Shown: in pieces, positions 1 through 64,000 of the stretch
Position numbering within the stretch: position 1 is the first letter of the stretch
Layout of the letters: every line of letters starts with the position of its first letter
DNA from: Gaiellales bacterium
GTDB lineage: Bacteria; Actinomycetota; Thermoleophilia; Gaiellales; JAICJC01
Reading direction: 5' to 3'
Assembly: GCA_036273515.1 (NCBI GenBank)
Contig: DASUHM010000008.1
Span: forward strand, 62,001 to 126,000
DNA length: 64,000 nt
Translations under genes and position numbers: made by a program
The notes under the pieces: model-generated
What the model was told of the DNA's origin: nothing
Database searches by the model: none
Seen by the model: the letters and a program-made list of their open reading frames with translations, nothing else

Positions 1-200
1 GCAGTGCGAAGCGCCGACTTCGGCATCGCGATCTCCGGCCCGTACAGCTGCTCCGGCGTCTTCGTCTGCGCGAGCGCCGAGCCGGGCACGTCTGCGACCT
101 TGGCGCCGTCGCGCGAGCTCACGTACACCACGAGTCCTGCGACGAGCACGATCACGGAGACCGTCGTGAAGACCGCCCGCACGACGGAGCGGTCCCACAT
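1..200 (-). CDS. Membrane-anchored protein of unknown function, N-terminal part
   Basis: The gene runs off the left edge, so only about 66 N-terminal residues are visible. They begin MWDRSVVRAVFTTV and contain one hydrophobic segment (about residues 8-26), followed by a polar stretch rich in Ala, Lys and Pro. This fits a single-pass protein with its bulk outside the membrane. It starts 39 bp after atpG on the same strand, so it is probably co-transcribed with the ATP synthase genes. That is the place where atpD is normally found. I do not recognise a family. Confidence 0.55.
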   Translation of the reverse strand, partial: MWDRSVVRAVFTTVSVIVLVAGLVVYVSSRDGAKVADVPGSALAQTKTPEQLYGPEIAMPKSALRT

Positions 201-239
201 CTGACCTACGCGTTCCACTGGTGAAAGTGTAGCCACCCG

Positions 240-1115
240 TTATTCGAGTGCGTCTGCACCCGCGACCACCTCGAGGATCTCCTGGGTGATCTCGGCCTGG
301 CGGGCGCGGTTCATCTCGAGGGTCAGCGAGTCGATCAGGTTGGAGGCGTTCTCGGAGGCGTTGCCCATCGCCGTCATGCGGGAGCCGTGCTCGGAGGCGG
401 TCGATTCGAGCAGCGCCCGGTAGATGGTCACCTCGACGTACGTCGGCAGCAGCCTGGCCAGGATCTCGGAGCGGTCCGGCTCCTCGAGGTAGGCGCCCTC
501 GATCAGCTCGACCTCCTCCCCGGTCAGCACCTCCTCGGGGACGGGCAGCACCTCGACCGTCTCCAGGCGCTGGGTCAGGGCCGAGACGAAGCGGTTGTAG
601 ACCATCACGACGAGGTCGACCTGGCCCTCGACGTAGAGCTCGGCGACGCGTTCGGCGATCGCGCTCGCGTCCGAGTACTTCGGCCGGTCGGTGATCCCCG
701 TGTACGAGGCCTCGATCTCCTGGCCACGGAAGCGCAGCGAGGAGCCGCCCTTGCGCCCCACAGCCAGCCAGTGCACCTCGCGACCCTGACCGCGCTGCTC
801 GGCGGCGACGGCCAGCGACCGCCGGATCACGTTCGCGTTGAACGCGCCGGCGAGGCCGCGGTCGGCCGTCAGCGCCAGCACCGCCACGCCCTTCACCTCG
901 CGCTTCTCGAGCAGCGGCTGGCCATGGGCCCGCGACGTCACCGCGGCCACCTCGACCGTCAGCTGCTGCAGGCGGTCGGCGTAGGGCCGCAGGCCCTCGA
1001 TGCGGGCCTGGGCGCGCCGCAGCCGGGACGCGGCCACGAGCTCCATCGCCTTGGTGATCTTGCCGGTGTTGCGCACCGACCGGATGCGGCGCGCGATGTC
1101 CTGCTGCGTTGCCAT
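240..1115 (-). CDS. atpG: ATP synthase F1 subunit gamma
   Basis: This is the central rotor stalk of F1Fo ATP synthase, 291 residues, a normal length. The N-terminal helix reads QQDIARRIRSVRNTGKITKAM and the C-terminal helix ends NRARQAEITQEILEVVAGADALE; these form the antiparallel coiled coil that turns inside the alpha/beta ring. The start codon directly abuts the atpA stop, so the two are translationally linked. It is the last recognisable ATP synthase gene before the window edge. Confidence 0.97.
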   Translation of the reverse strand: MATQQDIARRIRSVRNTGKITKAMELVAASRLRRAQARIEGLRPYADRLQQLTVEVAAVTSRAHGQPLLEKREVKGVAVLALTADRGLAGAFNANVIRRSLAVAAEQRGQGREVHWLAVGRKGGSSLRFRGQEIEASYTGITDRPKYSDASAIAERVAELYVEGQVDLVVMVYNRFVSALTQRLETVEVLPVPEEVLTGEEVELIEGAYLEEPDRSEILARLLPTYVEVTIYRALLESTASEHGSRMTAMGNASENASNLIDSLTLEMNRARQAEITQEILEVVAGADALE

Positions 1116-2650
<1,535 letters not shown>

Positions 2651-2654
<4 letters not shown>

Positions 2655-3217
2655 GCTTCACTCCCAATGGGCAATGGTGTACGGATGAGGGCGCGCCGGA
2701 GCTCCTCCAGCCGGCGCCGGACGGATGCGTCCACGAGCACGTTTCGCGCCCGCAGGACGAGCCCGCCGATGAGGTTCGGGTCGACGGTGGCCGTGACCTC
2801 GGCCTGACGGCCGACGGCGTCGGAGATGCGCTTGGCGAGCGCGTCGAGGTCGGCCTTCTCGAGCTCGACCGCGGTCGTGATCTCGACGGCCAGGATCTGC
2901 TCGTCCTCGGCCGCGAGCTCTGCGTAGGCCGTCTGCATGTCGACGAGCAGCTCGAGGCGGCCGTGGTGGGCGAGCACGAGGACGGCGTTCCGGGCCAGCG
3001 GGTTGGCCTGGTCGAGCACGCGGGCGAGGACGCGGGTCTTGGCCTCCCGCGGCAGCGCCGGGTTCACCAGCGCGCGCAGGAGCACCTCGTTCTCGCCGAG
3101 CGTCGAGATGAAGCCCTCGAGGTCGTCGTCGACCTCGCGCACCTTGCCGGCGTCCGCCGCCGCCTGGTAGAGGGCGGCCGCGTAGACGCGTCCGGCGGGA
3201 TCGACCCGATCGGCCAT
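2651..3217 (-). CDS. atpH: ATP synthase F1 subunit delta
   Basis: Peripheral-stalk subunit of 188 residues that joins the b subunits to the top of F1. The family pattern is clear: a helical N-terminal half ([18 protein letters not shown]) and a C-terminal [20 protein letters not shown] block. It is a separate gene, not fused to atpF as in mycobacteria. It lies 52 bp after atpF, with a purine-rich GGATGGAG ahead of the start, and overlaps atpA by 4 bp. Confidence 0.95.
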
Positions 3218-3269
3218 TAATGCTCCATCCCGGGGGTCGCTTGGTGAACGAGCGCGCGAAAATCGAGCA

Positions 3270-3812
3270 CTAGGCCTTCTCCTCCTCGGTGGCGGTCGGG
3301 ACGAGGTTGGAGAGGTCGACGTCGGCCAGCGCCTCGTCGATCAGGCGCCGCTGCTCGGCCTCGTCGAGGCGGGCGCGGACGACCTTCTCGGTGGCGGCGA
3401 CGGCCAGGTCGGCCACCTGCTGCTTGATCGCGTTCAGCGCCTGGCGCGTCTCGGCCTGGATCTCCTCCTGCGTCTGGCGCATGAGGCGGGCCTTCTCGGC
3501 CTCGAGCTCGGCGACCGCCGCGGTCCGGCGCTCGTCGCCCACCCGGCGGGCATCCTCGACGATCTTCGTGGCCTCCTTGCGCGCCTCGGCCAGCTGCTGG
3601 CGGTACTCGGCCAGCGCCTGCTGCGCCTCGGTGCGGGCGGTCTCGGCGGCGTCCAGGTCGGCCGAGATCGCCTTGCGGCGGTCGTCGATCATCTCCTGGA
3701 GCGGGCCGAAGGCCTTCCACTTGAGGAGGGCGAGGACGGCCACGAACGTGACCAGCGTCCAGATCATCAGCCCCGTCGTCGGGGTGATGAGCGTCGAGTC
3801 GTAGAGGATCAT
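3270..3812 (-). CDS. atpF: ATP synthase Fo subunit b
   Basis: Peripheral-stalk subunit, 180 residues. A single membrane helix (about residues 12-31, TGLMIWTLVTFVAVLALLKW) is followed by a long charged amphipathic helix rich in Glu, Ala, Arg and Lys that forms the right-handed coiled-coil dimer reaching up to F1. Only one b-type gene is present, so the enzyme probably has a b homodimer. It lies between atpE and atpH, in the normal order. Confidence 0.95.
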   Translation of the reverse strand: MILYDSTLITPTTGLMIWTLVTFVAVLALLKWKAFGPLQEMIDDRRKAISADLDAAETARTEAQQALAEYRQQLAEARKEATKIVEDARRVGDERRTAAVAELEAEKARLMRQTQEEIQAETRQALNAIKQQVADLAVAATEKVVRARLDEAEQRRLIDEALADVDLSNLVPTATEEEKA

Positions 3813-3828
3813 GCGGTGCTCCCCGCGA

Positions 3829-4083
<255 letters not shown>

Positions 4084-4941
4084 CTAGTGGTCGGGGTGGA
4101 TGGCTCCACCGATGTAGATGGCGGACAGGGTGGCGAAGATGAAGGCCTGAAGGCCGGCGATCAGCGTGGCCTCGAGCGTGTAGAGCGCGATGCCCATGGG
4201 GATCCCGACCACGAGCACGAAGTAGGTGCCGAGCAGCGACGCCAGCCCCAGGAACACGGCGATCACGAGGTGGCCGGCGAGCATGTTGAAGAAGAGCCGG
4301 AAGCTGAGCGAGACGATGCGCACGAGCTGGGAGAGCACTTCGATCACGGCGATCAGCCCGAGCAGGATCAGCACGGCCGGCGACTTCAGGCCCCACGGCT
4401 TCGGCGACGGCAGCCCCGACGGCATCCAGCTCTTGAAGTACTTGACCGGGCCGTTGTAGCGGATGCCCTCGATGTGGGTGGCGAAGAAGGTGACCAGCGT
4501 CAGCGCCAGCGTGACCGACAGGTTCGCGGTTGCCGCGTAGATCTGGAACTCCGGGATGCTGAAGCCGAAGAGGTCGAAGTGGCGCTCGCCGAACGGGAGC
4601 GGAATGAACCCGATCAGGTTCATCATCCAGATGAACACGAAGAGCGTCGCCACGTACGGGAACCAGATGCGCATGCCCTCCTCGGGCAGGCCGGCCCTCG
4701 CGACCTGGCTCTGACACAGGTCGTAGATGACCTCGGCGCTGGTCTGCTTGCCGTCGGGCCGGAGCTTCAGCCCCTTGCGGAACACGATCAGCGTCAGGAT
4801 CGTCGTCACCGCGGCGGCCATCCACATGTAGACGACGGCCTTGTTGATGTCGAGCCCGAGCGGCAGCTTCACGTACGGGTTGTGGACGAAGTCCGTGAAC
4901 TCCGAGACCGGGTTGAAGTCGACCTTGAGGACGGGCAGCAT
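4084..4941 (-). CDS. atpB: ATP synthase Fo subunit a
   Basis: Stator channel subunit of 285 residues with five to six membrane helices. The essential arginine sits in SLSFRLFFNMLAGH, matching the family block around E. coli Arg210. The N-terminal segment faces the outside, and the C-terminal helix ends IYIGGAIHPDH. It directly follows the atpI-like gene with no intergenic space (4941/4942) and precedes atpE by 9 bp. Confidence 0.96.
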   Translation of the reverse strand: MLPVLKVDFNPVSEFTDFVHNPYVKLPLGLDINKAVVYMWMAAAVTTILTLIVFRKGLKLRPDGKQTSAEVIYDLCQSQVARAGLPEEGMRIWFPYVATLFVFIWMMNLIGFIPLPFGERHFDLFGFSIPEFQIYAATANLSVTLALTLVTFFATHIEGIRYNGPVKYFKSWMPSGLPSPKPWGLKSPAVLILLGLIAVIEVLSQLVRIVSLSFRLFFNMLAGHLVIAVFLGLASLLGTYFVLVVGIPMGIALYTLEATLIAGLQAFIFATLSAIYIGGAIHPDH

Positions 4942-5334
4942 CTAGACCGCTCCCCCCAGGCCGCGGCCGATGTTCCGGTGCGTTACGACGCGGGTGACGA
5001 TGTCAACCGTGAGGAGCAGCAGGAACAGGAGCACGGACGAGATCATGAGCGTGCCCGAATGGCGCGTGATCAGGAAGAGGACGAGCATCCCGATCCACGG
5101 CCGCAGGAGCATGCTGGCGCCGAGCGTGCCGACGCCGCGGAGCGGCCCCATCTGCACGGCCTTGCGCTCGATCGTCGCCTGCGCATAGCGGTTCACTGCC
5201 CAGAGCACGACCGCCCAGAACCAGCCCTCGAGCGGCAGCCCGGTCGCGACGAAGACCGGCAGCGCCGCGATCGCCAGGATGGCGTCGATGTTGTGGGCGC
5301 AGAGTTGGCCGGGGCTGGTCGTTCGGGCAGTCAC
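4942..5334 (-). CDS. AtpI-like ATP synthase accessory membrane protein
   Basis: A 130-residue hydrophobic protein with about four membrane segments, placed immediately before atpB as atpI usually is. AtpI/UncI proteins are thought to help c-ring assembly or Mg2+ handling; this is inferred from position and topology because the sequence is divergent. I chose the GTG at 5334 because it overlaps the stop of the preceding gene in a GTGA junction (5331-5334). A longer in-frame reading upstream is low-complexity Arg/Gly and overlaps atpZ. Confidence 0.7.
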   Translation of the reverse strand: MTARTTSPGQLCAHNIDAILAIAALPVFVATGLPLEGWFWAVVLWAVNRYAQATIERKAVQMGPLRGVGTLGASMLLRPWIGMLVLFLITRHSGTLMISSVLLFLLLLTVDIVTRVVTHRNIGRGLGGAV

Positions 5335-5492
5335 AGGTCTCGATAGGTGCGGTAGACGATGTAGAAGCTCGCGGGGATTCCGATCACCGCTCCGACGGCC
5401 GCGCCGACGGCCGCGCTGCCCGCCGCCCACCCGATCCCGAGACCGATTCCCACACACAAGAGAAGCACGGCCAGAAGGGTGAATCCGGCCAT
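5331..5492 (-). CDS. AtpZ-like small membrane protein, first gene of the ATP synthase operon
   Basis: A 53-residue protein (MAGFTLLAVLLLCVG...) made of two hydrophobic, glycine-rich segments, ending YIVYRTYRDL. Size, topology and position ahead of atpI fit the AtpZ family, which in other bacteria acts with AtpI on Mg2+ or Ca2+ uptake. The ATG at 5492 is the only convincing start; the region before it has no coding character. It sits about 67 nt downstream of the inferred operon transcription start. Confidence 0.6.
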   Translation of the reverse strand: MAGFTLLAVLLLCVGIGLGIGWAAGSAAVGAAVGAVIGIPASFYIVYRTYRDL

Positions 5493-5565
5493 GGCACCGG
5501 ATGGTGCAGGTCGTCCTGCCGTGGAAATCCTGTCGTCGGAGCGGACGGTGAAGAAGGCGCGCGTA

Positions 5566-5594
5566 AGTATGCCAGACGTTCGACTTCGTGACAA
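5566..5594 (-). promoter_or_regulatory. Promoter of the ATP synthase operon
   Basis: Read on the minus strand: -35 TTGTCA (5594-5589), a 17-bp spacer, and -10 CATACT (5571-5566) preceded by TGG, an extended -10. This is the only intergenic gap over 100 bp upstream of the operon. The same -10 class (CATAGT) appears in two other promoters in this window. Predicted start near 5559. Confidence 0.6.
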
Positions 5595-5656
5595 CAAGAG
5601 TTCTTCCACGACACCCGGAGAATAGCCTATTCTGGCGGTATTCTCGGACGGATTGG

Positions 5657-6784
5657 TCAGGCGGCCGGCCGACTTTGTGTCACTTCGGCGGGCTCCCTCC
5701 GGGCGGCCCGAAGCGCGCGCAGGCGGCGCAGCTTCAGGATCTCGAGGGTGTACACGACGTACACCGACGAGGCCAGGGCGATGAGGCCCAGCGCGCCCAG
5801 GATCACGACCGACACCCAGCTCCAGCCGTGCCGGTGCGACGGCACGAAGCGGATGGCGAGGGCGAATACCGAGAGCACCGTGCACCAGGCGTACAGGGTG
5901 AGCGCCGTACGCCGCTGCGAGAAGCCGATGTTCGAGAAGCGGTGGTGGAAGTGCCACCGGTCGGCCTGGTAGATCGGCTGGCGGTACTTCAGCCGCTTCA
6001 GGATCACGAACGAGGTGTCCAGGATCGGCAGGGCGAGGATCACGAGCGGGAAGACGAGGGAGACCGCCGCGGCCGTCTTCAGCACGCCCTCGATGGCGAT
6101 CGTCGCCAGCAGGTAGCCCATCATCAGGGAGCCGGAGTCGCCCATGATGATCGTGGCGGGGTGAAAGTTGTAGCGCAGGAAGCCGAGCGCGGCCCCGGCC
6201 AGGATGGCCGAAACCGCGGCGGCGTCGAGGCGGCCGAGCGACGCCGAGAGGATGGCGAACGTGAGCGCGGCGATCCCGCAGAAGCCGGCTGCGAGCCCGT
6301 CCAGGCCGTCGATGAAGTTGACGATGTTCGCGATCGCGACGATCCAGATGATCGTGAGCGGGTAGCGCAGCCAGTCGAGGTCGAAGACGCCGACGACCGG
6401 CAGGGTGACGTGGTCGATGGCGATCCCGAGGTGCACCGTGAGTGCGGCGATCAGCACCTGCCCGGCGAGCTTCACCATCGGGTTCAGAGGGCGGATGTCG
6501 TCGACGGCGCCGAGCATCGTCATGAGCGCGGCGCCGAGCATCACCCCCCAGAACCCGTGCTGGTTCCCGAGCGCCGCCGCGGGGATGACGATCGCCGTGA
6601 AGATGGCGATCCCTCCCAGCCGCGGCATCGGCTCGCGGTGCAGCCGGCGCTCGTCGGTCGGGTGGTCGAGCAGCCCGGCCCGCCACGCCGCCAGCGACAC
6701 CGCCGGCGTCAGCAGCAGCACGAGCATGAAGGCCACCACGAACCCGACGGAAGCGGCCTGGTAATCGAGGATCGATCCAGTCAT
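5657..6784 (-). CDS. Undecaprenyl-phosphate sugar-1-phosphate transferase (WecA/TagO type)
   Basis: Integral membrane enzyme of 375 residues that transfers an N-acetylhexosamine-1-phosphate to undecaprenyl phosphate, the first step of a cell-wall glycopolymer. Family motifs are all present: LGAVDDIRPL with the metal-binding Asp pair, NFIDGLDGLAAG, MGDSGSLMMGY and the HFHHRF cytoplasmic loop. About eleven membrane segments are visible. The ATG at 6784 (MTGSILDYQ) is preferred because upstream residues are not family-like. The gene lies just before the atp cluster, as in many actinobacteria. Sugar specificity cannot be told. Confidence 0.88.
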   Translation of the reverse strand: MTGSILDYQAASVGFVVAFMLVLLLTPAVSLAAWRAGLLDHPTDERRLHREPMPRLGGIAIFTAIVIPAAALGNQHGFWGVMLGAALMTMLGAVDDIRPLNPMVKLAGQVLIAALTVHLGIAIDHVTLPVVGVFDLDWLRYPLTIIWIVAIANIVNFIDGLDGLAAGFCGIAALTFAILSASLGRLDAAAVSAILAGAALGFLRYNFHPATIIMGDSGSLMMGYLLATIAIEGVLKTAAAVSLVFPLVILALPILDTSFVILKRLKYRQPIYQADRWHFHHRFSNIGFSQRRTALTLYAWCTVLSVFALAIRFVPSHRHGWSWVSVVILGALGLIALASSVYVVYTLEILKLRRLRALRAARREPAEVTQSRPAA

Positions 6785-6843
6785 GTGCGCGAGCCTGCGC
6801 GGAAAGGGTAACCCTTCGCCCCGCCGCAGGATCCCCCTCCAAT

Positions 6844-6900
6844 CGGGGTCAGACCCCGAACGTCGGGCGATGCAAAGTCGGCACACATTTGTGACACCGT
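6844..6900 (+). repeat. REP-like repeat, type A, left end of RAYT element
   Basis: CGGGGTCAGACCCCGAACG at 6844-6862, followed by a second imperfect hairpin around CACACATTTGTG (6882-6893). It is intergenic, between wecA and the transposase gene. It shares the core plus GAACG with the copies ending at 7489, 16047 and starting at 54244. Confidence 0.75.
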
Positions 6901-7489
6901 CCCCGTAGAGCCGCGCACGGTGGCGGCCGTAGCCTGGGCGGGATGGCTCGACCACTCCGCGTTCAGGCCGCCGGCGCCCACTACCACGTCGGCGCCCGTG
7001 GGATCGACAAGGGCCCGGTCTTCCTGAGCGACGAGGATCGCGAGCGGTTTCTCGTCATGCTCGGCGACGTGGTCGAGCGGTACGGCTGGCGTTGCCATGC
7101 CTACTGCCTCATGCCGAACCACTACCACCTAGCGCTCACCACGCCCGAGCCGAACCTCGGGATCGGGATGGGCCGGCTGAACCAGGTCTACGCGCAGTGG
7201 TTCAACCACCGACACGATCGCGTCGGCCACCTCTTCGAGCAGCGCTACTGGTCGCGGTTGTTCGAGACCGAGGCGCGGTTCTTCGCGGTAGCTCGGTACA
7301 TCGTGGAGAACCCCGTGCGAGCCGGCTTGGCCGAAACGCCGAACGACTACCCGTGGTCAAGCGCCCGCGCGATGAACGGCGTGACTGCTCCACCGCGCTT
7401 CCTCGATCTCACCTGGGTACGCCAGCTCGCCGCGGACTGTCACGAAAGTGTGACAACTTCCGCACCGCCACCGTTCGGGGTCTGACCCC
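6845..7489 (+). mobile_element. RAYT element bounded by inverted REP-like repeats
   Basis: The transposase gene is framed by an inverted pair of the same repeat: GGGGTCAGACCCC at 6845-6857 and its complement at 7477-7489. Similarity continues inward for roughly 50 bp, through GAACG and then a second short hairpin (TGTCAC...GTGACA on the right, CACACATTTGTG on the left). The ends are therefore imperfect inverted repeats, each with two palindromes. The unit lies on the plus strand inside a conserved minus-strand gene block (upp/wecA), consistent with insertion. Confidence 0.7.
6943..7485 (+). CDS. REP-associated tyrosine transposase (RAYT, Y1_Tnp family)
   Basis: A 180-residue single-strand DNA transposase/nuclease related to IS200/IS605 TnpA. 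The HUH metal-binding motif is MPNHYHLAL (His60 and His62), the N-terminal strand is GAHYHVGARG, and the likely nucleophile is Tyr83 in LNQVYAQWFN. The FEQRYW and YIVENPVRAGL blocks are typical of RAYTs. Its TGA stop lies inside the right-hand palindrome, so the last residues (APPPFGV) are encoded by the repeat. It converges on upp, whose stop is 7 bp away. A TAGCCT box 7 nt before the ATG suggests a leaderless or near-leaderless start. Confidence 0.92.
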   Translation: MARPLRVQAAGAHYHVGARGIDKGPVFLSDEDRERFLVMLGDVVERYGWRCHAYCLMPNHYHLALTTPEPNLGIGMGRLNQVYAQWFNHRHDRVGHLFEQRYWSRLFETEARFFAVARYIVENPVRAGLAETPNDYPWSSARAMNGVTAPPRFLDLTWVRQLAADCHESVTTSAPPPFGV

Positions 7490-7490
7490 G
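7439..7490 (-). repeat. REP-like repeat, type A, right end of RAYT element
   Basis: This is the inverted partner of the copy at 6844. The perfect 13-bp palindrome is at 7477-7489 and the inner hairpin TGTCAC/GTGACA at about 7439-7456. It overlaps the last 15 codons and the stop of the transposase, and ends 2 bp before the upp stop codon. Confidence 0.75.
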
Positions 7491-7491
7491 C

Positions 7492-8136
7492 TTATCTGGT
7501 GCCGAAGAGGCGGTCGCCAGCGTCGCCCAGGCCGGGCAGGATGTAGCCGACGTCGTTCAGCTCGCGGTCGACGCAGGCCGCGTAGACCGTGACGTCAGGG
7601 TGGTCGGCGGCCACGCGCTCGATGCCGGCCGGGGCGGCCACCACGCACAGCAGGCTGATCCGCACCGCGCCGCGCTGCTTGCAGAGCTCGAGCGCGGCCG
7701 AGGACGAGCCGCCCGTCGCGAGCATCGGGTCGAGCACCAGCACGTCCCGCTCCGCCAGGTCGCTCGGCAGCTTGCAGTAGTACTCGACCGGCTGCAGCGT
7801 CTCCTCGTTGCGGTAGACGCCGACGAAGCCGACCCGGGCCACCGGGATCAGGTCGAGCACGGCATCGAGCATCCCGAGCCCCGCCCGCAGCACCGCCACG
7901 ACGCCGAGCTTCTTGCCCGACACGCGCCGCGCCGGCGTCTCCTCGAGCGGCGTCTGCACCTGAAACTCCTCGAGCTCGAGATCGCCGGTCGCCTCGTAGC
8001 AGAGGAACGCCGCCAGCTCGCCCATCAGGTGGCGGAAGTCCTTCGTGTTCGTCTCGACGTCGCGCAGCAGCGCCAGCTTGTGCTGGACGAGCGGGTGGTC
8101 GAGGACGACCAGCTGGTCAGTAGGACGAGTGGCCAT
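7492..8136 (-). CDS. upp: Uracil phosphoribosyltransferase
   Basis: Pyrimidine salvage: uracil + PRPP gives UMP. The 214-residue length is normal. The PRPP-binding block [14 protein letters not shown] is present, as are [12 protein letters not shown] and the C-terminal uracil-contact segment [18 protein letters not shown]. It overlaps the end of glyA by 20 bp, so the two are one transcription unit. The stop lies 2 bp from a REP-like palindrome that could act as a 3' stem for this transcript. Confidence 0.96.
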
Positions 8137-9406
8137 GCGGGAATCCCGAGTAGAGCGGCCTTCCGGCCAGGAGCTCGCCCGTCCGCCGGCGCAGCGCGGC
8201 GAGATCGGCGGCGGAGTCGAGCGCTTCGAGGATGATCGCCCCCACCTCGCGCATGTCGTCCTCGGTGAAGCCGCGCATCGTGGCGGCGGGCGTACCGATG
8301 CGCACGCCGGAGGCGATCGTCGGCGGGCGCTCGTCGAAGGGGACGGTGTTGCGGTTCACGGTGATCGCGACCTCGTGCAGGCGCTCCTCGGCGTCGCGGC
8401 CGGTCCACTGCGTCGGCCGCAGGTCCATCTGCAGCAGATGGTTGTCCGTGCCGTCGGTCAGGAGCTTCTGGCCACCGTCCATGAGCGTCGCGGCGAGCGC
8501 CTTCGCGTTCGCGACGATGCGGCTCTGGTACTCGCGGAAGGCCTCGGTGTCGGCCAGCTTGAAGCACACGGCCTTGGCGGCCACGATGTGGCAGAGCGGC
8601 CCGCCCTGGAGCCCCGGGAACACCGCCTTGTCGACCGCGGCGGCGTGCTCCTCGCGGGAGAGGACGAGTCCCGCGCGCGGCCCCGCCAGCGTCTTGTGCG
8701 TCGTCGAGGTGACGACGTCGGCGTGCTCCACCGGGTTGGGATGCAGCCCTGCTGCGACGAGCCCCGAGAAGTGGGCCATGTCGACCATCAGCCGCGCCCC
8801 GACCTCGTCGGCGATCTCCCGGAACCGGGCCGCGTCGATCACCCGCGGGTAGGCCGACGCGCCGGCGACGATCAGCCGCGGCCGGTGCTGGTGGGCCAGC
8901 CGCTCGACCTCTTCGAAGTCGATCGTCGAGTCCTCGCGGCGCACACCGTAGGAGTGGACGTCGTACAGGCGGCCGGAGAAGTTCACCTTGAGGCCGTGGG
9001 TGAGGTGGCCGCCGTGGTCAAGCCGCAGCCCCAGGATGGGATCGCCCGGCTCGAGCATGGCGAAGTAGGCGGCCAGGTTGGCCGGCCCGCCGGCGTGCGG
9101 CTGCACATTCGCGTGGTCGGCGCCGAACAGCGCCTTGGCCCGGTCGATCGCCAGCTGCTCGATCTCGTCGACCCACTCGCAGCCGCCGTAGTAGCGCTTG
9201 CCCGGGTAGCCCTCGGCGTACTTGTTCGTGAGCACCGAGCCGGCTGCCTCGAGCACCGCCGGCCAGGTGAAGTTCTCGGACGCGATCAGCTCGAGCTGGT
9301 CGCGCTGGCGGCCGAGCTCGCGGTCGATCAGACCGGCGACGTCGGGGTCGAGGTCGTCCAGGCCCGCGGCCCGGAGATGCTCGAAGGTCTGTTCGGCCGT
9401 GGCCAC
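8117..9406 (-). CDS. glyA: Serine hydroxymethyltransferase
   Basis: PLP enzyme that moves a one-carbon unit between serine and tetrahydrofolate. The protein has 429 residues. The PLP lysine is K238 in [10 protein letters not shown], the N-terminal LIASENFT block is intact, and the family segment [15 protein letters not shown] is present. I chose GTG at 9406 because a strong AGGAGG lies just upstream and the homology begins there. One variation: the usual VQPHSGAQAN reads [10 protein letters not shown]. It sits 31 bp after tsaC and overlaps upp. Confidence 0.95.
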
Positions 9407-9437
9407 TGGGCGCCTCCTCGGATCGACTCCGCCGACT

Positions 9438-10016
9438 CTATCGAAGGAGCGTTGCCAAGGCGTCGGCGTCCGGCCCGGCCCGCAGCACCGCCGGCTCGGC
9501 ACCCGTGATGTCGATCACGCTCGAGGGCATACCGGCCAGCTCGCCGCCGTCGATCACGACCGCGCACAGCCGCCGCAGCTCGTCCGGCACGTCGGCGAGC
9601 CGGGCGGGCGGCTCGTCGCCGCGCAGGTTCGCGCTCGTGAGGGCCATGCCCCCGACGGCGTCGGCCAGCCGCGCGACGTCCGGGCGAAGGACGGGCACGC
9701 GCACGCCGACCCGCTCGGGCGTCGCGCCGCACAGGTGGGCGAACCGCCGCGCCGGGTTGGGGACGACCAGCGTCACGGCCCCCGGCAGGACACGTGCGCA
9801 CCGCTCGGCCGTTTGCGCGTCCAGCTCCGGGAGTGCGGCCAGTAGCCCGCCGGCCGAGCCCAGCACCACCGCCGTAGCCTGGTCGGCCGGCCGCGACTTG
9901 CAGGCGTAGAGGCGCGCGCACGCCTCGCGGTCATCGGCGGCGCAGCCGATCCCGTAGACGGTGTCGGTCGGCAGGATCGCGAGGGCGCCGCCGCGCAGCG
10001 CCCGCTCGTCGCTCAC
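9438..10016 (-). CDS. tsaC: L-threonylcarbamoyladenylate synthase
   Basis: Makes threonylcarbamoyl-AMP, the precursor for the t6A modification at position 37 of ANN-decoding tRNAs. The 192-residue protein has the YrdC/Sua5 fold signatures [10 protein letters not shown], the KSRP segment and ALTSANLRG. It lacks the extra C-terminal Sua5 domain, so it is the short TsaC form. The GTG start at 10016 overlaps the prmC stop (GTGA, 10013-10016), a normal coupling in this block. Confidence 0.93.
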
Positions 10017-10848
10017 GCCCACCGCCCGGCCACCACCCGGTCGACGCCGGCGAGGTCGGGCTCGGCCGACGTCGCCCCCGCGCCGGCGGCGGCCATCAGC
10101 CCGCGCACCGCCTCGGCCTGGCCCGCCCCGCACTCGACCACCAGGCTGCCGCCCGGCTCGAGCACGGCCGGGGCGGCCCCCACCAGCCGCTCCAGCACCT
10201 CGGTCCCGGCCGGGCCCGCCACCGTGGCCAGGCGCGGCTCGTACTCGGTCACCTCCGGCTCGAGCGCGGCCATCTCGGCCTCGCCGATGTAGGGCGGGTT
10301 CGACGCGACCACCGCGAAGCGCCCCTCGACGCCCGCCAGCAGGTCGGTCTCGACCAGCTCGACCTCGAGCCCGAGCGCCGCCGCGTTGGCGTGGGCGACC
10401 GCGAGGGCATCGGCCGAGACATCGGTGGCGGTGACCGACGCGTCCGGCCGCGCCGCCTTGACCGCCAGGGCGATCGCGCCCGAGCCCGTCCCCACGTCGG
10501 CGAACCGCGGCGCCTGCACCCCTTCGAGCAGCGCCAGGCAGCGCTCGACCAGCACCTCGGTCTCCGGCCGGGGCACGAGCACGCGTCCGTCCACCGCCAG
10601 GTCGAGCCCGTGGAACCCCCACCGGCCCAGGATGTAGGCGACCGGCTCACGGCGGCCGCGCCGCTCGAGCAGCGCCCGGCAGGCGGCCAGCTCCGGCTCG
10701 TCGAGCGGCCGGTCGAAGTTCGTGTAGAGCTCGATCCGCGGGAGCCCGAGCGCGTGCCCGATCAGCAGCTCGGCGTCGAGCCGCGGCGTCGGGCTCCCGT
10801 GCTCGGAGAGGTACCCGGCCGAGAGCCGCAGCACCTCGCCGAGCTGCC

Positions 10849-10852
<4 letters not shown>
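10013..10852 (-). CDS. prmC: Peptide chain release factor N5-glutamine methyltransferase
   Basis: Methylates the Gln of the GGQ motif in release factors. The 279-residue protein has an N-terminal helical domain that grips the release factor, then an SAM-binding domain with DVGTGSGAIAL (about residues 119-129) and the catalytic NPPY at 185-188. The GTG start overlaps the prfA stop (GTGA, 10849-10852), so the enzyme is made next to its substrate RF1. Confidence 0.95.
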
Positions 10853-11919
<1,067 letters not shown>

Positions 11920-11943
11920 GGCCGGTGAAGGATAGTGACGCCG

Positions 11944-12345
11944 TCAGAGGCGGCCGAGCTGCTTCAGCACCGACACGGAGTCGGAGTACACGTCCTTGCG
12001 GGCGAACCGGCCGTCGCGGGTCGGCAGGATGTCCATCCCGTCCCACGTCGCGGTCGTCCCGCTCTCCGCGTGCGTGCCGGTCGCCGTCCACTCCTGGACG
12101 ACGAGGGCGTCGCGCACGTACAGGCTGCGGCCCGTGAAGCGCAGCCCCGGCCAGTTGCGGAAGATGCCCGCGATGTGCTCCCCGACGGCGTCCCTGCCCT
12201 CGACGCGCTCGCCGGCGGTGTGGTTGTGGAAGACGATGTCGTCGGTGTGCATCGACGAGATCGCGGCGACGTCCTGGCGGTTCCAGGCGTCGTTGTATCG
12301 CTCGATCAGCCCGGTGAGATGCTCTGGCGCGTCGGGTCCGGCCAC
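11944..12345 (-). CDS. SnoaL-like (NTF2-fold) protein
   Basis: A 133-residue protein of the NTF2/SnoaL fold. It opens with a helix ending YNDAWNRQDVAAISSMHTDDIVFHNH, typical of these cone-shaped alpha+beta barrels, and has the terminal strands WDGMDILPTRDGRFARKDVYSD. Members include cyclases, isomerases and many uncharacterised proteins, so the substrate cannot be given. It is packed between the DUF1385 gene (10 bp) and prfA (24 bp) on the same strand, with no functional link apparent. Confidence 0.75.
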   Translation of the reverse strand: MAGPDAPEHLTGLIERYNDAWNRQDVAAISSMHTDDIVFHNHTAGERVEGRDAVGEHIAGIFRNWPGLRFTGRSLYVRDALVVQEWTATGTHAESGTTATWDGMDILPTRDGRFARKDVYSDSVSVLKQLGRL

Positions 12346-12355
12346 GCGGCCAACC

Positions 12356-13288
12356 CTACGCCATCACCTCGACCTGCGAGGCCTGCCCGGAAGCGCGCTC
12401 GGCCTCGAGCACGTCCTGGAGCGCCTGGATCGAGACCTCGACCTGGTCGAGCGTCGGCTCCCGCGTCGTCAGCCCCTGCAGCCACAGGCCGGGCGTCAGC
12501 AGCGTCCGCACGATCGGGTTGTTCGGGTGCTTGCCGCCGAAGCGGATCACCTCGTAGGCCAGGCCGGCGATCACGGGCAGGAGCAGGACGCGGGAGGCGA
12601 TCAACGTCGGCCAGTCGGGCCGGCCGACGAAGGCGAACACGAAGATCGCGATCACCATCACCCAGAGCAGGAACGCCGTGCCACAGCGCAGATGGATCTT
12701 CGAGTACGTCTGCACCCGCTCGGGCACGAGCTCGGCGCCGTCCTCGTAGGCGTTGATCGTCTTGTGCTCGGCGGCGTGGTACTGGAACACGCGGCGCAGG
12801 TCGGGGATCATCGAGATCGCGGCCAGGTAGCCGACGAGCAGCCCGACCCGGATCGCGCCCTCCACGAGCACGAACTCGACGGTCGAGTGGATCGGCAGCA
12901 GGTCGGTGATGACCGCCGGCGAGACCTTGAAGACGACGACGGCGAACCCGATCGCGATCACGAACGCGAAGGCGATCTGGCCGCGGGTGAGCTCGGCCGC
13001 CGCCTCGGGGTCGGGCTCGTCCCCATCCTCGACCGCGGCGTACGACGCCGAGACGGCCAGGGCGCGGAACCCGATCACGAGCGACTCGCCCAGCGCAACC
13101 ATGCCGCGCAGGATCGGCAGCCGCAGCCAGCGGTGCCGCGACGCGACGCTCGAGACGGGCCGGGAGACGCGGGCGAGGCCGCCGTCGGGCCGGCGCACGG
13201 TGACGGCCCACGAGCCCGGGCTGCGCATCATCACGCCCTCGAGCACGGCCTGACCGCCGACGTTGGCGTTGGCGCTCATCGATGCCAC
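12356..13288 (-). CDS. DUF1385 family membrane protein (YqhQ-like)
   Basis: A 310-residue integral membrane protein. The N-terminal GGQAVLEGVMMRSPGSWAVTVRRPDG block and the central EHKTINAYE motif are hallmarks of DUF1385/YqhQ. Six or so hydrophobic segments follow. The function is not established; the conserved His/Glu residues have led to a suggested metal-dependent role. In many Gram-positive bacteria this gene lies near prfA and rpmE, as here. Two ATGs three codons apart (13288, 13279) are possible starts. Confidence 0.85.
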   Translation of the reverse strand: MASMSANANVGGQAVLEGVMMRSPGSWAVTVRRPDGGLARVSRPVSSVASRHRWLRLPILRGMVALGESLVIGFRALAVSASYAAVEDGDEPDPEAAAELTRGQIAFAFVIAIGFAVVVFKVSPAVITDLLPIHSTVEFVLVEGAIRVGLLVGYLAAISMIPDLRRVFQYHAAEHKTINAYEDGAELVPERVQTYSKIHLRCGTAFLLWVMVIAIFVFAFVGRPDWPTLIASRVLLLPVIAGLAYEVIRFGGKHPNNPIVRTLLTPGLWLQGLTTREPTLDQVEVSIQALQDVLEAERASGQASQVEVMA

Positions 13289-13294
13289 GGATCG

Positions 13295-13324
13295 CTCACC
13301 CGGTCCTTGTCGGCACCGGGTGAG
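13295..13324 (-). terminator. Hairpin downstream of rpmE
   Basis: CTCACCCGGT and ACCGGGTGAG form a perfect 10-bp stem with a 10-nt loop in the gap between rpmE and the DUF1385 gene. No run of T follows, so it may be an RNA stabiliser or a weak terminator. Confidence 0.45.
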
Positions 13325-13345
13325 GGAATCGTGAGCCCGTGCGCG

Positions 13346-13558
13346 CTACGCCGACGCAGACTGGCGGGCCTGGCGGCGACGGAATCGCTCCACCCGGCCG
13401 CCGGTGTCGACCAGCTTCTGCTTGCCGGTATAGAAGGGATGGCAGGCCGAGCAGATCTCGACGTGCAGCTCGGGCTTTGTCGCGCGCGTGGTGAACTCGT
13501 TGCCGCAGGAACACGTCACGTGCGAGACAACGTAGTCAGGATGGATGTCGGCCTTCAT
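13346..13558 (-). CDS. rpmE: 50S ribosomal protein L31, zinc-binding form
   Basis: A 70-residue ribosomal protein starting [10 protein letters not shown]. It keeps cysteines in TCSCGN and [15 protein letters not shown], so it is the C+ (zinc ribbon) type rather than the zinc-free paralogue. In other bacteria the C+ form serves as a zinc reserve. It stands between ltaE and the DUF1385 gene and is followed by a perfect hairpin at 13295-13324. Confidence 0.95.
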
Positions 13559-13563
13559 GGAAG

Positions 13564-14595
13564 TCAGGATAGCACGGGGTCTGCGGCCGAAATCGCCGCG
13601 TCCACGGCCTCGGAACCGACGTCCAGATGGGTCACGAAACGCACCGTCCGGTCGTCCAGCGCGGCGCACAGAACGCCCGCTTCGGCGAGCTTCTCGACGA
13701 TCTCCGGCGCGGCCGCGGAGCCGGTGGTCTTCGCGATCACGATGTTCGTCTCGACGGCCTCCGGATCGAAGCGGAGGAGGCGCGTCGAGCGCAGCCCCTC
13801 CGCCAGCCGGCGGGCGTTTCGGTGGTCGTCGGCGAGCCGCTCGATGTGGTTTCGCAGGGCGTGCAGCGCGCCCGCCGCGATGATCCCGGCCTGACGCATG
13901 CCGCCGCCGAAGAGCTTGCGGTTGCGGCGGGCGACGGCCACGAACTCGGCCGAGCCGACCACCGCCGACCCCACCGGCGCGCCGAGGCCCTTCGAGAAGC
14001 ACACGGACGCGGAGTCGACGGGCGCGGCGATCTCGGCGGGCGACTGCCCGCTGGCCACGGCCGCATTCCAGATGCGGGCGCCGTCCATGTGCACGCGCAG
14101 GCCGTTCTCGTGGGCGAAGCCGGCCAGTTCGGCCAGCCGTGGCTGCGGCAGCACCCGGCCGCCGACCTCGCCGATCGTGTTCTCGAGGCAGAGCAGGCTC
14201 TGGCGGGCGTGGTGCACGTCCGAGGGGTCACGCAGCCGCGAGGCGATGTCGGACACGTCGATCAGGCCGCCCTCCCCGGGCAGCATCCGCGTCTGCACGC
14301 CGGCGAGCACGGCGGCGCCGGCCTGCTCGTGCACGACGATGTGGGCCAGCTCGTGGATGAAGAGCTCGTCGCCGGGGCGGGTGTGCGAGCGGACCGAGAC
14401 GAGGTTGCCCATCGCACCGGACGGCACGTAGACGGCCGCCTCCTTGCCGAGCATCCGGGCCACCTCGGCCTCGAGCTCGATCACGGTGGGGTCGTCGCCC
14501 CAGACGTCGTCGCCGACCTCGGCCTCGGCCATCGCCTTGCGCATGGCCGGCGTCGGCCGGGTGACGGTGTCGGAGCGGAGGTCGACGACGGGCAT
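13564..14595 (-). CDS. ltaE: Low-specificity threonine aldolase family enzyme
   Basis: PLP enzyme that cleaves threonine or allo-threonine to glycine and acetaldehyde. The 343-residue protein begins [19 protein letters not shown], the family hallmark, and the PLP lysine is in [16 protein letters not shown] chose ATG at 14595 because homology starts there. It ends 5 bp from the rpmE start. On its own strand a TACGCT box lies 8 nt before the start codon, suggesting a short or absent leader, and its promoter overlaps that of the divergent DUF1272 gene. Confidence 0.92.
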
Positions 14596-14619
14596 CGCGC
14601 GGGAGCGTATCGTTCCGGC

Positions 14620-14802
14620 ATGGCCCTGGAGATGCGTACCGTCTGCGAGCGCTGCAACGCGCCGCTCGCCGCCGACGGGGACGCGCGCATCTGCAGCTAC
14701 GAGTGCACCTTCTGCCCGGCCTGCACCGAGGCGATGTCGGGCACCTGTCCGAACTGCGGCGGCGAGCTCGTGGCCCGGCCGCGGCGGGCGGCCGCCGGCT
14801 AG
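14620..14802 (+). CDS. DUF1272 zinc-ribbon protein
   Basis: A 60-residue protein with cysteines arranged CERC...[11 protein letters not shown]...CPNCGGEL, matching DUF1272, a small family of putative treble-clef or zinc-ribbon proteins of unknown role. It is divergent from ltaE with only 24 bp between the start codons. TATCGT lies exactly 6 nt before the ATG, the position of a -10 element for a leaderless transcript. Confidence 0.85.
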
Positions 14803-14834
14803 CGAAGGGCCGCCGCGGGGCGGATAGTCGATGC

Positions 14835-15242
14835 ATGGGACCGAGACGCTCGATCGTCGCCGAGGTGGCCGTCGCCGCGGTGATCGGCGGCGTCGGCTGG
14901 ATGGCCTCGCCGCATGCCCTCCCTCGACCGGGCCCGCCGTACACGGCGGACTTCGGCGTCCCACGGGTCGATCGTGCCACGGGCCGTGTCGTGGCCTCGG
15001 GCACGATCACCAACCTGCTCTCGAGCCCGCTGCGGTTCGAGGTTCATCTGGAGTGCAACCCGCATACGCCGCACATCAAGGGGTTCGGCCTTCACAGCCG
15101 GCCCCTCGTCGCCGTGCCCCACGCGTCGCAGTCGTGGACAGCCTGGTCGGCGGTGCTTCGGCCGGCGAGCTCCGATCTGGCCCATATCGGCGCGGACATC
15201 ACCTGTGCCTACTGGTTTGCGACGCCGGGCGTGGAGCAGTGA
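14835..15242 (+). CDS. Membrane-anchored or secreted protein of unknown function
   Basis: A 135-residue protein with an N-terminal hydrophobic segment (residues 6-23, SIVAEVAVAAVIGGVGWM) serving as a signal anchor. The remainder looks like an immunoglobulin-type beta domain of the FxLYD kind: a VVASGTITNLLSSPLRFEVHLEC stretch, then VPHASQSWTAW. Several starts are possible; ATG 14835 gives a proper N-terminal signal. It follows the DUF1272 gene by 32 bp. I do not recognise a named family. Confidence 0.6.
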   Translation: MGPRRSIVAEVAVAAVIGGVGWMASPHALPRPGPPYTADFGVPRVDRATGRVVASGTITNLLSSPLRFEVHLECNPHTPHIKGFGLHSRPLVAVPHASQSWTAWSAVLRPASSDLAHIGADITCAYWFATPGVEQ

Positions 15243-15258
15243 GCGCCGCCTAGCTCGG

Positions 15259-15951
15259 CTAGCCGGCCGCCTCCTTCGCGACGGCCGCCACCCATGCCTG
15301 CAGCGGACGCAGCGGCGCCCAGCGCTCGACGCACCAGTCGGGGAAGTCCTCGGTCTGGGCGTGCGGAGGCAGCGGGTCGGTCGTGGCCGCGACGAGCCCG
15401 TCGTGGCGCAGCAGCTCGGCGCGGGGATGGTCGGCGGCGTACGGCGCGGGGACGCGCTTCCACCGCGCCGGCCCGAACCGGGCGCCTGCCGCGAGCGCCG
15501 AGCGCACGGCGCGGTCGAGCTTCGGGCCGCGCTTGGCGTCGTCGACAGCGCGCCGGTAGGCGGCGAGCCCCGCGGTCGTGAAGTGGTGCACGCCGACGCC
15601 GAGGGTGACCGAGTCGGGGTCGAGCCGGAAGACGTAGCCGGCGCACTCGCGGCTCGGGCCGGAGCCCTCCCACAGCCACAGGTCGAGGTGGGTCTTGTAC
15701 GGCGTCTTGTCGTTCGAGAAGCGGGTGTCGCGGGCGATGCGCATGATCGAGCCGTTCACCCGCGGGTCGGCGTGGATGCCGGGGGCGACGGCGGCGAGCC
15801 GCTCGCCCAGGGCCACGACGAGCTCGCGCGCGGGCTCGAGCAGGAGGCCCCTGTACTCCGCCTCGTGCTCGTGGAACCAGGCGCGGTCGTTGTGCTCGGC
15901 GAGTCCCTTGAGGAAACCGAGTGCGTTGGGATGGAAGCCGGTGAATGGCAT
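15259..15951 (-). CDS. DUF2461 family protein
   Basis: A 230-residue protein matching DUF2461/TIGR02453. Signatures are FTGFHPNALGFLKGLAEHNDR at the N-terminus and INPRV-like NGSIMRIARDTRFSNDKTPYKTH in the middle. The family is widespread and its function is unknown. It converges on the gene at 14835-15242 with 16 bp between stops. Upstream of its start lies the 112-bp gap that carries the REP-like repeat in front of the ETF-QO gene. Confidence 0.88.
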   Translation of the reverse strand: MPFTGFHPNALGFLKGLAEHNDRAWFHEHEAEYRGLLLEPARELVVALGERLAAVAPGIHADPRVNGSIMRIARDTRFSNDKTPYKTHLDLWLWEGSGPSRECAGYVFRLDPDSVTLGVGVHHFTTAGLAAYRRAVDDAKRGPKLDRAVRSALAAGARFGPARWKRVPAPYAADHPRAELLRHDGLVAATTDPLPPHAQTEDFPDWCVERWAPLRPLQAWVAAVAKEAAG

Positions 15952-16027
15952 GCAGCGAGGTTACGGCCAGATCGTGTCACCTGTCTCGCAGGGGCTGTGC
16001 CGAACCGGCATGGAAACTGTCACGGCG

Positions 16028-16047
16028 ACCGTTCGGGGTCTGACCCC
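16028..16047 (-). repeat. REP-like repeat, type A, in the ETF-QO promoter region
   Basis: ACCGTTCGGGGTCTGACCCC ends at 16047; the palindromic core is 16035-16047. GAAACTGTCACGG just upstream resembles part of the second hairpin of the RAYT ends. The core lies immediately before a TAGCAT box (16050-16055) and the GTG at 16064, that is, where the spacer of an ETF-QO promoter would be. Confidence 0.7.
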
Positions 16048-16063
16048 GGTAGCATGCCCGCCC

Positions 16064-17752
16064 GTGAAACGGCGGCCGTCCGACTATCCACCCCCGGTCA
16101 ACGTGCGCGAGTTCGTCGCGGAGCCGCAGGCGGCGGACGACGAGCGCATCGACGTCGGCGTCCTCTTCGTCGGCGGCGGGCCGGCCGGCCTGGCCGGCGC
16201 GATCCGGCTCGGCCAGCTCCTGGCCGACGACCCCGCCACCGCCGAGCGGCTCGGCGAGGTGCCGGTCGCGCTCGTCGACAAGGGCAGGGTGGCCGGCGCG
16301 CACCTGCTCTCCGGCGCGGTGGTCAACCCGTCGGCCCTGCGCGACCTGCTGCCGGACTCATCCCTAGAGCAGCTGCCGAACTACGGGCCGGTGAAACGCG
16401 AGTCCGTCTACTTCATGCGCGAGCGCCACGGCATCCGCATCCCCACCCCGCCGCCCTTCCACAACAAGGGCAACTGGATCTTCTCCCTCGCCCAGCTCGG
16501 CCGCCACCTGGCAGAGAAGGCCGAGGAGCTGGGCGTTATGGTGCTGCCGGAGACCGACGCGCACACGCTGCTCGTCTCCGGCGGGGCGGTCCGCGGCATC
16601 GTCACCGGCGACAAGGGCCTCGGCCGCGACGGCGAGCCGCTCGGCGCCTACGAGCCCGGCGCCGAGATTCACGCGAAAGCGACCGTGCTCGCGGAGGGCA
16701 CCCAGGGTCACCTGACCGCAGCGCTCACCGAGGCGTTCGGGCTCACGTCGAAGAACCCGCAGACCTGGAGCCTCGGCGTCAAGGAGCTGTGGCGGGTCGC
16801 CCGCCCCCTCGACCGCGTCGTCCACACCCTCGGCTGGCCGCTGCGGCCGCAGGCCAAGTACGGCGAGAGCGGCGGCAGCTTCATCTACCCGATGGGCGAG
16901 GATCGGATCGCGCTCGGGCTCGTCGTCGGGCTCGACTACCGCGACGCCTCGCTCTCGGTGCACGACCTGCTCCAGCAGTTCAAGACGCACCCGCTCATCC
17001 GGCCGCTGCTCGAGGGCGGCGAGCGGATCGGCTGGGGGGCGAAGACGATCCCCGAGGGCGGCCTGCTCGCCCTGCCCGACCGGCTGTCGGTTCCCGGCGC
17101 CGTCCTCACCGGGGATGCGGCCGGCTTCGTGAACGTGCCCAAGCTCAAGGGCATCCACTACGCGATGCGCTCGGGCATGATCGCCGCCGAGGCGATCTAC
17201 GAGCAGCTCAAGGCCGGGGCCGACCCGGCCGCGGCCGGCGTCCTCGACGGCTACGACGACCGCATCCGCCGCAGCCACATCTGGTCGGATCTGCGCCGCG
17301 TCCGCAACATGCGCCAGGCGCTGAACAAGGGACTCTACATCGGCGGCGGGCTGGCCTCGGCGATGGACATCACCCGCGGCGCGTTCCCCGGCGGCTCGTT
17401 CCGCACCCACCGCGACGCCGAGGCGCCGATGACGATCGAGCAGCGCAGCTACCCGCAGCCCGACGGCTCGCTCACGTTCGACAAGCTCTCGAGCGTCTTC
17501 CTCTCCGGCAACCGCAGCCGCGACGACGGCCCCAACCACATCCGCGTGCGCACCCGCGTGCCCCGCGAAGTCGGCCGGACATGGGAGGCGATGTGCCCCG
17601 CCGGCGTGTACGAGCTCAAGGACGCGGGCGGCGACATGGTCGACGTCGAGCTGACCCCCTCGAACTGCGTCCAGTGCGGCGCGATCACCGCCAAGGGCGG
17701 CCGGCTGACCCCGCCCGAGGGCGGCAGCGGCCCCGAATACACCCACATGTAG
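16064..17752 (+). CDS. Electron transfer flavoprotein-ubiquinone oxidoreductase
   Basis: Passes electrons from reduced ETF to the quinone pool at the membrane. The 562-residue protein has the FAD-binding GVLFVGGGPAGLAGA near residue 40, the second FAD block LTGDAAGFVNVPKLKGIHYA, and a C-terminal ferredoxin-like domain. Of the four cysteines that normally hold the 4Fe-4S cluster, three are seen (C511, C535, C538); position 541 is Ile, so the motif reads CVQCGAI instead of CxxCxxC. GTG 16064 is chosen because the residues before it fall in the repeat. etfB and etfA are close by on the opposite strand. Confidence 0.9.
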   Translation: MKRRPSDYPPPVNVREFVAEPQAADDERIDVGVLFVGGGPAGLAGAIRLGQLLADDPATAERLGEVPVALVDKGRVAGAHLLSGAVVNPSALRDLLPDSSLEQLPNYGPVKRESVYFMRERHGIRIPTPPPFHNKGNWIFSLAQLGRHLAEKAEELGVMVLPETDAHTLLVSGGAVRGIVTGDKGLGRDGEPLGAYEPGAEIHAKATVLAEGTQGHLTAALTEAFGLTSKNPQTWSLGVKELWRVARPLDRVVHTLGWPLRPQAKYGESGGSFIYPMGEDRIALGLVVGLDYRDASLSVHDLLQQFKTHPLIRPLLEGGERIGWGAKTIPEGGLLALPDRLSVPGAVLTGDAAGFVNVPKLKGIHYAMRSGMIAAEAIYEQLKAGADPAAAGVLDGYDDRIRRSHIWSDLRRVRNMRQALNKGLYIGGGLASAMDITRGAFPGGSFRTHRDAEAPMTIEQRSYPQPDGSLTFDKLSSVFLSGNRSRDDGPNHIRVRTRVPREVGRTWEAMCPAGVYELKDAGGDMVDVELTPSNCVQCGAITAKGGRLTPPEGGSGPEYTHM

Positions 17753-17753
17753 C

Positions 17754-18020
17754 GTGGCCTCGGATCGCGACCGCATCGACGCGCTGATCGAGCACCTCGA
17801 CGAGTTCCTGTCGGGGGCGGACCGGCGCCGCTCCGAGGTGCCGATCGAGGTCGGGAGCGACCGCCGCTGGTCGATCGACGACACCGAGCGGCTCTTCAAG
17901 CGGCTCGGCCGGCCGGTGCCCGTCGCGCCGCCGGAGCAGCGCATGAGCGACGTCCTGGCCGACATCGTCCGCCTGCGCAACGCCCTCGCCGTGCTGCGCG
18001 AGGGCGAGGCGCAGGACTAG
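17754..18020 (+). CDS. Small protein of unknown function following ETF-QO
   Basis: An 88-residue, highly charged, probably helical and cytoplasmic protein (MASDRDRIDALIEHLDEFLSG...). It starts with GTG one base after the ETF-QO stop, so it is surely co-transcribed. The last half contains a helix ADIVRLRNALAVLREGEAQD. I do not recognise a family. Position suggests a partner of electron transfer or simply a linked gene. Confidence 0.65.
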   Translation: MASDRDRIDALIEHLDEFLSGADRRRSEVPIEVGSDRRWSIDDTERLFKRLGRPVPVAPPEQRMSDVLADIVRLRNALAVLREGEAQD

Positions 18021-18033
18021 GCTGCCCGCCGGC

Positions 18034-18688
18034 TCAGCCGGTCGAACGGACGAGGCTCCAGCCGGAGTAGCCGCCGCCTCCCTCGCTCAGGAGGTGGGCG
18101 GTGTGCGGGTCGAAGATGAGGATCGCGGGATCCTCCCCGGGGCTCTGCGCGATCGACACCTCGATGCCCGGCCGGCCGAGCGGATCGGTGACGCGGCCGT
18201 CGTAGGTGACGCCCGGCATCCGGCGCAAGCGCCGCGCCCGCGGCAAGCCGCATGCCGAGGTGGCGGCGCGGGCGCGAGCCCGCACCCGGGCCGGCGGCCG
18301 CGACCGGACGGCCTCGGTCACCCGGGCGACGACGCGATCGGCCACCGCCTCGTCGGTACAGGACGACGACCATCCGCCGTTCGACCGGGAGCGCGAGCAC
18401 CGCCTTGACGAGATCGTCGTCAGGTTCGTTCGCCGCGGGCCGTCCCGCCTCCGGCGCCAGCTCGGCGCCGACCCCAGCCGCCCGGCCGGCGGCCGCCCGC
18501 GCAGGTGGTGCAGCGACCGCAACGCGCGGACGAACGCCGCCTGTGTGGCGTCCTCGGCGAGCTGCGCGTCCGCCGTGACGGCATACGCCGCCCGCCAGAC
18601 GAGCGCCCAGTTGCCCGCACGAAGTCCTCGACGGCTCCGGCGTCCCGGTGTGGGCGCGCCGGACGATCTCTGCGGAATCGCGCGGCAT
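18034..18688 (-). pseudogene. Decayed ECF sigma factor and adjoining gene remnant
   Basis: No single frame is coherent, but pieces of one protein appear in order in three frames of the minus strand: MPRDSAEIVRRAHTG, then DAGAVEDFVR, then NWALVWRAAYAVTADAQLAE and DATQAAFVRALRSLHHLRG (sigma-70 region 2), then DDDLVKAVLALPVERRMVVV (start of region 4). The region-4 helix-turn-helix is missing. The tail, VTYDGRVTDPLGRPGIEVSI and FDPHTAHLLSEGG, resembles the end of a protein often encoded after such sigma factors. At least three frameshifts and a deletion are implied; sequencing error cannot be excluded. Confidence 0.6.
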
Positions 18689-18753
18689 GCATGACATACG
18701 GTCGGACGGGCCGATCTTCTTCCCGGCCCTCCGCATGTCCGCCCGCCGGCGGG

Positions 18754-19713
18754 TCAGCCGCGCGCGGCCAGGAGCTCGGTCAGCTTCGGCAGGATCGCGA
18801 GCGCGTCGCCCACCACGCCGACGTCGGCGAACTCGAAGATCGGCGCGTGCTGATCCTTGTTGATCGCGATGATCGTGCCGGCGCTTGCCATCCCCACCTT
18901 GTGCTGGATGGCGCCGGAGACGCCGCAGGCGATGTAGAGCTTCGGCGAGACCGTCTTGCCGGTCTGGCCGACCTGCATCGAGTACGGCACCCAGCCGGCG
19001 TCGACGACGGCGCGGGTGGCGGCCACCTCGCCGCCGAGCGCCTTCGCGAGCGCCTCGACCAGCGGTACGTTCTCGGGGCCGCCCATGCCGCGGCCGACGG
19101 AGACGAGGATGTCGGCCTCGGTGATGTCGACACCGCCGCTCTCGGCCTCCTCTCGGCCAGTCAGCGACGCGGCCCGCGACCAGTCCTCCACGCTCACCGA
19201 GACGCGCTCGACGGGCGCGCTGCCGGAGGCGTCCTCGCGCGCCGGGAAGGCGTTCGCGCGGGCGAGCACGATTCCCGGCCCGCCGGCGAAGCCGGACTCG
19301 ACCATGACGGTGTCGTCGAGCGCCGGGCGGGTGGCGACGAGGCCGCCGTCGGCCATCGCGATGTCGGTCGTCTCGCAGGCGATGCCCGCCCCGAGCCGCG
19401 CGGCCAGGCCGGCGGCGATGTCGGCCGAGACCACGCCTGCGCCGAAGAGCACCGCGTCGGCCTCGCCGGCCGCCGGCGCGAGCGCGTCGACGATCGGCTG
19501 CGACAGCCCGCCGGCGAGGGCGGCGTCGTCGGCGACGAGCACCCTGGTCGCGCCGTGGCCGCCCAGCGACCCGGCCCAGCCGTCGTCGATGCCGGAGCCG
19601 GCCACGAACGCGGTCACCTCGCCGCCGAGCTCGGCGGCCTTTGCGAGCAGGCCGAGGCCCTGCGGCGAGAGCTCGCCGTCGTCGTGATGCACGTAGACCA
19701 GGAGACCCGCCAC
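18754..19713 (-). CDS. etfA: Electron transfer flavoprotein subunit alpha
   Basis: FAD-carrying subunit of ETF, the soluble one- and two-electron carrier that accepts electrons from acyl-CoA dehydrogenases. The 319-residue protein has the FAD-binding block VGQTGKTVSPKLYIACGVSG near residue 250 and the following IQHKVGMASAGTIIAINKD. It begins with GTG overlapping the etfB stop by one base. ETF-QO lies about 1 kb away on the other strand, completing the route to quinone. Confidence 0.96.
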   Translation of the reverse strand: MAGLLVYVHHDDGELSPQGLGLLAKAAELGGEVTAFVAGSGIDDGWAGSLGGHGATRVLVADDAALAGGLSQPIVDALAPAAGEADAVLFGAGVVSADIAAGLAARLGAGIACETTDIAMADGGLVATRPALDDTVMVESGFAGGPGIVLARANAFPAREDASGSAPVERVSVSVEDWSRAASLTGREEAESGGVDITEADILVSVGRGMGGPENVPLVEALAKALGGEVAATRAVVDAGWVPYSMQVGQTGKTVSPKLYIACGVSGAIQHKVGMASAGTIIAINKDQHAPIFEFADVGVVGDALAILPKLTELLAARG

Positions 19714-20498
19714 TAGATCAGCCCCTTCTCGCTGAGAAATGCCACGACCTTCTCCGCCGAGTCGCCGCCGGAGTCCTCGATCTTGAGGCCCTCGGCCTTC
19801 GGCGGTGGGGGCGAGATCGTGCGCACGACGCTGCGGGCGCCGTCGCCGCCGACGCGGCCGGTGTCGAGGCCGAGATCGGCCGCGGAGACCGTCTCGAGCG
19901 GCTTTCGCTTGGCGCCCATGATCGCCTTGATCGAGGGCAGCCGCGGGGTGTTGATCGCGTCGGAGACGGAGACCACCGCGGGCAGCGGCGCCTCGATCAG
20001 GTCGTAGCCGTGCTCGGCCTGGCGCTTGGCCTTGACCGCCCCGCCGTCCAGTCGCAGCTCGGCCACCTGGGTGACGAGCGGGCGGCGCAGGTGGTCGGCG
20101 ACCGCCGCGGCCATGACGTAGCAGTCGGCGTCGGCGGCCTGCTGGCCCAGCAGCACGAGGTCGGCGTCCTGCTTGCCGACGGCGGCGGCGAGCACGTAGG
20201 CGGTGCCGGCGATGTCGGAGCCGGCGAGCGCCGCATCGGTGACGAGGACGGCCCGGTCGGCGCCCAGCGCGAGCGCCTTCGTCAGCACCCGCTGGGCCGA
20301 CTCCGGCCCCATGCAGACGGCGACGATCTCGCCCACGTCGGCGCCGCGCTCGCGGATCTGGATCGCCTCTTCGAGGGCGTGCACGTCGAACGGGTTCGGC
20401 TCGGAGTCGCCGGAGCGGTCGAGCCGCTTCGTCCCCGGGTCGAGCCGCCGCTGCGACGTCGCGCTCGGCACCTCCTTGACGCAGACTGCGATGTTCAC
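19713..20498 (-). CDS. etfB: Electron transfer flavoprotein subunit beta
   Basis: AMP-binding partner of EtfA, 261 residues, with the family start MNIAVCVKEVPSA and the conserved NPFDVHALEEAIQIRE block. The recognition-loop region that docks with dehydrogenases follows the segment LRRPLVTQVAELRL. It is upstream of etfA in the same operon and lies 34 bp after a crotonase gene, tying ETF directly to acyl-CoA oxidation. Confidence 0.96.
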   Translation of the reverse strand: MNIAVCVKEVPSATSQRRLDPGTKRLDRSGDSEPNPFDVHALEEAIQIRERGADVGEIVAVCMGPESAQRVLTKALALGADRAVLVTDAALAGSDIAGTAYVLAAAVGKQDADLVLLGQQAADADCYVMAAAVADHLRRPLVTQVAELRLDGGAVKAKRQAEHGYDLIEAPLPAVVSVSDAINTPRLPSIKAIMGAKRKPLETVSAADLGLDTGRVGGDGARSVVRTISPPPPKAEGLKIEDSGGDSAEKVVAFLSEKGLI

Positions 20499-20532
20499 TC
20501 CCCGCTCCCTCCCTGGACTTTTCGCCCGCAGA

Positions 20533-21315
20533 CTACTTGCCGACGAACGACGCCTGTCGCTTCTCCACGAAGGCGTTCATGCCCTCGCGGGCGTCGTCGG
20601 TCGAGAACATGAGCGAGTACAGGTCGGCCTCGTGGACGAGGTTGCCGCCGATGTCGCCGTGCAGCGACCGGTTGGTCGCCTCCTTGGCGTAGTACAGGGC
20701 GACCGGGCTCTTCGAGGCCATCTCGGCGGCCATCTTCCACGCCGCCGGCATCAGCTCCGAGGGCGCGTACACGTGCTGGACGAGGCCGCGCTCGAGCGCC
20801 TCGGCGGCGTCGATGCGGCGGCCGGTCAGGATCAGCTCCTTGGCGTAGCCGATGTTCGTCGCCCGGGCCAGGCGCTGGCTCGCGCCCCAGCCGGGGATGA
20901 TCCCGAGGTTGATCTCGGGCTGGCCGAACTCGGCGTTCTCGGAGGCGAGCCGCACGTCGCAGGCGAGCGCCATCTCGCAGCCGCCGCCGAGCGCATAGCC
21001 GTTGACCGCGGCGATCGTCGGCTTGCGCATCGTCTCCAGCTTATGGGCGATCTCCTGGCCGAGCTCGGAGTACGCGCGTGCCTCGAGCGGGGTCTTGCCC
21101 GCCATCTCCTTGATGTCGGCGCCCGCGATGAACGAGCGCTCGCCCTCGCCAGTGAGGACGATCACGCCGACGCTCGTGTCGTTGCCGAGATCGGTGAGCG
21201 TCGCCAGCAGCTCCTCGAGCAGCGACGTGTTCAGCGCATTCAGGACGTCGGGGCGGTTGACCGTGACCGTGGCGACACGGTCGTCGACCGCGATGCGGAG
21301 ACCGGCGCCGCTCAT
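20533..21315 (-). CDS. Enoyl-CoA hydratase/isomerase family protein
   Basis: A 260-residue crotonase-fold enzyme. Both catalytic glutamates of true enoyl-CoA hydratases are in place: [15 protein letters not shown] and [15 protein letters not shown]. The oxyanion-hole segment is [10 protein letters not shown]. It should hydrate short-chain 2-enoyl-CoA to 3-hydroxyacyl-CoA, and it sits between etfB and icmB. The start overlaps the icmB stop by 4 bp, so translation is coupled. Confidence 0.92.
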
Positions 21316-21707
21316 CCCGCCACCTTCTCGCGCAGGAAGGCGACGATCGCGGCCGTCGGCGCGCCGGGCGTGAAGACTTCGGCGACGCCCAGGCCCTTCA
21401 GCTCCTCGACGTCCTCGCCGGGGATGGTGCCTCCGACCACGACGACGACGTCGCCGGCGCCCTGGTCCTTCAGCAGGTCGAGGATGCGGGGGACGAGCGT
21501 CATGTGGGCTCCGGACAGGATCGAGATCCCGACGGCATCGGCGTCCTCCTGGATGACGGTGGCAACGATCTGCTCGGGCGTCTGGTGCAGGCCGGTGTAG
21601 ATGACCTCCATCCCGGCGTCGCGCAGCGACCTGGCGATGATCTTGGCGCCGCGATCATGGCCATCGAGGCCCGGCTTTGCGACGACCACACGGATGGGCC
21701 CACTCAT
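21312..21707 (-). CDS. icmB: Small B12-binding subunit of isobutyryl-CoA mutase
   Basis: A 131-residue stand-alone cobalamin-binding domain. The base-off/His-on motif DGHDRG is at residues 15-20 (His17), followed by [10 protein letters not shown] and [13 protein letters not shown]. IcmB of Streptomyces and split mutases of archaea have about this size. It pairs with the large subunit 0.5 kb upstream. I chose ATG 21707; residues before it are low-complexity. It shares an operon with the crotonase and etfBA, but a small cupin gene and a repeat cluster separate it from icmA. Confidence 0.88.
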
Positions 21708-21729
21708 AGCGGGGCGAGTGTATACGCGC

Positions 21730-22047
21730 TCACGTCTCCGGCGGCGCGAACACGACCAGGATCGTGAGGTCGGCGGTGATCGAGTGGAAGCGGTGGTCGA
21801 CGTGCGCGGCGACGAAGATGACCGACCCCGGGTCGACCGGGCGATCCTCGTCGCCGACCCGGATCCGGCCGTGCCCGGAGATGACGTAGTAGAGCTCGTC
21901 CTCGTCGTGCGGGGCCTGCGGATCGGACTCGCGGGCACGCAGGACGTAGAGGCCCGCGCTCATCGAGTCGCGGCGCAGGAACTCGTGGTAGAGCTCGCCC
22001 GCCGCGGCCCGCATGGCGTCGATCCCGTCGACCTCGAAGACGTCCAT
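21730..22047 (-). CDS. Small cupin protein
   Basis: A 105-residue single-domain cupin. The first motif, [22 protein letters not shown], supplies His and Glu metal ligands, and the second, [19 protein letters not shown], supplies the further His. It lies between icmB (22 bp) and icmA. Cupins of this size are often sensors or isomerase-like enzymes; the specific role is unknown. The start at 22047 is chosen because the upstream reading consists of repeat sequence. Confidence 0.85.
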
Positions 22048-22081
22048 CCGCGAGATCCTACCGAGGACCGGGGCGAAAATC

Positions 22082-22189
22082 GGGGACTGTCCCGCCGGGT
22101 GGGGATCGTCCCCACGCGACGCACCAAAAGGGGTCTGACCCCGCTTGGTGCGTGTCCCGATCCGAGTGGGGGGACCATGGTTCCCCCAC
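22082..22189. repeat. Cluster of four palindromes between the cupin gene and icmA
   Basis: Four hairpins fall within 108 bp: GGGGACTGTCCC (22082-22093); GTGGGG/CCCCAC (22099-22115); ACGCACCA...TGGTGCGT enclosing GGGGTCTGACCCC (22119-22153, type B); and GTGGGGG/CCCCCAC enclosing ACCATGGT (22166-22189). The third is nearly identical to the copy at 59860. The cluster directly follows the icmA stop on the minus strand. Confidence 0.8.
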
Positions 22190-22190
22190 G

Positions 22191-23809
<1,619 letters not shown>

Positions 23810-23813
<4 letters not shown>

Positions 23814-24388
23814 TGCTCGGTCACCGATCCGCCCGGCTGCCAGAGCACGTCGGCGCGGCCCTCGTCGTTCGCGAGCCGCGCCGCGATGAAGAGCAGGTCG
23901 GAGAGCCGGTTCAGATAGGCGAGCGCGGCCGGGTTCACCTGCTCCGACTCGCCCAGCGCGACCGCGTGCCGCTCCGCCCGGCGGCAGGTCGTCCGGGCCA
24001 GGTGCAGCGCCGCCGCCTGGGGCGTGCCGCCGGAGAGGACGAAGCTGGTCAGCGGCTGGAGCCGCGGGCCGAGGTCGTCGCAGGCCTGCTCGAGGGCCGT
24101 GACGTGCGCGTCGGTGATCCGCAGGCGGCTCTTGCCGTGGCCGCGTTCGGTGTCGAGCGGCACGGAGAGGTCGGCGCCGACGTCGAAGAGGTCGTTCTGG
24201 ACACGCCGCAGGAGGTCGGCCAGCCCGGCATCGAGCCCGGCCGCGATGGCCACGCCGATCGCCGCCCCCGTCTCGTCGACGGTGCCGTACGCCCAGATGC
24301 GCAGATCGTTCTTCGAAACGCGTTCGCCGTCACCCAGCGACGTCTGCCCGGCGTCGCCACCGCGCGTGTAGATGCGGTCGATTCGCAC
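23810..24388 (-). CDS. Cob(I)alamin adenosyltransferase, PduO type
   Basis: Makes adenosylcobalamin, the cofactor of the mutase encoded next to it. The 192-residue protein has the PduO signatures [23 protein letters not shown] (an ATP-binding N-terminal stretch), [10 protein letters not shown]-like [14 protein letters not shown] and the C-terminal CRRAERHAV...[14 protein letters not shown] block. The GTG start ([10 protein letters not shown]) is chosen on homology; a longer in-frame reading begins in the structured intergenic region. It is first in the icmA-cupin-icmB-crotonase-etf run. Confidence 0.93.
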
Positions 24389-24410
24389 CCTTGGACAGTA
24401 ACCGACGCAT

Positions 24411-24446
24411 CCCCCGTACGCGGGGGGCCGTTCCCCCCGATCGGGG
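24411..24446 (+). promoter_or_regulatory. Overlapping GC hairpins in the ATR/receiver intergenic region
   Basis: Three mutually exclusive stems share bases: CCCCC/GGGGG (24411-24427), GGGGGG/CCCCCC (24422-24438) and CCCCGATCGGGG (24435-24446). They lie between divergent genes, about 80 bp before the receiver-domain start. Such switching stems could form an RNA leader for the downstream gene, but no ligand class is recognisable. Confidence 0.3.
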
Positions 24447-24524
24447 TTTGTGAGGAGATTGTAAACGGCCGAATACCAGGCAACCACGCTGCCTCTCCCC
24501 TCGCCTCCAAGGACTCTCACTCCC

Positions 24525-24938
24525 ATGTACGGCCTCAACCATCGCTTCACCACCGACCTCGCCAACGTGACCCCGATCGGGGCCCGGGCGACCGTGCTCG
24601 TCATCGATCGCGACCCCCTGACGCTCGGCCTCGTCGAGCAGGCGGTCGCCGGCCACTACGAGATCGTCGTCGCCGGCGACGCCAGCGAGGCCCTCTCGCT
24701 CGTCGACGAGCACCGCCCCGACGTCGTCCTCGTCGACATGACGCTCGGCAACGCCGAGATCGCCATGATCACCGTCACGCTCGCCGCCTGCGACGAGCTC
24801 GACTCGACCCCCGTGATCATGATCGACCCCGATCAGCCCATGAACGCGATGGGCCTGCGCAAGCGCATCGACGACGCGATCCGCGTCGCCCGCCGCGTCT
24901 ACCTGGGCGGCGGCCTGCGCAACCGGCTCGCAGCCTAG
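24525..24938 (+). CDS. Stand-alone receiver-domain protein
   Basis: A 137-residue CheY-like protein with no output domain. It has the acidic pocket VLVIDRDPL and the phosphoacceptor Asp in DVVLVDMTLG. The strand that normally ends with the conserved Thr/Ser and Lys is altered (PVIMIDPDQPMN), so phosphorylation may be weak or absent. A basic C-terminus (RKRIDDAIRVARRV) follows. No kinase gene is adjacent. It is flanked by unusual hairpins on both sides. Confidence 0.75.
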   Translation: MYGLNHRFTTDLANVTPIGARATVLVIDRDPLTLGLVEQAVAGHYEIVVAGDASEALSLVDEHRPDVVLVDMTLGNAEIAMITVTLAACDELDSTPVIMIDPDQPMNAMGLRKRIDDAIRVARRVYLGGGLRNRLAA

Positions 24939-24946
24939 CGAGAACC

Positions 24947-24979
24947 GGGGACTGTCCCCGCTGGACGGGGACAGTCCCC
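24947..24979 (+). terminator. Inverted palindrome pair downstream of the receiver gene
   Basis: GGGGACTGTCCCC and GGGGACAGTCCCC are exact complements separated by GCTGGAC. They form one 13-bp stem, and each arm is itself nearly palindromic. They start 8 bp after the stop codon. There is no T run. The half-site also occurs at 22082. Confidence 0.5.
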
Positions 24980-24984
24980 AGCTC

Positions 24985-25097
24985 AGATGGTTGATCGGGA
25001 AGTCCCGTGGGTCCTGGGCAGCCGCAGCACCGCCTCGGCCCGAACCCCCGCCAGCGGTCTGACGTCCAGGCGGACGGGCCTTCCCGATCAACCATCT
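24985..25097. repeat. 113-bp inverted repeat element before the MFS gene
   Basis: AGATGGTTGATCGGGAAG (24985-25002) is matched exactly in inverted form at 25080-25097, and similarity continues inward (CCCGT on both sides). The 77-bp interior contains no ORF of note. The element could fold as one long hairpin or be a MITE-like insertion. Its right end is 3 bp from the first codon of the MFS reading frame, which has no normal start codon. Confidence 0.65.
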
Positions 25098-25099
25098 AG

Positions 25100-26329
25100 G
25101 GTGCGTGCATCGGCAAGCAGCGCACCATCCTCGTCCTCGCGATCGCGTCGCAGGCGGCCTACTCGCTGATCTCGTTCGGGCTGCCGGCCATCGCCCTCCA
25201 GATCCGCGACCGGCTCGACGTCGGCGTCGCCGGCTTCGGGGCCGTGTACGCCGCCGTCAGCCTTGGATCTGCGATCGCGCTCATCCCCGCGGGGATGCTG
25301 GTCGACCGGCTGGGCGCCCGCGGGGTGCTCGTGATCGGCGGCGTCGTGAACGGCCTGGGGACGCTGGCCGCCGCGACGCTCACGAGCCCGTTCGCCTTCT
25401 CGGCAGCGCTGCTCGTGGCCGGGATCGGCGGCTCGGCGGTGCCCGTCGCCGGGATGTCCGCGCTCATGCGCGCGTTCGCGCCCGAGAAGCGCGGATCGGT
25501 GATGGGCTGGAGGCAGCTGGCGGTGCCGCTCGGAGGCACGATCGGCGCGATCATGCTGCCGCTCCTGGCCGACCGGGGCGGCGTCCCGCTCGCGATGGCG
25601 GCCTGTGCGGGCGCCGTGACGGTCACGTCGGTCGCCTTCGGCCTGCTGGTCGAGCACCCGCGCGCGGAGGGCGCAGGCGAGGCCCGCGGCGCCCTGCGCA
25701 GCGTCTTCCGCGTTCCCGGCATCCGGCCCGCCCTGACGGTCGCCTTCGTCTACATCATCGGCCTGACCGCGGTGCTCACGTACTACATCCCGGCGGTGCA
25801 GGCCGAGGGCCTCACCCGCTCCCAGGCCGCGATCGGCTTCACGCTCGTGAACATCGTCGCCGGGCTCTCGCGGCCGATATGGGGCCGGCGAGCCGACCGC
25901 GGTGGCGGCACCCGGCGCACCCGCACCCTGCGCGAGACCGGCATCGTCGGCGCCGCCGCGGCCGTCGTCATGCTGCCCGCCCTGCACGCGGGCGTCGTCC
26001 CCGCGCTCGTGACGACGGCGGTGCTCGCCTTCGGCGTCTTCGGCTTCAACGGCCTCGTGTACCTGCTCGTCGGCGAGCTGGCCGGGCAGGCCCGCTCCGG
26101 CGTCGCCGTCGGGGTCGCCTCGACCGTGATCTTCGGGGCCGGCGCGATCGTCGCGCCCGTCGCCGGCCTGGCCGTCGAGAACCTCGGCTACGGCGCGCTC
26201 TGGGCGATGACGGCGGCCGCCGGCGCGGGCGGCGCGTTCATCGCGTGGCGCTGGCTGCCGGCCCCGGGCCGGACGGCGCCGGCAGGCGGCAAGCGGCTCG
26301 CAGGCGCTCCCGGCTGCCCGAACCCCTAA
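25100..26329 (+). CDS. MFS transporter with unclear start
   Basis: Major facilitator with about 12 membrane segments. The family motif GMLVDRLGARG follows TM2, and the second half repeats it as IWGRRADRGGG. Coding character begins at KQRTILVLAIASQAAYSL (from about 25115), which is a proper TM1, but there is no ATG, GTG or TTG upstream in frame before the TAG at 25097-25099. The first GTG (25244) would remove TM1. The coordinates give the open frame after the stop. Either a rare start such as ATC at 25109 is used or the 5' end was lost. Substrate unknown. Confidence 0.75.
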   Translation, partial: GACIGKQRTILVLAIASQAAYSLISFGLPAIALQIRDRLDVGVAGFGAVYAAVSLGSAIALIPAGMLVDRLGARGVLVIGGVVNGLGTLAAATLTSPFAFSAALLVAGIGGSAVPVAGMSALMRAFAPEKRGSVMGWRQLAVPLGGTIGAIMLPLLADRGGVPLAMAACAGAVTVTSVAFGLLVEHPRAEGAGEARGALRSVFRVPGIRPALTVAFVYIIGLTAVLTYYIPAVQAEGLTRSQAAIGFTLVNIVAGLSRPIWGRRADRGGGTRRTRTLRETGIVGAAAAVVMLPALHAGVVPALVTTAVLAFGVFGFNGLVYLLVGELAGQARSGVAVGVASTVIFGAGAIVAPVAGLAVENLGYGALWAMTAAAGAGGAFIAWRWLPAPGRTAPAGGKRLAGAPGCPNP

Positions 26330-26745
26330 AGCGGCATCGCGCAGGTGCGGCAGGCCACGAGCTTGACCGAGTGGCCCGGCGTCGTCCAGTGGCCGACCGT
26401 CATGCCGTGGGCGCCGACCGCGAAGATGAAGTAGCGCTTGCCCGGGCGCAGGCCGGCGAACCGGAAGTGGCCCTGCGCGTCGGTGGTGACGACCCTGATC
26501 GGCTGCGGCGGATCGGCCGCGATCGGCCCGCCGGCGTGCACGGGCTGCAGGTAGAGGCCGACCCTGACGCCCGGAATGGTCGTGCCGCCCTGGGCGTGCT
26601 CGTCGTTGCTCTGGACGACGGTGCCGGTGACCGAGCCCCTGGCCGGGACACTCGAGTCGCCGCCGCCGGTCGCCTGGCCGCAGGCCGACAGGGCCAGCGC
26701 TGCGACGAGCGCGAGCGCAAGCGGGGCTTTCGAACGAACGTGCAT
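26326..26745 (-). CDS. Lipoprotein with carboxypeptidase-regulatory-like domain
   Basis: A 139-residue lipoprotein. The signal peptide ends in the lipobox LSAC, with Cys22 as the lipidated residue. The mature part has the transthyretin-like beta-sandwich pattern GSVTGTVVQ...VRVGLYLQP...VTTDAQGHFRFAGLRPGKRYFI, as in CarboxypepD_reg domains. A function outside the cell membrane as a binding or structural module is likely. Its stop codon overlaps that of the convergent MFS gene. Confidence 0.8.
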   Translation of the reverse strand: MHVRSKAPLALALVAALALSACGQATGGGDSSVPARGSVTGTVVQSNDEHAQGGTTIPGVRVGLYLQPVHAGGPIAADPPQPIRVVTTDAQGHFRFAGLRPGKRYFIFAVGAHGMTVGHWTTPGHSVKLVACRTCAMPL

Positions 26746-26776
26746 ACCCGTTAGTCGGGCGGAACGGCCAAAAAGT

Positions 26777-27565
26777 TCACCGGCCCGGGCGGCGGGCGAC
26801 CACGATCATCCGGCGGCTGTCGATCGCGTAGTCCGATCCCTGGTAGTCGCCGAACGCGCGCTCGACCTCGAACCCGACCGACGCCAGCATGCGCACGAGC
26901 TCGACCAGGGTGTAGGCGCGGGTCGCGAACGCCATCTCGACCCGCTCGCCGGTCGGCTCGATCAGCGTCCACCCGGACGTCATCCGGGCGGTGAAGGGGT
27001 CGAACGAGCGCTCCTCGAGCAGCATCCGGCCGTCGCCGAGCTCATGCCACGAGCGCGGCTCGAAGCGGCGCAGGACGGCGTACAGGTTGACCGTCTCGAG
27101 CACGAATGCGCCGCCGGGCCGAAGCGCCCGGAACGCCCGGTCGAGCACGAGCCGGTCCTCCGTCTCGTTCTCGAAGTAGCCGAACGACGTCCACAGGTTG
27201 AAGACGGCGTCGAACTCCTCCCGGAACTCGATCTCGCGCATGTCCACCCGGCGCAGGTCGACCTTGACGCCCGCCTCGCGCGCGGCCCAGTAGGCCTTCT
27301 CGAGCGGCTCCTCGTTCAGGTCGACACCGACGACGCGCAGGCCGCGGCGGGCGAACTCGATGCTGTGGCGGCCGTGGCCACAGGGCAGGTCGAGGACGGT
27401 CTGGCCCGACTGCAACCCGAGCTCCTCGACCAGGAACTCGACCTCCGCGGCGCTCTTCTCGGGCGAATGGGTCTGGCTCGAGATCGTGAGCCAGTGCTCG
27501 TCGAAGAACGTCTGATACCAGTGCGCGTCCAGCTCTGCACCTGCTGCGACGACGTCAGTTGCCAT
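26777..27565 (-). CDS. Class I SAM-dependent methyltransferase
   Basis: A 262-residue Rossmann methyltransferase. Motif I is [20 protein letters not shown], with the acidic ribose-binding residue in [11 protein letters not shown]; later blocks are [14 protein letters not shown] and [16 protein letters not shown] 27565 (MATDVV) is the best start; it overlaps the end of the hydroxyacyl-CoA dehydrogenase gene by 11 bp, so the genes are coupled. The substrate cannot be deduced. Confidence 0.85.
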
Positions 27566-28397
27566 AGTCGTAGAAGCCCCTTCCGCTCTTGCGACCCAGC
27601 CGGCCTGCCTGGACATAGCTTCGCAGAAGTGGGCACGGCCGGTACTTGTCATCGCCGAGACCGTGGTGCAGCACCTCCATGATCGCGAGGCAGGTGTCCA
27701 GACCGATCAGGTCGGCGAGGCGCAGCGGCCCCATGGGATGGTTCATCCCGAGCCGCATGACGGTGTCGATCGAGTCGCGGTCGCCGACGCCTTCCATCAG
27801 GCAGTAGACGGCCTCGTTGATCATCGGCACCAGGATGCGGTTGGAGATGAAGCCGGGGTGGTCGTGGGCCTCGGCCACCGTCTTCCCCATGCGCTCGGCG
27901 GCGGCGCGGACGTAGGCGGCCGTCTCGTCGGCGGTGTCGATGCCGCGGATCAGCTCGACCAGGGGCATCAGCGGCACCGGGTTCATGAAGTGCATGCCGA
28001 CGACACGCTCCGGGCGCGAGGTGACCGCGGCCAGCCGCGTGATCGGGATCGAGCTCGTGTTGCTGGCCAGGATCGCGCCCTCGCCGGCCGCCTCGTCGAG
28101 CGATTGGAAGATCCGCTCCTTCAGGGCGACGTCCTCGGTGGCGGCCTCGATGGCCAGGTCGGCCTCGACCGGCTCGTTCGCCGCGGTGATCCGGGCGCCG
28201 GCCGCCTCGGCGGCGCCGGCCTCGACGCTGCCCTTCTCGACCAGCTTGGCCAGCGAGCGCTCGATGCCGCTGCGGGCGCGGTCGAGCTGGTCGCGGGAGA
28301 CATCGACGAGCGTGACCTCGTACCCGGCGACGGCCGCCACCTGGGCGATGCCGGCGCCCATCTGGCCCGCCCCGACGACGCAGATCCGCTCGCTCAC
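27555..28397 (-). CDS. hbd: 3-Hydroxyacyl-CoA (3-hydroxybutyryl-CoA) dehydrogenase
   Basis: NAD(P)-dependent oxidation of 3-hydroxyacyl-CoA, or the reverse reduction of acetoacetyl-CoA. The 280-residue monofunctional form has the NAD-binding [17 protein letters not shown], the catalytic His in [17 protein letters not shown] and the C-terminal [15 protein letters not shown] domain. GTG 28397 overlaps the thiolase stop (GTGA). The thiolase-Hbd pair suggests acetoacetyl-CoA/3-hydroxybutyryl-CoA metabolism that could link with butyryl-CoA from the mutase. Confidence 0.94.
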
Positions 28398-29578
28398 GCG
28401 GCCGGCACCTCGAGCACCGTCGCGTCGCCCTGGGCTGCGCCCGAGCAGATCGCGGCGACGCCGATCCCGCCGCCGCGGCGGCGCAGCTCGTGGATGACCG
28501 TGCCGAGCAGGCGGGCGCCGGACGCGCCGATGGGATGGCCGAGCGCGACCGCGCCGCCGTTCACGTTCACGCGGTCGGGGTCGATCCCGAGCAGGTTCAC
28601 GGTGTTCAGCGCGACCGAGCAGAAAGCCTCGTTCACCTCGAGCAGGTCGATGTCGGACACCGACAGCCCGGCCTTCTCGAGCGCCACCTTCGTGGCCGCG
28701 GCGGGCGTGCGCACGAGGTAGGCGAAGTCGTCGGCCACGTACCCGGACGAGCGGATGACGGCGAGCGGCTCGAGGCCCCGCTCGCGGGCCCAGTCCTCGG
28801 ACGCGAGCACGAGCGCGGCAGCGCCGTCGTTCACGCCCGGAGCGTTCCCGGCCGTCGTCGAGCCGTCCTTCGTGAAGACCGGCGGCAGGGACGCCAGCCG
28901 CTCGGCGGACGTGTCCCGGCGGGGCCCCTCGTCCGTGTCGACGACCGTGTCCCCGCGGCGGCCCGGGATGGTCACGGGCACGATCTCGTCGGCGAACCGA
29001 CCGGCGTCGATGGCCCCGACGGCGCGCTCGTGGCTGCGCAGCGCCCACGCGTCCTGCTGCTCGCGGGTGATGCCGACCTCGGCCGCCACCTTCGAGTTCT
29101 GCTCGGCCATGATCAGCCCGTCGAAGGTGCACGTGAGCCCGTCGGAGGTCATCGAGTCGACGAGCGTGCCGTCGCCGAACGTGTAGCCGAAGCGGCCCTT
29201 CTCGAGCAGGTAGGGCGCGTTCGACATGCTCTCCATCCCGCCGGCCAGGATGACGTCGTGCTCGCCGGCGCGGATGAGGACGTCGGCCAGCGTGGCGGCG
29301 CGCATGCCCGAGGCGCACACCTTGTTGATCGTCTCGGAGCCGACGCCCGGCCCGAGCCCGACCCCGACCGACACCTGGCGCGACGGGATCTGCCCGGCCC
29401 CGGCCTGGAGCACCTGGCCCATGACGACGTAGCCGATGTCTCCCGGCTCGACGCCGGAGCGCTCGAGCGCCGCCGACCCGGCGGCGATGCCGAGCTTGGG
29501 CGCGGACAGCGAAGCCAGGCCTCCGCCGAGCCTGGCGAAGGGCGTGCGGGCGGTGCCGAGGACGACTGTGCGCGGCAA
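28394..29578 (-). CDS. Acetyl-CoA C-acyltransferase (thiolase)
   Basis: A 394-residue thiolase. The nucleophilic Cys88 is in [11 protein letters not shown], and the second cysteine is in [11 protein letters not shown] rather than the usual CIGGGQG-type text. [10 protein letters not shown] and [16 protein letters not shown] are intact. The start is a TTG (29578) with an AAAGGA site 6 nt upstream; no ATG or GTG fits. It may act in either direction, making acetoacetyl-CoA or cleaving 3-ketoacyl-CoA. It is divergent from the trp operon, with 57 bp to the trp leader ATG. Confidence 0.92.
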
Positions 29579-29595
29579 ACGGGATCCTTTCCGAC

Positions 29596-29625
29596 TTGAC
29601 GAAGGGGGCAGCGATGGAGCATAGT
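29596..29625 (+). promoter_or_regulatory. Promoter of the trp operon
   Basis: -35 TTGACG (29596-29601), an 18-bp spacer, and -10 CATAGT (29620-29625). The predicted transcription start, near 29632, is only a few bases before the leader-peptide ATG at 29636, so the leader is almost leaderless. Confidence 0.6.
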
Positions 29626-29635
29626 CCGGGCCGAA

Positions 29636-29689
29636 ATGACGACCGGCGGACACTGGTGGTGGCGATGCGTGCGAGGTGCGGCCCGCTAG
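29636..29689 (+). CDS. trpL: trp operon leader peptide
   Basis: A 17-codon ORF encoding [17 protein letters not shown], with three consecutive Trp codons. It ends 30 bp before a terminator hairpin and 67 bp before trpE. By the classic attenuation mechanism, a ribosome stalled at the Trp codons when charged tRNA-Trp is scarce would prevent the terminator from forming. Three Trp codons in a row in a 17-residue frame, in exactly this place, are very unlikely by chance. The exact antiterminator pairing was not resolved. Confidence 0.85.
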
Positions 29690-29719
29690 CTCTGCCACGG
29701 CATCCGCGCTTCGCAACCG

Positions 29720-29750
29720 GCCTCTCCGCCCACCGGCGGGAGGCTTTTTT
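29720..29750 (+). terminator. trp attenuator terminator
   Basis: GCCTC-T-CCGCC (29720-29730) pairs with GGCGG-GAGGC (29735-29744) around the loop CACC, with a single bulged T, followed by six T. It is the only classical Rho-independent terminator with a T run seen in the window and lies just before the trpE start, as an attenuator should. Confidence 0.85.
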
Positions 29751-29756
29751 GTTGGC

Positions 29757-31084
29757 ATGAACGACGATCTGAACACCCGCGAACTCCCCGCCGACCTGGT
29801 CACGCCGGTCGGCGCCTACCTGCGCCTGCGCGAGGCGCTGGGGGCGCCGGCGTTCCTGCTCGAGTCGGTCGAGCGGGGCGAGCAGGTGGGCCGCTACTCG
29901 TTCCTCGGGGCGGGCCTCCCGGCGGTCGACTCGCTGGCCGAGGCAGCCGCGTTCGCCGCCGGCCGGCCGGGTCCCGGCCCGGGGCGGCCGCCCTTCGCCG
30001 GCGGCGCGGTGGGCTACCTGAGCTACGACTGGGTGGCCGAGCTCGAGCCCGTGCCGCTCCCGCCCGCCAACGGGGCCGATGCGGGGCTGCCGACGATGCG
30101 CTTCCTGCTCGCCTCGACGTCGGTGGCCTTCGACCACGTCCGCCGCACGATGACGGTGACCGGGCCGCGGGCCGAGGTCGAGCGGGTGACCGCCGCCCTC
30201 GACGGCGCCGCCTCCGCGCCGCCCGCCGCGCCCGTCGCCGCCGGGGCCGCCGATGCCGAGATGACCCGCGACGGCTTCATCGCGGCGGTCGAGCGGGCCA
30301 AGCTCCACATCGCCGCCGGCGATGCGTTCCAGGTCGTGCCGTCCCAGCGCGTGCGCCGCCGCACCGAGGCCTCGCCGTTCGCCATCTACCGGGCGCTGCG
30401 CACCGTGAACCCGTCGCCGTACATGTTCCTGCTCGACATGGGCGGCTTCCAGCTGATCGGCTCCTCGCCGGAGACGCACGTCCGCCTCGGCGTCGACGGC
30501 ACGTGCGAGCTGCGCCCGATCGCCGGCACGCGGCCGCGCGGCGCCGACGAGGCGCAGGACGACGCCCTTGCCGCCGAGCTGATGGCCTCGGAGAAGGAGC
30601 GGGCCGAGCACGTCATGCTGGTCGACCTGGCCCGCAACGACCTCGGCCGGGTGTGCGTGCCCGGCTCGGTGCGGCTCGAGCGCTACATGGACGTCGAGCG
30701 CTACTCGCACGTCATGCACATCGTCTCGCGCGTGTTCGGCCGGATCGCGGAGGGCCGCGACGCGGTCGACCTGCTGCGGGCGACGTTCCCGGCCGGCACC
30801 GTGTCCGGCGCGCCGAAGGTGCGGGCGATGCAGATCATCTCCGAGCTCGAGGGCCGCCGCCGCGGGGCGTACGCCGGCGCCATCGGCTACCTGGGGTTCG
30901 GCGGCGACATGGACACCTGCATCGCGCTTCGGACGATGGTGCTGCGCGACGGCGTCGCCTACCTCCAGTCGGGGTGTGGGATCGTGGCGGACTCGGACGC
31001 GGACGAGGAGTACCAGGAGGCGATGAACAAGGTGGCGGCGCTGGCGGCCGCGATCGACCGGGCAGAGACGGGGGCGTACGGTCG

Positions 31085-31088
<4 letters not shown>
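29757..31088 (+). CDS. trpE: Anthranilate synthase component I
   Basis: Chorismate + ammonia gives anthranilate; it is the first enzyme of tryptophan synthesis. The protein has 443 residues. The LLES motif (FLLESVE, about residue 33) that forms the Trp feedback site is present, and the catalytic C-terminal blocks [33 protein letters not shown] and [12 protein letters not shown] are intact. ATG 29757 follows the attenuator by 6 bp without a clear ribosome site. It overlaps trpG by 4 bp (ATGA). Confidence 0.96.
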
Positions 31089-32702
<1,614 letters not shown>

Positions 32703-32706
<4 letters not shown>

Positions 32707-33428
32707 GCGGCTACCTCACCCGGCTCTCCGGCGACATCCGCCGCGACGCCCCCGAGCCGGCGCGCGGCTTCGCCGACGCGCTCGCCGCCGGCCCGGCGGT
32801 GACCGTGATCGCCGAGATCAAGCGGGCGTCACCGTCGCAGGGCGCGATCGCGCCCGAGGCCGATGTCGCCGAGACCGCGCGCTCCTACGCGATGGGCGGC
32901 GCGGCCGCGATGTCGGTGCTGTGCGCCGAGCGCGACTTCGCCGGCAGCCTCGGCGACCTGGCCGCCGCCCGTGGCGCCGCCGACCTGCCGGCCATCGCCA
33001 AGGACTTCACGGTCTTCCCCGAGCAGGTCGCGGCCCAGCGGCTGGCCGGCGCCGACGCGATCCTCGTGATCCTGGCGATGGTGAGCGACGCCGAGGCCCG
33101 GCGGCTGCTGCAGGCGGCCGAGCTGCTCGGGATGGACGCGCTCGTCGAGACGCACTCGGCCGAGGAGGTCGAGCGGGCGCTCGCGCTCGAGGCGCGCGTC
33201 GTCGGCGTGAACGCGCGCGACCTCGACACGCTCGCGGTCGACCGGGAACGCCAGCTCGGGCTCGTCTCCGGCCTGCCGGGCTCGGTCGTGCGCGTCGCCG
33301 AGTCGGGCATCTCCTCGCGCGCCGACGTCGAGGCCGCCCGCGACGCCGGCGCCGACGCGGTGCTGGTGGGGACGGCGCTCATGCGCGCACCCGGCCTGCT
33401 GGCCGAGCTCGTGGGGGTGGCGCGATGA
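32703..33428 (+). CDS. trpC: Indole-3-glycerol phosphate synthase
   Basis: Closes the indole ring from CdRP. The 241-residue TIM barrel has VIAEIKRASPSQG near residue 37, KDFTVFPEQV, and the phosphate-binding ESGISSRADVEAARDAGADAV. It is somewhat shorter than many TrpC proteins because the N-terminal extension is brief. Monofunctional: trpF follows as a separate gene with an ATGA overlap. Confidence 0.95.
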
Positions 33429-33988
33429 CGCTCGTGAAGATCTGCGGCCTGACCCGCGAGCAGGACGTCGACGCGGCGGTGGCCGCCGGCGCCGACATGG
33501 TGGGCTTCGTGCTCGTGCCCGACACGCCCCGTTACGTCGAGCTCGACCGGGCGCAGGCGCTTGCGGCGCGGGTGCCCGCGGGCGTGAAGACGGTGGCGGT
33601 GGTGACGGACAACGGGGTCAGACCCCGGTTGGATGGCGCGTTCGACCTGGTGCAGAACTTTGACGATCCAGACGACTTCCGTGACACGATCGTCGCCGCC
33701 CGAGGCGAGCCGCCGGCGGGTGTGCCGGACGACGTGCCGGTGCAGTTCGACCTGCCGTACGGGTCGCGGCCAGACACCGAGGCGCTGCACAAGCACTGGG
33801 AGCGGGCCGCCCGGATCCAGAACCCCGTCATGCTCGCCGGCAGCCTCGACCCCGACAACGTCGCCGCCGCGATCGCCGTGGCGCATCCCTGGGCCGTCGA
33901 CACCTCGCGCGGCGTCGAGAGCTCGCCGGGCGTGAAGGATCACGACCGCGTGCGCGAGTTCGTCCGCAACGCGAAGGCGGCCCCGTGA
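33425..33988 (+). CDS. trpF: Phosphoribosylanthranilate isomerase with a repeat in its frame
   Basis: Converts PRA to CdRP. The 187-residue barrel has the N-terminal [12 protein letters not shown] with the catalytic Cys7. After the strand KTVAVVTD, where relatives read on to a short loop and DLVQLHG, this protein has [18 protein letters not shown]. Codons 64-67 (GVRP) are the palindrome GGGGTCAGACCCC, identical to the REP-like core. Catalytic Asp is probably in the [10 protein letters not shown] region. ATGA overlap with trpC and GTGA overlap with trpB keep it in the operon. Confidence 0.9.
33614..33626 (+). repeat. REP-like core inside trpF
   Basis: GGGGTCAGACCCC, an exact copy of the core found at 6845 and 54245, here in frame within trpF and encoding Gly-Val-Arg-Pro at a surface loop. 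The flanks (ACAAC and GGTTGG) do not extend the type A or B arms. Confidence 0.75.
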
Positions 33989-35151
33989 GCACGCTCCCCG
34001 ACGACCGCGGCCGCTTCGGCGCCTACGGCGGCCGGTTCGTGCCCGAGACGGTGATGGGGGCGCTCGACGAGCTGGCCGCCGGCTACCGGACGGCGAACGC
34101 CGACCCCACCTTCGCCGCCGACGTGGAGCGGCTGGCGCGCGACTACATCGGCCGGCCGACGCCGCTCTACCTGGCCGAACGCGTCGGCCAGGAGGTCGGC
34201 GCCCGGATCTGGCTCAAGCGCGAAGACCTGAACCACACCGGCGCCCACAAGATCAACAACGCCGTCGGCCAGGCGCTGCTGGCGGTGCGGCTCGGGAAGC
34301 ATCGGATCGTGGCCGAGACGGGCGCCGGCCAGCACGGTGTCGCCGCCGCCACGGTGTGCGCCCGGTTCGGCCTCGAGTGCCACGTCTACATGGGCGAGGA
34401 GGACATCCGCCGCCAGCACCCCAACGTCGTGCGGATGCACATGCTCGGGGCCGAGGTCGTCCCCGTCAGCGCCGGCTCGGGCACGCTCAAGGACGCGATG
34501 AACGAGGCCATCCGCGACTGGATCACGAACGTCGAGACGACCCACTACCTGATCGGCTCGGCGGCCGGCCCGCACCCCTACCCCGTGCTCGTCCGCGACC
34601 TCCAGTCCGTCATCGGCCGCGAGGCCCGCGCGCAGATCCTCGACCGCGAGGGGCGGCTGCCGGACGCGGTATGCGCGTGCGTCGGCGGCGGGTCGAACGC
34701 GATCGGCCTGTTCCACCCGTTCGTCGCCGACGAGGACGTGCGCCTGGTCGGCGCCGAGGCCGGCGGCGACGACCGCGGCCACGCCGCCACGCTCTCGAAG
34801 GGCCGCGTTTCGGTTTTGCACGGCTCGCGCTCCTACGTGCTCGCCGACGACGACGGCCAGGTGCTCGAGAGCCATTCGATCTCGGCCGGGCTCGACTACC
34901 CCGGCGTCGGGCCCGAGCACTCGTACCTGAAGGACTCCGGCCGCGCCACCTATGAGCCCGTCACCGACGCCGACGCGCTCGCGGCGTTCCACCTGCTGTG
35001 CCGGCGCGAGGGCATCATCCCCGCGCTCGAGTCGTCCCACGCCCTGGCGCTCGCGCTGCGCTCGGCGAAGCCGGACGAGGTGTGGCTGGTCGGCCTCTCG
35101 GGCCGCGGCGACAAGGACGTCGACACCGTCGACGCGTTCGAGGCGCGGTGA
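33985..35151 (+). CDS. trpB: Tryptophan synthase subunit beta
   Basis: PLP enzyme that joins indole to serine. The 388-residue protein is of the TrpB1 type and has PLP Lys89 in [10 protein letters not shown], the AETGAGQHG loop, the GGGSNA phosphate-binding loop and the [13 protein letters not shown]-terminal block. The GTG start overlaps trpF; its stop overlaps trpA. Sequence appears complete with no loss of active-site residues. Confidence 0.97.
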
Positions 35152-35900
35152 AGCTCTCCCCGCCGGTCATCTCGATCTACCTGATGGCCGACACGGACAC
35201 GGCCGACCTGGCCGAGGCCGCAGCCGGCGCCGGTGCGGGCCTGTTCGAGATCGGCATCCCCTATTCCGATCCGCTCGCCGACGGGCCAACGGTCCAGCGC
35301 GCGGGCCAGCGCTCGCTGCGCGGCGGGATGACGACGACCCGGGCGCTCGACGTGATCCGCGAGATCCGCTCGCGGGTGGACGTCCCGATCGTGCCGATGA
35401 CCTATGCGGCGCCCGTGATGGCCTACGGCGAGCGCCGGTTCTGCGCCGACGCGGCCGCCGCGGGCGCGTCCGGTCTGATCGTGCCGGACGTCCCCGCCGA
35501 CGAGGCCGGCGAGATCGCCGCGGGCTGCCGCGAGCACGGGCTCGACCTCGTCCCGCTGCTCGCGCCGACCTCGGCCGACGACCGCATCGAGCTGGCCTGC
35601 TCGCTGGCGAGCGGGTTCATCTACCTCGTGTCGGTCGCCGGGGTGACCGGCACCCGCGACCGCCTCTCCGTCGGCGTCACCGGGCTCGCGCAGCGGGTCC
35701 GGGCGCACACCGACCTGCCGCTGCTGGTCGGCTTCGGGATCTCGGCGCCGGAGCACGCGACCGCGGCACTCGCCGCTGGCGCCGACGGCGTCGTGATCGG
35801 GTCGAAGGCGATCGAGGTCTCGGAGTCCGGCGGACCGGCCGCCCTGGCCGAGTTCGTCGCCTCGATGACGGCCGCGGTCGCGGCGCCGAGCGCGCAGTAG
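35148..35900 (+). CDS. trpA: Tryptophan synthase subunit alpha
   Basis: Cleaves indole-3-glycerol phosphate to indole, which is channelled to TrpB. The 250-residue barrel has the catalytic Glu and Asp in [15 protein letters not shown], the [13 protein letters not shown] strand and [10 protein letters not shown]. It starts with GTG overlapping trpB and is the last of the seven trp genes. The conserved [11 protein letters not shown] block is present. Confidence 0.96.
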
Positions 35901-35936
35901 CCTTCCGCGTAGCGCTCGACAACAGGGAGGGATCGG

Positions 35937-36575
35937 ATGAACGACAAGCCGCACTGGCGGGTCGCGCACGTCGACGACATGGAGCGGCGCGGCAGAGACA
36001 TCCCGGTGCGCGAGCACCTGGGGATCCACGCGTTCGGCGTCAACGCGTTCACGCCCAGGGAGGACGGCACGCTGGTCAACGACCACGACGAGGCCGGGTC
36101 GGGCCAGGAGGAGCTGTACGTCGTGCTCGACGGCAACGTCACGTTCGAGATCGACGGCGAGGCGGTCGCCGCGCGGCCGGGAACGCTCGTGTTCGTCGGA
36201 CCGGAGGCGCGGCGGAAGGCCACGGGTGACGGAACCCTGCTCGTGGTCGGCGCCGCGCCCGGCGAGGCGTATAGCGGCGTGGACTGGGGTGAGGCGTGGC
36301 CGTACCACAACGAGTCGATGACGGCGTACAGCGAAGGGCGGTATGCCGACGCGCTCGAAGCGCTCCGCGGCGCGCTCGAGCACCTGCCGGACCACGCGGG
36401 CCTGAACTACAACTACGCCTGCTTCGCCACGCTCGCCGGCGACACCAGCGACGACACGTTCGCCCACCTGCGGCGGTCCGTCGAGCTGCGCCCGCGATTC
36501 CGCGACGACGCACGCCGGGACGACGACTTCGCCGCAGTGCGTGACGATCCGCGGTTCGAGCAGGCTCTGCGCTGA
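35937..36575 (+). CDS. Cupin protein with C-terminal TPR-like helices
   Basis: A 212-residue protein. The N-terminal half is a cupin (VNDHDEAGSGQEELYVVLDGNVTFEIDGE, then ARPGTLVFVGPEARR). The C-terminal half, YSEGRYADALEALRGALEHLPDHAGLNYNYACFATLAGD, is a TPR-type helical repeat. A strong GGGAGGG site lies just before the ATG. It follows trpA by 36 bp, so it may be read through from the trp operon or have its own signals. Function unknown. Confidence 0.8.
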   Translation: MNDKPHWRVAHVDDMERRGRDIPVREHLGIHAFGVNAFTPREDGTLVNDHDEAGSGQEELYVVLDGNVTFEIDGEAVAARPGTLVFVGPEARRKATGDGTLLVVGAAPGEAYSGVDWGEAWPYHNESMTAYSEGRYADALEALRGALEHLPDHAGLNYNYACFATLAGDTSDDTFAHLRRSVELRPRFRDDARRDDDFAAVRDDPRFEQALR

Positions 36576-36616
36576 CGCGTTAGAACCGGCCAATCGCACA
36601 TCGCTACGCTTGGCGC

Positions 36617-37291
36617 ATGCACATCCTCGTCGTCGAAGACGACCGGCCTCTGGCCCGGATCCTGCGCAAATCGATCGAGTCGAGCGGTCACACCGTGGAC
36701 ATCGTCGGCGACGGCGACGAGGCGCTGCGGGTCGCGCGCACCCGCGCGCACGACGCGCTCGTCCTCGACCTCCAGCTGCCCCGCCTGTCCGGCATCGAGG
36801 TCTGCCGCCGGCTGCGCGACGACGGGAACGCCGTGCCGATCATCATGCTGACGGCGCGCGGGACGGTCGCCGACCGCATCGAGGGACTCGACGTCGGCGC
36901 CGACGACTACCTGCCGAAGCCGTTTTCGCTGGCCGAGCTGCAGGCCCGGCTGCGCGCGCTCCACCGCCGCGGCAAGGTCGAGCCGGAGCTGCTGCGCTCG
37001 GGCTCGCTCGAGCTCGACACCACCGCGCGCGAGCTGCGCGTGAACGGGACGTCGGTCGAGCTGACCGGCACCGAGCTGGCGCTGCTGGAGTACCTGATGC
37101 GCAACCCCGGCGTCGTGCTCTCCCGCGACCAGCTGCGCGAGCAGGTGTGGGGCGACGGCTTCGAGCCCGCCTCGAACGTCGTCGACATCTACGTGCACTA
37201 CGTCCGCCGGAAGCTGAAACGGGCGGGCGCCGACCACGACCCGATCCGGACGGTCCGCGGGCTCGGGTACAGCTTCCGCCGCGCGGACTGA
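36617..37291 (+). CDS. OmpR/PhoB-family response regulator
   Basis: DNA-binding response regulator of 224 residues. The receiver domain has the acidic pair EDD (7-9), phosphoacceptor Asp51 and Lys101 in YLPKPF. The C-terminal winged helix ends with the family block VDIYVHYVRRKLKRAG...IRTVRGLGYSFR. It is paired with the kinase 15 bp downstream. TACGCT exactly 6 nt before the ATG suggests a leaderless transcript. The target is unknown; the nearby RHH/DUF4097 operon is one possibility. Confidence 0.94.
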   Translation: MHILVVEDDRPLARILRKSIESSGHTVDIVGDGDEALRVARTRAHDALVLDLQLPRLSGIEVCRRLRDDGNAVPIIMLTARGTVADRIEGLDVGADDYLPKPFSLAELQARLRALHRRGKVEPELLRSGSLELDTTARELRVNGTSVELTGTELALLEYLMRNPGVVLSRDQLREQVWGDGFEPASNVVDIYVHYVRRKLKRAGADHDPIRTVRGLGYSFRRAD

Positions 37292-37306
37292 GACTCCCTC
37301 CACCAC

Positions 37307-38518
37307 ATGTTCAAAAGCACGCGGATCCGGCTGACGGCCTGGTACGTCGGGGCGCTGGCGCTGTTCCTGCTCGCGCTGTGCCTGGCGGTCTTCCAGCTCG
37401 AGGAGCGGCAGCTGCGCACCAACGTCGACCACGGGCTGCGGGTGACGGCGACCCGCGTGCAATTGAAGGTGCACCGCGAGGGTGTGGCCGCCGCCCTCGA
37501 CGCCGACTACGGCACCTCGTACACGGTCGGGTGGAGCGACGGGAGCAGCGGCGCACCCGCCGGCAACAGCAACGGCGCGCCGCCCCCGAACCGCACCTCG
37601 GCGCTGGCGGCGATTCACCACGGCACCGACCTGCGGACGATCGAGCGCAACGGCGTCACCACGCGCATCTACTCCCTCGACCTGCCGCGCGCGAACCTCG
37701 TGGTGCAGGTGGCCCGATCGCTCGAGCCGGAGGAGGACGCGCTCCACGGCCTCCTGCGCAACATGCTGCTCGGCGTCGCGGTCTGCATCGCGGTCGCGGC
37801 TGTCGGCGGATGGTTCGTGGCGGGGAAGTCGCTCGCTCCCGTCGCCGCCGCGTTCGAGCGCCAGCGGACGTTCGTCGCCGACGCCTCGCACGAGCTGCGG
37901 ACGCCGCTGGCGGTGATCCGGGCGAATGCCGAGTTCCTGCAGCAGGAGCAGCCCGACAGCGAGGAGGCGGCCGAGATCCTGGCCGAGACCGACCGGCTGA
38001 CCTCGCTGGTCGAAGCGATGCTCGCGCTCGCCCGCGGCCAGGGCGGCGCCTCCGCCGAGTCGCGCATCGACCTGGGCGAGCTCGTCACCTCCTCGGCGCA
38101 GGCGCTGCGGCCGCTCGCCGGCGAGCGCAAGGTGGCCCTCGACGTCTCGGTGACGGACGGCATGGAGGTGCGGGGGAACGCCGACCAGCTGCACCAGCTC
38201 GTCGTCATCCTGGTCGACAACGCGCTGCGCTACACCCCCGAGGGCGGCAGGGTCACGGTCGACGCCCGCCGCGTCGACGGCTCGGCCGTCGTGGCGGTGT
38301 CGGACACCGGGATCGGGATCGACCCCGACGCGCTCGAGCACGTGTTCGAGCGCTTCTACCGTGCCGACGAGGCCCGCACCCGGGCGTTCGGCGGCTCGGG
38401 CCTCGGGCTCTCCATCGCGGAGCAGCTCGTCACCGGCCACGGCGGGCGCATCGCGGCGGAGAGCACGCCGGGCCGCGGCAGCACCTTCACGGTGAGCCTG
38501 CCGCTCGGCCCCGGCTGA
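37307..38518 (+). CDS. Two-component sensor histidine kinase
   Basis: A 403-residue membrane kinase. TM1 is about residues 10-28 and TM2 about 152-171, enclosing a roughly 120-residue extracellular sensor of no known class. The HAMP-like linker is very short. The phospho-His is H195 in DASHELRTPLAVIRANAE, followed by the N box NALRYTPEGG, G1 DTGIGIDPDALEHVFERFYR and G2 GGSGLGLSIAEQLV. It forms a pair with the regulator upstream. Its stop codon lies in the loop of a terminator hairpin. Confidence 0.94.
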   Translation: MFKSTRIRLTAWYVGALALFLLALCLAVFQLEERQLRTNVDHGLRVTATRVQLKVHREGVAAALDADYGTSYTVGWSDGSSGAPAGNSNGAPPPNRTSALAAIHHGTDLRTIERNGVTTRIYSLDLPRANLVVQVARSLEPEEDALHGLLRNMLLGVAVCIAVAAVGGWFVAGKSLAPVAAAFERQRTFVADASHELRTPLAVIRANAEFLQQEQPDSEEAAEILAETDRLTSLVEAMLALARGQGGASAESRIDLGELVTSSAQALRPLAGERKVALDVSVTDGMEVRGNADQLHQLVVILVDNALRYTPEGGRVTVDARRVDGSAVVAVSDTGIGIDPDALEHVFERFYRADEARTRAFGGSGLGLSIAEQLVTGHGGRIAAESTPGRGSTFTVSLPLGPG

Positions 38519-38531
38519 GCCCGGGGCCGAG
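38504..38531. terminator. Bidirectional terminator between convergent genes
   Basis: CTCGGCCCCGG (38504-38514) and CCGGGGCCGAG (38521-38531) form a perfect 11-bp stem with loop CTGAGC. The kinase stop codon (38516-38518) is in the loop. The DUF4097 gene ends 19 bp further on, on the other strand. Confidence 0.65.
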
Positions 38532-38550
38532 CGGTTCGTGCGTCATGGAC

Positions 38551-39330
38551 CTATGCGGCCTGCGAGGGGGCCGGCTCGGCCCGGGTGACGACGATGTCGC
38601 CGCTCAGCGACGTCGCGCGCAGCTCCACGTCGGCCTGACCGCCGTCGGGGGCGGAGCCGGTGACCGGCAGCTCGGAGCGGACGTCGCCCGACGCGGAGGT
38701 GGCGTCGACGTAAAGGCTTGCGCCGCGCGCGATCGCGGCCTCCAGGTCGCCCGACATGCTCCGCAGCTGGATCGTCCCTCCCGTCGCCCGCTGGATGCGG
38801 ACGTCGCCGGACATGGTGTTGACGGTGAGCGCCGTCGCGGTCTCGCGGACGCGGACGTCGCCCGACATGGTGTTCACCCCGGAGGCGCCGTCCAGCCGCC
38901 CCAGCGCGACGTCGCCGCTTGCGGTCTTCACCTCGGCGCTCCCGCCGACCGACTCGATGCGGACGTCGCCCGACGCGGTGCGCACATCGGCGTCGCCGAG
39001 CCGGCCGATGGCGTCGACGTCGGCGGAGGCCGACGACACGTCGAGACCCAGCCCGTGCGGGCCGCGGACGCGGATCAGCACCTGCGCGTCGCCGAACCCG
39101 GGCACGAGCCGCTTGCGCTTCGGCACCTCGACGACGAGCTCCTTGCCGCCGTCGGCCAGGTCGCGGAGCTCCTCGACGACGGCGTCGGCGGCCTCGCGGG
39201 AGGCGGACGAGCGGTTCATCGGCGTGGCCTCGACCACCGTCTCGCTCGTCTCGGCGGTCTCGACTTCGCAGCGGCCGGCGAGCAGGCGCACCTTGAGCCG
39301 GACGCCGTTCGGTGTGTGGTGGGTTGCCAT
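38551..39330 (-). CDS. DUF4097 beta-helix protein
   Basis: A 259-residue protein whose second half repeats the motif (T/S)ASGDV or TMSGDV at steps of about 20 residues, the pattern of the DUF4097 right-handed beta-helix. The first part has two predicted strands and a charged helix. No signal peptide or membrane segment is seen, so it appears cytoplasmic. In other bacteria DUF4097 genes accompany envelope-stress regulators. Here it is the last gene of an operon headed by an RHH regulator. Confidence 0.85.
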   Translation of the reverse strand: MATHHTPNGVRLKVRLLAGRCEVETAETSETVVEATPMNRSSASREAADAVVEELRDLADGGKELVVEVPKRKRLVPGFGDAQVLIRVRGPHGLGLDVSSASADVDAIGRLGDADVRTASGDVRIESVGGSAEVKTASGDVALGRLDGASGVNTMSGDVRVRETATALTVNTMSGDVRIQRATGGTIQLRSMSGDLEAAIARGASLYVDATSASGDVRSELPVTGSAPDGGQADVELRATSLSGDIVVTRAEPAPSQAA

Positions 39331-39348
39331 CGGTGGCGGTCTCCTCGA

Positions 39349-39537
39349 TCAGGCCCGGGCGAAGCCGGACAGATGGTGGGCGGGCCGGGGCCGGCGCGGC
39401 GTGACGGCGGGGGCGGCCTCGGGTGCGGCCGGCACGCGCACGACGGCGTCGCTCGGATCGGCGTGGTCGTGCGTTCGGAACGGCTCCAGCTTGGCGAGCT
39501 CGGACGCGGGCAGCCGCAGGTTGTACATGGCGCTCAT
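39349..39537 (-). CDS. Small protein of unknown function in the RHH-DUF4097 operon
   Basis: A 62-residue ORF beginning MSAMYNLRLPASELAKLEPFR, then a low-complexity Ala/Pro-rich part. It is squeezed between the RHH gene (11 bp) and the DUF4097 gene (18 bp). An AGGAGAGG-type site precedes the start. I do not recognise it. It could be a short adaptor or a poorly conserved peptide. Confidence 0.5.
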   Translation of the reverse strand: MSAMYNLRLPASELAKLEPFRTHDHADPSDAVVRVPAAPEAAPAVTPRRPRPAHHLSGFARA

Positions 39538-39548
39538 GACCTCTCCTC

Positions 39549-39986
39549 TCATCCGGACGAGTAGCCGCGCAGGCGGTTCCCGACCCGGCGCTGGCCGACG
39601 GCGGCCGTGACCGCCCGGACGAGCCAGGCGTTCGTCGAGACGCCGTCGCGGGCGGCGGCGGCCTCGGCGTCGGCCTTCAGCCGCTCCGGCAGGCGCAGGG
39701 TGATCCGGGCCGAGGAGTCCTCCTCGGCGGCAGGCGGAGCCGGCGCATCGGCGACGTAGGTGAGCTCGACGTCGCGCCCGGCCAGCCGCACCTCGATGCG
39801 GCCGGCTGCGAGCTGCCTGCTGAGCTCCATGGCCGCCTCGGACAGCGCATCCAGGAGCGCCAGGCGCATCGATGCGTCGAGCGCGGCGGACAGCCTGCCG
39901 GCGGCCTCGACGAGCGTCTGGCCGCCCACGGCGGCCGCCGACTCGAGGTCGGCTCGCACGGCTTCCACGAATCGTGTTGTCTCCAT
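39549..39986 (-). CDS. Ribbon-helix-helix regulator with N-terminal helical domain
   Basis: A 145-residue protein. The C-terminal part SARITLRLPERLKADAEAAA followed by RDGVSTNAWLVRAVTAAV is a classic RHH (Arc/MetJ/HicB-like) DNA-binding unit: a strand, then two helices. The N-terminal 60 residues are an amphipathic helical region of unknown role. It is the first gene of an operon with DUF4097. Its promoter contains operator-like inverted repeats, and the -10 box lies 6 nt before the ATG, so autoregulation of a leaderless transcript is likely. Confidence 0.82.
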   Translation of the reverse strand: METTRFVEAVRADLESAAAVGGQTLVEAAGRLSAALDASMRLALLDALSEAAMELSRQLAAGRIEVRLAGRDVELTYVADAPAPPAAEEDSSARITLRLPERLKADAEAAAARDGVSTNAWLVRAVTAAVGQRRVGNRLRGYSSG

Positions 39987-40035
39987 GACGTCACTATGAC
40001 ATCACCGGCGCCGTCTGTCAAATGTCGAGCTGACA
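39986..40035 (-). promoter_or_regulatory. Promoter and operator of the RHH-DUF4097 operon
   Basis: Minus strand: -35 TTGACA (40021-40016), 17-bp spacer, -10 CATAGT (39998-39993), then GACGTC and the ATG. Over it lie TGTCA/TGACA arms (TGTCAAATGTCGAGCTGACA, 40016-40035), TGATGTCA across the spacer/-10 edge and TGACGTCA (39986-39993) at the start codon. These repeated TGTCA-type sites are the kind of tandem operator RHH dimers bind. Confidence 0.7.
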
Positions 40036-40074
40036 TTCGCACGGCGTCGAGGGCCGTCCCGGTACGCTCCGGCC

Positions 40075-41658
40075 GTGCCGCGCATCGCCAGCCACCTCGA
40101 CGCCGGCTCCGACGAGTTCCTGCGCAATCGCGAGCACATGCGCGGCCTGGTCGCGGAGCTCGACCGCTACCTCGAACGCGCCCGCGCCGGCGGCGGCGAG
40201 AAGGCCGTCGAGCGCCACCACGCCCGCGGCAAGCTGCTCGCCCGGGAGCGGGTCGAACGCCTCGTCGACCCGGGCGCCGCCTTCCTCGAGCTCTCGCCCC
40301 TGGCCGCCCACGGCATGTACGACGGCGAGGCTCCCAGCGCCGGGATCGTGACCGGGATCGGCCCCATCGCCGGCCGCCCGTGTGTCATCGTGGCGAACGA
40401 CGCCACGGTGAAGGGCGGCAGCTACTTCCCGATGACGGTGAAGAAGCACCTGCGGGCACAGGAGATCGCCGCCCAGAACCACCTCCCCTGCGTCTACCTG
40501 GCCGACTCCGGCGGCGCGTTTCTGCCGCTCCAGGCCGAGGTCTTCCCCGACCGCGACCACTTCGGCCGCATCTTCTACAACCAGGCCCGCATGTCGGCCG
40601 CCGGCATCCCCCAGATCGCGGTCGTCATGGGCTCGTGCACCGCCGGCGGCGCCTACGTGCCGGCGATGAGCGACGAGGCGGTGATCGTGAAGGGCACCGG
40701 TACGATCTTCCTGGGCGGGCCGCCGCTCGTGAAGGCGGCCACCGGCGAGGACGTGACCGCCGAGGAGCTCGGCGGCGCCGACGTCCACGCCCGTCAGAGC
40801 GGCGTCGTCGACCACCTGGCGAACGACGACGAGCACGCCCTCTCCCTCACCCGCGAGATCGTCCGCAACCTGGGCGATCCGCCGCCGGAGCCGTGGCAGC
40901 GGCAGACGCCGGCCGAGCCCGCATTCGACCCGGCCGAGCTGCACGGGGCGGCCGGCGCCGACCTTCGGCGGCCGTTCGAGGTGCGGGAGATCATCGCCCG
41001 GATCGTGGACGGCGCGCAGATGCAGGAGTGGAAGCCGCTCTACGGCGACACGCTCGTGTGCGGCTTCGCCCACCTGATGGGCTATCCGGTGGCGATCCTC
41101 GCGAACAACGGCATCCTGTTCTCCGAGTCCGCGCTCAAGGGCGCCCACTTCATCCAGCTGGCCGCGCGCCGGCGCATCCCGCTCGTCTTTCTGCAGAACA
41201 TCACCGGCTTCATGGTCGGGCGCGAGTACGAGGCGGGCGGGATCGCCAAGGACGGCGCGAAGCTGGTCACCGCGGTAGCGTGTGCCGAGGTGCCCAAGTT
41301 CACGGTCGTCATCGGCGGGTCGTTCGGCGCGGGCAACTACGCGATGTGCGGCCGGGCCTACTCGCCGCGGCAGCTGTGGATGTGGCCGAACGCGCGCATC
41401 TCGGTGATGGGCGGCGCCCAGGCCGCGCGCGTCCTGTCGACGGTTCGCGGAGAGATGGACGAGGCCGAACGTGACGCCTTCGAGGCGCCGATTCTGGAAA
41501 CCTACGACCGTGAAGGCAGCCCGTACTACTCGACCGCCCGGCTCTGGGACGACGGCGTGATCGACCCGGTCGACACGCGCAAGGTGCTCGCCCTGGGCCT
41601 CGCGGCGGCGGCCTGCGGGCCGGTGCCGGCCACGACCTTCGGGGTCTTCCGGATGTGA
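40075..41658 (+). CDS. liuB: Methylcrotonyl-CoA carboxylase, carboxyltransferase subunit
   Basis: Beta subunit of a biotin-dependent acyl-CoA carboxylase, 527 residues, made of two crotonase-like halves. Blocks include [52 protein letters not shown] (oxyanion site) and [19 protein letters not shown]. This text is typical of methylcrotonyl-CoA carboxylase, and the following genes complete leucine breakdown in liuBCDE order. The GTG start has TACGCT 6 nt upstream, a leaderless arrangement. liuA (isovaleryl-CoA dehydrogenase) is not beside it. Confidence 0.92.
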
Positions 41659-42434
41659 GCGGCGTCCGGCTCGACAGGAACGGCCTCGTGGCCACGATCA
41701 CGCTCGACCGCCCGGACTCACGGAACGCGCTCGACCGCGAACTCATGATCGAGCTCACCCAGATGGTCTCGGCGCTCTCCTACGACGGCACCCGGGTGAT
41801 CGTGCTCACCGGCGCCGGCAAGGCGTTCTGCGCCGGGGCCGACATCGAGTGGATGCGCAAGGCGCGCGACCTCGACCACGACGACAACGTGGCCGACGCC
41901 GCCGTGGCCCGCAACCTGTTCGAGACGCTCGACGCCTGCCCGCGCGCCGTGATCGCCAAGGTGAACGGCGCCGCGCTGGGCGGCGGCGCCGGCCTGGTGG
42001 CATGCGCCGACATCGCCGTCGCCGGCACGGACGCCAGGTTCGGGTTCACCGAGACCCGGCTCGGCCTGATCGCCGCCACGATCTCGCCGTTCGTGCTGCG
42101 CGCGATCGGCCCCGGCCACGCCCGCGCCCTGTTCACGAGCGGCGAGCGGTTCGACGCCGCCCACGCGCTCGCGATCGGGCTCGTCCACCGCATCTGCCCG
42201 CCCGCGGAGCTCGAACACGCCGTCGCCGACACCATCCTCGCCTACCTGGCGTGCGGGCCGGACGCCGTCGCGGCGTCGAAGCAGCTCGTCCGCGACGCGA
42301 CCCGCTCGCTGACGCTGCCCGACCTCGCGGAGCGGCTGGCGGTGACGCGCGCCGGCAACGAGGCCCGCGAGGGGCTCGACGCCTTCCTGGGCAAGCGACC
42401 GCCGGCATGGTCGCCGGAATCGCCAAGCTCCTGA
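41655..42434 (+). CDS. liuC: Methylglutaconyl-CoA hydratase-like crotonase
   Basis: A 259-residue crotonase. It has [12 protein letters not shown] and [16 protein letters not shown], where the first catalytic Glu of ordinary enoyl-CoA hydratase is replaced; the second Glu is kept in [15 protein letters not shown]. This form and its place between the two carboxylase subunits match LiuC, which hydrates 3-methylglutaconyl-CoA to HMG-CoA. It overlaps liuB by 4 bp and the next gene by 28 bp. Confidence 0.87.
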
Positions 42435-44143
42435 TCGCCAACCGCGGCGAGATCGCGGTGCGCGTGATCCGCGCGTGCAAGGAGCTCGGCATCGACGCGC
42501 ATGTGGTGTACGAACCGGCCGACCGCGGCGCGCTGCACGTCGAGCTGGCCGACGGCGCCACGGCCGTCACGAGCTACCTGAGCATCCCCGAGATCGTGGC
42601 GGCGGGGACGGCCGCCGGCGCCGACGCCGTCCACCCCGGCTACGGGTACCTGGCGGAGAACGCCGACTTCGCGGACGCCGTGGAGGCGGCGGGCATGCGC
42701 TGGGTCGGCCCGCCCGGGTCGGCGATGCGCGCCCTGGGCGACAAGATCTCCGCCCGCGGGCTGGCCGAGGAGGCCGGCGTCGCCGTCGCGCCGGGCTACG
42801 CCGGCGACGACCTCACCGACGCGACCCTGGCTCGCGAGGCGCGTGCGCTCGGGGCGCCGCTGCTCGTCAAGGCGGCTGCCGGCGGCGGCGGGCGCGGCAT
42901 GCGCGCGGTCGACGACGTGTCTGACGTTCGCGCGGCGATCGACTCGGCCCGGCGCGAGGCGGCTGCGGCGTTCGACGACGACCGCGTCTACCTGGAGCGG
43001 CGCCTGACCGGCGCCCGCCACGTCGAGGTGCAGGTGCTGGCCGATGCGCACGGGTCGTGCATCCACCTGGGCGAGCGCGACTGCTCGCTCCAGCGCCGCC
43101 ACCAGAAGATCGTCGAGGAGTCCCCCTCCCCCGCCGTCGATCCCGACCAGCGCGCGGCCCTGGGCGCGGCCGCGGTGGCGATCGCCTCTGCGGCCGGGTA
43201 CGTCGGCGCGGGCACCGTCGAGTTCCTGGTCGCCGACGACGGCACGTGGTGCTTCCTCGAGCTGAACGCGCGCCTCCAGGTCGAGCATCCCGTGACCGAG
43301 GCCGTGGCCGGCCTCGACCTGGTGCGGGCGCAGCTCGAGATCGCGGCGGGCGAGCCGCTCGAGCTCGAGCAGGACGACGTCGGTCTGCGCGGCCATGCGC
43401 TCGAGTGCCGCCTTTACGCCGAGGATCCGGCGGCGAGCTTCGTCCCCGCGACCGGGCGGCTGGCGCGCCTGCGGCTGCCGGTGTGGCCGGGCGTGCGGGT
43501 CGACGCGGGCGTGCGCGAGGGCGACGAGGTCGGCGTGCGCTACGACCCGCTGCTCGCCAAGGTGATCGCTCACGCCGAGGACCGCGACGCCTGCATCGAG
43601 CGGATGGCGGCGGCGCTGGCGGACACGACCGTGCTCGGCGTGCAGACGAACCTCGGCTTCCTGCGCTGGCTGCTCGACCAGCCCGGCTTCCGGGCCGGCG
43701 CCGCCGGGATCGACTTCGTCGAGCAGCGGTGGCGGGACGAGCTCGTGCCGCCGCTGCCGGACGACGTGCGCGCGGCGGCGCTGGCCGCAGGCGGCGACGA
43801 CGTGTGGCACGCCTTCGGGCCGCCGCGGCCCGAGGTCGAGGTGGCAGACGGGCACGTGCTCCACGCCGGCTGGCAGTACCGGGTCGCGGCCCACGAGGCC
43901 GAGGCGGGGCCGCTCGCAGCGGCCGACGGCTCGCTGCACGCGCCCATGCCGGGCACGGTGCTGCGCGTGGACGTCCGGGAGGGCCAGGCCGTGGCCGCCG
44001 GCGAGCCGCTGGTCGTGCTCGAGGCGATGAAGATGGAGCTGGCCGTGTCGGCGCCGGCCGACGGAACGGTCACGGCCGTGCTGGTGGCGGCCGGCGACCT
44101 GGTCGCGCGCGGGCAGGCGCTGGTGGAGCTCGACGGGCCGTGA
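42407..44143 (+). CDS. liuD: Methylcrotonyl-CoA carboxylase, biotin carboxylase/carrier subunit
   Basis: Alpha subunit, 578 residues. Domains in order: biotin carboxylase ([24 protein letters not shown]-grasp KAAAGGGGRGMR; ERDCSLQRRHQKIVEESPSP; ELNARLQVEHPVTE), a reduced BT linker domain, and the biotin carrier with the biotinylated Lys in LEAMKMELAV. It is about 80 residues shorter than many MCC alpha chains because of the linker. ATG 42407 lies inside liuC (28-bp overlap). The partner is the liuB product. Confidence 0.93.
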   Translation: MVAGIAKLLIANRGEIAVRVIRACKELGIDAHVVYEPADRGALHVELADGATAVTSYLSIPEIVAAGTAAGADAVHPGYGYLAENADFADAVEAAGMRWVGPPGSAMRALGDKISARGLAEEAGVAVAPGYAGDDLTDATLAREARALGAPLLVKAAAGGGGRGMRAVDDVSDVRAAIDSARREAAAAFDDDRVYLERRLTGARHVEVQVLADAHGSCIHLGERDCSLQRRHQKIVEESPSPAVDPDQRAALGAAAVAIASAAGYVGAGTVEFLVADDGTWCFLELNARLQVEHPVTEAVAGLDLVRAQLEIAAGEPLELEQDDVGLRGHALECRLYAEDPAASFVPATGRLARLRLPVWPGVRVDAGVREGDEVGVRYDPLLAKVIAHAEDRDACIERMAAALADTTVLGVQTNLGFLRWLLDQPGFRAGAAGIDFVEQRWRDELVPPLPDDVRAAALAAGGDDVWHAFGPPRPEVEVADGHVLHAGWQYRVAAHEAEAGPLAAADGSLHAPMPGTVLRVDVREGQAVAAGEPLVVLEAMKMELAVSAPADGTVTAVLVAAGDLVARGQALVELDGP

Positions 44144-44994
44144 GCGACCCGGTCACGGTTGTCGAGGTCGGCCCGCGCGACGGCCTCCAGAACGAGGCGG
44201 CCGTCGTCCCCGCAGCCGACAAGGTGCGGCTGATCGAGCGGCTCGCCGACGCCGGCCTCCCGGTGGTCGAGGCGACGTCGTTCGTCTCGCCGCGGGCCGT
44301 CCCCCAGCTGGCGGATGCCGACGAGGTGCTGCCCGCGATCCGGCGCCGGACGGGCGTGCGCTATCCGGTGCTCGTCCCGAACGTGCGCGGGCTCGACCGG
44401 GCGCTGGCCGCCGGGGCCGACGCGATCGCCGTCTTCACGGCCGCATCCGACGAGTTCACCCGCGCGAACATCGGCATGACGATCGCGGAGTCGCTGCTCG
44501 CGTTCGCGCCGGTGCTGCAGCGGGCGCATGCGGAGGGGATGTGGACGCGCGGGTACATCTCGACGGCGTTCGGCTGCCCCTATTCGGGCGAGGTGCCGCC
44601 TGAGGTCGTCGCCGGGGTCGCCGCGGCGCTGCGCGGCCTGGGCTGCGAACAGATTTCGATCGGCGACACGATCGGCGTCGGCCGTCCCGAGCAGGTGCCC
44701 GCCGTCGTCGCGGCGGTGGCCGGATCGGTGCCGGTCGAGGAGATCGCGCTGCACCTCCACGACACCGGCGGGCTGGCGCTCGAGAACGTGGCGTCCGGGC
44801 TCGGGGCCGGCGTGCGTGTCTTCGACTCCTCGGCGGGCGGCCTCGGCGGCTGCCCGTTCGCACCGGGTGCGCCCGGCAACCTCTCGACCGAGGAGCTGGT
44901 CGGGTTCCTGCACGAGCGCGGGCACGAGACCGGCGTCGACCTCGAGGCGGTGCGCGAGGCGGGCGCGTGGATGCGGGGGCTGGTGGGCCGGTGA
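44140..44994 (+). CDS. liuE: Hydroxymethylglutaryl-CoA lyase
   Basis: Splits HMG-CoA into acetoacetate and acetyl-CoA, the last step of leucine breakdown. The 284-residue TIM barrel has EVGPRDGLQNE with the metal and catalytic residues, ISTAFGCPYSGEVPPE, and the active-site loop GGLGGCPFAPGAPGNLSTE with its catalytic Cys. The GTG start overlaps liuD (GTGA); the stop overlaps the HAD gene (GTGA). Confidence 0.95.
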   Translation: MSDPVTVVEVGPRDGLQNEAAVVPAADKVRLIERLADAGLPVVEATSFVSPRAVPQLADADEVLPAIRRRTGVRYPVLVPNVRGLDRALAAGADAIAVFTAASDEFTRANIGMTIAESLLAFAPVLQRAHAEGMWTRGYISTAFGCPYSGEVPPEVVAGVAAALRGLGCEQISIGDTIGVGRPEQVPAVVAAVAGSVPVEEIALHLHDTGGLALENVASGLGAGVRVFDSSAGGLGGCPFAPGAPGNLSTEELVGFLHERGHETGVDLEAVREAGAWMRGLVGR

Positions 44995-45731
44995 AGGCGC
45001 TGCTGCTCGACCTCGACGACACGCTCATCCCCGACTACGCCGGGTTCCTGGCGGCGGTCGACGACTGCGCCGCGGCGCTGGGCGGGCCGTCCGGGATGGG
45101 CGTCGTGCTGCACGCCCGGGCGCGTGTGCTCTGGGGCCAGGCACCGGATGCGGCGGCGCTCGAGATGCGCGACATGAGCTCGTGGGAGGCGCTCTGGGCG
45201 CCCTTCCCCGTCGGCACCGAGGAGTGGGCGGATGCCTTCCGCCTCGGCGCCTGGCACGAGGCGCTCGCCGAGCACGGCGTCGACGACCGCGAGCTGGCGG
45301 AGCGGCTGGCGCAGGCCTACCGGGAGCACCGCCATGCCGCGTGCCGGCCCTACCCGGAGACCGTGGCGGTGCTCGAGTCGCTGCGCGCGCGGATGCGCCT
45401 GGTCGTCGTGACCAACGGCACCGAGGAGCACCAGCGCACCAAGCTCGACGCATCCGGCCTGACCGGGCACTTCGACGCCATCGTGACGTCGGGCGCGGTG
45501 GGCGCGTCCAAGCCGGATCCCGTGATCTTCCGCACCGCGCTCGACGCCGTCGGCTGCGGCCCGGACGACGCCGCCATGGTCGGCGACAACCCCCTCCGCG
45601 ACATCGCCGGGGCCCAGCGGGCCGGCCTGCGCGGCGTCTGGATCGACCGCAACGGCGGCGACTCCCGCGGCGTCGTGCCGGATGCGACGATTCGCGGGCT
45701 CGGGGAGCTCGCGGGGCTTGGTTGGTGGTAG
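44991..45731 (+). CDS. HAD-superfamily hydrolase
   Basis: A 246-residue HAD phosphatase-like protein. Motif I is LLLDLDDTLIPD (nucleophile Asp), motif II VVTNGT, motif III Lys in GASKPDPVIF, and motif IV MVGDNPLRDIAGA. The helical cap is of the C1 type (subfamily IA). It is translationally coupled to liuE but has no known role in leucine breakdown; its substrate could be a small phosphorylated metabolite. Confidence 0.9.
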   Translation: MKALLLDLDDTLIPDYAGFLAAVDDCAAALGGPSGMGVVLHARARVLWGQAPDAAALEMRDMSSWEALWAPFPVGTEEWADAFRLGAWHEALAEHGVDDRELAERLAQAYREHRHAACRPYPETVAVLESLRARMRLVVVTNGTEEHQRTKLDASGLTGHFDAIVTSGAVGASKPDPVIFRTALDAVGCGPDDAAMVGDNPLRDIAGAQRAGLRGVWIDRNGGDSRGVVPDATIRGLGELAGLGWW

Positions 45732-45857
45732 GCGCGCGGGGCCGGCGGGCTGGCGCTCGCCGGCCGCCAAACGCCGACAAATGTCACATGCTGATAGCGG
45801 TGCCTGTCGCCACCCCCACCTGGCGCGCCCACCCACTGCCGCGGCCACACTCCACCC

Positions 45858-46937
45858 ATGGACTCCGCCGCTTCGATCCGTGCCGCCGCGGCGAACCACC
45901 GCTCGTGGTTCCGGCGGCTGGCGCGGGCTCGAGGCGGCGGCGTGGAGCGAGTCGGCGCGCTCGACCTGATCGTCGGCGGAGGCTCCGCGACCCTGGCGTT
46001 TCCCCGCAGCCGCAGGATCGACGCCGCCGTCGCCCGCATACGCGAGCTGGGCGCGCGCGAGGCGAGCTGCTGGACCACGACGCCCGACCGCGACCTCGGC
46101 ACGCGGCTGGTCGCGCGCGGGTTCGGCTGGGGCTGGCAGCCTCACTGGATGGCGCTCGACCTGGCCCGCGTGCCCGAGCCGGACCCGCGCTATGCCGTCA
46201 CCGTGGGCCACCGCGAGATCCCCGACGACGTGCCCTACGGCGGCGATCCGGACGCGCCGCCGGCGGCGCACGTCTCGATCACGATCGACGGGCGGATCGC
46301 AGGCCACGCGGCGATGAACCCGTGGCGTGGCGTCGCCGGCATCTACTCGATGGGCGTCTCCCCCGCCCACCGGCGCAAGGGCATCGGCCGCGCGCTCACG
46401 ATCGCCGCCTGCCGGATCGCGGCCGAGCGGGGCTGCACGCACGCGACGCTGAACGCGACCGGCGAGGGCGAGCGGCTCTACCGGGCCGTCGGGTTCCATT
46501 CGCTCGGCTGGGGCCAGACCTGGTGGCTCGCGCCGGGCCCGCCGCCGAGGCCGCGCCAGACCGCGCTCGCCGAGGCCATCGGCTTCTCCGACCTGGCCGC
46601 GCTCGACGCGCTCGACCCCTCGCCGGAAGAGCTCGCCGAGACGCTCCCCGGCGGCACGAGCCCTCTGCGCCTCGCGGTCGTCAGCGACCGGATCGAGCCG
46701 GCCCGCTGGATGCTCGACCGGGCGCCGTCGCTCGTCCGCCGCCGCTTCGAGCCGTTCGGCGGCACCCTGCTCCACCTCGCCGTCGAGTGGGACCGGCCGG
46801 ACTTCGCCCGGCTGGCCCTGGAATGCGGCGCCGATCCGAGCGCGCGCGACCGCACCTACCGTGGCACGCCACTCGACTGGGTGGAGCACACGGGCGCTGC
46901 GGCGACGGGCGCGGTGCTCGCTACCTGGAGCCGATGA
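45858..46937 (+). CDS. GNAT acetyltransferase fused to an ankyrin-type domain
   Basis: A 359-residue two-part protein. Residues about 100-225 are a GNAT domain with the acetyl-CoA loop IYSMGVSPAHRRKGIGRALT and a C-terminal ATLNATGEGERLYRAVGFHSLGW. Residues about 240-355 look like ankyrin repeats: GGTLLHLAVEWDRPDFARLALECGADPSARDRTYRGTPLDW. The combination suggests an acetyltransferase that binds a protein partner. It stands alone; a CACACT box 6 nt before the ATG suggests a leaderless start. Confidence 0.82.
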   Translation: MDSAASIRAAAANHRSWFRRLARARGGGVERVGALDLIVGGGSATLAFPRSRRIDAAVARIRELGAREASCWTTTPDRDLGTRLVARGFGWGWQPHWMALDLARVPEPDPRYAVTVGHREIPDDVPYGGDPDAPPAAHVSITIDGRIAGHAAMNPWRGVAGIYSMGVSPAHRRKGIGRALTIAACRIAAERGCTHATLNATGEGERLYRAVGFHSLGWGQTWWLAPGPPPRPRQTALAEAIGFSDLAALDALDPSPEELAETLPGGTSPLRLAVVSDRIEPARWMLDRAPSLVRRRFEPFGGTLLHLAVEWDRPDFARLALECGADPSARDRTYRGTPLDWVEHTGAAATGAVLATWSR

Positions 46938-46940
46938 GCC

Positions 46941-47299
46941 TCAGCCCATCCGTGTCTTGCCGAGGGCGATGACGCGGATCGGATCACCGCCGAACCAGAC
47001 AGAGCGATGCGGCACCACCTCCTCGGTGCACCACTCGGGGTGCTGCGCCTCTGCCGACGTCTGCGCCTTGACGCAGACGATCTCGGGGTACGCCTCGCGT
47101 GCCCGGCGCAGCGGGTCGCCGACCTGTACCCCTCGCTTCGTCACCGCGGCGGGTTGTTCTGGATGAGCGGCGCTCCCGTCGAGAACTCCGCACCGATCGG
47201 CGCGGCCGGCGTCCGCGACCCGTCCCGCTCGGCGGGAGGCCCGAACGCCTCGACGGCGTCCGACGCCAACGCTACGACGCTCAGCGGGAACCGGCGCAC
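46941..47299 (-). pseudogene. Frameshifted small gene of unknown function
   Basis: On the minus strand a 52-codon frame from GTG 47299 (signal-like VRRFPLSVVALASDAVEAFG, ending APLIQNNPPR) stops at 47141. A second frame continues from 47144 for 67 codons with good coding character (VQVGDPLRRAREAYPEIVCVKAQT...HRSVWFGGDPIRVIALGKT). Joined, they give a plausible roughly 118-residue exported protein, so one frameshift near 47142 is likely. The junction reads GTGA, so two overlapping short genes are an alternative. No family is recognised. Confidence 0.4.
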
Positions 47300-47300
47300 G

Positions 47301-47765
47301 CTACTCCGAGCTGACGGTCACCTTCTGCATCGTGACCGGCTCGGTCGGCCGGTCGCGGCCGTCGCGATCGACGCTCTGGATCGCGTCGACGACGTCCTGG
47401 CCGCTCGTCACCTGGCCGAAGGCCGTGTGCTTGCCGTCGAGCCACGGCGTCGCGTCGGCGGTCACGATGAAGAACTGGCTGCCGTTCGTGTTCGGGCCGG
47501 CGTTCGCCATCGCGAGCGTCCCGCGCACGATCCGGTGGCTGTTGATCTCGTCGTCGAACTTGTAGCCCGGGCCGCCCATGCCGGTGCCCTCGGGGCAGCC
47601 GGCCTGGATCATGAAGTCGGGGATCACGCGGTGGAAGATCAGCCCGTCGTAGAAGCCGTCGCCCGCGAGCTTCTCGAAGTTCGCCACCGTCTCGGGCGCG
47701 TCGTCCGGATAGAGCTCCAGCTCGATGGTGCCCATGCTCGTCTCGATCGTCGCGGTCTGCGCCAT
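47301..47765 (-). CDS. Peptidyl-prolyl cis-trans isomerase (cyclophilin)
   Basis: A 154-residue cytoplasmic cyclophilin. Active-site blocks are [47 protein letters not shown] and the Trp/Leu/His segment [14 protein letters not shown]. There is no signal peptide. Its stop is 2 bp from the beginning of the broken gene downstream. A single-gene unit, typical of actinobacterial PpiA/PpiB-type enzymes; which paralogue cannot be decided. Confidence 0.94.
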
Positions 47766-47822
47766 GCTCTCCGTCCCCCCGGTCGTTGATCGCTCGAAGA
47801 GCGCACCATAGACTGCGGCGCG

Positions 47823-50800
47823 CTACACCCCGGCACGCTCGAGCGCGGGAATCGCCCCCAGCCGCTCGTACTCCTCGCGGGCGGCGACGACGTCGCCGGC
47901 CAGCTCCAGGCAGCGGGCTCGCTCGAAGCGGCAGCCCAGATCGGCGAACGCCCGCGTCGCCCGGTCGAGCGCGGCCTCGTCGCCGGCGATGCCGCGGGCG
48001 CGGTCGAGCTGCGCCATCACCCGCGGCAGCTGCTCGATGCCCGGCGCCGAGACGGCGTCGGCGAGCGCCGCGTCGAACTGATCCCAACGGCCGAGCATCG
48101 CCAGCGCCTCGGCCCGCACGGCGAGCGCGTTCGGGCGCATCGTCCCCAGGTGGCGCAGCTGGTCGAGCGCGAGCTCCGGCTCGCCCCGGCCGACGAGCGC
48201 GAGCGCGACCACCGGGTGGAACTCCGACACCGGCACGTAGCCGAGCCGTTGCTCGAGCTCCTCGGCCCGCTCCGGCTCGCCGCGGAGCAGGTAGATCGCG
48301 GCGGCGATCCCGCTCGCCCGGGCCGGCGCCTTTCCGGCCCGGCGGCCGCCGCTGCGCCGGTAGAGCGCCAGGTAGCGCTCGTATGCGCGCAGCGCGGGCT
48401 CCCACCGGTCCCAGTAGAACAGCGCCTCGGCCACGTCGAGCACCGGCCGGGCCTGCCAGTGCGCCTCCTCGTCGGCGCCCGGCTCGCCGGCCTGCTCGCC
48501 GGCGCGCACTGCGCCCGCGTAGTCGCCCACGAGCATGCGCGTCTGCGCCGCCTGGGAGCAGGCGTCCATGCGCTCCTCGCGGCCGCTGCTCTCCGGAAGC
48601 GCCAGCTCGAGCCGGCGGCCGGCCAGGTCGCGCGCCTCCGCGTAGCGGCCGAGCGCGAGCAGCAGCACCGCGATCGCGTCCATCGCCGCCGAGCGCAGCG
48701 TCGGCCGGTTCAGCCGCTCGCCGATCGCGAGCGCCGCGCGGCCCGCGGTCAGCCCCTCCTCGAGCGCGACCCGGTCGCTGCTCTCGTAGCGCCAGCGGTA
48801 GAGCGCGCTCGCGACCAGCAGCCGGCCCTCGATGATGGGCAGCTGGGCGCTGCGGGCCTCGACCAGCCCCTGCATGATCGTGTCTGCGATCGTCGTTCGG
48901 ATCGGCAGGTCATCGAACCACGAGCCCCACCGCGTCGGCATGTCGACCCACTTCCAGCGCAGGCGGGCCAGGTCGCCAGGATCGGCCCCGGCCGCCTCGG
49001 CGTGCTCGAGCGCCGCGCCGTAGGCCTGCATGGCCTCCTCGGCCTCCTCGGTCATCCAGCGCGCGTCGCCGACGGCCTCGGCGGCCGCCGACCGCTCGCT
49101 CTCGCCCTGGGCGAGCGTCTCGGCCAGGGCCGCCTGGCGCAGCGCCAGGCCGTGCGCGTAGATCCCGCGGGCGTCCGCGGCCGCAGCCAGTAGCAGCCGA
49201 ACGGCGTCGGCGCGGGCCTCCTCGGCGCCGAGTCCGGCGGCGGTCGCGTAGTGGCTCGCGAGCGTCTGCCGGCTCACGACCGGATCGCTCTCGAGGCAGC
49301 GGGCGAGCGCGAGGTGCAGGCGGGCGCGCTCGGCCCTGGGGATGCTCTCGTAGGCGACGTCGCGGATCAGCGCGTGCTTGAACACCTGGCCGCCGCCCGG
49401 CTCGCCGAAGATCATGCCCCGCTCCGCCAGGCGCCGCAGCGTGCGGCCCAGGTCGGGCTCGCCGGAGAGCGCGGCCAGCTGGGCCTGCGTGAACCGGCGG
49501 CCGATCACTGCCGCCCGCTGCAGCACCACCTTCGACTCCGGCGGCAGCAGGTCGATGCGGGCGCTGATCACGCCCTGGACGGTCTCGGGCACGCGGTCGG
49601 CGCCCTCGTCCGTCATCGCCAGGATCTCCTCGAGGAAGAACGGGTTGCCGCCGGCCAGCGCCACCTCGCCGTCGTGCTCGCCGCCGAGCGCCGTCGCCAG
49701 GCGGCGCATCTGCTCGGGCGGGAGCGCGGACAGCGTGACCGTCGTCTCGTCGCGCATGCCCGAGCCCCAGCCGGGATGGCGCACCAGCAGGTCGTCGCGG
49801 GCGATGCAGAGGACGACCAGCGGCACGCGGGCGTCGCTCCTGATCACCGACGACATCAGCTCGAGCAGCGCCGGCTCGGCCCAGTGCGCGTCCTCGATGA
49901 CGACGAGCGTCGGCTGGCGCGCCGCCATCGCCAGCAGGAGCTGACGCCAGGCGTCGTGGCCGCTCAGCGCGTCGCGCTCGAGGTCGTCGTGCTCGCGGAC
50001 GGCCCGGCGCCGGTTCGAGACCGTGCGCAGCAGCTCCTCGATCCACTCCGGCGTCGCGTCGGGGACGAGCGCGTGCAGGAAGCCGGTGACCCGGGCGATG
50101 GCCTCGTCGGGATTGTCATCGGGACGCACGGTGGCGGCGCGCAGGAGCACGTCGCGCAGCGGCGCGTACGGGCCCGCCTCGCCGTAGGGCAGGCAGCGGC
50201 CGACCCACACGGCGGGCGGCTCGTCGGCGCGCTGGAGCTCGACGACCGCCTCCTCGAGCAGGCGGCTCTTGCCGATCCCCGGCTCGCCGATGATCGTGAT
50301 CAGGTGCGGCCGGGCGTGCTCGACCGCGCGCTCGACCAGCGAGCGCATGAGCGTCAACTCCGAATCGCGGCCGACGAACGGCCCGAACGCGCGCCGCCGC
50401 CGCCGGTAGGAGCCGACGGGCGCCATCCGCTCGACCCCGAACGCCGTCACCGGGCCGGCGCGGCCCTTCACCCGCAGCGAGCGCGGCGCGACCGTGCGCG
50501 CCAGCGGCTCGACGGCCCGGAACGTGCGCTCGCCGACCAGGATCTCGCCCGGCTCGGCGGACTGCTGCAGGCGCGCGGCCAGGTTCACCGCCTCGCCGGT
50601 GACGAGGAAGTCGCGTCCGGGGCTCGTCCCGGTGACGACGAGGCCGGTGTTGATCCCGATCCGCAGCCCGAGCTCCATGCCGCGGCGCTCGGCCAGTCCC
50701 ATCAGGCGAGAGCGCATGACGATCGCCGCGCGCACCGCCCGCTCCGGGTCGTCCTCGTGGGCCACCGGCACGCCGAACACGGCCATCACCGCGTCGCCGA

Positions 50801-51056
50801 TGAACTTCTCGACCGTGCCGCCGTACGCCTCGGCGGCGCGCGAGAGCTGGTCGTACACCTCGCCCAGCAGGCCGCGCAAGGTCTCTGCGTCCATCATGGT
50901 CGAGAGCTCGGTCGAGCCGGCCAGGTCGGCGAAGAGCACGGTCGCGAGCTTGCGCTCGGCCGCGTCGCCGACGCCGAGGGCGCGGCCGCAGCTCGGGCAG
51001 AATCGCGCGCCCTCGGGGGGCAGGGCGCCGCAGTTGGGACAACGGGTGGCAGTCAT
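47823..51056 (-). CDS. Zinc ribbon-adenylate cyclase-ATPase-TPR signalling protein
   Basis: A 1077-residue multi-domain protein. It has an N-terminal zinc ribbon CPNCG...CPSCG (6-24) and a class III nucleotide cyclase domain (about 36-210) with metal-binding Asp44 and Asp88 (LFADLAGST, FIGDAVMAVFG). A STAND-type ATPase follows, with Walker A GEPGIGKS (257-264) and Walker B-like LVVIEDAHWAE, then about 500 residues of TPR-like helices. No DNA-binding domain is seen. Such proteins are frequent in soil actinobacteria and are thought to couple ligand or protein sensing to cyclic nucleotide output. It is divergent from pepA. Confidence 0.9.
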   Translation of the reverse strand: MTATRCPNCGALPPEGARFCPSCGRALGVGDAAERKLATVLFADLAGSTELSTMMDAETLRGLLGEVYDQLSRAAEAYGGTVEKFIGDAVMAVFGVPVAHEDDPERAVRAAIVMRSRLMGLAERRGMELGLRIGINTGLVVTGTSPGRDFLVTGEAVNLAARLQQSAEPGEILVGERTFRAVEPLARTVAPRSLRVKGRAGPVTAFGVERMAPVGSYRRRRRAFGPFVGRDSELTLMRSLVERAVEHARPHLITIIGEPGIGKSRLLEEAVVELQRADEPPAVWVGRCLPYGEAGPYAPLRDVLLRAATVRPDDNPDEAIARVTGFLHALVPDATPEWIEELLRTVSNRRRAVREHDDLERDALSGHDAWRQLLLAMAARQPTLVVIEDAHWAEPALLELMSSVIRSDARVPLVVLCIARDDLLVRHPGWGSGMRDETTVTLSALPPEQMRRLATALGGEHDGEVALAGGNPFFLEEILAMTDEGADRVPETVQGVISARIDLLPPESKVVLQRAAVIGRRFTQAQLAALSGEPDLGRTLRRLAERGMIFGEPGGGQVFKHALIRDVAYESIPRAERARLHLALARCLESDPVVSRQTLASHYATAAGLGAEEARADAVRLLLAAAADARGIYAHGLALRQAALAETLAQGESERSAAAEAVGDARWMTEEAEEAMQAYGAALEHAEAAGADPGDLARLRWKWVDMPTRWGSWFDDLPIRTTIADTIMQGLVEARSAQLPIIEGRLLVASALYRWRYESSDRVALEEGLTAGRAALAIGERLNRPTLRSAAMDAIAVLLLALGRYAEARDLAGRRLELALPESSGREERMDACSQAAQTRMLVGDYAGAVRAGEQAGEPGADEEAHWQARPVLDVAEALFYWDRWEPALRAYERYLALYRRSGGRRAGKAPARASGIAAAIYLLRGEPERAEELEQRLGYVPVSEFHPVVALALVGRGEPELALDQLRHLGTMRPNALAVRAEALAMLGRWDQFDAALADAVSAPGIEQLPRVMAQLDRARGIAGDEAALDRATRAFADLGCRFERARCLELAGDVVAAREEYERLGAIPALERAGV

Positions 51057-51106
51057 CGTCGTGATGGGTAGGATGCCCGAGGCCGGCCGACCGGCCGTCC
51101 GCCCGG

Positions 51107-52582
51107 ATGCGAATCACCACCGCCAACACGTCGCCTCTTCGAGCCAGCGCCGACGTGCTGGTGGTCACGGTGACGAAGCCTCCCACGCTCGAGGGGGTCG
51201 CTGCAGAGATCGACGCGGCGCTCGGCGGCACCATCGCCGATCTGATCAAGGCCGGCGAGATCCGCGGCGCCCGCGGCCAGGTGACGGTCATCCACACCGG
51301 CGCCGGCGTCCGCGCCAGGCGCGTCGCGGTGGCAGGCCTCGGCGCGACGCCGGAGGGCGACGACATCCGCCACGCGGCGGCGGCCGCCGCCCGCGCAGCC
51401 GCGACGGCCCGGGCCAAGACGATCGCGTTCGCCGTCGACACCGTGCCGGCCGACCGCGACCTCGCCAGCCGCTGCCTCGTCGAGGGCGCCGTGCTCGGCG
51501 ACTACCGCTTCGACAGGTTCCGCAGCGGCCCGGCCAAGGAGCGGCCGAGCCGGCTCGACACGGTCACCCTGCTGAACGGCAAGCGCCGCCCCAGCGAGCG
51601 CGCCGCGGTCGTCGCGACGGCCGTCAACCGCGCCCGCGACCTCCAGAACGCGCCGTCGAACCACCTCGGGCCGGAGCAGCTGGCCGAGCGCGCCCGATCC
51701 ATCGCCGCGGAGTACAAGACCGTCACCGCGACCGTGAACGACCGCCGTTTCATGGAGCGGCGCAAGATGGGCGCGTTCCTGGCGGTCGCGGCGGCCGGCG
51801 GCCCCCAGCCGGCGCTGATCACGCTGCGCCACAAGCCGGCGAAGCCCGCCAAGGGGGTCGTCCTCGGGCTGGTCGGCAAGGGGCTCACGTATGACACCGG
51901 CGGCTATTCGCTCAAGCCCGCCCGCAGCATGAGCGGCATGAAGTTCGACATGTCGGGCGCGGCCGCCGTGCTCGAGGCGACCGCGGCGATCGCCGAGCTC
52001 GACCTGCCGATCGAGGTCGTCTGCGTCGTCGGCGCCGTCGAGAACCTCGTCTCTGCCACCGGCATGCGCCCGGACGACGTCGTCACCGCCGCGAACGGCA
52101 AGTCCATCGAGATCACGAACACCGACGCCGAGGGCCGGCTCGTCCTGGCCGACTGCCTCTACCACGCCCGCCGCCAGGGCGCGACGCACGTCGTCGACCT
52201 GGCGACGCTCACCGGGGCGATGGTCGTCGCGCTGGGCGACTGGCACGCCGGCGTGTTCGCGAACGACGAGGCGTTCGCCGAGCGCATCGACGCCGCGGGC
52301 GAGCTGGGCGGCGAGCACGTGTGGCGGATGCCGCTCCACGACACGTACAAGCGGTTCATGCGCTCGGACGTCGCCGATATGCGCAACGCCTCCACGGCCG
52401 GCAAGGGCGGGGCCTGCTTCGCCGCCCGCTTCCTGCAGGAGTTCGCGGGCGACGGGCCGTGGGCCCACCTCGACATCGCCGGCGTCGCCGACATCGACGC
52501 CGACCGCGGAGACGGGCTCGCCAAGGGCGGCTCCGGCTGGGGCGTGCGGCTCTTGGTGGAGCTGGCCCAGTCGCTGTGCTGA
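51107..52582 (+). CDS. pepA: Leucyl aminopeptidase (M17)
   Basis: A 491-residue M17 metallopeptidase that removes N-terminal residues from peptides. The signature NTDAEGRLVLAD is exact, the first metal-binding Lys is in GLVGKGLTYDTGGYSLKP, and Asp and Glu ligands follow in the DMSGAAAVL and NTDAEGR blocks. The N-terminal macro-like domain is complete. A TAGGAT box about 30 bp upstream could be its -10. It overlaps the acyl-CoA dehydrogenase gene by 7 bp. Confidence 0.95.
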   Translation: MRITTANTSPLRASADVLVVTVTKPPTLEGVAAEIDAALGGTIADLIKAGEIRGARGQVTVIHTGAGVRARRVAVAGLGATPEGDDIRHAAAAAARAAATARAKTIAFAVDTVPADRDLASRCLVEGAVLGDYRFDRFRSGPAKERPSRLDTVTLLNGKRRPSERAAVVATAVNRARDLQNAPSNHLGPEQLAERARSIAAEYKTVTATVNDRRFMERRKMGAFLAVAAAGGPQPALITLRHKPAKPAKGVVLGLVGKGLTYDTGGYSLKPARSMSGMKFDMSGAAAVLEATAAIAELDLPIEVVCVVGAVENLVSATGMRPDDVVTAANGKSIEITNTDAEGRLVLADCLYHARRQGATHVVDLATLTGAMVVALGDWHAGVFANDEAFAERIDAAGELGGEHVWRMPLHDTYKRFMRSDVADMRNASTAGKGGACFAARFLQEFAGDGPWAHLDIAGVADIDADRGDGLAKGGSGWGVRLLVELAQSLC

Positions 52583-53712
52583 GCTTCGACCTCTCCGACG
52601 AGCACCGCCTGTTCCGCACGACGGTCAGGGAGTTCGCGGAAGGAGAGATCGGGCCGCAGGCCGAGGTGCTCGACCGCGAGGGCCGCTTCCCGCTCGACCT
52701 GGTCGCGAAGGCGGCCGGGATCGGGCTCATGGGCATCCCCATCCCGGCCGAGTTCGAGGGCGGCGGGGCCGACACGTTGGCCTACGCGATCGCGATCGAG
52801 GAGCTCGCCCGGGTCGACCAGTCGTTCGCGATCACGGTCGCGGCGCACACCTCGCTCGGCACCCAGCCGATCAACCTCTTCGGCAGCGAGGAGCAGAAGC
52901 GGGAGTGGCTGCCGCAGCTTGCGTCCGGCCGCCGCCTGGCGGCCTTCGGCCTGACCGAGCCCGGCGCGGGATCCGACGCCGGCGCGACCCGGACGACGGC
53001 GCGCCTGGAGGGCGGCGAGTGGGTGGTCGACGGGGCCAAGATGTTCATCACGAACGCCGGCACCGAGATCTCGGCGCTCGTCACCGTCACCGCCCGCACC
53101 GGCGAGGACGAGATCTCGAACATCGTCATCGAGAACGGGACGCCCGGCTACACCCAGTCGGCCCAGCTGAAGAAGATGGGCTGGCGCTCGTCGGACACGC
53201 GCGAGCTCGTCTTCGCCGGCTGCCGCGTCCCGGAGGCGAACCTGCTCGGGCCGCGCGGGAACGGCTTCCGCCAGTTCCTCGAGATCCTCGACGGCGGCCG
53301 CATCAGCGTCGCCGCGCTCGGCCTCGGGGCCGCCCAGGGGGCGTACGAGATGTCGCTCGCGTACGCGCGCGAGCGGGAGCAGTTCGGTCGCAAGATCGGC
53401 AAGTTCCAGGCGATCGCGTTCAAGCTGGCCGACATGGCGACCGAGATCGAGGCCGGCCGCCACCTCGTCTACAAGGCGGCGTGGCTGAAGGATCAGGGCC
53501 GCGACTTCGCCCAGGTGGCGGCGATGGCGAAGCTGTACACGGGCGAGCTGTCGCGGCGCGTCTGCAACGAGGCGGTGCAGATCCACGGCGGCTACGGGTT
53601 CATGGACGAGTACCCCGTGAGCCGGTTCTACCGCGACCAGAAAGTGCTCGAGATCGGCGAGGGCACGAACGAGGTGCAGCGCCTGGTCATCGCTCGCGGC
53701 CTGGGTCTGTGA
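52576..53712 (+). CDS. Acyl-CoA dehydrogenase
   Basis: A 378-residue FAD enzyme that forms 2-enoyl-CoA and passes electrons to ETF. Signatures are AFGLTEPGAGSDAG, the FAD/ETF contact block AREREQFGRKIGKFQAIAFKLADM, QIHGGYGFMDEYPVSRFYRD and the catalytic Glu in LEIGEGTNEVQR. The chain-length preference (short or branched) is not determined; with liuBCDE nearby it could supply the missing isovaleryl-CoA dehydrogenase step. The start GTG 52576 overlaps pepA. Confidence 0.94.
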   Translation: MLSFDLSDEHRLFRTTVREFAEGEIGPQAEVLDREGRFPLDLVAKAAGIGLMGIPIPAEFEGGGADTLAYAIAIEELARVDQSFAITVAAHTSLGTQPINLFGSEEQKREWLPQLASGRRLAAFGLTEPGAGSDAGATRTTARLEGGEWVVDGAKMFITNAGTEISALVTVTARTGEDEISNIVIENGTPGYTQSAQLKKMGWRSSDTRELVFAGCRVPEANLLGPRGNGFRQFLEILDGGRISVAALGLGAAQGAYEMSLAYAREREQFGRKIGKFQAIAFKLADMATEIEAGRHLVYKAAWLKDQGRDFAQVAAMAKLYTGELSRRVCNEAVQIHGGYGFMDEYPVSRFYRDQKVLEIGEGTNEVQRLVIARGLGL

Positions 53713-54242
53713 GCGTCTCGGCAGGGGTGACGGCGGCGGGCGCCGTGCTCGTCTGCGCCGTCTTCCTGGCCACGATCGTCTCCCGCATGTTGCCCCCCGG
53801 CCCCGGCCGGCGGCTGGCCGACGAGACGGCGCTCATCCTCGGCTTCGCAGCGCCGGCGTTGGCGCTGCTCTCGCCCTGGCTGCACGATCGCCTGTGGCCG
53901 CCGGCGGCGGTGATCGCGGCGGGCTACGGCGGCTTCTACCTGGTGCGCATGCGCCAGCTGCGGCGGGCGAACCGCGACGGCGTCCGGCTGCTGCTCGGCC
54001 TCGACAAGGACGCGTCGTTCGGCGAGCTGTGGCAGAACGCGGAGCGGCTGGAGCCGAAGCCGGTGACGAACCTGGGCCGGCTCGTGATCGCCGCCGCGGC
54101 GGCGGCGCTGATCGTGGTCGGCTACGTGATCGGCCGCTACGACACCGCCCTGGTGGCCCTCATGCTGGGCGCGGCCGACACGACGCTGCGGCCCGCCTAC
54201 CACCGCGCCCTGGTGAAGCGGGTGCGCGAGATCGCCCGCTAA
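53709..54242 (+). CDS. Membrane protein of unknown function
   Basis: A 177-residue protein with an N-terminal hydrophobic block (about residues 5-60, two to three helices), a central soluble part RLLLGLDKDASFGELWQNAERL and a C-terminal hairpin of two helices (VIAAAAAALIVVGYVIG and TALVALMLGAAD). The GTG start overlaps the dehydrogenase stop (GTGA). No family recognised. Directly after its stop is a REP-like repeat copy. Confidence 0.65.
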   Translation: MSVSAGVTAAGAVLVCAVFLATIVSRMLPPGPGRRLADETALILGFAAPALALLSPWLHDRLWPPAAVIAAGYGGFYLVRMRQLRRANRDGVRLLLGLDKDASFGELWQNAERLEPKPVTNLGRLVIAAAAAALIVVGYVIGRYDTALVALMLGAADTTLRPAYHRALVKRVREIAR

Positions 54243-54243
54243 C

Positions 54244-54265
54244 CGGGGTCAGACCCCGAACGGTC
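54244..54265 (+). repeat. REP-like repeat, type A, after the membrane-protein gene
   Basis: CGGGGTCAGACCCCGAACGGT at 54244-54264 begins 2 bp after the stop codon. It is the longest exact match to the right RAYT end, and a second weak hairpin (GTTGCAC...GTTGCAC region) follows. Confidence 0.75.
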
Positions 54266-54328
54266 CGCGTTGCACTTCTGTTGCACTCCGTGGGGAGCCC
54301 GGGCGGCCGCGTGCACGTCGAAGACGGC

Positions 54329-54579
54329 GTGAGTCGCCTCCCGCACGTGGCCGCCTTTCTGGCCGTCGCCCTTGGCTGCTCGCGTGCTACGGATCGGCGC
54401 ACCAGGCACCGAAAGCAGCGTCGACCCGGTTCGAGGTGACCTACGCGCCGCGCTCGTCCACCTACACGACCCACGGGCCACGGACCTGCTGGCGGCAGTA
54501 CCTGGAGCACCCCCGGCCCGGTTCGGCGTCCATGCTCGCGGCAGCCGAAGAGGTCATGTTCCGCGCCCTCGCCCGCTAA
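54329..54579 (+). pseudogene. Remnant of a small lipoprotein gene
   Basis: From GTG 54329 the reading SRLPHVAAFLAVALGC looks like a lipoprotein signal. The frame then degenerates and ends at TGA 54439, while another frame continues as YGSAHQAPKAASTRFEVTY, APRSSTYTTHGPRTCW and MLAAAEEVMFRALAR, stopping at 54577-54579. One frameshift near 54385 would join them into an exported protein of about 83 residues. No family recognised. It lies between a type A repeat and a strong hairpin, on the opposite strand to ilvA. Confidence 0.4.
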
Positions 54580-54615
54580 GCGGGGCCAGGCCCCGGAAGG
54601 CGGGCCTGGCCCCGC
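54580..54615. terminator. Strong GC hairpin between the remnant gene and ilvA
   Basis: GCGGGGCCAGGCCC (54580-54593) and GGGCCTGGCCCCGC (54602-54615) form a perfect 14-bp stem with an 8-nt loop. It starts directly after a TAA and ends 2 bp before the ilvA stop. The context CGCCCGCTAA in front is the same as that before the repeat at 54244. Confidence 0.6.
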
Positions 54616-54617
54616 TT

Positions 54618-55820
54618 TCAGTGCATGCGGGTGACGGGGTAGCCACTGTTTCGGACGAGCTCCACCACGGAGTGGGCATGGGCCTCGTCGCGCGTCTCCA
54701 GGATCAACTCGATGCCGGTCTCGGCCACCGCCACGTCGACGCTCTCGCGGTGGTGGGAGACCACCAGGATGTTGATGTGCGCGTCGGCGAGCACCTTCAG
54801 CAGGTGCATCAGCTGGCCGGGGCGGTCGATCAGGCGGGTGCGGATCACCAGGTAGCGGCCGGCGTTCGTGAGGCCGAAGCGGATCACCTGCATGAGCAGC
54901 GGCGTGTCGATGTTGCCGCCGGAGAGCACCGCCACGGCCCGCTTGGCCTGCACCTTGCCGGAGAGCAGCGCGGCCAGGGCGACCGCCCCGGCCCCCTCCA
55001 CCACGGCCTTGCTGCGCTCGAGCAGCTGGACGATCGTCTGGCTGATCTCGGCGTCGGTGACCGTGACGACGTCGTCGACGAGCTCGCGGATGAGCTGGAA
55101 CGTGATCTCTCCCGGGTGCTTGACCGCGATACCGTCGGCGATCGTCTCGGTCTGCGGCACCGGCGTGATCGTTCCGTGCTCGAGCGACCCCACGTAGGGC
55201 GCGCACCCGGCCGCCTCGACGCCGATCACGCGCACCTCGGGCCGCATCGCCTTGACGGCGATCGCGATCCCGGAGAGCAGCCCACCGCCGCCCAGCGGGA
55301 CGACGATGGCGTCGAAGTCCGGCGCGTCCTCGAGGATCTCGAGCCCAACCGTGCCCTGGCCGGCGATCACGACCGCGTCGTCGAAGGGATGGACGAGCGT
55401 CCGGCCCTCGTCGTGGACGGCGCGCTTGGCCGCCTCGACCGAGCCCTCGACGCTGTCGCCGACGAGCCGCACCGTCGCGCCGTACCCCTCGGTCGCACCC
55501 ACCTTGGCGAGCGACGCGGCCTCGGGCATGTACACGGTCGCGTCGACGCCGGCTGACCGGGCCGCGAACGCGACCGCCTGGGCGTGGTTGCCGGCGGACG
55601 GGGCGACGACGCCGGCCGCGCGCTCGGCCGGGCTGAGCGACTGGATCTTCGTGTACGCGCCGCGGATCTTGAACGACCCGGTGCGCTGCTGGTTCTCGAA
55701 TTTCAGCCACACCTCGCCGCCGCACAGGCGAGTGAAGGTCTCGGACCGCTCGGTCGGCGTTCGGTGGGCGACACCGGAGAGGCCGTCGGCGGCCGCACGG
55801 ATGTCGTCCAGCGTGACCAC
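54618..55820 (-). CDS. Threonine ammonia-lyase with C-terminal ACT domain
   Basis: PLP enzyme that deaminates threonine to 2-oxobutyrate. The 400-residue protein has PLP Lys51 in QQRTGSFKIRGA, the phosphate loop PLGGGGLLSGIA and SAGNHAQAVA. A single ACT domain occupies roughly residues 325-400 (LVIRTRLIDRPGQLMHLLKV), as in the TdcB/IlvA short regulatory form. The product could feed isoleucine or propionyl-CoA. The start is GTG at 55820; only 32 bp separate it from the divergent pyrophosphatase gene. Confidence 0.93.
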   Translation of the reverse strand: MVTLDDIRAAADGLSGVAHRTPTERSETFTRLCGGEVWLKFENQQRTGSFKIRGAYTKIQSLSPAERAAGVVAPSAGNHAQAVAFAARSAGVDATVYMPEAASLAKVGATEGYGATVRLVGDSVEGSVEAAKRAVHDEGRTLVHPFDDAVVIAGQGTVGLEILEDAPDFDAIVVPLGGGGLLSGIAIAVKAMRPEVRVIGVEAAGCAPYVGSLEHGTITPVPQTETIADGIAVKHPGEITFQLIRELVDDVVTVTDAEISQTIVQLLERSKAVVEGAGAVALAALLSGKVQAKRAVAVLSGGNIDTPLLMQVIRFGLTNAGRYLVIRTRLIDRPGQLMHLLKVLADAHINILVVSHHRESVDVAVAETGIELILETRDEAHAHSVVELVRNSGYPVTRMH

Positions 55821-55852
55821 GAGGTGGGCGCGAAGGGTACCCTGTTTGCTCG

Positions 55853-56377
55853 ATGGCGTCCGACCAACCCGTGAACGTGATCGTGGAGATCCCTCAGGGG
55901 AGTCGGAACAAGTACGAGTTCGACTCGCAGCTGGGCCGGATCGTGCTCGACCGGACGCTGTGGACGAGCGTCGTCTACCCCGCCGACTACGGCTTCGTCA
56001 TGCACACGCTGGGCCGCGACGGCGACCCCGTCGACGCGCTCGTGCTGGTCGCCGAGCCGACCTTCCCCGGCTGCGTGATCAAGGTCGAGCCGGTCGGCGT
56101 CTTCGAGATGCACGACGAGAAGGGCGAGGACGACAAGGTGCTCTGCGTCCCCTTCAAGGATCCGAAGTGGAGCCGCGTGCACGACATCGGCGACATCCGC
56201 ACGTCGCTGCTCGACGAGATCGCCCACTTCTTCGACGTGTACAAGGATCTCGAGAGCGGCGCCGGCACCACCGTCGACGGCTGGCGCGACCGCGCCTACG
56301 CGGACGAGATCATCGCCGAGGGCCGCCGCGCCTACGCCCTGCAGGTGGCTGCGACCACGGCTGCCGACGGCGTGTAG
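55853..56377 (+). CDS. ppa: Inorganic pyrophosphatase (family I)
   Basis: Hydrolyses PPi in the cytoplasm. The 174-residue protein has IPQGSRNKYEFD, the metal-binding signature DGDPVDALVLV and the KDPKW segment, all typical of family I. The promoter lies in the 32-bp divergent gap: GGTACCCT ends 9 nt before the ATG, so the leader is short or absent. Confidence 0.97.
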   Translation: MASDQPVNVIVEIPQGSRNKYEFDSQLGRIVLDRTLWTSVVYPADYGFVMHTLGRDGDPVDALVLVAEPTFPGCVIKVEPVGVFEMHDEKGEDDKVLCVPFKDPKWSRVHDIGDIRTSLLDEIAHFFDVYKDLESGAGTTVDGWRDRAYADEIIAEGRRAYALQVAATTAADGV

Positions 56378-56386
56378 CGCGCCGTC

Positions 56387-56808
56387 CTAGCCCAGGGCGA
56401 GGTAGCGTCCGTCCGCAGAGACGGCGCCGCCATATGACATCCGTGATGTGCATCGTGGGGCATCCGGACGCGCACCAGGCGATCAAGTTGCCATGGAGCG
56501 CCGCCGCGAACGGCCCGGGAAAGGCGACGAACGGTCGTGTCGGTGCGCGGATCCCAGACGGCCAGACCGGATCGGGTCTGAACAACGAGGCCCGCGCGCA
56601 GCGCTCCGAGGGTGTTCCGGCCCGGCGGACGATGTGCCGGTGAGAGGACCGTCTTCCCGCCGGTCGTGACCTCGACCACGCGCCGCACCAGTCGCTTCTC
56701 GGGTCGGCGCGGGTCCTGGATCGCGACCCAGACGCGCCCCGGCGTCGCCGGGACGAAGTAGAGGCACGACCGTGCCCCGCTGATCCTGAGTACGTCGCCG
56801 TTCGCCCG
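56387..56808 (-). pseudogene. Frameshifted, 5'-truncated beta-propeller-like gene
   Basis: Pieces of one protein appear in order on the minus strand: NGDVLRISGARSCLYFVP, ATPGRVWVAIQDPRRPEKRL, VVEVTTGGKTVLSP, GLVVQTRSGLAVWDPRTD in one frame, then FAAALHGNLIAWCASGCPTM in a second, then SYGGAVSADGRYLALG and a TAG stop (56387-56389) in a third. The strand-rich SADGRYLAL ending is typical of WD40/TolB-type propellers. There is no beginning: the reading starts at the end of meaB. Two frameshifts are implied. Confidence 0.55.
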
Positions 56809-57786
56809 CTACGTCCCGGGGTCGTCGCCCCGGAACACCCGCTCGCTGATCTCGCGCGTCGCCGTGAGCGGGTCGAGCTTGCGCTCGTGCACCTCGTCGA
56901 GCAGGCGGCGCAGGTCGGGGTCGCGGGCGAGCGCCTCCGACAGCCGCCGCCGCGCCTGGGCGACCGCCACGGACACGATCTCGTGCTCGACGCTCTCGCG
57001 CCGGCGCGCGTCCAGGCCGCCGTCCTTCTCGAGGTGGGCGCGGTGCTCGAGCACGGCCTCCCACAGCTCGACGATACCCTCGGAGCGGAACGCCTCGGTC
57101 TCGACGATCGGCACCCGCCGCGACGTGGCCGGGTCGAGCGCGAGCACGGAGCGGATCTCCGAGCGCATCGTCCGCGCCGCCGGATGATCGCTCTTGTTGA
57201 TGACGATGACGTCGGGGATCTCCATCACGCCCGCCTTCAGCGCCTGGATCGAGTCGCCCGACCCGGGCTGGAGCACGAGCAGCACGGTGTCCGCCAGCGA
57301 CGCCACCTCGACCTCGCTCTGCCCCACCCCGACCGTCTCCAGGAGGAGCACGTCCATCCCGGCCGCGTCGAGGACGAGCAGCGCCTGCAGCGTCGCCTCG
57401 GAGACGCCGCCGAGATGGCCGCGGGTGCTCATGGAACGGATGAAGACGCCGTCGTCGAGGAAGTGGTCGGCCAGCCGGATGCGGTCGCCGAGCAGCGCAC
57501 CGCGCGAGAAGGGGCTCGACGGGTCGACGGTCACGACCCCGACCTTCTTGCCCTGCGACCGCAGGTGGGCGATGACGCAGGCGATCAGGCTCGACTTGCC
57601 GACGCCCGGTGGGCCGGTGAACCCGACTACGGCCGCCTTGCCGGTCTGCGGGTAGAGCTCGCGCACGAGCTCGTAGGCGAGCGGGTCGCGGTTCTCGACG
57701 AGGGTGATCGCCCGCGCGACCGCGCGCACGTCGCCCCCGCTGACCCCCTCGACCAGGGTGGGCAGATCGGTCGGTCGCCGGCTCAC
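56809..57786 (-). CDS. meaB: G3E-family GTPase, mutase chaperone
   Basis: A 325-residue SRPRP/G3E GTPase of the MeaB/ArgK group, which guards loading and repair of adenosylcobalamin in acyl-CoA mutases. P-loop GPPGVGKS (58-65), the switch region VDPSSPFSRGALLGDRIRL, ETVGVGQSEVEVASLADT, and the base-recognition NKSD (197-200) are present. It is not next to icmA but is the only candidate chaperone here. The GTG start overlaps the hisC stop, so the two are co-translated. Confidence 0.94.
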   Translation of the reverse strand: MSRRPTDLPTLVEGVSGGDVRAVARAITLVENRDPLAYELVRELYPQTGKAAVVGFTGPPGVGKSSLIACVIAHLRSQGKKVGVVTVDPSSPFSRGALLGDRIRLADHFLDDGVFIRSMSTRGHLGGVSEATLQALLVLDAAGMDVLLLETVGVGQSEVEVASLADTVLLVLQPGSGDSIQALKAGVMEIPDVIVINKSDHPAARTMRSEIRSVLALDPATSRRVPIVETEAFRSEGIVELWEAVLEHRAHLEKDGGLDARRRESVEHEIVSVAVAQARRRLSEALARDPDLRRLLDEVHERKLDPLTATREISERVFRGDDPGT

Positions 57787-58868
57787 CGTGGCTGCAGCGC
57801 CCGCCCCAGGGCGGCCGCGAACGCGGCGTTGTCCTCCGGCGTGCCGACGGTGACGCGGATGCTCTCCGGCGCCCCGAACGGCGCCAGCGGCCGCACGATG
57901 ACGCCCTCGAGCTCGAGCGCCCGCGCGAGCGCGCGGCCGTCGCCGGCGTCCGCCGTGAGGAAGTTGCCGACCGAGGGGAGCGGCTCCATGCCGGCCCCGC
58001 GCAGCGCCGCCGCCAGCTCCTCCCGCCCGCGCTCGTTCAGGTCGCGGCGCCGCACCACCTCGTCCGGGTCGTCGAGGCTCGCGAGCGCCGCGGCGTGGGC
58101 GATCTCGGAGACGTCGAACGGGTTTCGCACCTTCATCGCCTCGCGCACCACCTCGGGCGGACCGACCAGGTAGCCGATCCGCAGGCCCGCCAGGCCGTAG
58201 ATCTTCGAGAACGTCCGCAGGGCGGCGACGTTGGGGCGCTCGTGCATGTGCTCGGCGATCGCATCCGGGTAGTCCGGATCGGTGACGTACTCGTGGTAGG
58301 CCTCGTCCACCACGACGAGCACGTCGTCCGGGACGCGGTCGAGAAACCCGCGCAGCGCCGCCCGGCCGACCATCCCGCCGGTCGGGTTGTTGGGGTTGCA
58401 GACGTAGGCGATCTTCGTGCGCGGACCGATCCGCTCGGCCATCGCTTCGAGGTCGTACGAGCCGTCCCGTAGCGGGACGGTCACGGGCGTCGCCGCCTGC
58501 TTGACCGCGTCGAGCCGGTAGCTCGGGAACGACGGCCAGCCCATGAGCGCCTCGTCGCCGGGGTCGAGGTAGGCGATCGAGAGCAGCCCGACGATGGCGT
58601 CGGCGCCGTTCCCGATCGCGATCCGGTCGGGCGTCGTGGCGTGCCGCTCGGCCAGGCGCTCGGCGAGCTCGCCGCCGCGCTCGGGGTAGCGGTTCAGCTG
58701 CGTGGCCGCCCGGCCGATCGCCTCGAGCGCCGCCGGGAACGGCCCGTACGGCCCCTCGTTCGAGGCCAGCTTGACGATCCGCTCGAGCCCCAGCTCCCGG
58801 CGCACCTGTGCGGCGGGCTTGCCCGGCTCGTACGGCCGCAGATCGGCGAGGGCGGGTCGGGGGCGCAC
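57783..58868 (-). CDS. hisC: Histidinol-phosphate aminotransferase-like enzyme
   Basis: A 361-residue class I/II PLP aminotransferase. It has KLASNEGPYGPFPAA, the PLP Lys in RTFSKIYGLAGLRIGYLVG and the C-terminal Arg block LARALELEGVIVRPLAPFG. HisC enzymes may also act on aromatic amino acids, and no other his genes are here, so it could be the aromatic paralogue. The GTG start lies 22 bp from the divergent Lon-N gene; the shared box TAGAGTACC gives -10-like sequences in both directions. Confidence 0.87.
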   Translation of the reverse strand: MRPRPALADLRPYEPGKPAAQVRRELGLERIVKLASNEGPYGPFPAALEAIGRAATQLNRYPERGGELAERLAERHATTPDRIAIGNGADAIVGLLSIAYLDPGDEALMGWPSFPSYRLDAVKQAATPVTVPLRDGSYDLEAMAERIGPRTKIAYVCNPNNPTGGMVGRAALRGFLDRVPDDVLVVVDEAYHEYVTDPDYPDAIAEHMHERPNVAALRTFSKIYGLAGLRIGYLVGPPEVVREAMKVRNPFDVSEIAHAAALASLDDPDEVVRRRDLNERGREELAAALRGAGMEPLPSVGNFLTADAGDGRALARALELEGVIVRPLAPFGAPESIRVTVGTPEDNAAFAAALGRALQPR

Positions 58869-58890
58869 GGGCCACTAGAGTACCAACGCC

Positions 58891-59529
58891 ATGTCGGCCC
58901 GCGAGATCGGTCTGTTCCCGCTCGCCGCGGTGCTCGTCCCGGGCGAGCTGATGCCGCTCCACGTCTTCGAGGAGCGCTACAAGCGCCTGGTGCGCGACTG
59001 CGAGCAGGAGGCGCAGGAGTTCGCCATCCTGTACGCCGACGACGACGGCGCCCGCGAGGTGGGCTGCACCGCCGAGATCGTCGAGGTGACGGAGCGCTTC
59101 GACGACGGCCGCCTGAACCTTGTCGTCCGCGGCAGCGAGATCGTGCGCGTGCTCGAGCTGACCCGCGGGCGCCAGTACATCACCGGCCGGGTCGAGCCGG
59201 TGACCGACGACGACGAGGACGCCGCCCGCGAGGCGGCCTCGGCGCTCGCCCTGTACCAGAGGGTCGCCGAGGCAACCGGGAACGAGCCCGACCCGGCGGT
59301 CAGCGAGGACGTCGACCGGATGTCCTACGCCATCACGGCCCGGGTCGAGTTCCCGGCGGCCGAGAAGCTGCGCATCCTCGAGGAGCGCAGCGAGCGCGCC
59401 CGGCTGATGATGATCGTCGAGCTGCTCGCCCGCGGCCTCGAGAACCTGGCCGTCGCGGCCGAGATCCGTGACCGCGCGCACACGAACGGCAAGGTCGCGC
59501 CGCCGGAGGGCGGCGGGAGCGCGGCCTAG
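58891..59529 (+). CDS. Lon N-terminal (substrate-binding) domain protein
   Basis: A 212-residue protein equal to the N-terminal domain of Lon without the ATPase or protease. It begins IGLFPLAAVLVPGELMPLHVFEERYKRLVRDC, has the RGSEIVRVLEL strand and ends with a helical bundle. These stand-alone proteins are common in actinobacteria; their role is unclear, perhaps protein quality control. Its stop overlaps that of a convergent small ORF by 4 bp. Confidence 0.88.
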   Translation: MSAREIGLFPLAAVLVPGELMPLHVFEERYKRLVRDCEQEAQEFAILYADDDGAREVGCTAEIVEVTERFDDGRLNLVVRGSEIVRVLELTRGRQYITGRVEPVTDDDEDAAREAASALALYQRVAEATGNEPDPAVSEDVDRMSYAITARVEFPAAEKLRILEERSERARLMMIVELLARGLENLAVAAEIRDRAHTNGKVAPPEGGGSAA

Positions 59530-59867
59530 GGCGGGCGGTTGAGCCAGCGCCGTTCGGTGTGCCAGCGCCGGACGGTGCGGCGGCTGGGGGTGAGGGCGGT
59601 GCATGTCCCGCATGCGTGGTGGGTCGGGCCGGCGGGTGGCCCGCCCTGGGCGTAGTGCGCTTCGAGCCGGCGGCGGAGTTCGGGCCAGGCGTAGCTGCCC
59701 GGGTGGTTTCGTGGTCGTGGGGCGCGGAGCTGGTTGAGATGGGCATCGAGGGCACGATGCCTGGCCTGGATCAGACAGCCGTTGGCCTGCCGCTCCCCGC
59801 TCAGACTTCGTCTCGGCGCCGCAGAGCCTCCCCGATACCGCCACCCGCCCGCGTCCGATCGCACCAA
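59526..59867 (-). CDS. Small protein of unknown function
   Basis: A possible 113-residue basic protein. The C-terminal half (SYAWPELRRRLEAHYAQGG...HACGTCTALTPSRRTVRRWHTERRW) has Cys and Trp residues and helices that look coded, but the N-terminus (before about residue 30) is doubtful. The assigned start overlaps the type B repeat at 59860. I do not recognise a family and the reading could be spurious. Confidence 0.35.
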   Translation of the reverse strand: MVRSDAGGWRYRGGSAAPRRSLSGERQANGCLIQARHRALDAHLNQLRAPRPRNHPGSYAWPELRRRLEAHYAQGGPPAGPTHHACGTCTALTPSRRTVRRWHTERRWLNRPP

Positions 59868-59892
59868 AAGGGGTCTGACCCCGTGTGGTGCG
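59860..59892. repeat. REP-like repeat, type B
   Basis: CGCACCA (59860-59866) and TGGTGCG (59886-59892) enclose AAAGGGGTCTGACCCCGTG, whose core 59870-59882 is the same 13-bp palindrome as in type A. It matches the 22119-22153 copy at all but two bases over 30 bp. It directly adjoins the TGA of the gamma-glutamyltransferase gene. Confidence 0.75.
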
Positions 59893-61473
59893 TCAGCCGT
59901 CCAGCACGATCCCGGCGCCGGCCCTGCGCGGGTCGCCGGCGGCCTCGAGCGTGCCGCCGCGGCCGACCACCGCGTTCGCGCCGCCGAAGTACAGGTTGAG
60001 GCCGGCGAACCGGTTCACCCGCTCGCCCCAGCGCTCGAGCTGCGCGATCTCGGCCTCGGCAAAGCCACCCTCGCAGTCGAGCCGGTCGCCCTCGACGTGC
60101 ACCCGCGGGTGGTCGATCGCGTCGCGCGCGCCCATGCCGTGGTCGATCACGTTGATCGCGACCTGCGTGATCGCCGAGCGCAGCCGGTTGGAGCCGCTCG
60201 AGCCGACGACGAGCTCGATCCCGTCCGGGCCGACGACCATCGTCGGCGCCTGCATGCTCGTGAGCCGCGTGCCCGGCGGCATCCCCCGGCCGGCGGCGAG
60301 ATCCTCCTCGCCCATCATGTTGTTCAGGTGCAGGCCGGTGCCCGGCACGATCACGCCCGAGTGGCAGCCGTTCGACGAGGTGAACGCGCAGGCGTTGCCG
60401 GCCTCGTCGACGACCGAGATGTGCGTCGTGCCGTGGTCGGATGGGATCGCCGGCGCCGCCGAGGGCTCGCCCTCGAGCGCGGCCAGGAGCGCCGCCCGCC
60501 CGCGGCCGACCGCCGCCTCCGAGAGCATGTGCCGGGTCAGGCCGCCGCGGTGCAGCAGCCGCTCGAAGCGGCGGTCGCGCATACGCGCGGCCGAGCGCAT
60601 CGCCTCGGCGTAGGCGCGCAGCGTGCGGGCCCGCCCGGGCGGGAGCGGCTCGGCGACGCCGCGCAGCACCGCCAGCATGTGGCCAATCAGGACGCCGCCC
60701 GACGACGGCGGCGGGTTCGTGTAGATCTCGCGGCGGCCGTGGTAGGCGATCCGCAGCGGCCGTCGCCACACCGCCCTGTAGGTGGCCAGGTCGGCCATCG
60801 TCAGCCGTCCGCCGGTCGCGTTCTGGTGCTCGACCATCGCCTCGGCCAGGCCGCCCTCGTAGAAGTCGAGCGGCCCGAGCTCGGCCAGCCGCTCGATCGT
60901 GCCGGCGAGGTCGGGCTGGCGCACGCGCTCGCCCTCCTGCACGTACCGCCCGCCGGGCGCGAACACCGCCCGCGCCTCCTCGGTGTGGGTGAGCACGACC
61001 TCGATCGCCTTCAGCACCGCCTGCTGCCCACCCCGGGACGCGACGCCGTCGTTGGCCGCGCCGGCGGCCGGCATGAGCAGGTCGCGCCACGGCATGGAGC
61101 CGAAGCGGCCGTGCACGGCGGCGATCCCGGCCACGACGCCGGGGACGGCACACGCGGCGGCGCCGATGTGGAACACCTGGGTCGTCTGCTCGTCGAACGG
61201 GACGTCGACGCGGTCGAACGTCCCCAGCCGCCGTTCCGGCGGCAGGTCACGGCCGGGGATGGCCGTGAACGCGTCCAGCAGGTGCAGCTTGCCGGTCCGC
61301 GCCGGCCGCACCAGCAGGAACCCGCCGCCGCACGGGCTGATCAGGCCCGGCTCGGACGCCCACGACATCGCCGCCGCGGCGACGGTCGCGTCGACCGCGT
61401 TCCCGCCCGCCGCGAGGACGTCGACGGCGGTGCGGGCGGTGCACTCGTGGCCGGCTGCGGCGGCGGCTGCCAT
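59893..61473 (-). CDS. Gamma-glutamyltransferase-like Ntn hydrolase
   Basis: A 526-residue protein of the gamma-glutamyltranspeptidase family. The autoprocessing/nucleophile Thr349 is in DHGTTHISVVDEAGNA, and the small-subunit block VGSSGSNRLRSAITQV is present in GSxGxxR form. GCHSGVIVPGTGLHLNNMMGEED is conserved. No signal peptide is seen, unlike secreted GGTs, so it may act in the cytoplasm on other gamma-glutamyl compounds. Its stop touches a type B repeat. Confidence 0.9.
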   Translation of the reverse strand: MAAAAAAGHECTARTAVDVLAAGGNAVDATVAAAAMSWASEPGLISPCGGGFLLVRPARTGKLHLLDAFTAIPGRDLPPERRLGTFDRVDVPFDEQTTQVFHIGAAACAVPGVVAGIAAVHGRFGSMPWRDLLMPAAGAANDGVASRGGQQAVLKAIEVVLTHTEEARAVFAPGGRYVQEGERVRQPDLAGTIERLAELGPLDFYEGGLAEAMVEHQNATGGRLTMADLATYRAVWRRPLRIAYHGRREIYTNPPPSSGGVLIGHMLAVLRGVAEPLPPGRARTLRAYAEAMRSAARMRDRRFERLLHRGGLTRHMLSEAAVGRGRAALLAALEGEPSAAPAIPSDHGTTHISVVDEAGNACAFTSSNGCHSGVIVPGTGLHLNNMMGEEDLAAGRGMPPGTRLTSMQAPTMVVGPDGIELVVGSSGSNRLRSAITQVAINVIDHGMGARDAIDHPRVHVEGDRLDCEGGFAEAEIAQLERWGERVNRFAGLNLYFGGANAVVGRGGTLEAAGDPRRAGAGIVLDG

Positions 61474-61513
61474 GCCGGGATCGTACGCCCGCGCACGGGC
61501 GCACCGGCGGGCG

Positions 61514-63295
61514 CTACGCGGCGGACGCGCCGGGGCGCAGGCCCTCGCCGCGGGCGAGCCGCTCGCGCACGGCGGGCTCGGCCTCGCTCGTGTGCACGAA
61601 GTAGGCGTAGACCGTGCCGTTGTCGGCCACGAGGTAGGCGTGCCCGGTCGCGGTCTGCTCGTGAATCATCAGGCTCTGGTAGCGCTCGGCCAGGCGGGCG
61701 AGCGCCTCGATGCTCTCGACCTCGACCAGGTCGCCGCCGTGGATGAGCGTCGACTGGACGGCGGCGATCATCGCCTCGCCGTAGCGGGACTGGATGCGGG
61801 TGGGCTCGTCGGCGCGGCGGTCGCGGCGCAGCTGCCGTGCGGCCAGGGCGGCCGCGACCAGCGCGGCGAGCAGGCCGAGCGGCCCGAGGATGCGGGCGAA
61901 CCCGGCGGAGAGGTGGAAGACGGCCGGGCCGAGCATGACCCGGGCCGATCCCGCAGCGGCGACCGACGCGCTCTGCGACGGATGGAATACGGCCGCGCTG
62001 CCCGCATTGGCCGGCCCGGCCGCCGCGGCAGCGGCATTCAGCACCGGCGCGAGCTCGTACGACGTCAGGCTGAACGGGAGCTTCGGGGCGTAGACGGCGG
62101 CGAACGGACGGCCGGCCAGGGTGCCGTGGGTCTTGACGGACGGCACCAGCGTGAGCGTGAACTCCACGCTCGGGACCGAGGTCGCGACCGCCACCTTCTC
62201 GACGAGCCGCTGCAGGCGGCGCAGGTGGATGACGCCGGCGACGGTGGCATGGCGGCCGGTGAACGGCGTCGGGCCCTGCAGGACGACCGTCCGCGACCAG
62301 CCGTTCTGCGCCGAGACGATCGCCGCGAGCGACGCGGTGCCACCGGCGGCCTGGATCTGGGCGGACCGCAGCCGGTAGTCGAAGCGCACCTGCACCGGGC
62401 CGACGAGGCGCGAGAACACGGGCTGGCCGGTCGTGACGCGGTCGGTGTCGTAGACCGCGCCCGCAAGCGTGCTCGCCGAGTACGAGAACCGGCCGGACTG
62501 GACGTAGCTCGTCTGGGACGGGGCGGGACGGCTGGTGGGCGACGTCCAGGCGAAGATCGTGAGGCCGGCGCAGGCCAGGACGGCGGCCACCGCGGCGGCG
62601 ATGCCGCCGTACGATGGGCCCGCGGGAGCGCGGCGGACGTTGGCGGGCGGCGGCACGAGCGTCGGCGCCCTCGCCGGGGCCGGTCCCGGTGCAGCGGCCG
62701 GGGCCGCGGCCAGGGGAGGCGCGGGCGCGCCCTTCCACTTCGGCTCGTCGGCCTTCCACTTCGGCTTCGGGCGGCCGCGACGGCGCCTGCGGCGCACCTC
62801 CGCGCCGGCCCCGCCGAAGAGCAGCAGCACCGCGACGGCGGCCATGGTCCCCATGACCGGCGGCGAGTGCAGCGAGTGCAGGTCGCCGCCCAGCCCGGGG
62901 GCGAGCACCCACATCTTGCCGACGATCGCCGAGCTGGTGACGCTGCCGGGATCGATCCAGGAGTTGTTGTCGCCCTTGAACCGGTACCGGCCGCCGGGCG
63001 AGATGGAGTGGATCCGGTGCAGCACGACCACGTGCAGCTCGGGGTTGCGGTAGGCGACGATGTCGCCGACGTGATAGCTCGGGGCCGGCCGCACGAGCGC
63101 GAGATCGCCCGTGTGGATGCGGGGGTGCATGCTGATCCCGTCGGTCACCACATACGTCGTGTCTCCGCCGATGCCGGTCGGGGCAAGGAAGAACCACCCC
63201 GCCGCGAGGGCGCCCAGAACGACGACGAGCGCCGCGATCCGGCGCCTGCGGTGACTGCGTGTTCGGGGGGTGAACGTCACATCAAGGCTCCGCAC
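61514..63295 (-). CDS. SipW-type signal peptidase fused to a DUF5305-like region
   Basis: A 593-residue membrane protein. N-terminal part: TM (about 19-39), then the S26 peptidase with nucleophile Ser55 (DGISMHPRIHTGDLALV) and His93 (VVLHRIHSI) in the place where ordinary bacterial enzymes have Lys; this is the SipW/archaeal form. A TM and a Pro/Ala/Lys linker follow. The second half has a TM near 237-255 and a long beta-rich extracytoplasmic region (FSYSASTLAGAVYDTDRVTT, VQVRFDYRL) resembling DUF5305, another TM (about 468-490) and a cytoplasmic tail. Substrate: probably the product of the next gene. Confidence 0.82.
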   Translation of the reverse strand: MRSLDVTFTPRTRSHRRRRIAALVVVLGALAAGWFFLAPTGIGGDTTYVVTDGISMHPRIHTGDLALVRPAPSYHVGDIVAYRNPELHVVVLHRIHSISPGGRYRFKGDNNSWIDPGSVTSSAIVGKMWVLAPGLGGDLHSLHSPPVMGTMAAVAVLLLFGGAGAEVRRRRRRGRPKPKWKADEPKWKGAPAPPLAAAPAAAPGPAPARAPTLVPPPANVRRAPAGPSYGGIAAAVAAVLACAGLTIFAWTSPTSRPAPSQTSYVQSGRFSYSASTLAGAVYDTDRVTTGQPVFSRLVGPVQVRFDYRLRSAQIQAAGGTASLAAIVSAQNGWSRTVVLQGPTPFTGRHATVAGVIHLRRLQRLVEKVAVATSVPSVEFTLTLVPSVKTHGTLAGRPFAAVYAPKLPFSLTSYELAPVLNAAAAAAGPANAGSAAVFHPSQSASVAAAGSARVMLGPAVFHLSAGFARILGPLGLLAALVAAALAARQLRRDRRADEPTRIQSRYGEAMIAAVQSTLIHGGDLVEVESIEALARLAERYQSLMIHEQTATGHAYLVADNGTVYAYFVHTSEAEPAVRERLARGEGLRPGASAA

Positions 63296-63347
63296 GTGGG
63301 CGGCGGGAGAGGGGATCCCGCCGCCCCGTGCATCGTGCTGGGTCGGT

Positions 63348-63752
63348 CTAGCGGGCGGCCGCGACCGTCAGCGTGTCGAGCTGCGCATCCACGCCCGGCA
63401 GGACGCAGTGCACGGCGTACGGCGCGGTGTGGGAGATGGTGCTGCCCGCGCCGGTGCAGTCGATCCAGCCGCTGCTGGGCAGCGAGGCGTGCGAGTCGTC
63501 GAACTTGACCTGCACCTGCGTGGCGTTGCTGTCGAGGTCGAAGTCGACCGCCGACAGGGTGGACGGGTCGCTCGAGTCCTGGGTGTAGGCGACGTTCGTC
63601 ACCGTGTACCCGGAGATCGAGGCCTGACCGACGCCGGCGGCGCTGGTCGTGTCGACCGTGTTGCTGGTGGTGAAGGCGTAGGCGCCAAGCCCCGCAGCCG
63701 CCGCGACGACGACGATACCGAGGCCGGCCGACCGCTTCAGATTGCTGAACAT
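63348..63752 (-). CDS. Small exported protein, candidate SipW substrate (TasA-like)
   Basis: A 134-residue protein. The N-terminus (NLKRSAGLGIVVVAAAAGLGAYAFTTSNTV) is a signal with an Ala-rich core and a cleavage region like those of SipW-processed TasA or camelysin. The mature part is Ser/Thr/Asp-rich, strand-forming, with a likely disulfide (WIDCTG...AVHCVLPG). The signal peptidase gene lies 52 bp downstream. It may be a fibre or matrix subunit; this is inferred from the pairing. Confidence 0.7.
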   Translation of the reverse strand: MFSNLKRSAGLGIVVVAAAAGLGAYAFTTSNTVDTTSAAGVGQASISGYTVTNVAYTQDSSDPSTLSAVDFDLDSNATQVQVKFDDSHASLPSSGWIDCTGAGSTISHTAPYAVHCVLPGVDAQLDTLTVAAAR

Positions 63753-63961
63753 GTCGGTTTCCCTTTCGATGCTGGCAAAGCGTGTTGGTGGCCCCGAACT
63801 TCTGGGCTCGCCCGTGGAAATCGACCGTACCTACCCACTTCTTGAGGGGTTATCCACAGGGAGTGCGGGAGAAATGTGCCCGCAAAGGTCGCGAAATCGG
63901 ACCCGCGTGACGTTTGCGACTCGGCGCCGGATAGGGAGGTGACGGCGAGGAGGAGGTCACG
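63753..63961. other. Intergenic region between divergent genes, 209 bp
   Basis: No gene is visible. On the minus strand the first 90 bp before the exported-protein gene are AT-richer than average and contain GGGCGAGCCC and AAGTTCGGGGCCACC, which could form small stems in a 5' leader. I do not recognise a riboswitch class. Near the right end AGGAGGAGG serves the gene starting at 63962. Confidence 0.4.
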
Positions 63962-64000
63962 ATGACGACGAGACGCGCACTGACCGGGCGGCGGTTGGCC
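63962..64000 (+). CDS. Start of an unknown gene, cut by the window edge
   Basis: Only 13 codons are seen: MTTRRALTGRRLA. A strong GAGGAGGAGG ribosome site lies 5 to 14 bp before the ATG, so this is probably a real start. The Arg-rich beginning could be the n-region of a signal peptide or the start of a basic protein. Nothing more can be said. Confidence 0.5.
   Translation, partial: MTTRRALTGRRLA

Follow-up and report, generated by a model that had tools for sequence, protein, structure and literature searches.

The window, a stretch of 64,000 nucleotides from the genome of a Gaiellales bacterium (G000; 4.07 Mb in 98 contigs), carries a response-regulator-like gene with a receiver-domain-like product (24525-24938) directly upstream of an MFS transporter gene, and this neighbourhood is conserved in two congeners, G002 and G001. 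Between the two genes lies an inverted repeat (AGATGGTTGATCGGGAAG) whose arms, at 24985-25002 on the plus strand and 25080-25097 on the minus strand, match without mismatch, against a mean of 0.01 expected by chance. A preliminary description of this DNA had reported an 18-bp perfect inverted repeat framing 113 bp and followed at once by TAG; coordinates, span and far-above-chance status were confirmed, with the in-frame TAG at 25097-25099 sharing its T with the right arm. Allowing one mismatch, the arms reach 24 nt (24985-25008 and 25074-25097; 96% complementarity). The RNA fold of the element was computed at -68 kcal/mol (z = -6.1 relative to 200 dinucleotide shuffles), no protein-size frame lies within its 111 bp, and a search of Rfam with 8 loci (21,860 bases) returned no match at E ≤ 1. 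The features are collected in Table 1.

Table 1. Features at the junction of the hairpin element and the MFS gene (positions in the window).
Feature	Position	Strand	Evidence
Separate older palindromic repeat, GGGGACTGTCCCC...GGGGACAGTCCCC	24947-24979	.	Same site occupied in G002
Left target duplicate, reads CA (inferred degenerate TA)	24984-24985	.	Homologous to the TA of other copies; G002 empty site CCCC-TATGGT
MITE-like foldback element, GATG...CATC, 111 bp, single long imperfect hairpin	24986-25096	+	Arms, fold, multiple copies, G002 empty site
Right target duplicate TA, also bases 1-2 of the -10 box	25097-25098	.	Junctions and G002 empty site
Putative -10 box TAGGGT of the MFS gene (TATGGT in G002, TACGGT in G001)	25097-25102	+	TAnnnT layout in relatives
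ATC where the relatives have their start codon (G002 ATG, G001 GTG)	25109-25111	+	Alignment with relatives
MFS transporter frame, open, stop TAA	25109-26329	+	Frame; dN/dS against G002

The older palindrome belongs to a family of its own, with about ten further sites in the genome and a partial copy at 22082-22094. The tetranucleotide AGCT at 24980-24983, beside the left duplicate, is absent from G002 and unexplained.

The closest relative carrying the MFS gene is G002, the MAG 'Thermoleophilia bacterium GZL_FP_2_bin.148' of the same genus. Its locus keeps the order of the window (response-regulator-like gene, GGGGACTGTCCCC hairpin, MFS gene) and lacks the element: the empty site reads CCCCTATGGTGCCTGCGATGGGC, against CCCCAGCTCA, the element and TAGGGTGCGTGCATCGGC in the window. 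The alignment places a TA at the right junction, whereas the left duplicate reads CA, which counts against a clean TA duplication in this particular copy.

The stop-to-stop frame of the MFS gene (25100-26329; 409 amino acids) has no ATG, GTG or TTG ahead of the coding sequence for TM1, as had been noted; the earliest is a GTG at 25244 (codon 46), beyond TM1. G002, whose site is empty, has its start ATG 7 nt downstream of the TATGGT box; in the window, one base of this spacer was lost, and the aligned codon, 12 bases from the element, is ATC. The start was thus lost by substitution and not by insertion, since the ATC holds the position occupied by ATG in G002 and GTG in G001, and the earlier suggestion that the insertion removed the start codon was not borne out. 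The rival view, that the gene lost its start to the insertion and is now dead or truncated, would fit the 12 bp between the element and the missing start, the lack of a usual start codon before codon 46 and the second in-frame ATG of G002, which lies inside TATGGT, so that one possible upstream start was split. We nevertheless consider this improbable: the aligned codon is present, and the frame runs over 409 codons without a stop or frameshift relative to G002, with dN 0.064, dS 0.381 and dN/dS 0.17, and with no excess of private amino-acid changes when G001 is used as the outgroup (nine in G000, nine in G002). These alignments show the MFS gene to be still under constraint.

Leaderless translation in E. 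coli is cited in PMC3898074 as having a strict need for ATG, so ATC should be a weak start. With the frame intact and under constraint, the change to ATC may have arisen lately, may be tolerated if ATC serves as a weak start, or may be an assembly error. Were the ATC a consensus or assembly error for a true ATG or GTG, the locus would otherwise be an ordinary MITE insertion; a single base decides the matter, the genome lies in 98 contigs and the gene looks functional, but true substitutions relative to G002 are present in the neighbouring bases as well, and we regard such an error as unlikely, though well within consideration.

When G000 was queried with the element, tens of additional matches were obtained. 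A set of 35 copies was assembled, 31 complete ones by an automatic arm rule and four divergent ones by eye; these copies measure 87-318 bp and bear GATGGTTGAT-like arms at both boundaries. A covariance model built on 16 short copies matched 38 times in G000, 29 in G002, 14 in G001 and three in G004 at E ≤ 0.01; 7/101 relatives had at least one match, and matches at E ≤ 1e-4 in 11/299 genomes of the class. A scan of G000 for the end pattern yielded 66 sites, against none in the reversed control. Across the class (Thermoleophilia), the end sequence TAGATGRTTGATYSS was detected in 95/399 genomes, and a match of its reversed control was seen in one genome. Elements in other genera share these ends and have unrelated interiors, and weak matches in distant genomes proved to be same-ended. 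Foldbacks exemplified from other genomes are mostly 154-166 nt long, some 46-76, and the smallest forms are bare, TA-flanked, perfect palindromes of 28 bp (L254, G004 C93:4231-4262; L255, G001 C35:8722-8753). Four long copies (L003, L015, L016 and L073) contain nested perfect hairpin modules (for example GTGCAAGCCC/GGGCTTGCAC and CTGCGATCACGCAG), present in some copies and missing in others. Several long copies at contig ends are 98-100% identical over 125-260 nt, a sign that the family has been mobile in recent times and has fragmented the assembly. An exact 22-mer scan of public genomes gave no match; three end matches on viral contigs were regarded as chance, each standing singly and lacking a nearby partner end with which it could form an element.

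Of the sites in G000, the joined flanks of 30 besides the window were searched in G002 (part of them also in G001), so that 31 of 32 sites were covered, C12:51013 being left out. Seventeen of the 31 aligned across both flanks without the element, although in two of these about 30 or 60 other bases separate the flanks in G002; two held another form of the element and 12 gave no two-sided match. For the congeners, 40 regions were taken from G002 and G001, of which seven lacked an element by the arm rule and were excluded, leaving 33 copies. The dinucleotide TA, which makes up 0.9% of flank positions as background, stands at 15/35 right and 8/33 left junctions in G000, and, in the same order, at 18/33 and 21/33 in G002 and G001 taken together; in 12/65 copies it occurs on either side. 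C precedes the left TA in 19/28 cases and G follows the right TA in 20/30, and in some copies the duplicated target could be the four bases CTAG rather than TA. Other copies end at stop codons of adjacent genes.

Two orthologous sites were found to be occupied in both genomes. At one (L019, G000 C2:163557; L197, G002 C86:4072), the copies differ in stem subtype; at the other (L012, G000 C69:2569; L217, G002 C156), they lie in opposite orientation, through inversion in place or a second insertion. Recombination between arms or repeated insertion would give such differences.

The multiple copies, the empty site, the TA duplication and the existence of insertion sequences with matching ends (see below) support assignment of the window element to a dispersed mobile family that behaves as a MITE. 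The preliminary description had entertained a MITE-like element, and this part of it stands: the element is neither single-copy nor kept at the same spacing in relatives. Literature searches on leaderless genes with MITEs and promoters, on MITEs of Thermoleophilia, on IS982 MITEs and on IS982 with CTAG yielded no account of the hairpin family within these topics.

A TAnnnT motif about 12 bp before the start is described as the mark of leaderless genes, which are common in actinobacteria (PMC3160421), and for M. tuberculosis a -35 motif is stated not to be needed (PMC3898074). Six of the eight MFS relatives (G002, G001, G004, G040, G005 and G020) have the start codon 6-8 nt after a TAnnnT, the layout being not evident in G003 and G052; in the window, the right end of the element coincides with the TA of the TAGGGT box, and the ATC lies 6 nt beyond it. 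Landing at putative -10 boxes is a habit of the family and not of the window copy alone, as far as sequence layout can tell. In G000, 7/67 junctions adjoin a TAnnnT followed after 4-10 nt by the start codon of an open, GC3-rich frame, against 0.008 predicted by running the same junction test over 90,334 flank positions; in G002 and G001, 9/33 copies adjoin TAnnnT plus 4-10 nt plus a start codon. Both sets together give 16/68 copies, among which the window copy, with its ATC, is not counted. The box pre-exists in the empty G002 site at the window and at five others (TATGGT, TAGAGT, TAGCCT, TACCGT, TACCGT and TAGGGT), so the element hit existing -10 boxes. Selection against insertions within genes must add to this pattern, alongside target choice. 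That the element carries its own promoter was ruled out, the -10 being already there in the empty sites. An apparent preference of the boxes for the right end (6/7 in G000) was dropped, as G002 and G001 gave four right and five left.

Unusually, stems and interiors vary between copies and between genera, yet the two arms of a copy remain complementary. Over stem bases 11-20, arm-to-arm agreement within a copy was 0.855 for the 33 copies of G002 and G001 and 0.806 for 33 of G000; shuffling the arms among copies lowered these values to 0.458 and 0.471 (maxima of 5000 shuffles, 0.594 and 0.648), with 28/33 and 23/33 distinct left decamers, respectively. Of the arm tests in G000, the first kept all 35 copies, the second dropped three with ragged inner arms and the third dropped L005 and L019. 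In a fixed-structure count on the 16 short copies, both sides had changed in 14/20 pairs, where shuffles gave 9.0 and slid controls 2-4. Part of this pairing signal reflects two stem subtypes, GATCGG and GATTCC, and within the CGG subtype the excess persists at a smaller size (0.891 versus 0.826). Transposase binding alone would preserve sequence, not complementarity.

One-sided changes lean toward G.U pairs on the plus strand of the element (44 versus 15, and 38 versus 8 in other genomes); counted once per position and change, the excess falls to 17 versus 7 and 15 versus 11. Selection on RNA or strand-biased C-to-T mutation could produce it. These G.U changes, the co-varying arms and the very stable fold are what a conserved regulatory leader of the MFS gene would display, with ATC or another rare codon as the true start, as had also been proposed. 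But the same gene does without the element in G002 and G001, copies stand at the 5' and 3' ends of unrelated genes, and the hairpin precedes the -10 box, so that the predicted mRNA, leaderless and starting further downstream, should exclude it. With the G.U excess smaller under single counting and open to a mutational origin, we hold a leader function to be very improbable indeed.

A broader reading of the complementarity, which we advance tentatively and with slightly less than even confidence, is that foldbacks throughout Thermoleophilia are united by the 10-bp end GATGRTTGAT, a TA target and self-complementarity and not by sequence, the palindrome being kept through arm-to-arm correction or selection on the folded strand. 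Stems and interiors would be free to diverge as long as each copy remained a near-perfect hairpin, even when reduced to the 28-bp palindrome. Such elements would settle in -10 boxes since a GC-rich genome offers few TA dinucleotides and these mark TAnnnT promoters and TAG stops; as the duplicated TA would rebuild the box, the sequence upstream of many leaderless genes would be swapped without silencing them.

The search for a mover started from G059, in which several contigs stop about 50 bases inside one repeated sequence bearing these ends. A 60-base query from this repeat retrieved insertion sequences 988-991 bp long from G363, G172 and G184, which belong to other genera of the class than G000; 13-17 of their end bases match. 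All three, and likewise a fourth in decay, are flanked by TA at either end. For the decayed 881-bp element of G060, neither Pfam nor NCBIfam yielded a match and plasmids none of use, and its possible kinship to the insertion sequences is indicated by ends and TA flanks. All three transposases pass the NCBIfam model NF033520 for IS982 (143.7-158.5 bits; cut-off 130) and are 69-80% identical to one another. Their stem subtype is GATTCC versus GATCGG in the window copy. In one region (L271, 1495-1508), an IS982-like insertion sequence directly adjoins the end of another same-ended element in a tandem insertion.

Known IS982 ends begin with AC in 57/69 elements as tabulated in PMC7335449, an ending that is usual but not universal in the family, and those of the partner elements begin with GATG. 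The 66 end sites of G000 included no intact insertion sequence bounded in this way: one pair of ends lies 0.8 kb apart (C69:81688/82500), but one of the two belongs to a 127-bp copy. The 60-base query likewise found nothing in G000, G001 and G002, with two candidates scored per genome. From end and transposase similarity, an IS982-family transposase is the likely mover of the hairpin family.

The classical TA-duplicating family with a CTAG preference is IS630/Tc1-mariner, and TA duplication in a CTAG context is given as an IS630 signature in PMC2170065. Its transposase domain, DDE_3 (PF13358), was not found in G000, G001 or G002, and the DDE_3 matches in G004, G043 and G258 lack GATGRTTGAT ends, which the IS982-type elements possess. 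A mover of this kind is accordingly highly improbable, and an IS630-type partner was rejected for want of any DDE_3-type transposase with these ends in the six genomes.

Taken together, the data make it highly probable, in our judgement, that a non-autonomous MITE inserted at the TA within the -10 box of an MFS gene of leaderless type, that the box was re-formed, that an IS982-family transposase was the likely mover and that the start codon was lost in a separate substitution. The hairpin at 24986-25096 belongs to a family with GATGRTTGAT ends that inserts at TA and duplicates it; here, the target was the TA of the TAnnnT box of the predicted leaderless MFS gene. The duplicated TA re-forms the box on the gene side as TAGGGT, so the promoter would not be destroyed and only the sequence upstream of the -10 would be displaced. 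The element would be mobilised in trans by an IS982-family transposase such as those of the same-ended, TA-flanked insertion sequences in other Thermoleophilia, and a one-letter substitution would separately have turned ATG or GTG into ATC at the conserved leaderless start. We infer promoter activity and the leaderless mRNA from the layout of box and start codon.

The locus ties together a transposable hairpin with conserved pairing and a TA-targeting candidate mover of IS982 type whose ends are unusual. It also suggests a simple principle: elements that seek TA would come to lie in the -10 boxes of leaderless genes, and the genes would go on functioning. Should this hold, the upstream halves of numerous promoters in an uncultured lineage of soil actinobacteria have been rewired by a mobile element, as comparison of congeners makes visible. 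The ATC at a putative leaderless start offers a small natural test of the start-codon need.

The hairpin is a MITE-like insertion, which at this locus stands in a predicted leaderless promoter. ERIC elements are about 127 bp long and, to our knowledge, have no known mover, unlike the present family, for which a candidate mover was found. Set beside the latter by description, without sequence comparison, the ERIC elements of enterobacteria are likewise palindromic, intergenic and dispersed (as outlined in PMC10969869). The same source describes the Correia elements of Neisseria as intergenic MITEs with long inverted repeats, near genes and tied to promoters, and reports inversion in place, points of resemblance to the present family; Correia ends bring their own promoters, whereas in the present family the target already possessed the -10 box. 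The partner elements agree with the IS982 family as described in PMC7335449 in transposase model, length (about 1 kb) and DDE gene (about 300 aa), and differ in their GATG instead of AC ends and in the TA duplication of all copies seen. Finally, the IS982-derived MITECca01 of Cardinium, in the account of PMC9769881, is similarly short, without a transposase, with IS982-like ends, in many mostly intergenic copies and of lineage-specific spread. It is portrayed there as one uniform sequence of about 240 bp with an intact parent in the genome; the present family, by contrast, varies in stem and interior between copies and genera, ranges over 28-318 bp and duplicates TA, and its parent was seen only in other genera.

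Follow-up and report, generated by a model that had tools for sequence, protein, structure and literature searches.

In Bacillota, SipW-type signal peptidases serve to make matrix fibres; archaea, too, are known to have fibres related to TasA. TasA/camelysin proteins are jelly-roll subunits which polymerise by donor-strand exchange, and TapA, exported in soluble form, initiates TasA filaments. The closest described systems are tapA-sipW-tasA of Bacillus subtilis and sipW-bsaA of Clostridium perfringens; in the latter a SipW-type peptidase is needed for BsaA export, and BsaA polymerises (PMC7395162). Related peptidases also lie near proteins with SipW-dependent-type signal peptides in haloarchaeal loci (Halorubrum plasmid NZ_CP034941, locus L089). 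The literature searched yielded no study of actinobacterial SipW-type versions and no paper describing the fusion reported here.

The window, the whole 64,000-nucleotide stretch of a Gaiellales bacterium contig analysed here, contains two adjacent minus-strand genes 52 bases apart, in agreement with the pair claimed in the earlier note. The upstream gene (63348-63752) encodes a 134-residue exported protein and the next one (61514-63295) a 593-residue protein. As in B. subtilis, a dedicated Ser-His peptidase adjoins an exported protein whose processing site contains an aromatic residue, and the association of a SipW-type peptidase with an exported partner is also that of C. perfringens. However, the peptidase here is fused to DUF5305 (PF17231), a family of unknown function, and there is no tapA. 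The C. perfringens peptidase is a separate gene product; at the haloarchaeal L089 locus, DUF5305 is unmatched in the five proteins examined. The fusion with DUF5305 makes the pair a further form of SipW-type export module. The features of the locus are as follows.

63348..63752, minus strand: small exported protein, 134 residues, upstream member of the pair, with no Pfam or NCBIfam model
63675..63752, minus strand: predicted signal peptide (residues 1-26) with GLGAYA at its end (helix 9-27 and conservation; putative cleavage point)
63351..63674, minus strand: mature part, residues 27-134, with FTTSNTV N-terminus, linker and beta-rich domain (conservation, AlphaFold)
63292..63331, minus strand: RNA hairpin between the genes, covering the annotated GTG 63295 (folding, conservation in the sister)
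61514..63295, minus strand: signal peptidase-DUF5305 fusion, 593 residues from GTG 63295 or 588 residues from the likelier GTG 63280
62876..63169, minus strand: extracytoplasmic peptidase domain, residues 43-140 (Pfam, NCBIfam, alignment)
63131-63133, 63017-63019 and 62969-62971, minus strand: catalytic codons of S55, H93 and D109
62606..62815, minus strand: putative cytosolic linker joining TM2 to TM3, residues 161-230, with an Arg/Lys-rich start (positive-inside rule)
61901..62548, minus strand: extracytoplasmic DUF5305 part, residues 250-465, between TM3 and TM4
61517..61843, minus strand: cytosolic C-terminal DUF5305 part, residues 485-593 (Pfam model positions 123-217 cover TM4 and this part)

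Both genes are real, since a sister MAG keeps both as coding sequence (84% amino acid identity for the small protein, 73% for the fusion) and dN/dS between the window genome and the sister is about 0.42 for each gene. The hairpin between them folds at about -38 kcal/mol over a 63-nt stretch, with a z-score of -5.4 in the window and -3.9 in the sister genome; Rfam gave no match at the locus. The annotated GTG 63295 falls inside the 3' arm of this conserved hairpin, whereas the next in-frame GTG, 63280, is preceded by GGAG at a good distance and is therefore more likely to be the start of the fusion. Judging from sequences of the window's genus alone, the hairpin may keep levels of the peptidase lower than those of the cargo. 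The gene from 63962 (L002:5963-6985), to which the earlier note had also drawn attention, encodes a 340-residue exported protein with a C-terminal helix and no match in a Pfam search. In the sister genome it does not lie next to the pair, and it was ruled out as a member of the module.

The long protein contains a Peptidase_S24 domain at residues 43-127, above the Pfam cut-off, and scores 57.5 bits against TIGR02228 (ER/archaeal-type signal peptidase I; curated cut-off 51.85). Ser55, His93 and Asp109 are invariant in all seven aligned relatives, and a Ser-His pair is in place of Ser-Lys, as the earlier note had seen. The best matches of the peptidase among solved structures are SEC11A and SEC11C, subunits of the signal peptidase complex. 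With the invariant catalytic residues, these matches place the peptidase in the Ser-His, ER/archaeal class. It is not a SipW equivalog: against the NCBI model NF046067 it reaches 31.1 bits, far under the cut-off of 190, which sets it apart from B. subtilis SipW.

The same chain carries DUF5305 at residues 473-565 (32.4 bits against a gathering cut-off of 29), so both domains of the proposed fusion are above their cut-offs. Four membrane helices are predicted at residues 20-38, 142-160, 231-249 and 466-484. Together with Arg-rich inner segments, they suggest that the chain starts inside, crosses at TM1, exposes the peptidase outside, returns at TM2 to an Arg-rich linker inside and crosses again at TM3; the outer part of DUF5305, TM4 and an inner C-terminal domain would then follow. 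The window protein matches only the C-terminal half of the DUF5305 model (positions 123-217), while relatives L036 and L043 match it in full (positions 1-217), so we assign residues 250-465 to DUF5305 as well. The large extracytoplasmic region that the earlier note placed in the peptidase chain is thus part of this family, and it differs from soluble TapA in lying between membrane helices. AlphaFold gave an unusable model for the DUF5305 half (pLDDT 38), a profile search found no solved structure resembling it, and no paper naming the family was found in the literature searched.

The 134-residue partner has an unusual processing region, AYA|FTxxNTV: the signal peptide ends GLGAYA and FTTSNTV follows, which fits the earlier description of a small exported neighbour with a SipW-style signal. 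Among ten aligned sequences (near-duplicate sister left out), Ala26 is invariant, Tyr25 is found in 8/10, Phe or Tyr comes next in 10/10, and Asn31, Thr32 and Val33 are each kept in 9/10. The most conserved stretch comprises the processing site and about 25 mature residues; conservation runs to about residue 51 and drops beyond. Since only a handful of residues flanking the cleavage point normally matter to a signal peptidase, an N-terminus conserved over this length hints at an additional role, by analogy perhaps that of the donor strand, which it supplies in TasA and TapA (PMC10151520). AlphaFold (two sequences) gives a moderate model with six strands and a mean pLDDT of 68, in which the N-terminal first strand is set apart from the rest by an uncertain linker.

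Homology of the partner to TasA is unsupported. The TasA/camelysin family PF12389 matches neither the small protein nor five relatives, whereas the TasA/camelysin-type partners of other peptidases of the same class (L048, L052) do match it. Pfam and profile comparison are both negative, so TasA homology was rejected and that part of the earlier description lacks support. No other Pfam or NCBIfam family matches, including the SipW-dependent signal peptide models, and a search with the AlphaFold model retrieved no solved structure at E<0.1. Comparison with the AASLG-type small cargo family was negative too.

The earlier note had made its proposal depend on the two genes being conserved together, and they are. 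Nine intact Actinomycetota fusions have upstream sequence that can be read, and in eight of them the next gene upstream encodes the small protein; six of these are G000 (the window's own genome), G002, G037, G077, G100 and G196, and the other two, G330 and G374, lie outside the class. The small genes of G330 and G374 were first found with a class-only profile, at E-values of 6e-6 and 1.5e-8. The ninth genome, G073, has four copies of the small protein elsewhere and none beside the fusion; the G321 contig starts at the fusion, so its upstream sequence is not readable. Intact fusions occur in 6/199 genomes of the class (G000, G037, G073, G077, G100, G196). The small protein (E<1e-10) occurs in 9/199, that is, in all six fusion genomes and in 3 of the 193 others (Fisher p ~1e-9, kinship not corrected). 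DUF5305 of this type is present in 4/198 genomes of the phylum, each time fused to the peptidase, and in about 400 sampled genomes it was seen solely as a fusion with this peptidase. A search for viral contigs found none, and a plasmid search for DUF5305 was also empty. One genome, G091 (L040:5800-7600), carries a decayed fusion whose peptidase part is lost and whose DUF5305 frame is broken by a frameshift; the small protein was not found there.

In a tree of 50 peptidase domains, ten of them fused, nine fused peptidases group with L041 and L042 while L119 lies just outside; support is weak, and the fused peptidases may have a single origin. L041 and L042 represent a branch that lost DUF5305 but kept the small protein. 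After it comes a cargo encoded on its own, which has calcium-binding repeats and an N-terminus reading LSASNTVP in L041 and GGGNSVP in L042; HemolysinCabind is above its cut-off in the L042 cargo. This second cargo is unrelated to the small protein and has a similar N-terminus (SFTAANVVP, LSASNTVP). In G139 and G156 it has a gene of its own, in G100 and G196 it forms part of the chain, and in the window's own genome it was not found. The triple fusions of G100 and G196, from another genus (L039:5708-7768, L038:4651-6726), join peptidase, DUF5305 and cargo in one chain. Their cargo stands at the C-terminus after a fifth helix, with a SipW-style site FTSGNLVP or FTAANVVP and a calcium-repeat match below the cut-off; the chain itself here includes a second likely substrate. 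From these variant arrangements, enzyme, DUF5305 and cargo therefore act as a single functional set.

Beyond the clade of the fused peptidases with L041 and L042, other partners are found, either the TasA/camelysin types or tandem small AASLG proteins. Tandem small exported proteins of the AASLGVTTDTLGAGG type lie near related DUF5305-less peptidases at L046, L123, L124 and L125, and the two tested have no Pfam match. At L049:5651-7684 (G029), the SipW-style site AAFFSGTTA connects a peptidase with a Laminin_G_3 domain, apparently an independent case of enzyme and likely substrate sharing one chain.

The reading that we favour, with the balance tipping modestly towards it, is a module of two genes dedicated to export and maturation, whose DUF5305 would take charge of the cleaved cargo at the membrane. 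The small protein would be exported as a precursor, probably via Sec, and the fused Ser-His signal peptidase would cut it at AYA|F. The same polypeptide would re-enter the membrane and present the outer domain of DUF5305 beside the active site, with the small domain of the fusion facing the cytosol. DUF5305 would most likely receive, retain or pass on the newly cut cargo, and cutting and surface placement would thereby occur in one place. The mature cargo would probably be a cell-surface or matrix subunit. Fibre assembly by the partner is plausible; for DUF5305 itself, an assembly or anchoring role, and with it the fibre export proposed in the earlier note, can be put forward only conditionally. 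The window genome also encodes a LepB-like peptidase, distinct from the fusion. In B. subtilis TasA, LepB is impeded when P2 is aromatic (PMC10269814); P2 of the small protein is Tyr and P1' is aromatic as well, which suggests cleavage by the fusion rather than by the LepB-like enzyme.

The module reading is supported by the adjacency of the pair, its co-occurrence within the class and the confinement of DUF5305 to fusions. It also draws on the clustering of fused peptidases with two DUF5305-less ones that keep the small protein, on the conservation of the processing site, on the similar N-terminus of the second cargo and on the separate LepB-like peptidase. Counting against it are G139 and G156, which are without DUF5305, G073 with its partner genes away from the fusion, and the combination of no TasA homology, no solved fold and the unusable DUF5305 model.

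As an alternative, possible though rather unlikely, DUF5305 could be a part of the peptidase with a recognition or accessory function, much as the accessory subunits have in the eukaryotic signal peptidase complex; the cargo would then be an ordinary monomer, secreted or at the surface. Fusion of DUF5305 to the peptidase in every case found would fit, as would the resemblance of the peptidase to SEC11A and SEC11C, but close DUF5305-less relatives retain the same cargo type and processing motif, and accessory subunits were not matched in the profile search. Fairly improbable, in our estimate, is a one-protein machine for fibre or surface assembly, in which the peptidase would cut the subunit and DUF5305 would shield its N-terminal strand and feed it to a growing polymer. 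We give slightly less weight still to DUF5305 as a sensor, whose outer domain would detect the state of cargo or envelope and whose cytosolic domain would relay it. The cytosolic domain is conserved, and B. subtilis SipW is described as bifunctional, with a reported regulatory role (PMC13082335, citing Terra 2012); against this parallel, no regulator recurs beside the pair in the loci examined and no known signalling domain is matched in Pfam or NCBIfam. That the neighbours are functionally unrelated, with a general signal peptidase cutting the small protein and the fusion serving other clients, is very improbable: G073 would fit, but adjacency in the other eight readable loci, inside and outside the class, and the aromatic residues at P2 and P1' of the AYA|F site speak against it.

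Returning to the favoured module, the fusion of a peptidase with DUF5305, conserved alongside its partner, offers a concrete way into an uncharacterised domain. If the assembly-machine reading were true, processing and assembly would be coupled in one polypeptide. With this fusion it becomes testable whether a single protein can couple signal-peptide removal to surface assembly.
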